A stretch of 64,000 nt of DNA. Source: Campylobacteraceae bacterium. GTDB lineage: Bacteria > Campylobacterota > Campylobacteria > Campylobacterales > Sulfurovaceae. Positions within the stretch are counted from its first letter, which is position 1. Each line of letters opens with the position of its first letter. Where the stretch lies: contig JALVXC010000002.1 in the NCBI GenBank assembly GCA_027038275.1, positions 1 to 64,000 of the forward strand, written 5' to 3'. Positions 1 to 64,000 of this stretch are shown piece after piece. The notes under the pieces are model-generated. The model ran no database searches. It was not told the DNA's origin and saw only the letters and a program-made list of their open reading frames with translations. Made by a program: the position numbers and the translations under genes.

Positions 1-1
1 T

Positions 2-127
2 GTTGCTACAACTAATCGTAACTTTGTTGGTCGTATGGGGGCTAGAACTTCTGAGATTTACTTAGCCAACTCTGCTGTAGCTGCTGCTAGTGCTATTGCT
101 GGGTATTTGGTTGACCCTAGAGGCTAA
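2..127 (+). CDS. leuC: 3-isopropylmalate dehydratase large subunit, C-terminal fragment (truncated by window start)
   Basis: Open frame [41 protein letters not shown], matches the aconitase-family LeuC C-terminus (TNRNFxGRMG...AAASAIAG). Confidence 0.8.
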
Positions 128-290
128 ATATTAATTAAATAAGCTCAAATTCTGTAGGTTCGATTTTATCAAACATGATATTAAAATTCAATTTTTAAAT
201 ATCATTTGTTTTAACATTCAATGAAATCAAATCTACAATCCACAATTTGTAGTTATTTAGTATGTTATAATACTTTAAAAAAGGACTAAT

Positions 291-1268
291 ATGTTACGCT
301 TATTTATTACTATAACAATACTTTTTAGTTTTGCACAAGCAAATGGACAGAAATATTTTATAAAGTTTGGAAGTTTTAAAAACTTAGTAGGTTTAAAACA
401 AAATATTAGAAAACTTCCTATCTCTTTGCGTTCTCATGTTATTATTGTTCGTAAAAATGAGTGGTATATTCCTTTTGCTTACTATACCTCTAATAAACAA
501 TCACTATATTCAAAAGTAGCAAAATATAAACAATATTTCCCTGATGCTCACATAGCACACTCATCAATTATGTTAAGCTATCCAATAGTTAAGAACTACT
601 CCAAAGTAACACATAGAGTAAAACGGGTTTATACTCCTCCTAGACCTCCTGTACGTGACTATTTTGTACCAAAAGAGTATAGACCTGCTCCAAAAATAGT
701 ACCTGAGTATCAAAATGTTGCTATATCTCCAGAAGACCATATTTTACCACCAATTCCAAAAGTGCAAAATATTCAAAATGAAGCTCCAGTGGTCTCAACA
801 ACAACTATTGTTCCTGCTGTTACTAATAGTGATGATTTTGGAAAGGTAGAGATTAAACAGTATAAGCAGTTTAACAAACAGATGTTGAGTGGTCATCACT
901 ACTACTTGACTTATAAAGGAGAAGATGGGAATCCTGATTTGTTAATTAAAGTCTCTTTTAAAAATGATGAGGTGACCTATCAGCCAGTTATTGGAGATAT
1001 GAAGATGACAAGAGCAAACTATTTAGTCGATGGCGATAGACTATATATGTATACTAATGCCTTTACAAGAGATGGTGCGTTCTCTAAATTAGAGGAGAAT
1101 AAAGATGACCATATTGTAGTCTCTTCATGGATAAATGGAAAAAAATTAAATACTTTACGATACTACTATAAGCTCAATGATGCTAAGAAGTATCTAGGGC
1201 TTAAAACCTCGGAAGGTCTCTCTGAAGCACTTCAAGATGGTGAGTTTTTTTGGGATAAATATCGTTAA
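291..1268 (+). CDS. secreted hypothetical protein, possible SPOR-like N-terminal region
   Basis: 325 aa ORF with signal peptide; KYFIKFGSFKN resembles the start of SPOR repeats. Confidence 0.6.
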   Translation: MLRLFITITILFSFAQANGQKYFIKFGSFKNLVGLKQNIRKLPISLRSHVIIVRKNEWYIPFAYYTSNKQSLYSKVAKYKQYFPDAHIAHSSIMLSYPIVKNYSKVTHRVKRVYTPPRPPVRDYFVPKEYRPAPKIVPEYQNVAISPEDHILPPIPKVQNIQNEAPVVSTTTIVPAVTNSDDFGKVEIKQYKQFNKQMLSGHHYYLTYKGEDGNPDLLIKVSFKNDEVTYQPVIGDMKMTRANYLVDGDRLYMYTNAFTRDGAFSKLEENKDDHIVVSSWINGKKLNTLRYYYKLNDAKKYLGLKTSEGLSEALQDGEFFWDKYR

Positions 1269-1437
1269 AAAAGATATTAATATATTTTTTTCTATAGTTT
1301 AATATGAATATTTTATACTTAAAGTGAATAAAAAATTCACAATATATAAAATTAAATAAAACTTTAACTATATTAATAAATAAAACATTTAATATTAAAT
1401 ATAATATGAATATTAAAAATATAGTTAAGGAGGTTGA

Positions 1438-1719
1438 ATGAAATCTTTATCAACAACTAAAATATTACTACTAAAATTTTTTGGACTTTTAATTATTTTT
1501 CAAACAGCACTTTTTTCAGCAAATATATATCATGTCTCAAATAGTGATACTATTTCTGTAAACTCACAAGTACTCAATAATGATTTTAATAGAAAAAAGA
1601 AAGAGGTAGAGATAGTTGCATTGGATTCTTTTGGAGAAGGAGGAGTAGTTCTAATGATTATATTTACTTCTCTCTTAGGTGTTTTTTTTGTGAGAGATGA
1701 ATTTAAAGATTTAGTTTAG
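1438..1719 (+). CDS. small secreted/membrane protein with C-terminal hydrophobic tail
   Basis: 93 aa; N-terminal signal-like segment and C-terminal GGVVLMIIFTSLLGVFFVRDEF helix; RBS aaggagg upstream. Confidence 0.6.
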   Translation: MKSLSTTKILLLKFFGLLIIFQTALFSANIYHVSNSDTISVNSQVLNNDFNRKKKEVEIVALDSFGEGGVVLMIIFTSLLGVFFVRDEFKDLV

Positions 1720-1727
1720 GAGATATT

Positions 1728-2471
1728 ATGAAAAAAATAGTAATAGGTATGGCTTTTTTAGGAATATTTGCACTTGCAGACACCATCGGTGGAGAGTTAA
1801 ATATTGGGTATTATGAACATAATCCAAGTGGTACAATAGAGTATCAAGGGGATAGTTTAGATTTAGAAGATGATTTTAAGTGGAAAAAAGAGAGTGATGT
1901 TTTTGCTAAACTCTATATAGAGCATCCTATTCCTCTTCTTCCAAATATAAGATTAGGCTATAGTAGTTTTGGGCATAGTGGTTCAGGTATATTAAGCAAA
2001 GATATTAAGTTTGCAAATCAAACATATACAGGTAAAATTGATAGTACATTTGACTTAGATATGTATGATTTGACACTCTACTATGAAGTTGTAGATATTG
2101 GTCTTGACTTTGATTTAGGACTAAATGTAAGATATTTAGATGGCTCTGTTTCAGCTGTAGGTATAGGTGGTAATCCTCCTAAGCCTATAAATGAGTCAAC
2201 TTCATTTACTCTACCTGTTCCTATGGTTTATGCTAAAGCTAGAGTTCCTATTCCTGCAACAGATATAGCTCTTCAGGTAGAGGGAAATTACATTAGCTAT
2301 AGTGGAAACCAATTTTATGACTTTGAAGCAGGTGTTCGTTACTCTTTTGCTCTTGGTTTAGGTCTTGAGGGTGGTTATAAAACTATGAAACTGAAACTTG
2401 ATGATGTAGATGATTTAACTTTAGACAGTACCTTTTCAGGTGCTTATGCTAAGTTAGTTTGGGATTTTTAA
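1728..2471 (+). CDS. outer membrane beta-barrel protein (TIGR04219-like)
   Basis: signal peptide, alternating beta-barrel pattern, terminal aromatic residue (VWDF). Confidence 0.65.
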   Translation: MKKIVIGMAFLGIFALADTIGGELNIGYYEHNPSGTIEYQGDSLDLEDDFKWKKESDVFAKLYIEHPIPLLPNIRLGYSSFGHSGSGILSKDIKFANQTYTGKIDSTFDLDMYDLTLYYEVVDIGLDFDLGLNVRYLDGSVSAVGIGGNPPKPINESTSFTLPVPMVYAKARVPIPATDIALQVEGNYISYSGNQFYDFEAGVRYSFALGLGLEGGYKTMKLKLDDVDDLTLDSTFSGAYAKLVWDF

Positions 2472-2504
2472 GGTATCGATTCGTATATGTTAGAAGTAAA
2501 TAAA

Positions 2505-3158
2505 TTACAATCGAACAAATAGCTCTTTAGAACTTAACCGACTCTTAGGAAGCTTAGCATTAAAATCCTCTTCATGTCTGTAACCAATAGCAAGTGCTAC
2601 CTCACATTTGTAGCCGTCTAACTCTTTGGCAAACTCTTTCTCTACCATTGGAGCATCAATCCCCTCTAGTGCTGTAGAGTCTATCTTTAGTCGTGCCAAA
2701 GTATGTAGGGCATTTCCTAAAGCGATGTAGAGTTGGTTTTTTGTCCATATTTGGGTATTTCCATTTTCATCTCTATTTAGCTCGGCAAACAGAAAACTTC
2801 CAAAGGCTTTTTCTCTCTCCTCTTCTCTAATACGCCCATCAGCAATATATTTGTCTACTACTTTTGTATAATTCTCACGTCTATAGAGTGGGTTATGGGC
2901 AAACAGAATAACATGAGAAGCCTCCACTACATGGGCTTGATTGAACTGATATTTGTTTGCAAAGGTTTTATACATTCTCTCTTTTGCTTCATCGCTTTCT
3001 AAAATAATAAACTTCCAGGGTTGAGAGTTAATAGAAGAGGCAGAGAGGCGAATGCTCTCTAATAGAATCTCTAGCTTCTCTTGTGGTACTTTTTTGGTTG
3101 GGTCGTACTTTTTACAGGTGTATCTTTTTTGTAAATCTTCTAAGACTTTATTAGGCAT
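2505..3158 (-). CDS. NAD(P)H-dependent nitroreductase family protein
   Basis: RYTCKKYDPTKKVP..., SSINSQPWKFIILES motifs typical of NfsB-type nitroreductases. Confidence 0.85.
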   Translation of the reverse strand: MPNKVLEDLQKRYTCKKYDPTKKVPQEKLEILLESIRLSASSINSQPWKFIILESDEAKERMYKTFANKYQFNQAHVVEASHVILFAHNPLYRRENYTKVVDKYIADGRIREEEREKAFGSFLFAELNRDENGNTQIWTKNQLYIALGNALHTLARLKIDSTALEGIDAPMVEKEFAKELDGYKCEVALAIGYRHEEDFNAKLPKSRLSSKELFVRL

Positions 3159-3446
3159 AATTGCTCCTTGAGACTTTTTTTGATAGCATTATAGTTTACA
3201 AGATAGTATAATGTCAAATATTACAGGTATAAAGTTATAGAAAACAATTCAGTAGGAGCTGATGGGTTCATTAATGTTTTACCAAAAGGGATGGACTCTT
3301 TAATCATACAAGACAAAGAGGCTATCTCTAAGATATCTATAGGGCTTTGTTTATTGCTTTTATACTCTCTTTGATTTTTTTGGACTACTTGACAATGTCA
3401 GGTATTACATTATTAAAGAGCTAAACTTTTAGTTTTGGTGTTGAGT

Positions 3447-4178
3447 TTAACTAATATTGTAGATAACCTCAGTTCTATTCTTCTTCATCTGAATCTCCTC
3501 TATAGATAGATTTCCTATAGAGAGTTTCATAAATTCATCTAAATTATTAATGTTAGCATTTGCTACCTCTCTTAAGACAATACCTCGATAAGCCTTTGCC
3601 CAGTGTGAGACAACTTTTCCATTTTTTATAAACTTTAAAGTAGTGTAGGGCTTAGTTGGTTTATAAAACTTATCATAAAATCCTGCTCTTAAATCTAAAA
3701 TATCTTCATTAGCTAGGTACTCCTCCATTAAGTAGCTCTTCTCTTTATAGAGTTTTTCAGGCTTTATGTCTCTAACAGATGCTCCCTGTTTTAGACGGTA
3801 TTCAGGAATCATGTCGTCAGCACGTAGAAAACCAAAAAGATTTGAGCATAAAATTACATTTTTATCAATATACTCTTGTGCTGTATTATTGAGACTTTTG
3901 TAATCAAGATAGTCAAAGGCAACACCTGTATAACGTTCAATAGCTTTCATGGTTAGTTCATGAATAATATCTCTGTTGTAGTAGCTAATATCGGACTCTT
4001 TTTTTAGTCCAAACATCTTAGAGAGTTCTTCGAGACTATTTTTTTGTAAAATATTCATATATTTATGTAAAAGGAGTTTTCTAGTAGGGGTAAGTTCATC
4101 AAAAAGAAGAGAGTCTAAAACAAATTTATCAGTTCCCCCTTTAGTTTTTGTTTCGCTTGGAGCAAGAAGAATTTTCAT
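3447..4178 (-). CDS. yaaA: YaaA family (DUF328) peroxide stress protein
   Basis: MKILLAPSETK start and HWAKAYRGIVLRE motif of YaaA family. Confidence 0.75.
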   Translation of the reverse strand: MKILLAPSETKTKGGTDKFVLDSLLFDELTPTRKLLLHKYMNILQKNSLEELSKMFGLKKESDISYYNRDIIHELTMKAIERYTGVAFDYLDYKSLNNTAQEYIDKNVILCSNLFGFLRADDMIPEYRLKQGASVRDIKPEKLYKEKSYLMEEYLANEDILDLRAGFYDKFYKPTKPYTTLKFIKNGKVVSHWAKAYRGIVLREVANANINNLDEFMKLSIGNLSIEEIQMKKNRTEVIYNIS

Positions 4179-4245
4179 AAAAAAACCTTATTTTTCTTGA
4201 ATTATATCAAATTTAAAAAAAATAGCATAAATTTTACAAAAACTC

Positions 4246-4274
4246 TTGACATCAATCCTCTTTTTGTCTATAAT
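4246..4274 (+). promoter_or_regulatory. sigma70-type promoter for the tRNA-tuf cluster
   Basis: TTGACA (4246-4251), 17-nt spacer, TATAAT (4269-4274), upstream of tRNA-Thr. Confidence 0.75.
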
Positions 4275-4322
4275 GCGACTCCATTTAAACGATGACCTAA
4301 AAGAAATCTTTAAATGAATGGT

Positions 4323-4399
4323 GCTGATGTAGCTCAGTTGGCTAGAGCAGCTGATTTGTAATCAGCAGGTCGGGGGTTCGAGTCCCTTCATCAGCTCCA
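4323..4399 (+). tRNA. tRNA-Thr (TGT)
   Basis: cloverleaf with acceptor gctgatg/catcagc, anticodon loop TTTGTAA, encoded CCA. Confidence 0.95.
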
Positions 4400-4440
4400 T
4401 TAAAATTTTATCAGTGTTTGACCAGAGATATAACATCTAT

Positions 4441-4525
4441 GGTGGGTTACTCAAGTGGCCAACGAGGGCGGACTGTAAATCCGCTGACTACGTCTTCGAA
4501 GGTTCGAATCCTTCACCCACCACCA
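4441..4525 (+). tRNA. tRNA-Tyr (GTA)
   Basis: class II tRNA, acceptor ggtgggt/acccacc, anticodon loop CTGTAAA, encoded CCA. Confidence 0.95.
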
Positions 4526-4543
4526 TGTTAGTTTAATATTGAC

Positions 4544-4620
4544 GCGGGAATAGCTCAGTTGGCTAGAGCGTCAGCCTTCCAAGCTGAGGGTCGCGGGTTC
4601 GAGTCCCGTTTCCCGCTCCA
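4544..4620 (+). tRNA. tRNA-Gly (TCC)
   Basis: acceptor gcgggaa/ttcccgc, anticodon loop CTTCCAA, encoded CCA. Confidence 0.95.
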
Positions 4621-4723
4621 TGGTATTAATAATCTGGGAGCTGATGTGAAATTTTACATCTACTTTCACATTAACAATCAAAACAACAAACACTAATATA
4701 AATTTATAATTGCATATCAGTAT

Positions 4724-4798
<75 letters not shown>

Positions 4799-4805
4799 CC
4801 ATAAT

Positions 4806-4858
4806 TATGGACAAAAGTGTTGTTAAAATTTAACATTTTTACAATAGTTTTGTCCATA
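4806..4858 (+). repeat. inverted repeat between the tRNA-Thr gene and tuf
   Basis: arms tatggacaaaa (4806-4816) / ttttgtccata (4848-4858) enclosing a second palindrome gttaaaatttaac. Confidence 0.7.
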
Positions 4859-4938
4859 TTGTTGGTAATTAAAGCAATATTGAGTTATGTCTGATATAAT
4901 GTCGGAAAATTTTTAACAATTAAACTTAGGAGACCGAG

Positions 4939-6147
4939 ATGGCTAAAGAAAAATTTGAACGAACAAAACCACATGTTAACATTGGTACTATTGGTCACGT
5001 TGACCATGGGAAAACTACATTAACAGCTGCGATTACTGCTGTTCTTGCAACTAAAAATGATTCAGCATTTATGGATTATGATGCAATTGATAATGCTCCA
5101 GAGGAGAGAGAAAGAGGGATTACTATTGCTACTTCTCACGTTGAGTATGAAACAGACAATAGACACTATGCACACGTAGATTGTCCAGGTCACGCAGACT
5201 ACGTTAAAAACATGATTACTGGTGCAGCTCAAATGGATGGAGCTATTCTTGTTATTGCTGCTACTGATGGACCAATGGCTCAAACTAGAGAGCATATTCT
5301 TCTTTCTAAACAAGTTGGTGTACCTTACATTGTTGTATTTTTAAATAAAGAAGATCAACTCGATGAAGAAGACAAAGAGGAGATGTTAGAGCTTGTTGAG
5401 ATGGAAGTTCGTGAACTTCTTGAAGAGTATGACTTCCCAGGAGATGATACTCCAATCGTAGCTGGTTCAGCATTCCAAGCACTAGAAGAGGCTAAAGCTG
5501 GAAAACTTGGTGAGTGGTCAGAGAAAATTCTTAAGCTTATGGATGAAGTAGATAACTATATTCCAGAGCCACAAAGAGAGACAGATAAAGACTTCTTAAT
5601 GCCAATCGAAGATATCTTTACAATTCAAGGTCGTGGTACTGTTGTAACTGGTAAAATTGACAGAGGTCAAGTTTGTGTTGGTGATGCAGTTGAAATTGTT
5701 GGTATTAAAGATAACCAATCAACTGTTGTAACTGGTGTTGAGATGTTCCGTAAAGAGATGGATTGTGGTCAAGCTGGTGATAACTGTGGTGTTCTTATTA
5801 GAGGTATTGAGAAGAGTGCAGTAGAAAGAGGTATGGTACTTTGTAAGCCAGGTTCAATTACTCCTCACTCTAAATTTAAAGCTGAAGTTTATATTCTTAA
5901 AAAAGAAGAGGGTGGTAGACATACTCCATTCTTTAATAACTATAGACCACAGTTTTATGTAAGAACAACAGACGTTACTGGTTCTATTACACTTGAAGAG
6001 GGTGTAGAGATGGTTATGCCAGGTGATAATGTAACTATTACAGTTGAATTAATTGCTCCAATTGCTCTTGAAAAGGGTACTAAGTTTGCTATCCGTGAAG
6101 GTGGTAGAACTGTTGGTGCTGGTGTTGTTGCTGAAATTATTGAGTAG
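4939..6147 (+). CDS. tuf: elongation factor Tu
   Basis: [40 protein letters not shown]. Confidence 0.99.
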
Positions 6148-6200
6148 TAACACTTAGAGAAGGGTTTAACTCTTCTCTAATATTCTTTAGGAGAGACTAA

Positions 6201-6353
6201 ATGAGAGAAACAATTCACTTAGGTTGTGAGAAGTGTACAAGACGTAACTATCATACAACTAAGAATAAAAGAAACACTACTGAAAAACTTGCTTTAAAGA
6301 AATATTGCAAGTGGTGTAAGTGTCATACAACACATAAAGAGATGAAACTGTAA
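6201..6353 (+). CDS. rpmG: 50S ribosomal protein L33 (not in ORF track, 50 aa)
   Basis: [51 protein letters not shown]33 with four-Cys pattern; RBS aggag. Confidence 0.95.
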
Positions 6354-6400
6354 TAGGTTTTTTACTTTTTTAGAGAGGAGTCTTCTTCTCTCTTATTCTT

Positions 6401-6476
6401 AGGCCAATAGCTCAGTTGGTAGAGCACTGGTCTCCAAAACCAGGTGCCGGGGGTTCGAGTCCCTCTTGGCCTGCCA
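6401..6476 (+). tRNA. tRNA-Trp (CCA)
   Basis: acceptor aggccaa/ttggcct, anticodon loop CTCCAAA, encoded CCA. Confidence 0.95.
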
Positions 6477-6497
6477 TAATTAAAAGGTAACTATAAA

Positions 6498-6680
6498 ATG
6501 GAAAAATTAACAACATATTTTTCACACGTAAAATCAGAGATTCAAAAAGTTATATTTCCAACAAAAACACAAGTAAGACAAGCATTTTTTGCAGTTTTTT
6601 TAGTTGTAACAGTAATATCAATTTTTTTAGCACTTGTTGATTTGATGATGAGATCAATTGTAACAGCAGTGGTAGGTTAG
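6498..6680 (+). CDS. secE: preprotein translocase subunit SecE
   Basis: 60 aa single-TM protein EIQKVIFPTKTQVRQ... between tRNA-Trp and nusG. Confidence 0.93.
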   Translation: MEKLTTYFSHVKSEIQKVIFPTKTQVRQAFFAVFLVVTVISIFLALVDLMMRSIVTAVVG

Positions 6681-6681
6681 T

Positions 6682-7212
6682 ATGTCATTCCAATGGTATG
6701 CAATTCAAGTCTATTCAGGTTCTGAACAAGCTGTAAAAAAGGGTATAGAACTTTTAGCAGTAGAGAATGGAATAGAAGACCAAATTGAGTCTATTATTGT
6801 TCCCACAGAAGAGGTTATAGAGGTAAAAAATGGTGAGAAGAAGATTACTGAACGTGTGCTTTACTCTGGTTATGTCTTTGCTCATGTTAGTTTAGATACA
6901 TCACTTTGGCATAAGATACAATCTCTACCAAAAGTATCTCGTTTTATTGGAGAAGGTAAAACAGCTACACCTCTATCTGATGCCGATATTAAAGTTATCT
7001 TAGACAAAATGGAGAAAAAAACAGCTCCTAGACCTAAGGTTAACTTTGAAGATGGTGAGATGGTTCGTATTATAGATGGCCCATTTGCTAACTTTACAGG
7101 AATGGTTGAAGAGTATGATTTAGACCATGGAAAATTAAAGTTAAATGTTTCAATTTTTGGTAGAAACACTCCTGTAGAGATTCTCTACACACAAGTAGAA
7201 AAGATTATATAG
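6682..7212 (+). CDS. nusG: transcription termination/antitermination protein NusG
   Basis: WYAIQVYSGSEQ..., GEMVRIIDGPFANFTGMVEE KOW motif. Confidence 0.98.
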   Translation: MSFQWYAIQVYSGSEQAVKKGIELLAVENGIEDQIESIIVPTEEVIEVKNGEKKITERVLYSGYVFAHVSLDTSLWHKIQSLPKVSRFIGEGKTATPLSDADIKVILDKMEKKTAPRPKVNFEDGEMVRIIDGPFANFTGMVEEYDLDHGKLKLNVSIFGRNTPVEILYTQVEKII

Positions 7213-7228
7213 ATTTAGTTTACAAATA

Positions 7229-7262
7229 GGGGGATGGAGATTAGCTCTGTTCCCCTTTTTTT
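7229..7262 (+). terminator. rho-independent terminator after nusG
   Basis: gggggatggag-attag-ctctgttcccc followed by a T-run. Confidence 0.65.
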
Positions 7263-7358
7263 ATATTAAGTGTTTTAAAAGTTTGAATCATAGTAAATGA
7301 TTATTATGATTCAAGTTTTTATTTTTTTAAATAAACGACTATTTTATCTAAGGAGAAA

Positions 7359-7787
7359 ATGATGGCAAAAAAAGTAACTGAAAAGTTCAAAATGATGATT
7401 CCTGCTGGGTCAGCCAATCCATCACCACCAGTAGGACCAGCACTTGGTCAACGTGGTGTTAATATTATGGAATTTTGTAAAGCATTCAATGAAAGAACAA
7501 AAGACAAAATGGGATTTAAAATTCCTGTTGAAGTAACTGTTTACGCAGATAGAAGCTTTACATTTGAGACAAAACAACCACCTGCATCTGAGCTTATTAT
7601 GAAAGCGGCAAATATTAAAAGTGGTTCAGATAATCCTCTTAAAAACAGAGTTGCATCTTTAACAAAAGCTCAAATTGATGAGATTGTTGAGAAAAAAATT
7701 GCAGACTTAAATACAGATGACAAAGAGATGGCAGCAAAAATTATTATGGGTACTTGTCGCTCAATGGGCGTTGATGTTACTGCATAG
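7359..7787 (+). CDS. rplK: 50S ribosomal protein L11
   Basis: [30 protein letters not shown]; start may be 7362. Confidence 0.98.
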
Positions 7788-7848
7788 TAGTACTATTTTA
7801 TAATTACCACAATTTATGTGGGAGATTTTATTATCGTTGGAGAGATAA

Positions 7849-8562
7849 ATGGCAAAAAAAATAAGTAAAAAAAGAGCAGCGCTCTTAGAGAAAATAGACG
7901 TAGAGAAGAACTACTCTGTAGATGAGGCAACAGCACTTCTTTCAGAGTTAAAATCAGCTAAGTTTGATGAGACAGTTGAAGTTGCATTAAACTTAAATGT
8001 TGACCCAAGACATGCTGACCAGATGCTTAGAGGTTCAGTTGTTCTTCCAAATGGTACAGGAAAAAAAGTTAGAGTTGCTGTATTTGCAAAAGATGATAAA
8101 GCTGATGAAGCAAAAGCAGCAGGTGCTGATTTAGTTGGTTCTGATGAATTAATTGAAGCGATTCAAGCAGGAAATATAGATTTTGATACAGTAATTGCAA
8201 CACCTAATATGATGGGAACACTAGGTAAAGTAGCAAGAATTTTAGGACCAAAAGGTTTAATGCCAAACCCTAAAACAGGAACAGTTACTATGGACGTAGC
8301 TAAAGCTGTTAAAGATGCTAAAGGTGGTAAAGTTAACTTTAGAACAGATAAAAAAGGGAATATTCACGCTGGAATTGGTAAAGTATCTTTTGGTGCTGAT
8401 AAAATTAAAGAGAATTTAGAGACTTTTGTACAGACAATTAACAAAGTTAAACCAGCTTCTGCAAAAGGTAGATACATTCTTAATGGTGCATTATCTTTAA
8501 CTATGAGTCCTGCTGTAACACTTGATACAGCTGAACTTTTAGAGATGAAAGCAAAAGCTTAA
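7849..8562 (+). CDS. rplA: 50S ribosomal protein L1
   Basis: [32 protein letters not shown]. Confidence 0.98.
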
Positions 8563-8583
8563 GAGCCTAAAGCTTAGGATATG

Positions 8584-8646
8584 GATAGAGGGGTCAGGTG
8601 AACGTAATCATGCATAGCATGATTACGTTCACCTGACCCCTCTATC
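8584..8646. repeat. REP-like perfect palindrome (30-bp arms, 3-nt loop)
   Basis: gatagaggggtcaggtgaacgtaatcatgc-ata-gcatgattacgttcacctgacccctctatc. Confidence 0.95.
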
Positions 8647-8694
8647 TTATATCTTTTCCTTTATGCTTGGCATAAAACGATTTTAGGCTGAAGA

Positions 8695-8760
8695 TAATAG
8701 GGGCGAAAGCTTAATTAATATACTTGAAAGAGTATATGTGTCAAATATGACACCCTATTA
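8695..8760 (+). ncRNA. L10 leader (r-protein autoregulatory structure) upstream of rplJ
   Basis: multi-branch fold: taataggg(8695-8702)/ccctatta(8753-8760) enclosing tatact-agtata and gtgtca-tgacac hairpins, directly before rplJ. Confidence 0.75.
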
Positions 8761-8779
8761 GAGGTCGAAAGGAGAATAT

Positions 8780-9265
8780 ATGACTAGAACAGAAAAAGAA
8801 GCTATTGTAAATGAGCTATCAACAGCTTTTGCTGAACAGGGTGCTGTAATTGTCTGTGATTACAAAGGTATGACTGTTGAAGCATTAGAGGGTGTTAGAG
8901 CATTAGCTAGAGAGAATGATGTCAATGTTAGAGTTGTAAAAAACACACTAGCAGGAATTGCACTTAAAAATGCAAACTGTGAAGAGTTAGAACTTCTTGA
9001 TAACAACATCTTTATCTGGGGTGAAGACCAGATTGCTACTTGTAAAGTGGCTGATAAATCTGCTATTGCTAACAAAGGTAAGTTCTCTATTAAAACAGGT
9101 GTAATTGAGTCAAAAGTTGCTGATATTGCAACTATTGAAGCGATGGCTAAGTTACCTGGTAGAGAAGAACTTCTTGGTATGTTACTAAATGTTTGGAATG
9201 GTCCAATTCGTTCATTTACAATTGGTCTTCAAGCATTGGCTACAAAAAAAGAAGAAGAGGCATAG
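8780..9265 (+). CDS. rplJ: 50S ribosomal protein L10
   Basis: L10 sequence between L1 and L7/L12 genes. Confidence 0.97.
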   Translation: MTRTEKEAIVNELSTAFAEQGAVIVCDYKGMTVEALEGVRALARENDVNVRVVKNTLAGIALKNANCEELELLDNNIFIWGEDQIATCKVADKSAIANKGKFSIKTGVIESKVADIATIEAMAKLPGREELLGMLLNVWNGPIRSFTIGLQALATKKEEEA

Positions 9266-9333
9266 GTTTTGCAGATTCGATTTTATCGAACAATTTAAAT
9301 ATTAAAATTATAGAATCATAAAAGGAATTAATT

Positions 9334-9705
9334 ATGGCAACAACTAAAGAAGATGTATTAGAGTTTATCTCAAATTTGTCAGTATTGGAGCTTTCAGAGT
9401 TAGTAAAAGAGTTTGAAGAACATTTTGGTGTATCTGCACAAGCTACTGTAGTAGCAGCAGGTGGAGATGCAGGTGCAGCTGCTGCAGAAGAGAAAACAGA
9501 GTTTGATGTTGTTCTTACAGATGCAGGTGCTAAGAAAATTAATGCTATTAAAGTTGTAAGAGCAATTACTGGTCTTGGACTTAAAGAGGCAAAGGCTGCT
9601 GTTGAAGATGTTCCAACTACACTTAAAGAGGCTATCTCTAAAGAGGAAGCAGAAGAGATTAAAAAGCAGATTGAAGAGGCTGGTGCTTCTTGTGAAGTTA
9701 AATAG
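9334..9705 (+). CDS. rplL: 50S ribosomal protein L7/L12
   Basis: [42 protein letters not shown]. Confidence 0.98.
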
Positions 9706-9725
9706 GTCATTTTTGACTTATGCTT

Positions 9726-9756
9726 TTCAGATGAGTTTTTCTCATCTGAAATTTTT
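9726..9756 (+). terminator. intrinsic terminator after rplL
   Basis: ttcagatgag-ttttt-ctcatctgaa then attttt. Confidence 0.8.
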
Positions 9757-9774
9757 AATGTTTCAACCCTTTCT

Positions 9775-9847
9775 TCTACTGCATTAGTAACAGTAGATAA
9801 ACCTATGCTCAGGTTATAATTCTTGTACTGCATTAGTAACAGTACAA
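9775..9847 (+). other. tandem hairpins with identical loop in rplL-rpoB intergenic region
   Basis: TACTGCATTAGTAACAGTA at 9777-9795 and 9826-9844, with aacct-atgctc-aggtt hairpin between. Confidence 0.8.
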
Positions 9848-9891
9848 AATCAACAAAGACAGATTATATTTTATTAGGATATAGCGATAAG

Positions 9892-9912
9892 CTATTGCGC
9901 AATAGTTTTTTT
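9892..9912 (+). terminator. weak terminator-like hairpin upstream of rpoB
   Basis: ctattgcgcaatag followed by seven T. Confidence 0.5.
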
Positions 9913-9944
9913 GTATATCTATACATTTATTAATTAACATATAA

Positions 9945-18640
<8,696 letters not shown>

Positions 18641-18653
18641 CTCTTCTCTCTCT

Positions 18654-18995
18654 TTATGGCATTGTTCTCCACTCTGCATTAGAGTAAAACTTAGGGTCAA
18701 ATTTGTACTTATAGGTAATCTTTTCTGGTGGTTGAACGTAATCTTCAGCTAAAAAAGTTCCTGCTTTAGGAGAAAACTCTCTACTATTATCATTCTCTAT
18801 AATTTGAGACTGCATAGCAATAGACTCTTGATGAAGCATATTATCAGCATAAGGGTCTTGAACTATACCATAATTATTATTGTATAAGTGTGCTTCTGAT
18901 ACTGAAATAACTTGTTGTTGTGAACTACAAGCACTTATTATAAGTAAAGAGATAGATAGAATAACAGAGTGTATGCTTTTTTTTATAAAATTCAT
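18654..18995 (-). CDS. small lipoprotein, hypothetical
   Basis: 113 aa, lipobox LLIISACSS. Confidence 0.6.
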   Translation of the reverse strand: MNFIKKSIHSVILSISLLIISACSSQQQVISVSEAHLYNNNYGIVQDPYADNMLHQESIAMQSQIIENDNSREFSPKAGTFLAEDYVQPPEKITYKYKFDPKFYSNAEWRTMP

Positions 18996-19154
18996 AATAA
19001 ATCCTAATATTAATTTTTTTTAAAATAAAATATATAATATTTAAGCTTAAAGTAAAATTATATTTTAAGTTTTATATAAGACTTTAAATAGCACACTATA
19101 TATTTTTATAACCATTTTTCAATAAAAAAAGATAATAACTAAAGAATGTTTCGG

Positions 19155-19160
19155 TATAAT
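19155..19160 (+). promoter_or_regulatory. -10 element of str operon promoter
   Basis: TATAAT in tcggtataatatgc, just upstream of the rpsL leader hairpin. Confidence 0.5.
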
Positions 19161-19177
19161 ATGCACCATTTTCTAAA

Positions 19178-19226
19178 TTGAGAACCCCGAAAATGCGTTT
19201 AAATAGCGTTTTTTCGGGGTTCTCAA
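19178..19226 (+). promoter_or_regulatory. 16-bp perfect hairpin in the rpsL leader
   Basis: ttgagaaccccgaaaa (19178-19193) / ttttcggggttctcaa (19211-19226), loop tgcgtttaaatagcgtt. Confidence 0.85.
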
Positions 19227-19258
19227 CCCAGATTTTAATTCAAATTAAAGGAATTGTG

Positions 19259-19633
19259 TTGCCTACAATAAACCAATTGGTTCGTAAAGAACGTAAAAAG
19301 GTGATTAAAAAATCAAAATCACCAGCATTAGTAAACTGTCCTCAAAGAAGAGGTGTATGTACTAGAGTCTATACTACAACTCCAAAAAAACCTAACTCAG
19401 CTTTAAGAAAAGTTGCAAAAGTTAGATTGACAAGTGGATTTGAAGTTATCTCGTACATTGGTGGAGAGGGTCATAACCTTCAAGAGCACTCTATTGTACT
19501 TGTACGTGGTGGTAGAATCAAAGATTTACCAGGGGTTAAGTATCATATTGTTCGTGGTGCATTGGATGCATCTGGTGTTAATGGTAGAACTGTTGCACGT
19601 TCTAAATATGGTACAAAAAAACCTAAAAAGTAA
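19259..19633 (+). CDS. rpsL: 30S ribosomal protein S12
   Basis: (M)[14 protein letters not shown]...; TTG start at 19259 preceded by aaagga; ORF-track start at 19178 lies in the leader hairpin. Confidence 0.95.
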
Positions 19634-19768
19634 GGTAACCCATAGCTTTGACCATGTCAAACAATAAAGCAAAAGAGTTAGTTCAGAAATGAGCTTTAAA
19701 CAGTTTTTATCAAATAATCTTTGAGTAGATTAACCTTAGGGGATAAAAATTGAGTAAATCAATAGTAA

Positions 19769-20266
<498 letters not shown>

Positions 20267-20275
20267 GGGAATAGT

Positions 20276-22363
20276 ATGGCACGAACACATAAGCTTGAAG
20301 ACGTAAGAAACATTGGTATTGCAGCACACATTGATGCTGGTAAAACAACAACTACAGAGAGAATTCTTTTCTATACAGGTGTAGAGCATAAAATCGGTGA
20401 AGTTCACGATGGTGCAGCAACTATGGACTGGATGGAGCAAGAGCAAGAGAGAGGTATTACTATTACCTCTGCTGCTACTACTTGTGAGTGGTTAGGTAAA
20501 CAGATTAACATTATTGACACTCCTGGTCACGTTGACTTTACCATTGAAGTTGAGCGTTCTATGAGAGTACTTGACGGTGCTGTATCTGTATTTTGTGCTG
20601 TTGGTGGGGTTCAGCCACAGTCTGAAACAGTATGGAGACAGCGTAACCGTTATGGTGTACCATCAATTGTATTTGTTAACAAATATGACCGAACAGGTGC
20701 TGACTTCTATGAGGTTGAGAGACAGATTAAAGATAGACTAAAAGGTAACCCTGTTCCAATTCAAATTCCAATTGGTGCTGAAGAGAACTTTCAAGGTGTT
20801 GTTGACCTTGTAAAGATGAAAGCGATTGTTTGGGATGCAGAAGCTGCCATGGGTTCTAAGTACTATGTTGAAGAGATTCCAGAAGATATGATGGAGTTGG
20901 CTGAAGAGTATCGTGAAAAGATGATTGAAGAGATTTCTGCAGCTGATGGTAATGATGAACTTATGGAAAAATATATGGAGGGTGAAGAGCTTACAGAAGA
21001 GGAGATTAAAGCAGGAATTAAAGCTGCAACTCTTGGTATGCATATTGTTCCAATGACTGTTGGTTCTGCCTTTAAAAATAAAGGTGTTCAAACACTACTT
21101 GATGCAGTTGTCGACTATTTGCCATCTCCAGTTGAAGCAGAGGCAATTAGAGGAACAATGATGGATGATGAGGAGCAGGAGGTTGTTGTTGAATCTACCG
21201 ATAATGGTCCATTTGCTGCTTTAGCATTTAAGATTATGACTGACCCTTATGTTGGACAGTTAACATTTATTCGTGTATATCGTGGTTCTTTAGAATCAGG
21301 CTCTTACGTTCATAACTCAACTAAAGATAAAAAAGAACGTGTTGGTAGAATTATGAAGATGCACGCGATTAAAAGAGAAGAGGTTTCTGAAATCTATGCA
21401 GGTGAGATTGGTGCTGTTGTTGGTCTAAAATATACTACTACAGGAGATACTCTCTGTGACCCTGCTGAAAAAGTAGTACTTGAAAGAATGGATTTCCCAG
21501 ACCCAGTTATCTCAGTAGCTGTTGAGCCAAAAACAAAAGCTGACCAAGAGAAGATGGGTATTGCTCTTTCAAAACTAGCAGCAGAAGACCCATCTTTCCG
21601 TGTCTCAACAGATGAAGAGTCTGGTCAAACAATTATTGCAGGTATGGGTGAGCTTCACCTTGAGATTATTGTTGACAGAATGAAGAGAGAGTTTAATGTA
21701 GAGGCTGAAGTTGGTGCTCCACAGGTTGCTTACCGCGAGAGTATTAGAACAGCAGTTAAAAAAGAGTACAAGTATGCAAAACAGTCTGGTGGACGTGGGC
21801 AGTATGGTCATGTATTTTTACATATTGAACCTCAAGAGGCTGGTGCTGGTTATGAGTTTGTCAATGAGATTAAAGGTGGGGTTATTCCAAAAGAGTTTAT
21901 TGGACCTGTTGATAAAGGTATTCAAGAGGCAATGCTTAGAGGAATTCAAGCTGGTTACCCTGTTGAAGATGTAAAAGTAACTCTTTATGATGGTTCTTTC
22001 CACGATGTTGACTCATCTGAAATGGCATTTAAACTAGCAGGTTCTATGTGTTTTAGAGAGGGTTGTAAAGAGGCTGACCCATTTATCTTAGAGCCAATGA
22101 TGAAAGTTGAAGTTGAGACTCCAGAAGATTATATGGGAGATGTTATTGGTGATATATCTAAAAGACGAGGTATTGTTCGTGGTATGAGTGATAGAGCAGG
22201 AAACAAAATTGTTGATGCTTTTGTACCACTCTCAGAGATGTTTGGTTACTCAACAGACCTACGTTCAATGAGTCAAGGTCGTGCAACTTACTCAATGGAG
22301 TTTGACCATTATGATGAAGTACCTGCTAACGTAGCTAAAGAGATTATCGAAAAAAGAAACTAA
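20276..22363 (+). CDS. fusA: elongation factor G
   Basis: [24 protein letters not shown]. Confidence 0.99.
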
Positions 22364-22382
22364 GGATTATCCTTAGTTTTTT
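22358..22382 (+). terminator. intrinsic terminator overlapping fusA stop
   Basis: aactaaggat-t-atccttagtt followed by T-run. Confidence 0.8.
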
Positions 22383-22400
22383 AATATTTTACTTTTCTAA

Positions 22401-22425
22401 ATTCACTAGAGCTCTTCTAGTGAAT
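22401..22425. repeat. second hairpin downstream of fusA
   Basis: attcactaga-gctct-tctagtgaat, perfect 10-bp stem. Confidence 0.7.
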
Positions 22426-22626
22426 CTTTCCCTTTTTATTATTATTCTTTTATATATATTAAAAATACAATTAAAAATCTATATTAAAGTTAATTTAATA
22501 TAAAATTTACTTTACAATAATAACTAAACTATTTTTAAAATATTTAAGTGTTTTATTATTATTTAATGTTAAAATATAATTAAAATAAACAATTTATAAT
22601 ATTGTTATAAACTAAAGGAGTCAATT

Positions 22627-25600
22627 ATGATGACGAATAGTATCAGATATAGAGGTATAAGAGGGATAATACTCCTCTTTTTACTCTTTAGTATAAATAT
22701 TTATGCTCAAATTGAATTTTCAAATTTAGATACCAACTCTAATGTAATGAAAAAAACAAAAAAAAGCTCTATGGTTCTCTCTAAGTCTAGTTCAGATGGA
22801 ATTCAGTTGGGTGACTATGTTTGGTTTGATTATAATTTAAATGGTATCCAAGATAAGGGTGAAATTGGATTGGCTAATGTTAAGGTAAAACTATTTAATA
22901 CAGCAGACTGCTCAGGTACACATATTCAAGAGACAGTAACATCTAATTTAGGATATTATGAGTTTAAAAATCTTACTCCTACAACTGATGAGTATTGTAT
23001 AGCTGTTGAGTATCCAAACTATTGGAAAGCAACAAAACCAAATCAGGGTGAAGCTAATTTTGATTCAAATGTGATAGAGTCAGCTAATGGAATAGGAAAG
23101 ATTAAAAATATTTTAGTAAGTTATAATGATAATAGTTTAGATATAGGACTCCATCATAAAGATACAAACTGTCAAGCTCTTGGGTTGGAAGTGGGAGCTA
23201 TTGGTAAATATGCTTATGCTAATGTATGGGGAGTTAAGGCTTGGTTAGAAGTTGAGTTCAACAATGTTACAGCTCATGGATTTTGTCATGAATATACAAA
23301 TGGAGCTCCTGATGAGTACGATAAATATGTAGTACATAGTGTAGATAGATTAAATTTTACAGAACAACAACGAGATAAACTCTCAAGAGCATTTCAATTT
23401 GCAAGTGACCCAGAGGTCATTGAACTATTTACTAAAACTTTTGATAAAGAGGAGAGTTATCCTTGGATTGAAGCATTCCATAATATTTTTATTTGGTATA
23501 TCACCGATTGGAACTACTCTTTAAAAAAGCTTGATAGTTTTATTGATGAAGCAGGTTGGTTTAAAAACTTAACACAAAAAGAGAAAGATTCATTAAAAGA
23601 TATTGCTCGTCTTATAGTTGATAAAATAGATGGAACTAATGGTCAAACTCAATATCAACCTATGAAAGTCTATTATCTTTGGAATATAACTTCAGACAAG
23701 CGTCAAGATGTTATTGTGCCTGAGACATTTTTAATTCCAAATCAGAAAGAGTGTAGTGGAGATTCAGACCCTCTTATTAAAGTTAATCTTGGAGATAGAG
23801 TTTGGTTAGATAGTAATAAAAATGGAAAACAAGATAACAATGAGGTTGGACTACAAGGTATTAAAGTTGAACTCTATGATACCAATGGAAAGCTTCTATC
23901 TTCTACGCTAACCAATAAAGAGGGTCTATATAGTTTTAATAATTTAGATGCTGGAGAGTATCAGGTTAAGTTTATTAAAAAGGCTGGGTACTCATTTACA
24001 ACAAAAAAAGCAACAGGGGTAAGCTCTTCACTTAATTCAGATGCTGATATATCTACAGGTTTAACAGATACTATATTTTTAGAGGATGAAAATTTAGATA
24101 TAGATGCAGGTATGTATGTTACTCCTCAACCAAGCCTTACTATTACAAAAACAACTAATGATGGTAATGTTTCTAATATTATTGTAGGAGATACAATTAC
24201 TTGGAGATATTTAGTTAAAAATAGTGGAAATACTATTATTAGTAATATTAAAGTAACAGATGATAAAGAGGGAGCAGTAGCTTGTAGTAATAATACACTC
24301 AATCCTACTCAGAGTATGACCTGTACTAAAGTTGGTGTAGCTATTTTAGGAGCTTATAAAAACATAGGAAAAGTCGAGGGAGTTGACCCAGATGGTCATA
24401 AGGTAACTGCTACAGATGAAAGCTCTTATGTTGGACATGAAGCACCTGTTCAATTAGGAAGTGTTGGTAACTATGTTTGGTTAGATAGCAACAAAAATGG
24501 CATTCAAGATGCAGGTGAGTTACCACTAAGCAAAGTAGCTGTTCAACTATTTAATAATAGTAATAAACTTATAAAATCTACAAAGACTAATAGCAGTGGA
24601 GAGTATGAGTTTAAAGATATACCTGCTAGTAAGTACTATGTAAAATTTAGTATTCCAAGTGGTTATAGTATTACTAAAAAATCACAAGGTAGTGACAATA
24701 CAAAAGATTCAGATGTAAACAGTAATGGTAAAACATCGCTCTTTGAGTTAGGGGCAGGTCAAAATAGAAGTGATATTGATATGGGACTCTACCCAACACC
24801 AGCCAATCTAGGAGATAGAGTTTGGTTCGATACTAATGCTAATGGTATTCAAGATAGTAATGAAAAAAGAGGTGTTTCAGGAGTAACTGTTAAGCTATAT
24901 AGTGAAGCAAAAAAATTAATAGCAACTACTAAAACAAATAGTAGAGGAGAGTATATTTTGGGAAATTTAACTCCTGGAAACTACTATGTAGAGTTTGAAG
25001 TACCAAATAACTATAAAGTTAGTCCTAAAAAGCAGGGTAGTAACCAAAGTAGTGATTCAAATGCTGATAAAAATGGTAAAACAGATATCTTTACACTACA
25101 TGCAGGAAGAGATAATAAAACAATCGACATGGGACTCTACCAAGAGAGTACAAAGATTGGAGATAGAGTATTTTATGACTTAAATAAAAATGGTATTCAA
25201 GATAGTGGTGAAAATGGAGTTGGTGATGTAACTGTAAAACTCTTTAAAGCAGATAGTGGTAAACTTATTAAAACTACTAAAACTTCTGCTTCTGGAATCT
25301 ATCTTTTTGAAGATATACCAGTAGGTGAGTACTATATTGAGTTTACTGCACCAGCAGGATACACCATTACCGATGCACACAAAGGTACAAAAGAGAACGA
25401 CTCTGACCCAGATAAGAGTGGAAGAACAGAGAACTTTACTGTTGAGGCAGGAACACAAGATAGTAGTATAGATATGGGTATTTACCAAAATGTGGTAAGT
25501 TATGGAGATAGAGTCTTTTTAGATACCAACCACAATGGATTACAAGATATTGGAGAGAAGGGTGTAAAAAATGTTAAAGTAACTATCTTCTCTGCCAATA

Positions 25601-28263
25601 GTAGCTTTAAAAAGTCTATGTTGACCGATGAGAGTGGTAACTACCTCTTTACACACCTCTCTGCTGGTGAATACTTTGCAGAGTTTTCAGATATTCCGTA
25701 TGGGTATCTTATTACTAAAAAAGATGTTAATGACAATAACAACGATTTAAATGACTCTGATGGATTTGAAAGAGATGGAAAGATTTTAACTGAGGTTGCT
25801 CTTTTGACCCCTGGAGTAAATGATTTATCTTGGGATTTAGGTATATATAAGACTGTTTGTCTTCCAGGTAAAGCTGTTCTTGGTAACCTTGTATGGGAAG
25901 ATTTAAATAAAGATGGTGTTCAAGATGTCGGTGAGCGAGGTATTGCTAATGTTACTGTGACTCTATACAATAATGATACAGAAGAGAAGGTAGCAACAAC
26001 TACAACAGATGAAAATGGACTATATGAGTTCCCTCACCTTGACCCAGACTTTAACTACTATGTTCAGTTTAAAGTACCTGCTGGTTATGTTGTGAGTCCA
26101 CAAGACCAAGAGGTTGACTCTATTGACTCTGACGCAGATGCTACAGGGAAAACAGATGTTATCTCTTTGAGTGCTGACCAGATTAACTCAAGTGTAGATA
26201 TGGGGCTTTATCATAAAGGAGCAACTATTGGAGATAGAGTCTTCTTTGATGAGCTTAATGGTGCAAGTAATGGTATTCAAGATGAATCAGAGCAAGGGGT
26301 AGTTGATGTAAAAGTAACTCTTTACAATGCACAAGGAGATGTAGTTCAGACAACTACAACCAATGCTAATGGTGAGTACCACTTTACAAATGTAGAAAAA
26401 GGAAACTACACAGTAGGCTTTTCTGAACTTCCTGATGGCTATATCTTTACACTAAAAGACCAAGGTAGTGATGAGGAGAGAGACTCTGATGTTAAGCCTA
26501 ATGGACGAACTGATATAATTGTTGTTAACGGAACAGAGATTATTACTTCTGTAGATGCAGGATTGAAAAAAGTAAAAATAGGTATCTCTTCAAATGATAA
26601 AGGAAGAGGTCAAACAGGTAAAGATGTAACAGTAGATGTCTTAGCCAATGATGTAGAGGGTTCATATAGCTTTGACCCTAAAACTGTAAGAATTACCTCC
26701 GCCCCAGATGGAGCAACTCTTAGTGAAGATGGTAAAACGCTAACAGTTCCAAACGAGGGAGTGTGGAGTGTAGACCCAGAGACAGGAGCTATTACCTTTA
26801 CTCCAAAAGATGGATTTACAGGTGACCCAACACCAATCTCTTACTCTGTGCAAGATACACAAGGCAATGAGAGTTCAGCTGATGTTGAGATTGACTATCC
26901 ACCACTAGCAAGAGATGATAGAGTTAATGCAGAGGTTGGAAAACAGATAGTTATATTTGTTCTCGACAATGATTCTCAGACATCGAGTCCACTAGATAAA
27001 GCCTCACTACGATTGATTGACCCTACAACAGGAGATGAGGTAGAGAGTGTAACTGTTCAAGGTGAGGGTACATGGAGTACAAATATTGATGGTTCAGTTA
27101 CATTTACTCCAGAAGATGGATTTAAAAACAATCCAACACCAATTAAGTATGTAGTACGAGAACTCTCAGGAGATGTAAGTAACCAAGCAACTATTACCAT
27201 TGTCTATCCTGATGCTGTTGATGATGTTGTAATCGTCCCTGCTAATCATGTAGGAGCTATAACAGTTAATGTAGCTGAAAATGATAGTAACAATACAGTT
27301 GCAAATACGGTAACTATAGGTTGTCAGCAACCAGGAGTACAAACATTGGTAGTTAACAATGAAGGAACATGGAGCGTTGCAGAGAATGGAGTTGTAACCT
27401 TTACCCCTATAGATGGATTTAGTGGTGACCCAACAGATATTCAATACACCATTGGTTTAGTCTCTGGTGAGCGTTCAAACTGTGCAACTATAGATTTAAG
27501 ACATGAACTCTTAGCTGTAGATGATAGTGCTACGCTTAATGTTGGAGGAGTTTCACTTATTAATGTACTAGATAATGATTCAGGAGCATTAAATATAGCT
27601 TCTGTTCGTTTAGTCACTCCTGCTAATCCAGTTGAGGGAACAACACTAAGTGAAGATGGTAGAACTCTAACTGTACCAAATGAGGGAACTTGGAGTGTAA
27701 ATGATGAGGGCATAGTTACCTTTACAGCTGTAGATGGATTTACCTCTTCACCAACACCAATTGGTTACACTGTTGAGAATATGGAGGGTATAAGAAGTAA
27801 TGTTGCACAGATTACTTTAACAGAGGGTGGTGTAACAATTACAGCCAATGACGATAATGCAACAGCCAATGGAGCAGAACCTGTAGTTCTCAATGTCCTA
27901 GATAATGACCAAGGAGATATAAACAGCTCCTCTGTAAGATTTATTGATGCCAATGGAGATGAAGTGAGAACATTGGTAGTAGCAGGTGAAGGAACTTGGA
28001 GTGTAGACAACACTGGAGTGGTAACATTTACTGGAGAGAGTGGTTTTGTTGGTACTCCAACACCAGTAAGATATATAGTTCACGCTAATAGTGCAGTTCT
28101 TAGTGATACTGCAACTATTAGAATTAGTGGTACTTGTGAATGTACCTCTTATGAGTCTAGTATCCCAGCTATGGGTCAAATAGCAGGAGTATTAATGGTC
28201 TTATTGACCATGCTCCTCTCAATACTCTTTTTAGGTAAAGAAGAGTTATTTTTAATTAAATAA
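22627..28263 (+). CDS. giant surface protein: SdrD-B repeats, DUF11-like, CshA-type fibril repeats, C-terminal hydrophobic tail
   Basis: repeated LGDRVWxDxNxNGIQDxxExGV..VxVxLY; CshA-like EGTWSVxxxGxVTFTPxxGFxGxPTPIxYxV repeats; signal peptide; tail IPAMGQIAGVLMVLLTMLLSILFLGKEE. Confidence 0.85.
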   Translation: MMTNSIRYRGIRGIILLFLLFSINIYAQIEFSNLDTNSNVMKKTKKSSMVLSKSSSDGIQLGDYVWFDYNLNGIQDKGEIGLANVKVKLFNTADCSGTHIQETVTSNLGYYEFKNLTPTTDEYCIAVEYPNYWKATKPNQGEANFDSNVIESANGIGKIKNILVSYNDNSLDIGLHHKDTNCQALGLEVGAIGKYAYANVWGVKAWLEVEFNNVTAHGFCHEYTNGAPDEYDKYVVHSVDRLNFTEQQRDKLSRAFQFASDPEVIELFTKTFDKEESYPWIEAFHNIFIWYITDWNYSLKKLDSFIDEAGWFKNLTQKEKDSLKDIARLIVDKIDGTNGQTQYQPMKVYYLWNITSDKRQDVIVPETFLIPNQKECSGDSDPLIKVNLGDRVWLDSNKNGKQDNNEVGLQGIKVELYDTNGKLLSSTLTNKEGLYSFNNLDAGEYQVKFIKKAGYSFTTKKATGVSSSLNSDADISTGLTDTIFLEDENLDIDAGMYVTPQPSLTITKTTNDGNVSNIIVGDTITWRYLVKNSGNTIISNIKVTDDKEGAVACSNNTLNPTQSMTCTKVGVAILGAYKNIGKVEGVDPDGHKVTATDESSYVGHEAPVQLGSVGNYVWLDSNKNGIQDAGELPLSKVAVQLFNNSNKLIKSTKTNSSGEYEFKDIPASKYYVKFSIPSGYSITKKSQGSDNTKDSDVNSNGKTSLFELGAGQNRSDIDMGLYPTPANLGDRVWFDTNANGIQDSNEKRGVSGVTVKLYSEAKKLIATTKTNSRGEYILGNLTPGNYYVEFEVPNNYKVSPKKQGSNQSSDSNADKNGKTDIFTLHAGRDNKTIDMGLYQESTKIGDRVFYDLNKNGIQDSGENGVGDVTVKLFKADSGKLIKTTKTSASGIYLFEDIPVGEYYIEFTAPAGYTITDAHKGTKENDSDPDKSGRTENFTVEAGTQDSSIDMGIYQNVVSYGDRVFLDTNHNGLQDIGEKGVKNVKVTIFSANSSFKKSMLTDESGNYLFTHLSAGEYFAEFSDIPYGYLITKKDVNDNNNDLNDSDGFERDGKILTEVALLTPGVNDLSWDLGIYKTVCLPGKAVLGNLVWEDLNKDGVQDVGERGIANVTVTLYNNDTEEKVATTTTDENGLYEFPHLDPDFNYYVQFKVPAGYVVSPQDQEVDSIDSDADATGKTDVISLSADQINSSVDMGLYHKGATIGDRVFFDELNGASNGIQDESEQGVVDVKVTLYNAQGDVVQTTTTNANGEYHFTNVEKGNYTVGFSELPDGYIFTLKDQGSDEERDSDVKPNGRTDIIVVNGTEIITSVDAGLKKVKIGISSNDKGRGQTGKDVTVDVLANDVEGSYSFDPKTVRITSAPDGATLSEDGKTLTVPNEGVWSVDPETGAITFTPKDGFTGDPTPISYSVQDTQGNESSADVEIDYPPLARDDRVNAEVGKQIVIFVLDNDSQTSSPLDKASLRLIDPTTGDEVESVTVQGEGTWSTNIDGSVTFTPEDGFKNNPTPIKYVVRELSGDVSNQATITIVYPDAVDDVVIVPANHVGAITVNVAENDSNNTVANTVTIGCQQPGVQTLVVNNEGTWSVAENGVVTFTPIDGFSGDPTDIQYTIGLVSGERSNCATIDLRHELLAVDDSATLNVGGVSLINVLDNDSGALNIASVRLVTPANPVEGTTLSEDGRTLTVPNEGTWSVNDEGIVTFTAVDGFTSSPTPIGYTVENMEGIRSNVAQITLTEGGVTITANDDNATANGAEPVVLNVLDNDQGDINSSSVRFIDANGDEVRTLVVAGEGTWSVDNTGVVTFTGESGFVGTPTPVRYIVHANSAVLSDTATIRISGTCECTSYESSIPAMGQIAGVLMVLLTMLLSILFLGKEELFLIK

Positions 28264-28298
28264 TGTTATAATATATTAACGATTTAAAGGATTTAAAA

Positions 28299-29054
28299 AT
28301 GAAAAATATAAAATTATCATTAATTGCTCTTATGGCTTTAGGTACATTTGCTTATGCAGGTGGAGATTTAACAGTTGTTACTCCTTATGAGGAGGAAGAT
28401 ATTCAGTTAGCAGAAGAGGTAAATGTTGAGCCAGAACCAGCTGTTGTCCCTGCACCAGAACCAGTTGTAGAGCCTGTTGTTGAGAAAGTAGTACCTGAAC
28501 CTAAACCAATTGTCACACCAAAACCAGTAGAACATGTTAAAGCTAATGGATTTTATGCTGGGTTAGGTATCTCTGCTAGTCGCTATAAGACAAACTGTAA
28601 CTGTCCAAGTTCACCTAAATCAGGAAGCGATAAAACAGCAGGAGTTATGGCAAGAGTTGGTTATGACTTTAATAAATATGTTGGTATTGAAGCTAGAGGA
28701 ATTTCAACAAGTTGGAAATCTAATGGTGGAAAGGTAGAACATGCTGGACTTTTTGTTAAACCAATGCTTCCTGTAAATGATAAAACTAATGTTTATGGTC
28801 TTGTTGGTGTAGCAAAAACAAAAACAAAAGGATATCTACAAACAACCAATACAGATTCATTGGCATTGGGTGCAGGTGTAGAGGTAGATTTAAGTAAAGA
28901 TACCCCTAAAGAGGGAAGATACAACCGACCATTTGATGGACAAGGTGACCAAGAGAAGGGCTTAGGACTATTTGCTGACTATGAGAGAATGGTAGTTAAA
29001 TCGGGAGCTCCTGATTTAGATGCTGTCTCAGCTGGTGTAACTTACGACTTTTAA
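28299..29054 (+). CDS. outer membrane beta-barrel/porin-family protein with Pro/Glu/Val-rich linker
   Basis: signal peptide; PEPAVVPAPEPVVEPVVEKVVPEPKPIVTPKPVE linker; GFYAGLGISASRY...AGVTYDF barrel. Confidence 0.7.
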   Translation: MKNIKLSLIALMALGTFAYAGGDLTVVTPYEEEDIQLAEEVNVEPEPAVVPAPEPVVEPVVEKVVPEPKPIVTPKPVEHVKANGFYAGLGISASRYKTNCNCPSSPKSGSDKTAGVMARVGYDFNKYVGIEARGISTSWKSNGGKVEHAGLFVKPMLPVNDKTNVYGLVGVAKTKTKGYLQTTNTDSLALGAGVEVDLSKDTPKEGRYNRPFDGQGDQEKGLGLFADYERMVVKSGAPDLDAVSAGVTYDF

Positions 29055-29163
29055 TACTTATTGACTTCTCTTTTTTAGGGAAGTCACTACTTTTTTTCTT
29101 ACTTCTCTACTCTCTTTACTTTAATTTGATATAATCACGATAATTTATATAAAGGAACAAACC

Positions 29164-29775
29164 TTGATAGGAATTGTTGACTACAATATGGGAAACTTGG
29201 CTTCTGTTATTAACGCTTTTGAGAGTGTTGGGGCAGATATTAAAGTAGAGAGTGACCCTAAAAAATTACAAAATTATGATAAGCTTATTTTACCAGGAGT
29301 TGGTGCTTTTGGTGATGCAATGGAGCATTTAAAAAGCAATGGCATGGATAAAGCTGTAAAAGCCTATGCTAAAAGTGGAAAACCTCTTTTAGGTATCTGT
29401 CTTGGAATGCAACTTCTTTTTGAGAGTAGTGAAGAGTTTGGAACAACCCAAGGGTTAGGTTTAATTGAGGGTAAAGTAGTAGCTTTTGATGAGTCAAAAT
29501 TTGACCATAAATTAAAAGTACCACACATGGGTTGGAATGAGCTTTTTAAACAAAGAGATACAAAAATATTTGATGGTTTAAATAAAGAGTTTTATCTCTA
29601 TTTTGTCCACTCATTCCACGCAGTATGTGAAGATAAATACGCCATAGGAAAAACCTATTATGGTTATGAGTTTGTAAGTGCTGTAAACAAAGATAATATC
29701 TACGGCATACAACCACACCCAGAGAAGAGCCATGAAAACGGTCTAAAGATTATTGAGAATTTTGTAAAATTATAA
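29164..29775 (+). CDS. hisH: imidazole glycerol phosphate synthase subunit HisH
   Basis: GIVDYNMGNLASV..., GICLGMQLLFE glutamine amidotransferase; TTG start. Confidence 0.95.
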   Translation: MIGIVDYNMGNLASVINAFESVGADIKVESDPKKLQNYDKLILPGVGAFGDAMEHLKSNGMDKAVKAYAKSGKPLLGICLGMQLLFESSEEFGTTQGLGLIEGKVVAFDESKFDHKLKVPHMGWNELFKQRDTKIFDGLNKEFYLYFVHSFHAVCEDKYAIGKTYYGYEFVSAVNKDNIYGIQPHPEKSHENGLKIIENFVKL

Positions 29776-29805
29776 AATAGAGAAATAGAAATAGAGGGGT
29801 CAAAA

Positions 29806-29867
29806 TAGAGGGGTCAGGTGATTTGTGATTTGTTGCAAAGCAATAGATCATGAATCACCTGACCTCT
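29806..29867. repeat. REP-like imperfect palindrome
   Basis: tagaggggtcaggtgatttgtgatttgttgc-aaa-gcaatagatcatgaatcacctgacctct, same family as 8584-8646. Confidence 0.8.
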
Positions 29868-29890
29868 CGGTAAACACCAAGGAGCAACCA

Positions 29891-30853
29891 ATGAGCAAAG
29901 AGCATTTTATTAAAAATATAGAGATTAAAAATTTTAAATGTTTTGAAGATTTTAAAGCAGAGGGCTTTGGAAGAGTTAATCTTATTGGTGGAAAAAATAA
30001 TGTGGGGAAGACGGCTTTTATGGAGGCTATTGGTATAAATGTACATTCTAAAGATGTATTAAGTCTCTTTACATCTATTAGTATAATTACTTTTCAAAGA
30101 AACAAATTAGAAAAAGACAATTTAAATAAAATAAAAGAAAATTTTGAAAATCTTATTGAATATGATTCAAAAACAAATTTAAATGAAATAGGCTATAAGT
30201 TAAAAAATCAAGATGGTAAAAAAGAGTATAGTTTTAAGATTAATAAGAAAAAAGTAGATATAAACTCAAATGAATTTTCTTATCAAGTAAAAAAGATAGA
30301 TAATATCTATTTTATAGATAATTTTGGATTTGATAATTTATGGTTAAAAGAGGTCTATATTGCTATTCAGAAAAAAGATAAAGAAGAAGCTTTATATAAA
30401 TATATAAATGAATTTGATAACTCTATAGAGAAGTTTAAAGTCTTTGATAATAGTCCTGAGTGTAAAATTAAAGCTAGTAAAGAGTATAGAAAAATAAATG
30501 AGTTTGGAAGTGGATTAAAACACTATATTTCAATTATATGTTCATTATATGCTTGTGAAAATGGTTATCTGTTTATAGATGAAATATATAATGGAATACA
30601 TTACACTCAATTAGATAAACTATGGGAAATAATCCTAACAATATCAAAAGAACAAAACGTCCAAGTCTTCGCTACAACCCACTCAAAAGAGTGTATAGAC
30701 TCTTACGCTAGAGTATCTAAAAAACTACAAGATAAAGAGATAACATTTATAGATTTAGGAAGAAACAAAAAAAATGAGATAAAAGCCATCGTAATGGATA
30801 GTGAACGATTTTATAGAGAGTTAAAAGTAGGTAATGAGGTTCGAGGATGGTAG
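29891..30853 (+). CDS. OLD/AAA15-like ATPase
   Basis: IKNFKCFEDF, Walker A GGKNNVGKT, Walker B YLFIDEI, H-loop ATTHSKE; RBS aaggag; ORF-track start at 29825 is inside the palindrome. Confidence 0.8.
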   Translation: MSKEHFIKNIEIKNFKCFEDFKAEGFGRVNLIGGKNNVGKTAFMEAIGINVHSKDVLSLFTSISIITFQRNKLEKDNLNKIKENFENLIEYDSKTNLNEIGYKLKNQDGKKEYSFKINKKKVDINSNEFSYQVKKIDNIYFIDNFGFDNLWLKEVYIAIQKKDKEEALYKYINEFDNSIEKFKVFDNSPECKIKASKEYRKINEFGSGLKHYISIICSLYACENGYLFIDEIYNGIHYTQLDKLWEIILTISKEQNVQVFATTHSKECIDSYARVSKKLQDKEITFIDLGRNKKNEIKAIVMDSERFYRELKVGNEVRGW

Positions 30854-31395
30854 CTATACTTTATGAAGGAAAATCAGATGGTGATTTTTTTAATAATTTA
30901 ATAGATGAGTATGGTTTACCAAAAGAAGAGGTAATCTATTATGATTTTGGAGGAAAAGATAATCTTTTTAATATCTCTCATAAATATTATGATGAGATAG
31001 AGGAAGATATTGAGAGTATCGGAAGAGTTCAAAAGTTATTTATTGTAGCAGATGCAGATAACCCAAAAGATTCTAACCCCAATAGAGGATATATAGCAAC
31101 AGAGTTAAAGATTAAAGAGATTATTGAGAATTTGGATTTTAGTATACCTATTGATTACCATATTATGTGTGATGAAAATCAAGAGGGTTATTTAGAGTCT
31201 TTTTTGTTATCTGTACTTGATGATGAACAGAAAGAGTGTATAGAAGAGTTTAAAAGTTGTTTTAAATATGATTTAACAGATAAGTGGATATATAACTCTT
31301 TTTATAAACACAATAGATACCCTTTTAACTTTTCACACCCAAATTTCAATGAACTAAAAGAAAAACTAAAAAACCTATTCAAGGAAGAAAAATAA
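30847..31395 (+). CDS. TOPRIM-like (DUF3226-like) partner protein
   Basis: [11 protein letters not shown] and LFIVADAD match TOPRIM E and DxD motifs; overlaps ATPase by 7 nt. Confidence 0.65.
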
Positions 31396-32108
31396 TGACA
31401 ATACTACCAGCCATAGACCTAAAAGATGGAAAAGCAGTAAGACTAAGCAAAGGCCTAATGGATAGTGCCAAGATATATAGCGATGAACCATGGCAAGTTG
31501 CCAAACGATTTGAGGAGTTGGGGAGCGAGTGGGTTCATCTTGTTGACCTTAATGGAGCTTTTGCAGGAGAGCCTAAAAACTTAGAGCAGATTAGAAAGAT
31601 TCGAGAGAATTGTAACTTAAAGCTAGAGCTTGGTGGAGGTATTCGTGATGAAGAGACCATTAAGATGTACTTAGAGTTAGGAATCGACAGGCTTATTTTA
31701 GGCTCTATTGCAGTTAAAGATGCACAGTTTGTTAAAGATATGGCAAAGAAGTACCCTATTGTAGTAGGAATTGATGCTATTGATGGCATGGTTGCTGTTG
31801 AGGGGTGGGCAGAGACTTCAGATATGAAAGCAACTGACTTAGCTAAGGCTTTTGCAGATTGTGGAGTTGAGGCTATAATATGCACCGATGTTGGTCGCGA
31901 TGGTATGATGACAGGGGTCAATGTAGAGTTTACAAAAGCGATTCAGGAGGCTTCTGGCTTAGAGACTATTGCTAGTGGTGGGCTTAGAGATATGAGAGAT
32001 ATTAAGGCATTAATTGAAGCTAAAATAGATGGAACGATTGTTGGTAAGGCTTTTTATGAAGGGACACTTGATTTGGAAGAGGCATTTGGAGTAGTCAATG
32101 CAAAGTAA
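31395..32108 (+). CDS. hisA: ProFAR isomerase HisA
   Basis: [21 protein letters not shown]-barrel phosphate-binding motifs. Confidence 0.97.
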
Positions 32109-32916
32109 ATATTATGAATTGACTATTACTCTTAAAAATGAAGATTTTGTAGAGTTTATTGCTGATTTTGTAGCAAATATTGCAGGAGATGGAGTAGAGA
32201 TTGGTCGTAATCATATTATTGTACGTTCAGAGAATGATTTGTCTAATGTAGAAGAGGCTGTCAATTCACTTATTGATACTCTTGGTGGAGATATTGAGAT
32301 AACATATAAAATGGAGGAAAAAGATAATCAAGACTGGATAGCTTCGTATCAGAACTCTATTGAACCTATTGAGGTTGGAAAATTTTATATCTATCCAAGT
32401 TGGTATAAAGCAAAAGAGGGTAAGATTAATATTAAAATAGACCCTGCTTTAGCATTTGGTTCAGGACATCATGCAACTACTTTTTCATGTTTAGATGCTA
32501 TAGGAACTTATGTTCATAGTGGAGACCGTGTATTAGATGTAGGTTGTGGTTCAGGGATTTTAGGCTTGGCTTCAAGAAAACTTGGAGCAACTGTTGAACT
32601 TTGCGATACTGACCCTATATCAGTAGACTCTTGTGAGAAAAATTTTGCTCTTAACAATGAAGAGTATGAAGAGCTTTGGGAAGGTTCAGCTAACCAAGCA
32701 TCTGGTGAGTATGATGTGGTGATTGCTAATATTATTGCAGATGTTCTAAAATTTATCGTGCATGATTTAAAACGTACTACTAAAAAAGGTGGTATTTTAA
32801 TTCTTTCAGGTATTTTAGATAAAAAAGAGAAACAAGTAGTTGAATTATATCAAGACTTAGAGTTACTCGATAGAAAATTAAAAGATGAGTGGGTAACACT
32901 TGTCTATAAAAAATAG
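32098..32916 (+). CDS. prmA: ribosomal protein L11 methyltransferase
   Basis: [33 protein letters not shown]. Confidence 0.95.
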
Positions 32917-32937
32917 AATTAGGAAATGACAGAGTAG

Positions 32938-34860
32938 ATGAATAGACAAAATAACAATCAAAATAGCGAACAGAACGACAACTTTTTTAATGAAAATCCA
33001 CTACTTGCTTTTGGGATTTTTATTCTGATAATGGTTATCTTATTTAAAATGTTTATGGGTGATGCAAACCTAGAAGGGGTTATGGGTGACCCACGAATTA
33101 AGAGGGTAGAGCAGGTTAAGTATTCAGATATTAAAGAGTTAATTAAAAAGAGAGAGGTTAAATCGGTAAAGATTACCTCTACAATGATTGAGGCAACAGA
33201 TTTAACAGGTACAAAGAAGTATATTGCTAAAAATGTTCCCGCTTATGATATGGAGTTTATACCTCTGTTGGAGGACAATAACATTACATATGAAGGACAA
33301 GTAGGTGAAGGACCTGTAGCACGTTATGTAAATATGCTTCTTCCTATTTTTATTATCTTAGCTATTTGGCTCTTTTTGGCTAAAAAGATGTCAAAAGGCA
33401 TGGGTGGAATTTTGGGTGCAGGAAGGGCTGACAAACTCATTAGTTCAGAGCGTCCAGATGTTAAGTTTGATGATGTGCAAGGGGTTCAAGAGGCAAAAGA
33501 TGAGGTCTTGGAAATTGTTGACTTTCTTAAGTTTCCTGAACGATATATTGAGCTTGGAGCTAAGATTCCAAAAGGTCTACTTTTGGTTGGACCTCCAGGT
33601 ACAGGTAAGACCCTTTTAGCAAAAGCTGTAGCAGGTGAGGCAGAAGTTCCTTTCTTCTCTGTGAGTGGTTCAAGTTTTATGGAGATGTTTGTAGGGGTTG
33701 GTGCTAGTCGTGTGCGTGACCTCTTTGAACAGGCTAAAAAAGTAGCACCATCTATTGTTTTTATTGATGAGATTGATGCTATTGGTAAGAGTCGTGCAAG
33801 TAATGCCCAAATGGGTGGACACTCAGAGCAAGAGCAGACCCTTAACCAACTTCTTGCAGAGATGGATGGTTTTGGAACTGATACACCTGTAATTGTCCTT
33901 GCAGCTACCAACAGACCTGAAACTCTTGATGCCGCGTTGCTAAGAGCAGGGCGTTTTGATAGACAAGTGTTAGTAGATAAACCAGACTTTGCAGGGCGTT
34001 TAGCTATTTTAAAAGTACACTCTAAAGATGTAAAATTGGCTGATGATGTAGATATGGAGACGGTAGCTAAACAGACAGCAGGAATGGCAGGAGCAGACTT
34101 GGCAAATATTATTAATGAGGCTGCACTTCTTTCAGGTCGTAGAAACAAAAAGAAGATAGAACAGGCTGAACTTCTTGAAGCTATTGAACGTGCATTTGTT
34201 GGGTTAGAGCGTAAAAATCGAAAAATATCTGATATTGAAAAGAATATTGTTGCTTACCATGAGAGTGGTCATGCTCTTATGGCAGAGCTTACAAAAGGTG
34301 CAACTAGAGTTACAAAGGTCTCTATTATCCCTAGAGGTTTAGGTGCATTGGGCTATACACTACACCTACCAGATGACGAAGACCGTTTCTTAAAGCGTAA
34401 ATATGAACTAATGGCAGAGATAGATGTACTTTTAGGAGGACGTGCAGCAGAAGAGGTCTTTTTGGGTGAAATTTCAACAGGTGCAGGAAATGACCTTGAC
34501 CGTGCTACAGCTATCTTAAAAGATATGATTTCTGTCTATGGTATGAGTGATGTTGCAGGGCTTATGGTTCTCTCACGAAGCCAAAGCTCATTCCTTGGTG
34601 GAGGAATGGTTTCAAATGACTATAGTGAAGAGATGGCTCAAAAGATAGACCAGAGTATTAAGAACACTCTTAATGAGCGTTATGAGTATGTAAAAAAGAC
34701 ACTACGTGAGTATGCTGGAGCTATTGAAAATATGGCAGAGGTTCTTTTAGATGTAGAGGTTATTGAGGGTGATACTGTTCAGGAGATTATTATTGCCTTT
34801 GAAAAAGAGAATGGTATGGAGTCAAGAATGGCTCACCTAAAAGAGAGTGAAGATTCATAA
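32938..34860 (+). CDS. ftsH: ATP-dependent zinc metalloprotease FtsH
   Basis: GPPGTGKTLLAKAVAGEA, HESGHAL metalloprotease motif. Confidence 0.98.
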   Translation: MNRQNNNQNSEQNDNFFNENPLLAFGIFILIMVILFKMFMGDANLEGVMGDPRIKRVEQVKYSDIKELIKKREVKSVKITSTMIEATDLTGTKKYIAKNVPAYDMEFIPLLEDNNITYEGQVGEGPVARYVNMLLPIFIILAIWLFLAKKMSKGMGGILGAGRADKLISSERPDVKFDDVQGVQEAKDEVLEIVDFLKFPERYIELGAKIPKGLLLVGPPGTGKTLLAKAVAGEAEVPFFSVSGSSFMEMFVGVGASRVRDLFEQAKKVAPSIVFIDEIDAIGKSRASNAQMGGHSEQEQTLNQLLAEMDGFGTDTPVIVLAATNRPETLDAALLRAGRFDRQVLVDKPDFAGRLAILKVHSKDVKLADDVDMETVAKQTAGMAGADLANIINEAALLSGRRNKKKIEQAELLEAIERAFVGLERKNRKISDIEKNIVAYHESGHALMAELTKGATRVTKVSIIPRGLGALGYTLHLPDDEDRFLKRKYELMAEIDVLLGGRAAEEVFLGEISTGAGNDLDRATAILKDMISVYGMSDVAGLMVLSRSQSSFLGGGMVSNDYSEEMAQKIDQSIKNTLNERYEYVKKTLREYAGAIENMAEVLLDVEVIEGDTVQEIIIAFEKENGMESRMAHLKESEDS

Positions 34861-34863
34861 AAC

Positions 34864-34943
34864 AGTAGGGGCTACCCCTCCGTGTCTGCCCCATATTTAA
34901 TGTGCTTAAAAAATAGAGGACAGACACAGAGGTCGCCCCTACA
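34864..34943. repeat. imperfect long inverted repeat, REP/MITE-like
   Basis: gtaggggc...cgtgtctgcccc / aggacagacacagaggtcgcccctac. Confidence 0.75.
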
Positions 34944-34971
34944 GATATGAAATATATAATTAAGGAAAACA

Positions 34972-35574
34972 ATGAGTCAAGACCTATTTGCACATAAGTC
35001 AAAATCGTGGGATATGAACTCAAAGCGTGTTAAAAATGCAAAGAGTATTGCTAAGAGTATTCAGAAAAATATTGAGCTAAAACCAACAATGAGACTAATG
35101 GATTTTGGAGCAGGTACAGGGCTGTTGAGCTATTTTATTGCTCCTTGTGTAGATACTATTGTTATGGTAGACAACTCTCCATCTATGCTAGAGAAGTTTA
35201 AAGAGAAAGCCTCTGAGTTTGAGTGTAAAACAGAAGTTAGAGAGGTAGATTTAACTACTACAACACTCAATGAGAAGTTTGATGGAGTTATCTCCTCTAT
35301 GACTATTCATCATATAGAAGACCAAAAAGAACTCTTTACAAAGTTCTATAATATGCTAGAAGAGGGTGGATTTATTGCTATTGCAGATTTAGATAGTGAA
35401 GATGGTAGTTTTCATTCCGATAACACAGGAGTATTTCATTTTGGATTTGAGCAAGAGATGTTGGAGCAGATAGCAAAAGAGGTTGGTTTTAAAGAGATAA
35501 AGTTTGAGTTGGCAAGTACTATTAAGAAGCCTCACAAGGAATTTACTGTTTTTCTTATGATTGCAAAGAGATAA
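34972..35574 (+). CDS. class I SAM-dependent methyltransferase
   Basis: MDFGAGTGLLSYFIA, VMVDNSPSMLEKF. Confidence 0.9.
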   Translation: MSQDLFAHKSKSWDMNSKRVKNAKSIAKSIQKNIELKPTMRLMDFGAGTGLLSYFIAPCVDTIVMVDNSPSMLEKFKEKASEFECKTEVREVDLTTTTLNEKFDGVISSMTIHHIEDQKELFTKFYNMLEEGGFIAIADLDSEDGSFHSDNTGVFHFGFEQEMLEQIAKEVGFKEIKFELASTIKKPHKEFTVFLMIAKR

Positions 35575-35612
35575 TTGGTTATAATTTGCTAAAAAATTAA
35601 GGAAAATAGAAA

Positions 35613-35762
35613 ATGAAAAACACTTTGCTTTTTGCATTTGTTTTTGGGGCAGTAGTTTTTACCTCAATCCAAGCAAAAGAGGAAGTAGCTAAAGTTAAGG
35701 CTTCTCAACAAATATCTATAGATAATGATATTGATAATTTCTATGAAAAAGCACAAGAGTAG
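35613..35762 (+). CDS. 49-aa small secreted protein (not in ORF track)
   Basis: MKNTLLFAFVFGAVVFTSIQAKEEVAKVKASQQISIDNDIDNFYEKAQE; signal peptide, RBS aagga. Confidence 0.5.
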   Translation: MKNTLLFAFVFGAVVFTSIQAKEEVAKVKASQQISIDNDIDNFYEKAQE

Positions 35763-35836
35763 AATAAAAACACTACTTATGTAATTAAGAGATTATTAGC
35801 TATACTTTTAAAAAAATTAAACAGAGGAGAGAGATT

Positions 35837-35908
35837 ATGAAAAATGTTCATATAAGAGTCCAAAATAGGATTAAAGAGACTACTCTTCTCCTGCTTCTTG
35901 CCCTTTAA
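35837..35908 (+). CDS. leucine-rich leader peptide upstream of leuA (attenuator, not in ORF track)
   Basis: MKNVHIRVQNRIKETTLLLLLAL*; six Leu among the last seven codons; RBS agaggagag; terminator-like structure and leuA downstream. Confidence 0.8.
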   Translation: MKNVHIRVQNRIKETTLLLLLAL

Positions 35909-35941
35909 CTAAAAATAATCCCACAATCAGATTTCATTCGT

Positions 35942-35981
35942 TTCTAATTAATCCGATATAGGATAGAATTAGATAATTTTT
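35942..35981 (+). terminator. attenuator-type terminator hairpin before leuA
   Basis: tctaatt-a-atcc-gatata-ggat-ag-aattaga then taattttttt. Confidence 0.6.
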
Positions 35982-36024
35982 TTACGTACATAGAGAAGTA
36001 CGTTTTATTTATAAGGTAAATATA

Positions 36025-37584
36025 ATGAGCATAGAGACTATTAAAATATTTGATACTACATTAAGAGATGGAGAGCAGAGCCCTGGTGCTTCTATGAATA
36101 CAGAAGAGAAGATACAGATTGCTATTCAACTAGAGAAGTTGGGGGTTGACATTATAGAGGCTGGGTTTGCAGCAGCTAGTCCAGGGGATTTTGAGGCTAT
36201 CTCTAAGATTGCAGAGCGTGTAACTAACTCTACAGTCTGCTCTTTGGCTCGTGCTGTTGATAGAGATATAAAATCAGCAGGTGAGGCTATAGCTAAAGCG
36301 AAGCTAAAGAGAATCCATACCTTCATAGCAACCTCCCCAATTCACATGGAGCATAAGCTTAAAATGACTCCTGATGAGGTAATAAGAAGAGCAGTAAGAG
36401 CTGTAGAGTATGCTCGTGAGTTTGTAGAAGATATTGAGTTTAGCTGTGAAGATGCAGGAAGAAGCGATATAGGTTTCTTAAAAGAGATAAGCGATGCAGT
36501 AATTGAAGCAGGGGCAACAACTATTAATTTGCCAGATACAGTAGGGTTTAGATTACCTTTCGAGATTGGTGAGATGGTGCGTACCATGAGTGAGTATACT
36601 AAAGGTAGAGCCATTATCTCAGTACACAACCACAACGACTTAGGTTTAGGCGTGGCAAACTCATTAGAGGCTGTACTTAATGGTGCTAGACAGATAGAGT
36701 GTACTATTAATGGTCTTGGTGAACGGGCAGGAAACGCAGCGTTAGAGGAGATTGTTATGGCACTTAAGGTACGTGGAGATGTATTTAAAGATTTTAAAAC
36801 AAACATCAATACCAAAGAGATTTATCCTACTAGTCGCTTGATAGCTAATATAACAGGTATAGAGCCACAACCAAACAAAGCGATAGTTGGTAAAAATGCC
36901 TTTGCTCATGAGAGTGGAATTCACCAAGATGGTATGTTGAAAAACCGAGAGACCTATGAGATTATGAGTCCAGAGACTATTGGTTTAGTAAAAGATGACA
37001 CACTTGTACTTGGTAAACACTCTGGACGGGCAGCCTTTAGAGACAAGTTAGCTAAGTTAGGATTTACACTTGAAGATGAGGCACTAAATGCTTCATTTGA
37101 GCGTTTTAAAATTTTAGCTGATAGGAAAAAAGAGATTTATGATGATGATTTAAGAGCTTTAGTTACAAATGAGATGACCAAAGCGACACAGATTTATGAG
37201 CTTATCTCTTTGCAGTTAATGGACTTCTCAGAGGGAACACCAAGTTCAGTAGTTAAGATACGAAAAGATGATGAGGTGTTGGTAGAAGCTAGTATTGGAG
37301 AGGGGACAATAGATGCTATCTTTAAGACTATTGATAGAATCTCTGGTTTTAATGGAAAGCTTCAAGACTACAAAGTAAAGTCTGTCTCACAGGGAAAAGA
37401 TGCCTTAGCCTCTGTAACAGTTAAGGTTGCATTTAATGACAAAGAACCTGCAATTATTGGTCATGGTCTACATATTGATACCATGTTAGCAAGTGCTAGA
37501 GCCTATATTGGTGCTTTAAACTCTTATCTTAGTATGGAGGGTATGTTAAAGAAGCGTCATAGTGACAGTTCGCAGACAATTTAA
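36025..37584 (+). CDS. leuA: 2-isopropylmalate synthase
   Basis: [32 protein letters not shown]. Confidence 0.97.
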
Positions 37585-37615
37585 AGTTAGATAGCTCTAT
37601 ATCTAACTTTAAAAA
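37583..37615 (+). terminator. terminator after leuA
   Basis: aaagttagata-gctcta-tatctaacttt. Confidence 0.7.
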
Positions 37616-37869
37616 TTAATTAACATATTTAACCTTTACTTAAACTAATATTGACTATTTCTATCTCTATATTCTCTTTTTAAAGTTTATTTTTATGAGA
37701 AAATATTAAAATTAATGCATTTAATGCTTAAAAATATTTTAAATAATTGTTTTTAATATAGCATATTGTATTTATTTTGAAAATAGTAAAAAAAAAGCTC
37801 GAATTTTATTTTTTCCTACACATTTAATTTGTATTATAAATTAAGAGGAAATTTTAAAGGAGTTAAATT

Positions 37870-39012
37870 ATGTACAATATAGAGACAATACTTGAAGAGA
37901 TAATGATAAAAACACTAAAAGAGTCAGCAGAAAAATTTATGGAGGAGGGAGAGTACGAACAGGCAAAAAGAATGTACTTTAACGCTTTAAGATTAAGTGA
38001 AAAATTAGTAGAAGTTGATGAGGATAAATTTCTACCACTTGTTGCTAAAGTCTCTAAGAGCATAGCTACTATGTATGAGGAGGTAAATATTTATGATTTG
38101 GCTATTAAGTACTATAGACAAACTATCTCTGTCAATAAAAAAGTAGGAGTAGATGCAGAGAAGATAGCTAATAGCTATTTTGCATTAGGTAACTTATGTC
38201 GAAGAGATTTTCGTTATGAAGATGCAGAACGATACTATACAAGGGCTTTAAATATCTATCTTGATTTACCTGTTTCAAAAGCAGATAGTATAGAGAAGAA
38301 AGTTATTAATATATATCATCACTTATCAGTTATTTGTGGTGCAATGGGTAAAGTTCAAGAGACAAAAGATGCATATATGCAACTTTTAAATATCTATAAA
38401 GATTTAGTTACAGATGAAGACGATAACCATAAGCCTGAACTTGCAATGGTACTTTTTAATTTAGGAACACTCTACTTTAAACATAACAGAAGAAATAAAG
38501 CTTCAGAGGTATATCTGTTTGCATTAGAGCTTCTTTTATATCTCGACTCTAAAGATACTTATAGCTACAAGGAGACAATAGCACATACTTTGCACAATTT
38601 AGGTCAAATCTATACAGAGCAACTTGACTACCCAGCTGCTTTGTCAGCTTATAGAGAGGCGTTGAATCATTTTATAGAGTTAGCAGATGGAAACCCAAGT
38701 AGATATGGTTCAGAGGTCGCACTTGTTTTTAAGCATTTAGCTTCATTCTATAAGCAACAAAATAGAATGGATTTGGCAGAGTATTTTTATTTAAGACAGA
38801 TTGAACTCTATCGAGAGTTAAATCACTATAATGACTCTACTTACGATTTTGTTTTAGCATCAGCAATTATAGAAGGAGTTGAACACTATGGACAACATAG
38901 TATTACACTCTATGAGGCAGAGGCTATTTTACGTAGTTATGAAGATGAGATGAAAGTTGAAGAGGTATTAGAGAAAATCTCTATACTTCGTGAAGAGATG
39001 AGTCTTAGTTAA
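37870..39012 (+). CDS. tetratricopeptide repeat protein
   Basis: repeated A..YY.RAL.IY TPR-type helices (e.g. YEDAERYYTRALNIYLDL). Confidence 0.8.
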   Translation: MYNIETILEEIMIKTLKESAEKFMEEGEYEQAKRMYFNALRLSEKLVEVDEDKFLPLVAKVSKSIATMYEEVNIYDLAIKYYRQTISVNKKVGVDAEKIANSYFALGNLCRRDFRYEDAERYYTRALNIYLDLPVSKADSIEKKVINIYHHLSVICGAMGKVQETKDAYMQLLNIYKDLVTDEDDNHKPELAMVLFNLGTLYFKHNRRNKASEVYLFALELLLYLDSKDTYSYKETIAHTLHNLGQIYTEQLDYPAALSAYREALNHFIELADGNPSRYGSEVALVFKHLASFYKQQNRMDLAEYFYLRQIELYRELNHYNDSTYDFVLASAIIEGVEHYGQHSITLYEAEAILRSYEDEMKVEEVLEKISILREEMSLS

Positions 39013-39296
39013 TAGTCTCTACCTATTTAAATTAAAACTAAACAATTTATGTTACAAAGTGACGCTATTTTAACATTAAGTTATTAATTTAAAAGTTTTT
39101 TTCTACAATTTTCTTTATTTGGAGTAAACTTATACAATTCCTCTACAAATAGTTTATATACTCTTGTAAGGAGTCTAAATAAGTTTTAGGTAGGAGCTAG
39201 TTACAACTTCTGCAATTAATTAACGATATTATCTCTTCTCTTTGTACTCCTATGCGAAGAGTAAGAGATTTTATTTATTTTTAAAAAGATATTACA

Positions 39297-40445
39297 ATGA
39301 TACAAAAGACTTTTACACTACTTTTAATTTTTACCCTTTCGATTTTTGCTAATGTTACTGTTGGAGCTAAACAGACAGCTAAGTACTTTCCTCTCTTAAA
39401 AGGAAAACGTGTTGCTTTGATAGTAAACCAATCCTCTTTAATAGATGGGGAGCATTTAGTTGACCGACTTTTGCGAGAGCAGATTAATGTAGTAAAGATT
39501 TTTGCTCCAGAGCATGGTTTTCGTGGAACAGCTGATGCAGGGCAACATATTAAGAGCAATCTTGATGCACAGACAGGTTTACCCATTGTCTCTCTCTATG
39601 GAAAACATAAAAAGCCAACAAAAAGAGATTTAAAAGATGTTGATATTTTAGTTTTTGATATTCAAGATGTTGGGGTTAGATTCTATACATATCTTTCAAC
39701 CTTGCATTATATTATGGAGGCAGGAGCAGAACAACATAAGCCTGTAATTGTTTTAGATAGACCTAACCCTAATGGAGATAGAATAGATGGTGAGGTTTTA
39801 AACTTAAAATATAAGTCATTTGTAGGAATGCACCCTGTACCTATACTTTATGGTATGACTATTGGTGAGTATGCAAAGATGATAAATGGGCAGGGGTGGT
39901 TAAAGGGGCATAAAAAGGCAGATTTAACTGTTATTCCTTTAGCTAACTATACTCATAACACACCTTACTCTCTGCCTGTAAAACCCTCTCCAAATTTACC
40001 TAATGATTTGTCAATCTATCTCTACCCATCATTGGCATTTTTTGAGGGAACAGTTTTTTCAGTAGGGCGAGGAACAACCAAACAGTTTCAGCTCTATGGT
40101 GACCCACACTATAAAAAGCATAACTTCTCATTTACTCCTATCTCAAGAGAGGGAGCAAGATATCCAAAGCATAAAGGTAAAAAATGCTATGGTGTCGATT
40201 TAAGTTCTGAACCAATTATAAGTGGGGCAGGAATTAACCTTAAGTATCTTATAGATGCCTATAGAAACTATCCATATAAAAAGAGATTTTTTTTGAAAAA
40301 TCACTTTATAGACAAACTCTCTGGTTCTAGTAGGCTTAGAAAACAGATATTGGCAGGTAAGAGTGCTAAAAGCATAAAGAATAGTTGGCAAAAAGGGCTT
40401 AAGAAGTTTAAAGTAATTAGAGAGAAGTATCTAATTTATAAGTAA
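39297..40445 (+). CDS. DUF1343 family protein, NamZ-like exo-N-acetylmuramidase
   Basis: ALIVNQSSLIDGEHLVD, FAPEHGFRG, LDRPNPNGDRIDGEVL; signal peptide. Confidence 0.85.
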   Translation: MIQKTFTLLLIFTLSIFANVTVGAKQTAKYFPLLKGKRVALIVNQSSLIDGEHLVDRLLREQINVVKIFAPEHGFRGTADAGQHIKSNLDAQTGLPIVSLYGKHKKPTKRDLKDVDILVFDIQDVGVRFYTYLSTLHYIMEAGAEQHKPVIVLDRPNPNGDRIDGEVLNLKYKSFVGMHPVPILYGMTIGEYAKMINGQGWLKGHKKADLTVIPLANYTHNTPYSLPVKPSPNLPNDLSIYLYPSLAFFEGTVFSVGRGTTKQFQLYGDPHYKKHNFSFTPISREGARYPKHKGKKCYGVDLSSEPIISGAGINLKYLIDAYRNYPYKKRFFLKNHFIDKLSGSSRLRKQILAGKSAKSIKNSWQKGLKKFKVIREKYLIYK

Positions 40446-40473
40446 AATATATAAAAAGGGGGGAGAGAGAAGA

Positions 40474-41073
40474 TTGAGTGAACGACGAGTATTAACTATT
40501 ATGGCGTGGGGTATTTTTGCCTTACTCATCTATGCACTTTGGCATGGTAGAGTAGTCAATACTACTGTACTAATTCAAGCGGGTCATGTAGGAAGAACAA
40601 AAGGGAATATTGGTTCGATCTATAATGGTTTAGTCGAGTCAAAATGGAATGATAGAGTTGCTAAACGTGTTGAGGATATTTTAAAGAAAAGGGGCATTAG
40701 AGTTACTAGAGTAGGTGCAAAGATACCTATAGCCAATGCAGTAATTGCTGTAGCTATTCACTTTGATGGAGCAAAAAACGAGTGTGCAACAGGTGCTTCT
40801 ATTGGGCATGATGGCTCAGCCGAAGCTAAACGTTTAGCTAGAGATTGGAGACGAGAGTATAGCAAGTTTTTTCCATTTAGATGGCATAAAGATAACTTTA
40901 CTCCTAACTTAAGACACTATTATGGATTCTCTAGGGTTAGTGCTAGTAGGGGATTTTTGGTTTTAGAGCTTGGTGAGATAACCTGTAAAAAGCAGACTGA
41001 TTGGTTAAAGCCAAGACTTGGTGAGGTGGCAAGTAAAATTGCCTATTTTATAATTAAGGAGTTAAAAAAATGA
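40474..41073 (+). CDS. membrane-anchored N-acetylmuramoyl-L-alanine amidase-like (Amidase_3-like)
   Basis: VLIQAGHVGR, IAVAIHFDG, LVLELGEI motifs; TTG start, N-terminal TM. Confidence 0.6.
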   Translation: MSERRVLTIMAWGIFALLIYALWHGRVVNTTVLIQAGHVGRTKGNIGSIYNGLVESKWNDRVAKRVEDILKKRGIRVTRVGAKIPIANAVIAVAIHFDGAKNECATGASIGHDGSAEAKRLARDWRREYSKFFPFRWHKDNFTPNLRHYYGFSRVSASRGFLVLELGEITCKKQTDWLKPRLGEVASKIAYFIIKELKK

Positions 41074-41756
41074 GAAATTTTAAAAATATATTTTTATCGT
41101 TAACACTACTATCTCTAATAAGCTATGCTAATGGCACAAAAGAGGAGATTAAAATTATTGACAAACCGATAGATTTTGGGCAAGAGCGTATAGATATGAC
41201 CAAAGCTTATATTAAAAAGCATTATGGTTTTGAGGTAGAGAGTATTGAGATAGAACCAAAGATTATTGTACTTCATTGGACAGCAGAGATGAGTTTTGAT
41301 AAAAGTTTTAAACGCCTCAAACCTCAAAAGCTCTTTTCAGATAGAAAAGATATAGCTAAAGCTTCGGCACTTAATGTATCATCACAATTTTTAGTTGATA
41401 GAGATGGAACAATTTATCGCCTTATGCCTGAAAATTGGATGGCACGTCATGTAATTGGGCTAAACTACTCTAGTATAGGTGTTGAAAATGTTGGAGGAAA
41501 AGGAAATAAAAAAGATGACCTAACTCCTGCACAGCTAAAATCAAACATAGCTTTAGTTCGTTACCTTAAAAAGAAATATCCAACTATTACTTATCTAATT
41601 GGTCACCATGAGTATCGCCAAATGGAAAAAACAGATTTATGGTTAGAGTTAGACAAAGGCTATAGAACTAAAAAATCAGACCCTGGTAAAAGATTTATGA
41701 GTGATGTTAGGGACGCTGTTGCAGATTTAAATTTGTCAGCTCCACCTAAATATTAA
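41070..41756 (+). CDS. N-acetylmuramoyl-L-alanine amidase (Amidase_2/PGRP fold)
   Basis: IIVLHWTAEMS, SIGVENVGG, YLIGHHEYRQ, KSDPGKRF. Confidence 0.85.
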   Translation: MRNFKNIFLSLTLLSLISYANGTKEEIKIIDKPIDFGQERIDMTKAYIKKHYGFEVESIEIEPKIIVLHWTAEMSFDKSFKRLKPQKLFSDRKDIAKASALNVSSQFLVDRDGTIYRLMPENWMARHVIGLNYSSIGVENVGGKGNKKDDLTPAQLKSNIALVRYLKKKYPTITYLIGHHEYRQMEKTDLWLELDKGYRTKKSDPGKRFMSDVRDAVADLNLSAPPKY

Positions 41757-41792
41757 TATTTTTTTTAAATATGCCTTATTATTTTTAGGGCA

Positions 41793-44700
41793 TTATGCTG
41801 TAAGATTAATCTTACTTATTCCATTTCCCTCTTTAAGAATCTCTATCTGATTTGGAATACTCTCTTTTAAAGCATTTAAGTGAGATACAATTCCTATCAT
41901 TTTACCTTCTCCTTTTAACATTTTTAGAGTCTCTATAACTTCAGATAAACTCTCTTCATCTAAAGTTTCAAAACCCTCATCTAAAAAGAGTGTATTTAGT
42001 TCTAAACCATTTGAGAGTAGTTCCGAGAGTCCAAGTGCCAAAGCAAGACTTAGTATAAAACTCTCTCCTGAAGATAGTGTTTGTACTCTACGTTTACTAT
42101 TTTCTTGGTAAAGGTCTATCACCTCTAAATCTAGTGAGTTCTCCTCTTTTGTAGTAAATAGATAACGTTTATTTAATTTTTTCAAAAACTTATTACTAAT
42201 CTCTATTAACATATTTATTAAATAAAATTGAGCAAAAAGTCTATATTTTTCTCCATTAACCGAACCAATAAGCTCATTTAATCTTGACCATTTTCTTACA
42301 ATTTCAATTTGAGCTTCAAGAGTTCTCTCTTTGTTTTTAAAATTCTCTCTTATTTTTTTATTTTCATTTAAAGTTTTATCTATTTCAAGAAGTTTTAGAG
42401 TCAATTCCTCTTTTCTTAGTTCCATTTTCTCTCTCTTTTTTTCCATATCAGTTACATTTAAAAACTTTAGTTTACTCTTTGCTTCTAACTCTTCTACTCC
42501 TGAAAAGTATAAAGCTTTTTTCTTATTGAAACGATTTTTTAACTCTTTGTACTTCTCCCACTCTTCTTTAATCTTTTGCTCTTGACTCTCCAAATTTTCA
42601 CTGTATTCAAGGATATTATCTTTATCTAAAATACTAAATCGTTTTTGTTTTAACATTAGAAGGTCACACTTTTGTGTGTTTATTCTTTTTTTTTCAGAGT
42701 TAATTGTTTCAGAAAGATAGCTTTTTTTAGAAGAGAGTTGTATATGCTCTGATTCTAAAGGGTTTAACTTTAACTCAAGTTGTGAAAGTTCATCTAAGAG
42801 AGAGGAGTGTTGTTTCATCTTCTCTTGCATCAAGAAAACAGTTTGATTATTTAACTCTATATCATATAGTTTTAACGTTTTAATAAGATAATATTTTAAC
42901 TCATGAACCTGTTCTTTATAAAAAGCTTCTCTCTCTTTTTTACTACGCTCTTTTTCAATTTCGACTCTTAATTCTGCCAATTTTTTTTCAGTTTCAGAAA
43001 GTTTTAAATTTAACTCTTCTAACTCTTTTTTTTGATACTCTATATTATCAATTTTTTTAGCTAAAATATTTTGCTCTTTTTGAAGTACCATTAGGTCTCC
43101 TGAGGCATTAGTTAAACTACGCTCCTCTTTAGATAGTTTTGATATTAGGTCGTTAGAAACTTCTATTTTAGCTAAAAGCTCTGACTCTTTTTTCTGCTTA
43201 ATTTTTAATCTATCATCTAACTCTTTATATTTACTATTTTCTTTTTCTAACTCTTTTCTTATGCTATCTAAATCTATCTCTTCAGAGAAGAGTGGATGCT
43301 CTAATGAACCACAAAGAGGACATGGAGTTCCTTTTTCAAGCTCTTTTCTAGCCTCTTCATAGTTTAATACCTTCTCATTAAATCGTTGTTTTACCTCTAA
43401 CTCTTGTATGGTTGTTTTAAGTTTGTCTTGTTTATTAACAATATTGCTTATTTGTTGAGTTAGCTCTTTTAACTCTTTTTCTAAACTATTTTGCCTCTCT
43501 TCAAGTTCACTCTTTTCCTCTTTTATCTTTATCTTTCGTTCTAATGTAGAAGTTTTCTTTTTAATAAGAATATATTGTTGTTCAATTTGTGAAATATTTT
43601 TCTCTTTTAAGCTTTGTAGTAACTTCTCTTTCTGTTTTTTTAGGAGAGTTATAGTATTAAGAAAAGGCTCTTCGCTTTCTATACTTCTCTTTTCTGATTC
43701 TATTAAAACTAAAGCCTCTTTAGCCTTCTCTAGTTCATCTATCTTTCTAACAATATATGCATGATTTGTGCGAAGATGTTCAGCCATACTATAAGATTGT
43801 AACTCTTTATTTAATTTAGCTTTTTTAATATTTATTTTAGATATTGAATTATTTATCTCAACTAAACGCTTCTCTAAACTATTTAAAGCTTCTACTTTAT
43901 GTTGACACTCCTCTTCCATTTTAGAGAAATTTTTTTCCATAAAACTAAATTCTCTATCTAAAAGTTGTACCTCTGCTACTTTTTCTTTCTCTTGTTTAGT
44001 AGAATTTATTATCTGTTTATACTTATATTCAATCTCCTGAGAAGAGATAAGCTCTTTATGTAATGAATCCATCTCCTTCTTATAATTAGCAACTTTTTTA
44101 GCTAAATCATCATAGGCATGTTTTTGCTCTATAGAACGAATAAGATTCTCCAAAGATAGAGACTCTTTCTCTTTAGTTAGTTTTGCTTTGTCAGATTTTA
44201 GCTTAGCTAAACTGTCATCGTCTAAAAACTCTACATTATTTAAGTTTTCTCTCATTTTATCTAATGTTTTTTGCTCTTGTGTTGCACGTTTAAATACATG
44301 TTTAGAAATTGTAGAATAATTTGTTGTATCGGTCAAACTTTCGAGTAGCAGTGCTCTTTGAGAAATATCTGCTTTTAAAAAAGTGTCAAATGAGCCTTGT
44401 GCTAAGAGTATTGTTTGTGTAAACTGTTGAAAATTTAGACCCAATAGCTCTTCTACTTTTTTGGGTACAGACTCTAAACCCTCTGATATTACTTCATTTT
44501 TAGTAAAAATTTTCATCTCTACAAAGTGCTTATTTTGCTCATAATACTGAATAAAAGTACTACAATAGATTATATTATCTAGTTCAAAGTGTAGTTCACA
44601 GAATGAATTTTCACTATTTTTAGTCATAAATTCCCAATGATTATTTTTTAATCTTGGAGTTTGAGCATACAATGCCATGCAAATAATATCTAATAGAGTA

Positions 44701-44828
44701 CTTTTCCCAGCACCTGTTACACCTGTAATAAGGAAAAGACCATCTTTAAAACATGCACTAGAGAAGTCAATTTCGCCTTCACCTTTTAGGGAGCTAACAT
44801 TTTTGTATCTAAGGTTTAATATTTTCAT
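41793..44828 (-). CDS. SbcC-like exonuclease ATPase subunit
   Basis: LITGVTGAGKSTLLDIICMALY Walker A; CPLCG zinc hook in coiled coil; LSSGESFILSLALALGLSEL signature. Confidence 0.85.
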   Translation of the reverse strand: MKILNLRYKNVSSLKGEGEIDFSSACFKDGLFLITGVTGAGKSTLLDIICMALYAQTPRLKNNHWEFMTKNSENSFCELHFELDNIIYCSTFIQYYEQNKHFVEMKIFTKNEVISEGLESVPKKVEELLGLNFQQFTQTILLAQGSFDTFLKADISQRALLLESLTDTTNYSTISKHVFKRATQEQKTLDKMRENLNNVEFLDDDSLAKLKSDKAKLTKEKESLSLENLIRSIEQKHAYDDLAKKVANYKKEMDSLHKELISSQEIEYKYKQIINSTKQEKEKVAEVQLLDREFSFMEKNFSKMEEECQHKVEALNSLEKRLVEINNSISKINIKKAKLNKELQSYSMAEHLRTNHAYIVRKIDELEKAKEALVLIESEKRSIESEEPFLNTITLLKKQKEKLLQSLKEKNISQIEQQYILIKKKTSTLERKIKIKEEKSELEERQNSLEKELKELTQQISNIVNKQDKLKTTIQELEVKQRFNEKVLNYEEARKELEKGTPCPLCGSLEHPLFSEEIDLDSIRKELEKENSKYKELDDRLKIKQKKESELLAKIEVSNDLISKLSKEERSLTNASGDLMVLQKEQNILAKKIDNIEYQKKELEELNLKLSETEKKLAELRVEIEKERSKKEREAFYKEQVHELKYYLIKTLKLYDIELNNQTVFLMQEKMKQHSSLLDELSQLELKLNPLESEHIQLSSKKSYLSETINSEKKRINTQKCDLLMLKQKRFSILDKDNILEYSENLESQEQKIKEEWEKYKELKNRFNKKKALYFSGVEELEAKSKLKFLNVTDMEKKREKMELRKEELTLKLLEIDKTLNENKKIRENFKNKERTLEAQIEIVRKWSRLNELIGSVNGEKYRLFAQFYLINMLIEISNKFLKKLNKRYLFTTKEENSLDLEVIDLYQENSKRRVQTLSSGESFILSLALALGLSELLSNGLELNTLFLDEGFETLDEESLSEVIETLKMLKGEGKMIGIVSHLNALKESIPNQIEILKEGNGISKINLTA

Positions 44829-44977
44829 ATTTTTAACTCCTTCAATACTTCCATATAAAGCTTTAAGAGTTCATTTTGTTCACCTTGCTCCAATTTCTCG
44901 ATTTTTTTTAAAAAAACTTTTTTGGTATCTTTGATTATCTGTTTACTATTTAATGTACTATTTTTAGAGCTTTTCAT
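44825..44977 (-). CDS. 50-aa protein translationally coupled to the SbcC-like gene
   Basis: MKSSKNSTLNSKQIIKDTKKVFLKKIEKLEQGEQNELLKLYMEVLKELKI; stop overlaps the next start (ATGA). Confidence 0.45.
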   Translation of the reverse strand: MKSSKNSTLNSKQIIKDTKKVFLKKIEKLEQGEQNELLKLYMEVLKELKI

Positions 44978-45097
44978 AAATATTCTTTTTGGCTGATTTT
45001 AGCAAAGAATTTAAAATTTTACAATATATTTTATAAGCTTTTAATAACTAATATAAATAGAGTTGTAGGAATTAGTAAAATAAAAGTAAGTTAGGTT

Positions 45098-45232
45098 ATG
45101 ATAACTTTTTTATTTTCTATCATTAGAATTGCATTTTTTTACGATATTATCCCTTTTGTTATCTATCTCTTTTTAGTTCCTAGCAAAATCTTTAACTCAA
45201 AAATTTACAAAGTAATTGCAATGGCTTTTTAG
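45098..45232 (+). pseudogene. possible remnant of an LTA-synthase-like/sulfatase N-terminus
   Basis: MITFLFSIIRIAFFYDIIPFVIYLFLVPSKIFNSKIYKVIAMAF*, continuing after a frameshift as FLEWFFLNEGVNKNQL... Confidence 0.35.
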
Positions 45233-45297
45233 AGTGGTTCTTTTTAAATGAAGGAGTAAATAAGAATCAATTATGCTCTTTATTATTGTTTTTTTAT

Positions 45298-45328
45298 GTA
45301 AAACGTGCAGAAATCATTCACGTTTTAC
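45298..45328. repeat. 10-bp inverted repeat upstream of receptor-like channel gene
   Basis: gtaaaacgtg-cagaaatcatt-cacgttttac. Confidence 0.7.
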
Positions 45329-45372
45329 TTATACTCTGTATACTTCAACTCTAAAAAAAATATTCAGGAGTA

Positions 45373-46467
45373 GTGATGCGTTTTCTACTGTTTTTTATGC
45401 TATTTTTCTCAATTTATGCTCATAGTGAAACTCTAAAAATTGGAATCAAGCCCTCTGAACCATGGGTTATGTATGACAAAAATAGCTCTATTGAAAATCG
45501 TAAGCCGATTGGTTTTAGTATTGACCTTTGGAACAAGATTGCTCAAGAGCTTCACATTAAGACAGAGTGGGTCTATTATGACTCAACTTCTGAATTGATT
45601 GAGGCTGCTAAAAATAAAAAGGTTGATGGAGCTATATCTGCTATTACCATCACCTCTGCCCGTGAGAAAGAGATAGACTTCTCCTCCTCTATGTATGAGT
45701 TAGGATTACAAGTAATGGTCGATGCCTCCAAATCTACAGCTTCTGTATTGGAGCTTATGGGTAAAGAGGTAAAAAAGATGATGAATCTTGAAACTACATT
45801 GATATTTTTACTTTTTCTTATTATTACTATTCATCTTCGTTGGTTTGTTGATAAAAGAGATAAAAACTCTACACTATTTTCAAAAGAGTATCGCTCAGGT
45901 ATTGTTGATGCTTTTTGGTGGGGAGTTACCATGCTTATTACATGGGAGACACCACCAAGTAAAGGGTTAGCTAGAGTAATTGACTTGATGTGGCATATTG
46001 TAGGGATTTTAGCTGTAAGTATCTTGACAGCTATTGTTACTTCAGCTTTAACAGCACAAGCTATTGGAGGCTCTATTCGTTCTGAAAAAGATTTAGCAGG
46101 TAAGTTTGTCGCAGCTGTAGCAACTGATGCTCCACGAAAATATGTTGAAAAAATTGGGGCAAATGTTATTCCTGTTAAGAGTGTAGCAGAGGGGATAGAT
46201 TTGGTACGTAGAGGAAAAGCAGAAGCATTAGTTCATGATGGACCAAGACTTGTCTATCTTGCTAATAAAATTAATAAACAAGCTAATAAAAAAGTACTTC
46301 TTGTACTACCCTTTACATTTAATCCTCAAAACTATGGAATTGTTTTTCCAACAGGTAGCCCTTTAAAAGAGCAAGTAGATAGAGTCCTATTAAGGTTAAG
46401 AGAGTCAGATGGTTTAGAGAAGAGCTTTCATCAGCAACTACAAGAGAAGTGGTTAAAAAAACAATAA
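45373..46467 (+). CDS. prokaryotic ionotropic-glutamate-receptor-like ion channel (GluR0-type)
   Basis: periplasmic-binding-protein halves split by TM-pore-TM (AFWWGVTMLITWETPPSKG...IVGILAVSILTAIVTSALT); start may be ATG 45376. Confidence 0.75.
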   Translation: MMRFLLFFMLFFSIYAHSETLKIGIKPSEPWVMYDKNSSIENRKPIGFSIDLWNKIAQELHIKTEWVYYDSTSELIEAAKNKKVDGAISAITITSAREKEIDFSSSMYELGLQVMVDASKSTASVLELMGKEVKKMMNLETTLIFLLFLIITIHLRWFVDKRDKNSTLFSKEYRSGIVDAFWWGVTMLITWETPPSKGLARVIDLMWHIVGILAVSILTAIVTSALTAQAIGGSIRSEKDLAGKFVAAVATDAPRKYVEKIGANVIPVKSVAEGIDLVRRGKAEALVHDGPRLVYLANKINKQANKKVLLVLPFTFNPQNYGIVFPTGSPLKEQVDRVLLRLRESDGLEKSFHQQLQEKWLKKQ

Positions 46468-46583
46468 TTTAAAACTTTTAATATAAAGCTTTAAACTTTT
46501 TTAAACATTTTGTATGTTTTTATGTAAAAATTTATTATCCTTAATATATAATAAATAATAAATAATATATTAAGGAACTATTT

Positions 46584-47660
46584 ATGAAACCTCTAACTCT
46601 ATTATTATTATCAACTATAACCAGCACTCTTCTTGCTAATTCATCTCTTATTGAAGATGTAAAAAAAGCTGAATTAAAACCTATACCTACCGATAAAAAA
46701 GAGCTTAATAGGCTTATTGACCCAAAAGGAGTTATAACTCCTAAACGAGTAGAGTTGGGTAAAAAACTATACTTTGACCCACGTGTATCTAAAAGTGGAC
46801 TTATTAGTTGTAATTGGTGTCACAATTTAGGATTAGGAGGGGTAGATGGTGTACCCAAGGCCATTGGTCATAAGTGGTCTCCAAATCCACACTATCTTAA
46901 CTCTCCAACAGTTTATAATGCTGTTTTCTTTAAAAGACAGTTTTGGAATGGTCGAAGTGCTACTTTAGAAGACCAAGCCCAAGGTCCTATTCAGGCAGGA
47001 GTTGAAATGGCAATGGATCATAATCTATTGGCAAAACGAATTAAATCTATACCTGCTTATGTTGATGAGTTTAAAAAAGCTTATGGTCAAAATATAAAGA
47101 TAGATTTAAAAAGTGTTGCAGATACAATAGCTATATTTGAAAGAACATTGGTAACTCCATCTCGTTATGATGACTTTCTAAATGGAGATAAAAATGCACT
47201 TAGTGCACGTGAAAAAAAGGGTTTAAAGACATTTATTGACAAAGGGTGTGTAACTTGTCATAAGGGCATTGCATTAGGTGGTGTTATGAGACCATTTGAG
47301 CTTCATACAAAATATAAATTTAGAGATGTTGGAGATTTTCTTAAAACTAACAAGATGTTAAAAGTTCCAACACTTAGAAATATTACTGAAACTGCACCAT
47401 ATTTTCATAATGGTCAAATATGGAATTTACGTGATGCTATTAAAGAGATGGGAAAGGTTCAAGTTGCTTACAAGGTTAATAAGGAAAAGAACAGTAATAA
47501 ATTTGATATAAAAATTATGCCAATATCATTAACTGAAACTGATGTTGATAATATTTTAGCATTTTTTAAATCTTTAAAAGGTAGAAAGCCTACCATAATT
47601 TATCCTCAACTTCCTGAGAGTAGTGTAGATACACCTAAACCTATTACAGATAGTAAATAG
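46584..47660 (+). CDS. di-heme cytochrome c peroxidase / MauG family
   Basis: heme motifs CNWCH and CVTCH; signal peptide. Confidence 0.92.
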   Translation: MKPLTLLLLSTITSTLLANSSLIEDVKKAELKPIPTDKKELNRLIDPKGVITPKRVELGKKLYFDPRVSKSGLISCNWCHNLGLGGVDGVPKAIGHKWSPNPHYLNSPTVYNAVFFKRQFWNGRSATLEDQAQGPIQAGVEMAMDHNLLAKRIKSIPAYVDEFKKAYGQNIKIDLKSVADTIAIFERTLVTPSRYDDFLNGDKNALSAREKKGLKTFIDKGCVTCHKGIALGGVMRPFELHTKYKFRDVGDFLKTNKMLKVPTLRNITETAPYFHNGQIWNLRDAIKEMGKVQVAYKVNKEKNSNKFDIKIMPISLTETDVDNILAFFKSLKGRKPTIIYPQLPESSVDTPKPITDSK

Positions 47661-47668
47661 TTGAATTT

Positions 47669-47693
47669 GTAGGGTGCGATTGCTATCGCACCA
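47669..47693. repeat. REP-like palindrome between convergent genes
   Basis: tgtag-ggtgcgat-tgct-atcgcacc. Confidence 0.8.
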
Positions 47694-47702
47694 TATTAAA
47701 TT

Positions 47703-48977
47703 TTAAAAGAATCTATAAGATAATTGGAAAGAGAGACTTGATTCAGAGTGGTCGACACTAGAGTCTCCTGTATACATATCTCCATTTTGAGGATTTAGTC
47801 CAACAATAGTCTTCATAGTAGTTGTTGTCTTAGGAGCATAAACATAAGCCATATCTACATAAAAGTTATCTGTAAACTCATAACCAGCACCTAAAGTGTA
47901 GTGTTTTTCAGAAGTTGCAGGGAAACCTAAAAGGTTGAAAAGGTTAAGTGCATTTCCTCCTGCTTGTGCGTAACTTCCAGCAGGAATTACAGCAGGTCCA
48001 CTCTGTGCCTCTTTAATAGGGTTTTTAGCGTAGTTGTATCCTGCTCTAAATCTCCACTTAGCATCTTTGTACTGATAACCTACAGCATAAACATCTTGGT
48101 CGTCCCAACCAAAGTCTTTATAACCTTTTGCATCTGACCATTTGATTTGCTTATAGTCAAAGGCAAATGTATGCTTATCTACTTCATATCCAATACCTAC
48201 ACCAATTTGAGCAGGTTGCTCTAAATGGTCGTCCATTGCCCCAAGGAAAATACCAAAATCTACAAAAGGTTTAGTTGCTGTTGAGAGTTGATTTTTATAC
48301 TCCATATCAATTTTAGATTTATAGACTGCACCTAGTGTTAGACCATTTGTTAAGTCATAGTATGCACCTAAGTTTACACCGTAACCTAAATCTTGTGCTA
48401 CACCATCACCAACATTCGAGCCATCAAAACCTTGGTAGTTTATATCTAATGCACCATATTGAATAACAGGTGTTACAGCAACACCAAATGTACCTGTACT
48501 ATAAGCAAGAGATGGAGCAAACTGCATTAACTGTAAGTTACTTACCATGTGCATATTTCCTGAGTCTTGGTTAGGTACTTGTTTAGCATCACGATAATCT
48601 ACACCCATTCCTGCTGTTCCCCACATACCAATACCTACATACCAATTCTCATTTAGTTTATGTGAAATGGCAACACCAGGGATAATACTCATATCTGCAT
48701 CACTATCATGAGAGTTAGCTTGTCCCATTTTTGCAGACATATCAGGCATAAATACAGTACCACCAAAAGAGATAGAAGTTCCTCTTGTACATGTAATTAA
48801 AGCAGGGTTACTTAGGGTTGATTCTGCACAATGACTAACAGCAATACCTGCTCCACCCATACCTCGTGCTTTTGTACCTACACCAATAAGGTTATCCCCA
48901 TTTGTTGCATATAACATAGTAGAACTTAGTAGAGATATTGTAACTCCACTTTTTAATATTTTCAATCTTCTATTCAT
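47703..48977 (-). CDS. OmpP1/FadL family outer membrane transporter
   Basis: GTKARGMGGAGIAVS, beta-barrel repeats, C-terminal YRFF. Confidence 0.88.
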   Translation of the reverse strand: MNRRLKILKSGVTISLLSSTMLYATNGDNLIGVGTKARGMGGAGIAVSHCAESTLSNPALITCTRGTSISFGGTVFMPDMSAKMGQANSHDSDADMSIIPGVAISHKLNENWYVGIGMWGTAGMGVDYRDAKQVPNQDSGNMHMVSNLQLMQFAPSLAYSTGTFGVAVTPVIQYGALDINYQGFDGSNVGDGVAQDLGYGVNLGAYYDLTNGLTLGAVYKSKIDMEYKNQLSTATKPFVDFGIFLGAMDDHLEQPAQIGVGIGYEVDKHTFAFDYKQIKWSDAKGYKDFGWDDQDVYAVGYQYKDAKWRFRAGYNYAKNPIKEAQSGPAVIPAGSYAQAGGNALNLFNLLGFPATSEKHYTLGAGYEFTDNFYVDMAYVYAPKTTTTMKTIVGLNPQNGDMYTGDSSVDHSESSLSFQLSYRFF

Positions 48978-49165
48978 AGAAAATGCTCCTTTTAATATAA
49001 TTTAAATTAAGTATATCATATTTTGTTAGTTTAAACAAGCTTATAGTAAAAAATTAATTTTTAAAATCTCTATTTTAGAGTAAAATTGTATCAGTTACTT
49101 TATTTAAAAAAATAATATAAAATAACACTATTTAAACCTATGCTTATTTTTTGTGCAAGATTCCG

Positions 49166-49194
49166 TTGTAACCCATCGTTACAAACATTTTTTT
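49166..49194 (+). terminator. terminator-like hairpin in nuoA upstream region
   Basis: ttgtaac-ccatc-gttacaa followed by acattttttt. Confidence 0.5.
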
Positions 49195-49326
49195 CTTCTT
49201 TAAACACTATTACTACACAACTTATTTCATCTATTTTACGATAGTATAAACGTGATACTCTTCCATTTCTCTCTACTTGGTGAAAAATGGTAACAGAGAA
49301 TAACATCTTGTACAAAAGGAGTTTTA

Positions 49327-49716
49327 ATGACTCAAGTGATTAATCATCACCCTTATCTCGGTATCTTCTTCTTGTTTATTGTGACGGTTGTAGCGTTTAA
49401 TGCTACGTTAATTGCAGCACGATTTGTGAGCAGGAGATTAGCAAAGCTCGACACAGAGAAGTTGAAGCTCACAATCTATGAGTGTGGACCAGAAGTTACA
49501 AAACAACCTAACACAATCTCAACGCAATTTTATTTAATTGCTCTTCTCTTTATCTTATTTGATGTAGAGATTATATTTATGTTCCCTTGGGCTATTGACT
49601 TTAAGTTGCTTGGTTGGTTTGGATTTACAGAGATGGTACTCTTTATCGTACTTTTAACACTTGGATTTATTTACGCATGGAAAAAAGGAGCTCTTGAATG
49701 GCACAGCATCAAGTAA
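49327..49716 (+). CDS. nuoA: NADH-quinone oxidoreductase subunit A
   Basis: YECGPE..., [12 protein letters not shown]. Confidence 0.97.
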
Positions 49717-50216
49717 ATTACGCCTCGGCAGGAGGCTTACCTGTAGCATTGACTACAGTTGACCACTTAGTAAACTGGGGGAGAAGTAACTCACTTTGGC
49801 CTTTAACATATGGACTCGCATGTTGTGCGATTGAGATGATGGCAGCAGGTGCTTCTCGTTATGACTTTGATAGATTTGGGACTATCTTTAGAGCATCTCC
49901 TCGTCAATCAGATGTTATGATACTTGCAGGAACACTCTCTAAAAAGCACTCAGAGTTTGCAAGAAGACTTTACGACCAGATGACAGAGCCTAAATGGGTA
50001 ATCTCAATGGGAAGTTGTGCAAATACAGGTGGAATGTTTAATACCTATGCAACAGTACAAGGTGTTGATAGAATTATTCCTGTAGATATATATCTTCCAG
50101 GGTGTGCACCACGTCCTGAGACACTTCAGTATGCACTGATGATGCTTCAAAAGAAGATTAGACGAGAGTCTGCAAATATGAAAAATAACACAAAACAGAA
50201 CTTAAGGTTAATATAA
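49698..50216 (+). CDS. nuoB: NADH-quinone oxidoreductase subunit B
   Basis: [31 protein letters not shown]. Confidence 0.98.
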
Positions 50217-51007
50217 TGAGAAAATATGTACCAAAAGATAGTGTTCAGAAAAAAGCCTACTACACAGACAGATTTCATGTTGTACCATCAACTCCAAGAG
50301 AAGATGTTAGTACCGATGAGGTTTTTGCTAAACATTTAGAGACATTGAGTGCAAAAGTAGAGGTGAAATCTGCACGTATTGAACTTGGCTCAATGGTAGT
50401 TGAGATTAACCATAAAGATAACTATAAAGCAGTTGAGATTCTTAGAGATGAGTGTGGTTATGCACAACTTACAGAGATGAGTGCAGTAGATTACCTTGCA
50501 AAAGATGGAAATTTTGAGGTTTTCTATCAACTATTAAATCTAAAAGAGGCTAAACGAATGCGTTTAGTAATGAGAATAGAGCAGGGCTTAGCAGTTGAGT
50601 CTGTTGTTCCTCTTTTTAAGTCAGCAAACTTTGCAGAGCGTGAGATGTTTGATATGTTTGGGATTGTATCAAATAACCACCCTCTTATGAAGAGAATTAT
50701 TATGCCAGATGATTGGGAAGGTCATCCACTTCTTAAGACATATCCACTTCAAGGTGATGAGTTTGCCTCTTGGTATGAGGTAGATAAAATCTTTGGAAAA
50801 GATGCTCGTGAGGCGATTGGACCAGAGAACAGAGACCCATCTCGTATTGATAGATATGATACTAAACGTTTCTCAAGAGTTGGATACGAAGTTCCATTTG
50901 GAGCTGATATATCTGAAGGTGAAACAAAAACAGAGATAGAATATAGTAAAACATTCCTTGTTGACTACACTAAAGGTAGTGGTAAACAACTGGATAAAAG
51001 AAAGTAG
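50216..51007 (+). CDS. nuoC: NADH-quinone oxidoreductase subunit C
   Basis: FAEREMFDMFGIVSNNHPLMKRIIMPDDWEGHPL. Confidence 0.97.
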   Translation: MRKYVPKDSVQKKAYYTDRFHVVPSTPREDVSTDEVFAKHLETLSAKVEVKSARIELGSMVVEINHKDNYKAVEILRDECGYAQLTEMSAVDYLAKDGNFEVFYQLLNLKEAKRMRLVMRIEQGLAVESVVPLFKSANFAEREMFDMFGIVSNNHPLMKRIIMPDDWEGHPLLKTYPLQGDEFASWYEVDKIFGKDAREAIGPENRDPSRIDRYDTKRFSRVGYEVPFGADISEGETKTEIEYSKTFLVDYTKGSGKQLDKRK

Positions 51008-51019
51008 AGGGAGAAGAGT

Positions 51020-52249
51020 ATGCAACAACCAAATAAACTGTCCCCATTTTTTGAAAACCTAAACTTTGAGCGTGATGATAACACCATGGTTATTAACTTT
51101 GGTCCACAGCACCCATCGGCTCATGGTCAGTTAAGACTTGTACTAGAGCTTGATGGAGAGCAGGTGGTAAAAGCGTATCCAGATATTGGTTACCTTCACC
51201 GTGGTATTGAAAAAATGGCTGAAAATATGACCTATAATGAGTTTTTACCAACAACTGATAGACTCGATTATATTGCATCAACATCAAATAACTATGCTTA
51301 TGCTTTAGCTGTTGAGAAGTTACTTGGTATTGAAGCACCAAGACGAGCTCAGGTTATTAGAACTATGCTTTTAGAGCTAAACCGACTCATTTCACACCTC
51401 TTCTTTATTGCAACTCATGCACTTGATGTTGGAGCTATGTCAGTCTTCTTATATGCTTTCCGTGAACGTGAATTTGCAATGGATTTAATGGAAGACTACT
51501 GTGGTGCAAGACTAACTCACTCATCTGTACGTATTGGTGGAGTTCCTCTTGATATTCCTGATGGGTGGTTATCTCAAATGAGAGATTTCTGTGATAAAGT
51601 AGAGTATGAATTAGAACATACATATAATGCTCTTCTCCAAGAGAATAGAATTTGGAAAATGCGTCTTGAAGATGTAGGTGTTATCTCTCCAGAAGATGCT
51701 CTCTCTTGGGGTTGTACAGGTCCAATGTTAAGAGGTTCTGGAATCGCTTACGATATTCGTAAAGAAGAGCCTTATGAACTCTATAGTGAGTTGGACTTTG
51801 ATATTCCTGTAGCTGATACAAATGATTCATATGGACGTTACCGACTCTATATGGCTGAGATGACAGAGTCTATTAAAATAATTAGACAGTTAATTCCTAT
51901 GTATGACGAGACAGAGCCACAACTTATGGCACATGCTCCTAAGTATATCTCTGCTCCAAAAGAGGAGATTATGACACAAAACTATGCACTCATGCAACAC
52001 TTTGTGCTTGTAACTCAAGGTATGAGACCACCAAAAGGTGAAGTCTATGTTCCAACAGAGTCTCCAAAAGGTGAGCTTGGATTCTACATCAAATCAGAGG
52101 GTGAACCGTATGCTTATCGTTTAAAGTGTAGAGCTCCATCATTCTATCATACAGGGTTACTTCAAGAACTGTTAGTAGGAACATATATTGCTGATGTTGT
52201 TACCATTATTGGTTCAACCAATATTGTATTTGGTGAGGTGGATAGATAA
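51020..52249 (+). CDS. nuoD: NADH-quinone oxidoreductase subunit D
   Basis: [22 protein letters not shown]. Confidence 0.98.
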
Positions 52250-52482
52250 TGAAAAGATATGACTTAAGACATCTACATGATGATTTTTACGACAGAATGG
52301 GTGAGCTAATAGATAGTGGACTAAAAGCTGGTGAGGTAGGAATTTTTCTTTTTGAGGTGGGTGATTTTTCTCACATTCAAAAATCGGCAGATTTTATTAA
52401 ATCAAAAGAGGGTGTTGAGTTGATGAACTCTCTTAAGTTTAATGAAGTTGACTGGACTATTGTAGTTAAAAAGGACAAATAA
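52249..52482 (+). CDS. small NuoE-position protein (Campylobacterota-type subunit E-family replacement)
   Basis: 77 aa in nuoE position, no NuoE Fe-S Cys pattern; overlaps nuoD stop. Confidence 0.6.
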   Translation: MKRYDLRHLHDDFYDRMGELIDSGLKAGEVGIFLFEVGDFSHIQKSADFIKSKEGVELMNSLKFNEVDWTIVVKKDK

Positions 52483-54491
52483 TGTCTAAGTTACTGTTCT
52501 CTACTTGGCGTGATGAGTTTATTGACAATCGTGGTAAACCATCGCAAGAGTGGAGTGAGTCGGCTTTTAAACTTCCCCAGACCTACCATGGAGAGAGAGA
52601 TAGTAAAGCGTTTATTGGTTGGGATGGTGTTGCCATTTTTGACGAAGATATAGACGCTGTTATCTTGGCAACCAAATATGCTGCACAGTACCAAGAGTAC
52701 TCTGAAGCGTGTGGTCGTTGTGCTCCTGGTCGCTGGGGAGGTAGAATACTTTACGACTTACTCGACAAAATAGCCCGTGGTGAGGGGAGTTACAATGATG
52801 TATCTCACCTTAAAGAGATTGCTCAAACTATGATGGTTACTTCAAAGTGTGAGATTGGAAAGACTGTTCCAAAACCTATTTTGGATTTAATGGAACACTA
52901 CAAAGAGCAGTTTGATGAGTGTATTGACAATCAAAAACAATCTAAACACTATGATGGAGATATATCATATATTGCTAAAGTAACTGCACCATGTACCGAT
53001 ATGTGTCCTGCTAGTGTTGATATTCCTGCCTATATTGAGGGTGTAAGAGATATGCTCTTTACTGACTCTTTGGTTGCAACTCGTAAAACTATGCCTCTAG
53101 CACACACTTGTGGTCGTGTCTGTCCTCACCCTTGTGAAGATGCTTGTAGACGTGCAAACCTTGATGAGCCTATCTCTATTATGGAGCTTAAGCGTCTTGG
53201 TGCAGATTATGAGACTGACCATGAAGTTCCTTGGTTACACCCAAAAGAGCCAAAACCACTTAGAAACGATGGGAAAAAAGTTGCTATTATTGGAGCTGGT
53301 CCTGCTGGATTAACTGCTGCGTATTACTTGGCACTAGAGGGAATTGCTTGTCATATTTTTGAGGAGCTTCCTGTTAATGGTGGTGAGGTTGCAGTAGGTG
53401 TTCCAGAGTATAGAATGCCTGTTAATAAGTACAATAAAGATATTGACTTAGTCTTAGATATGGAAGCAGTTACTATTACAAATAACTGTCGTGTAGATGC
53501 TGAAAAACTTAAAGAGATAGAGTCTGAGTACGATGCTGTTCTTCTTGGGTTTGGTGCAAGACTCTCTAAGACTGTTCGTGCTAAAAATGAGAATCCTGAT
53601 ATGGGTGGTTATTGGGGTGCGATTTCTATGCTTGACAAGGTAAACTTGTGGAATAAGTATGGTATAGGCTCTCCAGCTTCCAATGAGTTAAAAGATAAAA
53701 CTGTTGTCTGTGTTGGTGGTGGGTTTACCTCTATGGACGTTGTACGTTGTTCAATTCGTGAGGGTGCTAAAAAGGTTATTATGCTCTATCGTCGTGATGA
53801 GAAGACCATTATTAGAAATACCACCTATGAGGAGTATCATGAAGCAGTAGAAGAGGGTGTTGAGTTTATCTTCCACTCTTCGATTGAAGAGATTTTTGAT
53901 GATGGTGAGAAGATTACCAAGTTAAAGGTCAATAAGTTTGAACTTGTTCCTGACCCTAATGGTGGACGACCTCAACTTGTAAAGATTGAGGGTGCTGATT
54001 TTGAGATAGAGTGTGACTACCTTATCCCTGCTGTATCTCAATCTTTAGATTTACAGATTCTGCCAGAAGAATGGAATATTGAGATGACAAGTTGGAACTC
54101 AATTAAGACCAATGGTAGAGACTATATGACCTCTCGCCCTGGTATCTTTGCAGCAGGTGATTGTGAGTATGGACCTATGACCATTGTTAATGCTGTAGGA
54201 CAGGCTAGAAGAGCTGCATCTGTAATTAGCCGTTATATCTATGATGGTAAGTGTACTCTAACAGATGATGAGATTATGGAAGACCACTTGGCACGTCTAA
54301 AGGTCTACAATAAAAATGAGAAGATTACAGGTTGGATGCCAGGTATTCCTAGACAGGTTAGTGAAAAGTTAGGTGTCGATGAGCGTAAAGACAACAACAG
54401 AGAGGTAAACCTTGGGTTTACAGGTGAAGAGGCGATAAGTGAAGCAGAGCGTTGTATGCGATGTTACTACATATCGATGGTGGCTGTATGA
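52482..54491 (+). CDS. NuoF-C-terminus-like / GltD-like FAD-NAD(P) oxidoreductase hybrid
   Basis: EACGRCAPGRWGG, HTCGRVCPHPCEDACRR, VAIIGAGPAGLTAAYYLA. Confidence 0.8.
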   Translation: MSKLLFSTWRDEFIDNRGKPSQEWSESAFKLPQTYHGERDSKAFIGWDGVAIFDEDIDAVILATKYAAQYQEYSEACGRCAPGRWGGRILYDLLDKIARGEGSYNDVSHLKEIAQTMMVTSKCEIGKTVPKPILDLMEHYKEQFDECIDNQKQSKHYDGDISYIAKVTAPCTDMCPASVDIPAYIEGVRDMLFTDSLVATRKTMPLAHTCGRVCPHPCEDACRRANLDEPISIMELKRLGADYETDHEVPWLHPKEPKPLRNDGKKVAIIGAGPAGLTAAYYLALEGIACHIFEELPVNGGEVAVGVPEYRMPVNKYNKDIDLVLDMEAVTITNNCRVDAEKLKEIESEYDAVLLGFGARLSKTVRAKNENPDMGGYWGAISMLDKVNLWNKYGIGSPASNELKDKTVVCVGGGFTSMDVVRCSIREGAKKVIMLYRRDEKTIIRNTTYEEYHEAVEEGVEFIFHSSIEEIFDDGEKITKLKVNKFELVPDPNGGRPQLVKIEGADFEIECDYLIPAVSQSLDLQILPEEWNIEMTSWNSIKTNGRDYMTSRPGIFAAGDCEYGPMTIVNAVGQARRAASVISRYIYDGKCTLTDDEIMEDHLARLKVYNKNEKITGWMPGIPRQVSEKLGVDERKDNNREVNLGFTGEEAISEAERCMRCYYISMVAV

Positions 54492-56692
54492 TGAGTAGTA
54501 AAGTTATTAATCTAACAATTGATGGAAAGAGCTGTTCAGGTAATGCAGGTGATACCATTTTAGAGGTAGCTAGAAAAAATGGTATCTATATTCCAACTAT
54601 GTGTTATCTTACTAAAACCTTGCCTATTGCATCTTGTAGAATCTGTTCAGTAAAGGTTGAGGGTGTTGATGGCTTTATCTTGTCATGCCAAGAGAAGGCT
54701 GTTGATGGAGCTATAATTAAGACTAACGACAGTGAACTCTACCAAGAGCGTCAAAATATTATGAAGCTCTATAATGTTAACCACCCACTAGAGTGTGGGG
54801 TGTGTGACCAGAGTGGAGAGTGTGACCTACAGAACAAAACTATGGAGTTTGGGCTTGATGGTCAAACCTTTACTGCACAAGATATGCCTAGACCTGTGCA
54901 AAATTGGGGATATGTGTCGTATGACCCATCTTTGTGTATTATGTGCGAAAAGTGTGTAAGGGTTTCAACAGAGATTACAGGTGATGAGGCACTCAAAGTA
55001 AAATTTGGTGGTTACTCTTCAACCATCGAAAATGTAAAACAAGAAGCAAACTACGCCACTTTAGGTGAAGCAGCAGCAGTTTGTCCTGTTGGAGCATTGG
55101 TTGATACCAAGTTCAAATATAGCACAAACGCTTGGGAATTAACTAAGATACCATCATCTTGTCCTCACTGTGGTGTGGCTCACGATGTTACCTATGAGGT
55201 AAAAAATGGAAAAATTTACCGTACCTCTAACCAAGCAGAGTTTACCACTATGTGTTCAGCTTCGCGTTATGGGTTTGATTTTGCCAATGAGGGTGTAACT
55301 AAAGATGAAGATGCCTTTAAGTTAGCTGTTGAGAAGTTTAAGAGTGCTAAAAGCATTGTTTTTGCTAAAGAGATTTCTAATGAAGAGGCTTTTATGTTCC
55401 AAATGCTTAAAGAGAAGATGGGTGTTAAGCTCATTTCGCCTGAAGCAAGAGCCTATCAGAAGTTTATGAGAGCCTATAGCTCAATTACAGGTAAATTACT
55501 CAATAGTGGAACACTAGAGCAACTCTCAAAATCACAAGCTATTATGGTACTTGGAACACGTATTAATGATGATGCACCTTTAGTTAAGTTTCACATTAAT
55601 ATGGCAAGTAAGTGGCATAGAGCTAGAGTAGCCTACCTTCACCCAATAGTAGATAACAATATTAAAAATATTGTAACTCAATATATCTCTTACGCAGTAG
55701 GCAATGAAGAGGCAGTTACATCTTCGTTAGTCTCTTACTTACTTAAAGATGTAGATGGTATTGATATTGATGTAGATTTAGATGCTATCTCTAGTGAAGA
55801 TTTAGAGCTGTTAAGAAAGTCTCACATTAAAAAAGTAGGCTTCTCTTTAGTTGTAAGTAGTGACCTCTATGCTCACCCACAAGCCCAGAATATTGCAAAG
55901 ATGATAGCATTGGTTGAGAAGCATACTGACATAAATGTTGTAGTTATTCCTCCTGCTGGAAATGCAATGGGTGTTTCACTTATTTGTGATTTGGACGATG
56001 AGGTTGAGTCTCCATCTATTGGTTACAATGCTAAGGGTGACTTTACCCTCTCTAGCTTTGGAGGAGGAGATTTAGATGTACCTGCTCTTAACCAACAAGA
56101 GGGAACACTTACTTCTATGACCAAGCGTGTTGTGCCTATGAATGTAGCAGTTGAGTATGGTGGGTATGTCTTAAATGATATTATGAATGCACTTGGTTTT
56201 AGTGCAGAGTATACTATTGACTATACTAAGATGTTACCAAATGATAAGGGCTTTAGAGCTGTTGAGTTTGACGACCTACCAGACCATTTCGATATGCAGG
56301 GTATTGAGCATAGAGGATATATGCTTGAAGAGGTAGAGGTTAAAGCAGATGGTGTTGTTGAGAAATTGGGCAATAATGAAAAGTTAAATGGAGCAGTAGT
56401 ATACAACTGTAATCCACAAGAGCATTTCTCTGCTTTGACTGCACAATCTAAAAATTTGACCTCTGAAGCATCTCTTGTAGGCTCAGAAGCATTTGCACAA
56501 GAGCAGGGGTTAGCAGATGGTGATACCGTTTGCTACACTATTGATGGTATTAAATTTGAGAGAGTGTTTAAGATTGATACATCTATGAAGGGTGCAGTAG
56601 CACTTAACCCTACCTTTGATATGGGCTTAAGTAGTGCTTTGCTATCCTCTTACAGATTTAGTCAAGTAGATTTAAAAAAGGTAGGAAGCTAA
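54488..56692 (+). CDS. nuoG: NADH-quinone oxidoreductase subunit G, copy 1
   Basis: [2Fe-2S] and HxxxCxxC-type N-terminus (HPLECGVCDQSGECDLQN), ATGA overlap with upstream gene. Confidence 0.9.
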   Translation: MMSSKVINLTIDGKSCSGNAGDTILEVARKNGIYIPTMCYLTKTLPIASCRICSVKVEGVDGFILSCQEKAVDGAIIKTNDSELYQERQNIMKLYNVNHPLECGVCDQSGECDLQNKTMEFGLDGQTFTAQDMPRPVQNWGYVSYDPSLCIMCEKCVRVSTEITGDEALKVKFGGYSSTIENVKQEANYATLGEAAAVCPVGALVDTKFKYSTNAWELTKIPSSCPHCGVAHDVTYEVKNGKIYRTSNQAEFTTMCSASRYGFDFANEGVTKDEDAFKLAVEKFKSAKSIVFAKEISNEEAFMFQMLKEKMGVKLISPEARAYQKFMRAYSSITGKLLNSGTLEQLSKSQAIMVLGTRINDDAPLVKFHINMASKWHRARVAYLHPIVDNNIKNIVTQYISYAVGNEEAVTSSLVSYLLKDVDGIDIDVDLDAISSEDLELLRKSHIKKVGFSLVVSSDLYAHPQAQNIAKMIALVEKHTDINVVVIPPAGNAMGVSLICDLDDEVESPSIGYNAKGDFTLSSFGGGDLDVPALNQQEGTLTSMTKRVVPMNVAVEYGGYVLNDIMNALGFSAEYTIDYTKMLPNDKGFRAVEFDDLPDHFDMQGIEHRGYMLEEVEVKADGVVEKLGNNEKLNGAVVYNCNPQEHFSALTAQSKNLTSEASLVGSEAFAQEQGLADGDTVCYTIDGIKFERVFKIDTSMKGAVALNPTFDMGLSSALLSSYRFSQVDLKKVGS

Positions 56693-56693
56693 T

Positions 56694-59036
56694 ATGAGCG
56701 AAGTTCAGACAGTAGACAATATGGTTACTATTAGCATTGATGGTGTTGAGTATAAGGCAAAAGAGGGTGAATACATTCTTAATGCTGCTCGTGCCAATGA
56801 TGTGTTTATTCCTGCTATCTGTTACCTTACAAGGTGTTCACCGACACTCGCGTGTCGTTTATGTCTTGTTGAGGCTGATGGAAAGCAGGTATATGCGTGT
56901 AATACTAAAGTTAAAGATGGTATGTCGGTTACGGTTGATACTCCAAATATTTTAGAAGAGCGTAGAGCTATGATGGAAGTATATGATGTCAACCACCCAC
57001 TTCAGTGTGGTGTATGTGACCAGAGTGGTGAGTGTGAGTTACAAAACTATACACTTGAAATGCAAGTTGATTCACAAACTTATGCAATTAAAGATACAGA
57101 GCGTCATACAGCTAATTGGTCATCTGTACTTCATTATGATGCAGGTTTATGTATTGTGTGTGAGAGATGTACCACTGTATGTAAAGATATGATTGGTGAT
57201 TCAGCTCTTAAGACTACAAAACGAGGTGGAGATAAGCTTGATAAGTCATTAAAAGATAGTATGCCAAAAGATGCGTATGCTATGTGGAATAAGCTTCAAA
57301 AGTCAATTATTGCTCCAAGTAATGGTACAGGCTCAACAGACTGTTCAGATTGTGGTGAGTGTATTGCTGTTTGTCCTGTTGGTGCATTGGTAAGTAGAGA
57401 TTTTCAATACACAACAAATGCTTGGGATTTAAAGCGAATACCTGCTGTATCGGCTCACTCATCTGATGGTTTTGCTATCTACTACGAGACTAAACCACGC
57501 TCAATAAGTGATAGAAGAGAGAAAATTTTCCGTGTAACAAATGAGTGGAACTTTGTCTCTCTTGATGGTTCTGCACGTTTTGGGTATGACTTTGAAAATG
57601 AAGATGTAACTAAAGATGAAAAAGCGTTTGCTAATGCTGTAGAGGCACTAAAAAAGGCAGAGACTATTAGATTTAACTCTGTTATCTCAAATGAAGAGGC
57701 ATTAATGCTTCAGACATTAAAAGAGAAATTAGGAGTTAAGCTTTACAATCCAGAGGTTAGACCATTTCAGAAGTTTTTAAAGCTTTACAGTGAAGCTTCA
57801 GGAAAATCTCTCTACAACTCAGACAGTACAAAAGCGATGAAGTGCGACTTTGTTGTCTCTGTTGGTGGTGCATTAAGAAATGACTCTCCTGGGTTAAAAT
57901 ATGCCTTTAACAACATTCAAAAGATGAATAAAGGTGCAGGACTCTACTTCCACCCAGTAGGTGATAAACTTATTCCAACTTTTGGTAAAAATGTTGAGAT
58001 GTTTATACACAAAGCAGGGCTAGAAGAGGCTTCTCTATATCTTCTACTTGACCTATTTGCCGATAAATCAAAACTCCCTGCTGATGTTAAAGATTATATT
58101 GAATCATTTGAAAATGGTAAATTAATTGATATGCTTGGTGGTGACTCTGAAAAGTTCATGGCTGGGTTTGACAAGATGATGAAGAAGAAAGAGAAGTTTG
58201 TCTTGATGGTTGGTGAGGACTACTATGGTCACCCTAAAGCTGAAAATCTTGCTAAACTTATTGTTCTTCTTGAAGAGACAGCAGGGTTTGAAGTAGTGAT
58301 GAATCCACCAAAATCAAATGCACTAGGTGTAGCACTTATTTGTGACCTTGATGATGAAGCAACTGGTTACACTGTAGGTTACAATGAAAATGGTGACTTT
58401 AGACTCTCTGCTCTTGGAGATGGAGATTTGGATTTACCTGCATTTAATCAACAAGAGGGAACAGTAACAACACTCTCAAAAAGAGTTGTTCCTACCAATG
58501 TTGCTATTGATTATGGTGGATATGTTCTAAATGACCTTATGGCAGAGTTAGTAGATGCTCCAAGATTGACTATTGATTGGACACCATATCTTCCAACAGA
58601 TAAAGGGTATAAGTCAGTAGCATTTGATGACCTTGCAAACAGCTTTGACAATGCAGGAAATGATAACCGTGGTTATCTACTTGACGTGACAACTAAGGAA
58701 GTAGAGCTTCCAAGCGTTGAGAAATTTGATGAAAATGCAACACTTGAGGGTGATATTGTCTATAGATGTAATCCACCAAGACAGTTTAGTGACTTTTCAG
58801 ACAAAGCACACCAAATCTTTGAAGCCTTTGGTCTATATGCAAGTGAAGAACGTGCTAAAGAGTTAGGTTCAAAAGTAGAAGTGGTTTTTGAAAATGGAAG
58901 CATTGAGGTTGACGTGGTGGTAGATAAGAAGATGGAAGGCAACATTGTTGCTCTTTCAGACTTTAAATCTGCTCAAAATGTCTATGAACTCTTTGGTGAG
59001 TCAAGATATGCAACAGTAACAATAAGAGAGGTGTAA
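56694..59036 (+). CDS. nuoG: NADH-quinone oxidoreductase subunit G, copy 2
   Basis: paralogue of preceding gene (HPLQCGVCDQSGECELQN; CERCTTVC; CSDCGECIAVCPVGAL). Confidence 0.9.
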   Translation: MSEVQTVDNMVTISIDGVEYKAKEGEYILNAARANDVFIPAICYLTRCSPTLACRLCLVEADGKQVYACNTKVKDGMSVTVDTPNILEERRAMMEVYDVNHPLQCGVCDQSGECELQNYTLEMQVDSQTYAIKDTERHTANWSSVLHYDAGLCIVCERCTTVCKDMIGDSALKTTKRGGDKLDKSLKDSMPKDAYAMWNKLQKSIIAPSNGTGSTDCSDCGECIAVCPVGALVSRDFQYTTNAWDLKRIPAVSAHSSDGFAIYYETKPRSISDRREKIFRVTNEWNFVSLDGSARFGYDFENEDVTKDEKAFANAVEALKKAETIRFNSVISNEEALMLQTLKEKLGVKLYNPEVRPFQKFLKLYSEASGKSLYNSDSTKAMKCDFVVSVGGALRNDSPGLKYAFNNIQKMNKGAGLYFHPVGDKLIPTFGKNVEMFIHKAGLEEASLYLLLDLFADKSKLPADVKDYIESFENGKLIDMLGGDSEKFMAGFDKMMKKKEKFVLMVGEDYYGHPKAENLAKLIVLLEETAGFEVVMNPPKSNALGVALICDLDDEATGYTVGYNENGDFRLSALGDGDLDLPAFNQQEGTVTTLSKRVVPTNVAIDYGGYVLNDLMAELVDAPRLTIDWTPYLPTDKGYKSVAFDDLANSFDNAGNDNRGYLLDVTTKEVELPSVEKFDENATLEGDIVYRCNPPRQFSDFSDKAHQIFEAFGLYASEERAKELGSKVEVVFENGSIEVDVVVDKKMEGNIVALSDFKSAQNVYELFGESRYATVTIREV

Positions 59037-59038
59037 AT

Positions 59039-60055
59039 ATGGAAACAGCAACAATGTTACCTGAAGTTACGGCTGCTGGTGTCATCATCAAAGCAGTCTT
59101 AATTTTAGCAGTTATTGCAGCAATTGCAGGATTTGGTACATATATTGAGCGTAAAGTCCTTGCATTTATGCAACGAAGGCTTGGACCACAACACGTTGGT
59201 CCTTTTGGACTATTGCAGTTAGCAGCAGATGGTATTAAACTCTTTACAAAAGAGGATATTATTCCTCAACATGCTAACAAGATTATCTTTGCAGTAGCTC
59301 CTGTCATTACAGCAGCAACAGCATTTATTGCATTAGCCGCAGTACCTGTCTTTCCTGACTTTACTATTCCTTTGTTGGACATATATGTTCCATCAATCGC
59401 GTCTGATGTAAATGTAGGAATTCTATTTGTTCTTGGAATGATGGCAGCGGGACTCTATGGTCCTCTTTTAGCAGGTATGGCACAAGCAAACAAGTGGGGA
59501 ATTATAGGTTCAGCTAGAACAGCGATTCAGTTTCTCTCTTATGAAGTTGTAACAGGACTTTCTATATTAGCTCCTATTATGATGGTTGGGTCACTCTCTT
59601 TTGTAGACTTTAACAACTATCAAGCAGATGGTACTTGGATAGTAGTATATCAACCTGTTGCATTTGTACTTTTCCTTATAGCAGGGTATGCAGAGACTAA
59701 CAGAACACCATTTGACCTTTTAGAGCATGAGGCAGAGATTGTATCTGGTTATGTGACAGAGTACTCTGGTATGCGTTGGGGACTCTTCTTTATTGGTGAG
59801 TATGCTAACATGATTACTATTGGTGTTATCGCCTCTATAGTGTTCCTTGGTGGATACAATGACTTCTGGATATTCCCAGGTTGGTTAATGATTATTGCAA
59901 AAATTGCCTTCTCATTCTTCTTTATGTTATGGGTAAGAGCAGCATGGCCTCACATTAGACCAGACCAGTTGATGTGGTTGTGTTGGAAAGTATTGATGCC
60001 ATTGGCAGTAGTAAATGTCGTTATTACAGGTATTGTAATGATGATAGTAGGTTAA
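59039..60055 (+). CDS. nuoH: NADH-quinone oxidoreductase subunit H
   Basis: ERKVLAFMQRRLGPQHVGPFGLLQ, ETNRTPFDLLEHEAEIVSGY. Confidence 0.98.
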   Translation: METATMLPEVTAAGVIIKAVLILAVIAAIAGFGTYIERKVLAFMQRRLGPQHVGPFGLLQLAADGIKLFTKEDIIPQHANKIIFAVAPVITAATAFIALAAVPVFPDFTIPLLDIYVPSIASDVNVGILFVLGMMAAGLYGPLLAGMAQANKWGIIGSARTAIQFLSYEVVTGLSILAPIMMVGSLSFVDFNNYQADGTWIVVYQPVAFVLFLIAGYAETNRTPFDLLEHEAEIVSGYVTEYSGMRWGLFFIGEYANMITIGVIASIVFLGGYNDFWIFPGWLMIIAKIAFSFFFMLWVRAAWPHIRPDQLMWLCWKVLMPLAVVNVVITGIVMMIVG

Positions 60056-60066
60056 GAGGAGTAGAG

Positions 60067-60690
60067 ATGAGTTTAGAACAATTTAAAAACAGAAATGTTG
60101 GAACGCAGAACTACGTTAAGCTAGATTTAGACCATACTCCAACGAGTGGTTGGTGTCAGTTTAAACAGGTAGTTAAAAGAACATTTAAACCAGAGCTTTT
60201 TGTAGGGCTTTGGGTAACTTTAAGAGAGATGATTAATGCTCTCTTTAGAGGTAAAATGCATACAACACAGTATCCATTTGAGAAGTTACCAATCTCTCCA
60301 AGATATAGAGCTATCCATGATATGCTTCGTCTATTGGAGTCAGGACACTATCGATGTATTGGTTGTGGTCTTTGTGAGAAGATTTGTATCGCTAACTGTA
60401 TTACAATGGAGACACGTTATGATGAAAATCAAAGAAAAGAGGTATCTGAGTATACCATTAACTTTGGTCGTTGTATCTTCTGTGGTTACTGTGCAGAGGT
60501 TTGTCCTGAATTAGCTATTGTTCATGGACAACGTTATGAGACAGCTTCAGAGCAGAGAGCTAGTTTCTCGTTATTTGAAGATATGTTAACCCCGATTGAC
60601 CAGTTGAATCTTCAACAAGAGTATCAAGGGTTTGGTGCAGTTAGTCCAAATGCCGATGAAAATATTAAAAAAACGCCATTGGCATACTAA
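60067..60690 (+). CDS. nuoI: NADH-quinone oxidoreductase subunit I
   Basis: CIGCGLCEKICIANCI, CIFCGYCAEVCPELAI; ATG at 60067 rather than ORF-track 59974. Confidence 0.97.
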   Translation: MSLEQFKNRNVGTQNYVKLDLDHTPTSGWCQFKQVVKRTFKPELFVGLWVTLREMINALFRGKMHTTQYPFEKLPISPRYRAIHDMLRLLESGHYRCIGCGLCEKICIANCITMETRYDENQRKEVSEYTINFGRCIFCGYCAEVCPELAIVHGQRYETASEQRASFSLFEDMLTPIDQLNLQQEYQGFGAVSPNADENIKKTPLAY

Positions 60691-60702
60691 AAGGAGAAGG
60701 AA

Positions 60703-61272
60703 ATGTATGAATTTATAGCCTTTTACATCTTTGCGATTGCAACAACAATTCTGTTTGTTATAACCGTAATGAGTAAAAATGTACTCTACTCCATGACATC
60801 TCTAGCAGCTGGAATGGTTTTGATTTCTGGATTCTTCTTCCTTTTGGGAGCAGATTTCCTAGGTGTTGTTCAACTTATTGTATATGTGGGGGCTGTTATG
60901 GCTCTTTACGCCTTTGCAATGATGTTCTTTGATGCAACTAAAAATGTAAAAGAGAAGCACCAAAATCCTGCTTTAGTATTTCTACTTGGTGGGTTAATGG
61001 CACTTGTATTTGTAATTATGTTCTCTGCACCAGTAATTGGTGACAACATTCAAGCACTCTACCCAATAGAAGATGGTGTTGGTAATGCACAAGCTGTTGG
61101 TATGGTTCTCTTTACTAAATATCTTGTACCTTTTGAGGTGGCAGCTGTAATGCTACTTGTAGCAATGATTGCAGGAATTATCTTAGCAGGTAAGAAGATG
61201 GACTACTCTTTAACAAAGTCTGAAGCTATTGATGAAGAGATGAATGTGGAACTTAAAAAAGGAGAAGAGTAA
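60703..61272 (+). CDS. nuoJ: NADH-quinone oxidoreductase subunit J
   Basis: GVVQLIVYVGAVMALYAFAMMF. Confidence 0.96.
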   Translation: MYEFIAFYIFAIATTILFVITVMSKNVLYSMTSLAAGMVLISGFFFLLGADFLGVVQLIVYVGAVMALYAFAMMFFDATKNVKEKHQNPALVFLLGGLMALVFVIMFSAPVIGDNIQALYPIEDGVGNAQAVGMVLFTKYLVPFEVAAVMLLVAMIAGIILAGKKMDYSLTKSEAIDEEMNVELKKGEE

Positions 61273-61574
61273 TGATTGGTGTAAATCACTATCTGATACT
61301 ATCAGGCTTACTGTTTAGTATAGGATTTATGGGTGTACTTAGAAGAAAAAATCTTTTGATGCTCTTCTTTGCTACAGAAGTTATGCTAAATGCTGTAAAT
61401 ATTGCTTTTGCAGCAATTGGTAGCTACTATGGTGACTTGTCAGGGCAGATGTTTGCCTTTTTCATCATTGCTGTTGCAGCCTCAGAGGTGGCTGTTGGTT
61501 TGGGGCTTTTAATCCTACTCTATAAGAAGTATGGTTCATTAGACCTTGAAGTTATCTCATCAATGAAAGGATAG
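61272..61574 (+). CDS. nuoK: NADH-quinone oxidoreductase subunit K
   Basis: GVLRRKNLLMLFFATEVMLNAVNIAF. Confidence 0.97.
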   Translation: MIGVNHYLILSGLLFSIGFMGVLRRKNLLMLFFATEVMLNAVNIAFAAIGSYYGDLSGQMFAFFIIAVAASEVAVGLGLLILLYKKYGSLDLEVISSMKG

Positions 61575-61579
61575 GAAGA

Positions 61580-63490
61580 ATGGAAAATTTGGTATATGTA
61601 GCACTCTTTGCTCCTTTTGTTGGGTCATTGTTTGCTGGACTATTTTTTGCAAGAAGTCCAAAGACGCATCTAGTAGGTGTTGTTAACTCTACGCTTATTG
61701 GACTTGCATTTATTGCCTCTGTAATATTAGCACTACATGTTGCAGAGCAGGGGTCAGTTCATGTTACTATGATGACATGGATTGACATTGGTGATTTAAA
61801 TATCCCATTTGGTTTTAAGGTAGATGAGGTCTCTGTTACCATGATGTTAGTTGTTACTTTGGTCTCTACAATTGTACACATCTACTCAACAGGCTACATG
61901 GACCATGACAGAGCCTACAACCGTTTCTTTGCTTACCTTTCAGCATTTGTCTTCTCTATGATGATTTTGGTCATGAGTGACAACTTTGCTGGGTTGTTTA
62001 TAGGTTGGGAAGGTGTTGGGGTTTGTTCTTGGTTACTTATTGGTTTTTGGTATCACAAAGCAGACAGACCATTTGAAGAGAACCCATCAATCTCACCATC
62101 TTGGGCAGCAAATGAGGCGTTTATTATGAACCGTGTAGCTGACCTTGGAATGTTGGTTGGTATCTTCCTTATCTATTGGAATATTGGTTCTTTACAATAT
62201 GATGTTGTATTTGAATCACTTAAAAATTTAGATAGTGGAACTCTTGTAGCAATTGCAATTGCTCTGTTTATTGGTGCAATGGGTAAATCGGCTCAATTCC
62301 CACTCCATACATGGCTTACTGATGCTATGGAAGGACCTACACCTGTTTCTGCATTGATTCACGCAGCAACTATGGTAACAGCAGGGGTATTTTTAGTTAT
62401 TCGTGCAAACCCTCTCTACTCATTAGATGCTGTTCATGGAGTTTCAATGTTTATCGCTTCTCTTGGTGCATTTGTTGCATTCTATGCAGCCTCAATGGCA
62501 CTAAGTGCAAGAGATATTAAACGTATTGTTGCTCTCTCAACCCTTTCACAGTTAGGGTACATGTTTGCAGCAGCTGGTCTTGGTGCTTACTGGATTGCTC
62601 TTTTTCACCTTGCAGCTCACGCATTCTTTAAAGCTCTTCTCTTCTTGGGGGCTGGTAACGTTATGCATGCAATGGATGATGAACTTGACATCTTTAAGAT
62701 GGGTGGTATGAAAAAGGTAATGTTTGGCTCTTATGTCTATATGTTTATAGCTTCATTCGCTTTAGCAGGTCTTCCATTTATGGCAGGTTTCTACTCAAAA
62801 GATGCAATTATTGAGAGTGCATTTAATGATGGCTCATATATTATTTGGTTTATTTTAGTTGTTACTGCTGGTATGACAGCCTTCTATAGCTTTAGACAAG
62901 TATTCTTTATATTCCATGGTGAAGAGCGTTATAAAGCTTTAGGTTTCCACCCACACGATATGTACAAGTATGTATTAGTTGCAATGTCTCCATTAGCTAT
63001 TCTTGCTATTACATTTGGTTGGTTTATGGATGACTACCATGAGTTTATTACAAGATTACTTCCTGATTATGAGATGAGTCATCATACTCACCATTTAGCT
63101 CCATACTTAGGAGGATTAGTTATTGTCTTAGCAGTGACTGGAATTATTATAGCATATAAGAAATATGCAGGTAGAGGTGAAAAAGCTTGGAAGAGAGATG
63201 AGGAGTTTGAACAATCATTCCTCTATAAATTGGTATCAAACCAGTACTATGTACCACACTTCTATGACCAATATATTGTTCAGCCATATAAGATTGCATC
63301 TGCAAAATTCTGGGAGCTAGATAAAGCAGTGGTTGATGGTTTTGTAGACTTTATTGGTAAAGGTGCATACAAAACAGGTGATATCTCAAGAGGAATGCAA
63401 AATGGTAACCTCTCATCATACCTTAACTGGATGGGTGTTGGTGCTATGATTTTAGTTCTTATTGCTGTAATATCATCGGTAATAGGGTAA
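61580..63490 (+). CDS. nuoL: NADH-quinone oxidoreductase subunit L
   Basis: WEGVGVCSWLLIGFWY, AMEGPTPVSALIHAATMVTAGVFLVIR. Confidence 0.98.
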   Translation: MENLVYVALFAPFVGSLFAGLFFARSPKTHLVGVVNSTLIGLAFIASVILALHVAEQGSVHVTMMTWIDIGDLNIPFGFKVDEVSVTMMLVVTLVSTIVHIYSTGYMDHDRAYNRFFAYLSAFVFSMMILVMSDNFAGLFIGWEGVGVCSWLLIGFWYHKADRPFEENPSISPSWAANEAFIMNRVADLGMLVGIFLIYWNIGSLQYDVVFESLKNLDSGTLVAIAIALFIGAMGKSAQFPLHTWLTDAMEGPTPVSALIHAATMVTAGVFLVIRANPLYSLDAVHGVSMFIASLGAFVAFYAASMALSARDIKRIVALSTLSQLGYMFAAAGLGAYWIALFHLAAHAFFKALLFLGAGNVMHAMDDELDIFKMGGMKKVMFGSYVYMFIASFALAGLPFMAGFYSKDAIIESAFNDGSYIIWFILVVTAGMTAFYSFRQVFFIFHGEERYKALGFHPHDMYKYVLVAMSPLAILAITFGWFMDDYHEFITRLLPDYEMSHHTHHLAPYLGGLVIVLAVTGIIIAYKKYAGRGEKAWKRDEEFEQSFLYKLVSNQYYVPHFYDQYIVQPYKIASAKFWELDKAVVDGFVDFIGKGAYKTGDISRGMQNGNLSSYLNWMGVGAMILVLIAVISSVIG

Positions 63491-63500
63491 GGGAGAAGAG

Positions 63501-64000
63501 ATGGATAGTATATTAAGTATATTAATATTTTTCCCTGCATTAGCAGGGTTTTTAGGATTTGTTGTAGATAAAAATTCAGCAAAGGTTTATGGAATATCTG
63601 TAGCTGCAATTGAGTTGATACTCTCTCTTGTATTATGGGGAAAATTTGACCTTAATAATGCAGGAATGCAGTTTGTTGAAAAGATAGATATTATTCCTCA
63701 GTTTGGTATCTCTTACAATGTAGGAGTAGATGGAATTTCACTTTTTATCATTATTATGGCTGCATTGATTACACTTCTTGGAATTATCTTACTTAGAGAT
63801 GACACTAAAAATATGAAAAATATGATTGTCTCTCTACTCTTTTTAGAGATGACCATGGTAGGTGTTTTCCTTACATTAGATGCAGTTATGTTCTACCTAT
63901 TTTGGGAACTTTCATTAGTTCCAATGCTTTACATCATTGGTGCATGGGGTGGACCAGATAGAGTTTATGCTGCTGTTAAGTTCTTCTTGTATACCTTTGC
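63501..64000 (+). CDS. nuoM: NADH-quinone oxidoreductase subunit M (truncated by window end)
   Basis: MDSILSILIFFPALAGFLGF...FYLFWELSLVPMLYIIGAWGG. Confidence 0.95.
   Translation, partial: MDSILSILIFFPALAGFLGFVVDKNSAKVYGISVAAIELILSLVLWGKFDLNNAGMQFVEKIDIIPQFGISYNVGVDGISLFIIIMAALITLLGIILLRDDTKNMKNMIVSLLFLEMTMVGVFLTLDAVMFYLFWELSLVPMLYIIGAWGGPDRVYAAVKFFLYTF

What the first reader, a model, noticed from the sequence alone, without database searches (positions are those of the whole stretch)
9775..9847. Tandem hairpins with identical CATTAGTAA loop and compensatory stem change between rplL and rpoB
Seen: the 19-mer TACTGCATTAGTAACAGTA occurs at 9777-9795 and 9826-9844. Each copy folds as TACTG-cattagtaa-CAGTA. 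The next outward pair is C-G in copy 1 (c9776/g9796) and G-C in copy 2 (g9825/c9845), a compensatory difference. A third hairpin aacct-atgctc-aggtt sits between them. Inference: a structured RNA element (protein binding, RNase processing or attenuation) controlling RNA polymerase versus r-protein expression.
Basis: partly seen in the sequence, partly recalled or inferred. Interest (0 to 1): 0.68.

Follow-up and report, generated by a model that had tools for sequence, protein, structure and literature searches.

The report
Conserved RNA hairpins before rpoB
Between a ribosomal-protein gene and the RNA-polymerase genes, one genus of Sulfurovum-like bacteria carries one or two small RNA hairpins whose 9-base loop barely changes while the stem bases change in matching pairs. 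This looks like a new, still unnamed RNA signal in front of the RNA-polymerase genes, though what reads it is unknown.

Summary
Two 19-mers at 9777-9795 and 9826-9844 form hairpins with the same CATTAGTAA loop, and the C-G / G-C compensatory difference is real. The proposed third hairpin is not supported: it lies in a 16-nt insertion and is not kept in the nearest relative. Comparative data make the hairpins a genuine RNA element: 49 hairpins in 29 of 31 same-genus genomes (Sulfurovum-like, Sulfurovaceae), always between rplL and rpoB. The six inner pairs are paired in 49/49, all six with two-sided changes, with G-U wobbles only on the rpoB-sense strand. The loop core ATTAGTAA is exact in 45/49. 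A covariance model finds the hairpin convincingly only at this locus and only in this genus. Just downstream (9878-9919) lies a second, family-wide structured element: an imperfect 18-19-bp stem with a U-rich 3' arm, in the spacer where E. coli has its rpoBC attenuator and RNase III site. Neither matches Rfam. Best reading: the hairpins are loop-recognised cis-acting RNA signals in the rplL-rpoB intercistronic leader that tune read-through or processing, and so RNA-polymerase versus ribosomal-protein output. Selection on RNA structure and loop is shown; the ligand and mechanism are inferred.

The parts
9334..9705 (+). rplL (ribosomal protein L7/L12), upstream gene
   Evidence: ORF and translation
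9725..9751 (+). hairpin just after rplL (11 bp, TTTCAGATGAG/CTCATCTGAAA, then TTTTT); terminator-like here. A hairpin of varying sequence stands here in nearly all relatives, often without a U-run
9766..9774 (+). pyrimidine-rich tract immediately 5' of hairpin 1; across all copies the base eight and the base six positions before the last stem base are invariant C and T (49/49)
9775..9797 (+). hairpin copy 1: stem TCTACTG/CAGTAGA, loop CATTAGTAA (9782-9790)
9815..9820 (+). TATAAT, -10-like hexamer between the copies (TTATAWY in all two-copy relatives, missing in single-copy ones); possible lineage-specific promoter, unproven
   Evidence: the consensus scan did not call it
9823..9847 (+). hairpin copy 2: stem TTGTACTG/CAGTACAA, loop CATTAGTAA (9831-9839); the better CM match (42.0 bits) and the copy that most single-copy genomes resemble
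9878..9919 (+). element E: imperfect 18-19-bp stem GATATAGCGATAAGCTATT/AATAGTTTTTTTGTATATC with a GCGC tip; family-wide, one place per genome, between rplL and rpoB; candidate attenuator or RNase III-type processing stem
9943..9949 (+). Shine-Dalgarno region of rpoB (AAAGAGG), about 95 nt downstream of hairpin 2
9957..14102 (+). rpoB (RNA polymerase beta subunit), followed by rpoC at 14102-18640

Best explanation
The tandem hairpins are a cis-acting RNA signal in the intercistronic leader between rplL and rpoBC, read on the + (mRNA) strand. The stem is only a scaffold: its sequence drifts while pairing is kept. It presents an 8-9-nt loop, (C)AUUAGUAA, with a pyrimidine 5' flank, to a trans-acting factor, most likely an RNA-binding protein. 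Binding of one or two copies to the rplL read-through transcript would set how much RNA continues or survives past the downstream stem E (9878-9919, attenuator- or processing-like), and so the ratio of RNA polymerase to ribosomal protein. SHOWN here: selection for structure and loop, the strand, uniqueness of the locus, restriction to the genus, a doubled state in one main clade, and a family-wide structured stem directly downstream. INFERRED: that a protein reads the loop, that E attenuates or is cleaved, and that the outcome is rpl/rpo balance. Direct blocking of rpoB translation is unlikely, because the hairpins end about 95 nt before the Shine-Dalgarno sequence.
For: There are 49 hairpins in 29/31 genus genomes with a readable spacer; the inner 6 pairs are standard in 49/49, and the core ATTAGTAA is exact in 45/49. 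On 22 distinct hairpins, 92.6% of cells pair against 19-54% with slid partners; 29 cells are changed on both sides against 8.1 in shuffles (0/500 reach this), and six pairs have two-sided changes. 22 of 294 inner-pair cells are G-U on the + strand and none is A-C, which fixes the transcribed strand as +. The covariance model hits twice in the own genome (8.1e-7 and 1.9e-6; the next hit is 0.056). In the family, every convincing hit is in rplL-rpoB of this genus. E is conserved and covarying in the family and unique to this spacer. E. coli precedent: attenuation and RNase III processing in the same spacer (Barry et al. 1980, cited in PMC2777011; Steward and Linn 1992, cited in PMC2659441). Removing the hairpins does not consistently change SD pairing in folds.
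Against: There are no RNA data, no known ligand and no effect on expression shown. Two genus members, G003 and G004, lack the hairpins yet keep rplL-rpoB, so the signal is dispensable. Other genera of the family manage without it. The hairpins are predicted to fold at the same time as E, so no switching structure is visible. One copy has a degenerate loop in G028 and in G009.
Confidence: 0.55

Rival explanations
1. Processing/stability rival: the hairpins are not read by a specific regulator but are mRNA end-protecting or endonuclease-guiding stems. E is an RNase III-type cleavage stem and the hairpins protect the 3' end of rplL mRNA or the 5' end of rpoB mRNA.
For: E. coli cuts the same spacer with RNase III. 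E is a long imperfect stem kept in nearly the whole family. In G003 and in part of genus g4 it is a nearly perfect stem.
Against: End protection needs a stem, not a specific loop; the loop is the most conserved part while the stem drifts. Loop invariance would need an extra reason, such as a sequence-specific nuclease or cofactor.
Confidence: 0.25
2. DNA operator and promoter rival: the two inverted repeats are binding sites for a DNA-binding regulator flanking a -10 box (TATAAT 9815-9820), 33 bp (about three turns) apart in most relatives, and rpoB mRNA starts at hairpin 2.
For: TTATAWY lies between the copies in all two-copy genomes; spacing is 33-34 bp in most; the C. jejuni sigma-70 motif is an extended -10 TGxTATAAT with no clear -35 box (PMC3656092), and GGTTATAAT at 9812-9820 nearly matches it.
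Against: A dyad operator conserves its arms and frees its centre; here the arms co-vary and the centre is fixed. G-U pairs occur on one strand only. Spacing is 49 bp in the window. Single-copy genomes lack the TATA box. No other operator copies exist in the genome.
Confidence: 0.1
3. nut/put-like antitermination rival: the hairpins act on the transcribing polymerase, directly like HK022 put RNA or through Nus factors, to let it pass E.
For: Tandem hairpins (58-74 nt in all) with a pyrimidine 5' flank lie upstream of a terminator-like stem and in front of the RNA-polymerase genes; put RNA is two stem-loops in about 70 nt that act through the beta' zinc-binding domain (PMC9378689).
Against: The family's rrn boxA (TGATCTTTGACA or TGATCTTTATCA) is not present at the hairpins; only YCYT of the flank is constant and the rest belongs to the covarying stem. 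Single-copy genomes exist. No sequence kinship with put was shown.
Confidence: 0.07
4. Mobile or repeat-element rival: the hairpins are a small dispersed repeat (MITE/REP-like) or a chance tandem duplication without function.
For: Two near-identical copies in tandem; a 16-nt insertion between them in the window lineage.
Against: Unique to one locus in the genome, kept at the orthologous place in 29/31 genomes with covariation.
Confidence: 0.03

Closest known systems
E. coli rplL-rpoB intercistronic attenuator and RNase III site (Barry, Squires and Squires 1980; Steward and Linn 1992, known here through citations in PMC2777011 and PMC2659441)
   Same: Same spacer, same operon logic; structured RNA with terminator-like or long-stem elements between r-protein and RNA-polymerase genes
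   Different: No sequence kinship was sought; the loop-conserved hairpins have no E. coli counterpart known to me; attenuation and cleavage are untested here
HK022 put RNA (PMC9378689)
   Same: Two RNA stem-loops in tandem, about 70 nt, upstream of terminators
   Different: Phage element whose activity lies in a whole 3D fold, not in two identical 9-nt loops; polymerase binding is untested here
Ribosomal-protein leader RNAs (for example the L10 leader in Rfam)
   Same: Cis-acting hairpins in r-protein operons
   Different: No Rfam family matches this spacer even at a relaxed threshold; position is before rpoB, not before an r-protein gene
boxA/boxB (nut) antitermination sites
   Same: Pyrimidine-rich tract next to a hairpin
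   Different: The boxA of this family, seen in its rrn leaders, is absent at the hairpins

Membership tests
Any Rfam family (release 15) | score at or above the gathering threshold | tested here: not met
   only tRNAs in the window; in 9700-9960 only chance-level matches
Structured RNA element (general) | compensatory base changes in the proposed stem | tested here: met
   six pairs with two-sided changes, 29 cells vs 8.1 in shuffles, 0/500; 294/294 inner cells paired
E. coli-type rplL-rpoB attenuator/RNase III region | location between rplL and rpoB on the coding strand | tested here: met
E. coli-type rplL-rpoB attenuator/RNase III region | partial termination in the spacer | not testable with these tools
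   hairpin 9725-9751 with a T-run and E with T7 are terminator-like only
E. coli-type rplL-rpoB attenuator/RNase III region | RNase III cleavage in the spacer | not testable with these tools
   E is a long imperfect stem; no RNA-end data
boxA/nut antitermination site | boxA sequence as in the family's own rrn leader | tested here: not met
   family boxA TGATCTTTGACA/TGATCTTTATCA; flank of the hairpins keeps only YCYT
DNA operator (inverted repeat) | conserved arms, variable centre, no strand bias of mismatches | tested here: not met
   the centre is conserved, the arms co-vary, G-U pairs on one strand only
HK022 put RNA | binds the beta' zinc-binding domain and suppresses termination | not testable with these tools
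   needs in vitro transcription
dispersed repeat (MITE/REP) | several copies across the genome | tested here: not met
   one locus only

The most novel reading that the evidence does not exclude
A host-encoded nascent RNA element senses RNA polymerase itself: the (C)AUUAGUAA hairpins bind polymerase or a Nus-type factor and control read-through of E into rpoBC, an autogenous loop in which polymerase abundance sets its own synthesis. In the other genera the role would be played by the conserved-loop hairpin that caps E (loops CAUUUCAUAC, YAAUAYYUAC), which this genus lost and replaced by one or two free hairpins.
Probability: 0.07. Interest if true: 0.82.

Novelty: new variant of a known kind. 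Interest (0 to 1): 0.52.

Why it matters
How bacteria keep RNA polymerase and ribosomal proteins in proportion although both are encoded in one gene cluster is well studied mainly in E. coli. Here is a second lineage where the same spacer holds a different, strongly selected RNA anatomy: a loop that hardly changes on stems that do, in one or two copies, upstream of a family-wide stem. That gives a defined 25-nt bait to find the factor that reads it, and natural variants (0, 1 or 2 copies; degenerate loops) to test dose.

Tried and rejected
Third hairpin: in an insertion, not kept in G017, dropped. Rfam match: none. Other genomic copies: none; hits in other genera and families at E 5e-4 to 0.1 looked like chance, and those read lie in coding-like sequence. 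13-mer hits in other genera: scattered single places without the flanking stem. boxA/nut: family boxA read from rrn leaders of related genomes (the own genome has no 16S match) and not found at the hairpins. Loop pairing to a target in cis: the 8-nt complement at rpoB +424 in 21/25 genomes is the AT-rich coding of a conserved Ile-Ile-Asn and is lost in less AT-rich relatives, so it is explained by codons. SD occlusion: no consistent change of SD pairing when hairpins are cut off. E as an extended -10 promoter (TTTTTTTGTATATC): poor match to TGxTATAAT, and the 5' arm keeps complementarity at variable distance, so RNA structure is preferred, though an overlapping promoter is not excluded. A first regex extraction of E failed for technical reasons and was replaced. 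Literature searches found no description of this element; most subscription papers are not held.

Full report
What was checked. Copy 1 has 7 pairs, copy 2 has 8; the C-G versus G-C difference at the sixth pair is correct. Genes: rplL ends at 9705 and rpoB starts at ATG 9957, followed by rpoC. Organism: record titles of near-identical rpoB contigs read Sulfurovum sp. or Campylobacteraceae/Epsilonproteobacteria MAGs, so a Sulfurovum-like genus of Sulfurovaceae (inferred from titles).

Relatives. I took the rplL-rpoB spacer of 31 same-genus genomes and 58 genomes of other genera of the family. The hairpin occurs in 29 of 31 genus genomes: two copies in 20 (one copy has a degenerate loop in G028 and in G009), one in 9, none in G003 and G004. 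No other genus of the family has it (weak hits at E 0.005 or worse elsewhere). A sample of about 300 genomes of the class gives only scattered hits (E 5e-4 or weaker) that look like chance matches, mostly in coding-like sequence.

RNA evidence. Across 49 hairpins the six inner pairs are standard in every one, with these types from the loop outwards: GC/AT; TA/AT; CG/TA/TG; AT/GC/GT; TA/CG/TG; GC/CG/AT/GT. Loop positions 2-9 read ATTAGTAA in 45/49, while loop position 1 is freer. On the 22 distinct hairpins 92.6% of cells pair (19-54% when partners are slid), with 29 two-sided changes against 8.1 in shuffles. The shuffle control does not correct for relatedness; the six pairs with different two-sided changes and the slid-partner control are the stronger argument. 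Wobble pairs are G-U on the + strand and never A-C, so the selected molecule is the mRNA-sense transcript. A DNA operator would show the opposite pattern (fixed arms, free centre). The 5' flank is pyrimidine-rich with two invariant positions.

History. On a tree of rpoB DNA the outgroup genera have no hairpin. Two intact copies occur in one supported clade of 15, which includes the window, and in one further genome (L164 = G009); G028 (L173), scored as one copy in that script because its second loop is degenerate, also lies outside the clade. Most other, earlier-branching genus members have a single copy, which mostly resembles copy 2. Several deep forks are poorly supported, so one duplication with later losses and more than one duplication cannot be told apart.

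The neighbour. The strongest conserved island of the spacer is further downstream, at 9878-9919 (element E). It is found in nearly all genomes of the family sampled, at one place per genome, in this spacer, and not in other families of the class sample. It is an 18-19-bp stem with conserved mismatches and a U-rich 3' arm; four pairs have two-sided changes. In most other genera it carries an extra cap hairpin with its own conserved loop (ACAUUUCAUACC or YAAUAYYUAC); in this genus the cap is mostly a GCGC or GUGC tip. In G003 the stem is a perfect palindrome. E could be a terminator/attenuator (stem plus U-tract), an RNase III-type stem, or both.

Interpretation. E. coli attenuates and RNase III-cleaves the same spacer (Barry et al. 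1980, as cited in PMC2777011; Steward and Linn 1992, as cited in PMC2659441). The most economical reading here is an intercistronic regulatory region in which E decides continuation or processing, and the hairpins are recognition tags. Because the loop, not the stem, is fixed, a sequence-specific reader is likely; because the hairpins are far from the SD and do not consistently alter SD pairing in folds, translation is not their direct target. Which factor reads them is unknown. boxA-type antitermination was tested against the family's own rrn boxA and not met. A cis target for the loop was looked for and explained away by codon usage.

Verdict. A real, apparently undescribed cis-RNA motif (no Rfam match; no paper found), genus-restricted, with strong comparative support and unproven function.

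Noticed in passing
window 9878-9919 (+): Family-wide structured RNA (GATATAGYGAYAARCTATT...AATAGTTTNTTTGTRTATC) in the rplL-rpoB spacer of Sulfurovaceae, one place per genome, no Rfam match; arguably the bigger find than the tandem hairpins.
   Followed up: partly
L104, L122, L131, L113 and other non-genus spacers: In most other genera this stem is capped by a hairpin with a conserved 10-12-nt loop (GAG-ACAUUUCAUACC-CUC or AGAG-YYAAUAYYUACG-CUCU), loosely similar to CAUUAGUAAC; possible functional exchange with the free hairpins.
   Followed up: partly
L139, L140, L143, L144 (genus g4 spacers): A long, almost perfect stem (GCCTAAAAATAGGYAA...TTAYCTATTTTTAGCC type) between E and rpoB, not seen in other genera sampled.
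   Followed up: no
L094 (G003): The E stem is a perfect 42-nt palindrome GATATACAAAAAAACTATTGCGCAATAGTTTTTTTGTATATC and the tandem hairpins are missing.
   Followed up: no
L071 (G013), L082 (G005): Extra hairpins inserted at the tip of E (about 25 nt) while both E arms stay intact.
   Followed up: no
L074 (G015): E has lost its 5' arm but keeps TTTTTGTATATCTATACATT; the only genus member examined with a broken E stem.
   Followed up: no
rrn leaders L244-L246: boxA-like TGATCTTTGACA or TGATCTTTATCA about 90-145 nt before the matched 16S start in Sulfurovaceae.
   Followed up: partly
L247 (G020): The 16S match in this same-genus MAG has a GC-rich upstream region unlike the rest of the genome and a lower score; probably a contaminating contig.
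   Followed up: no
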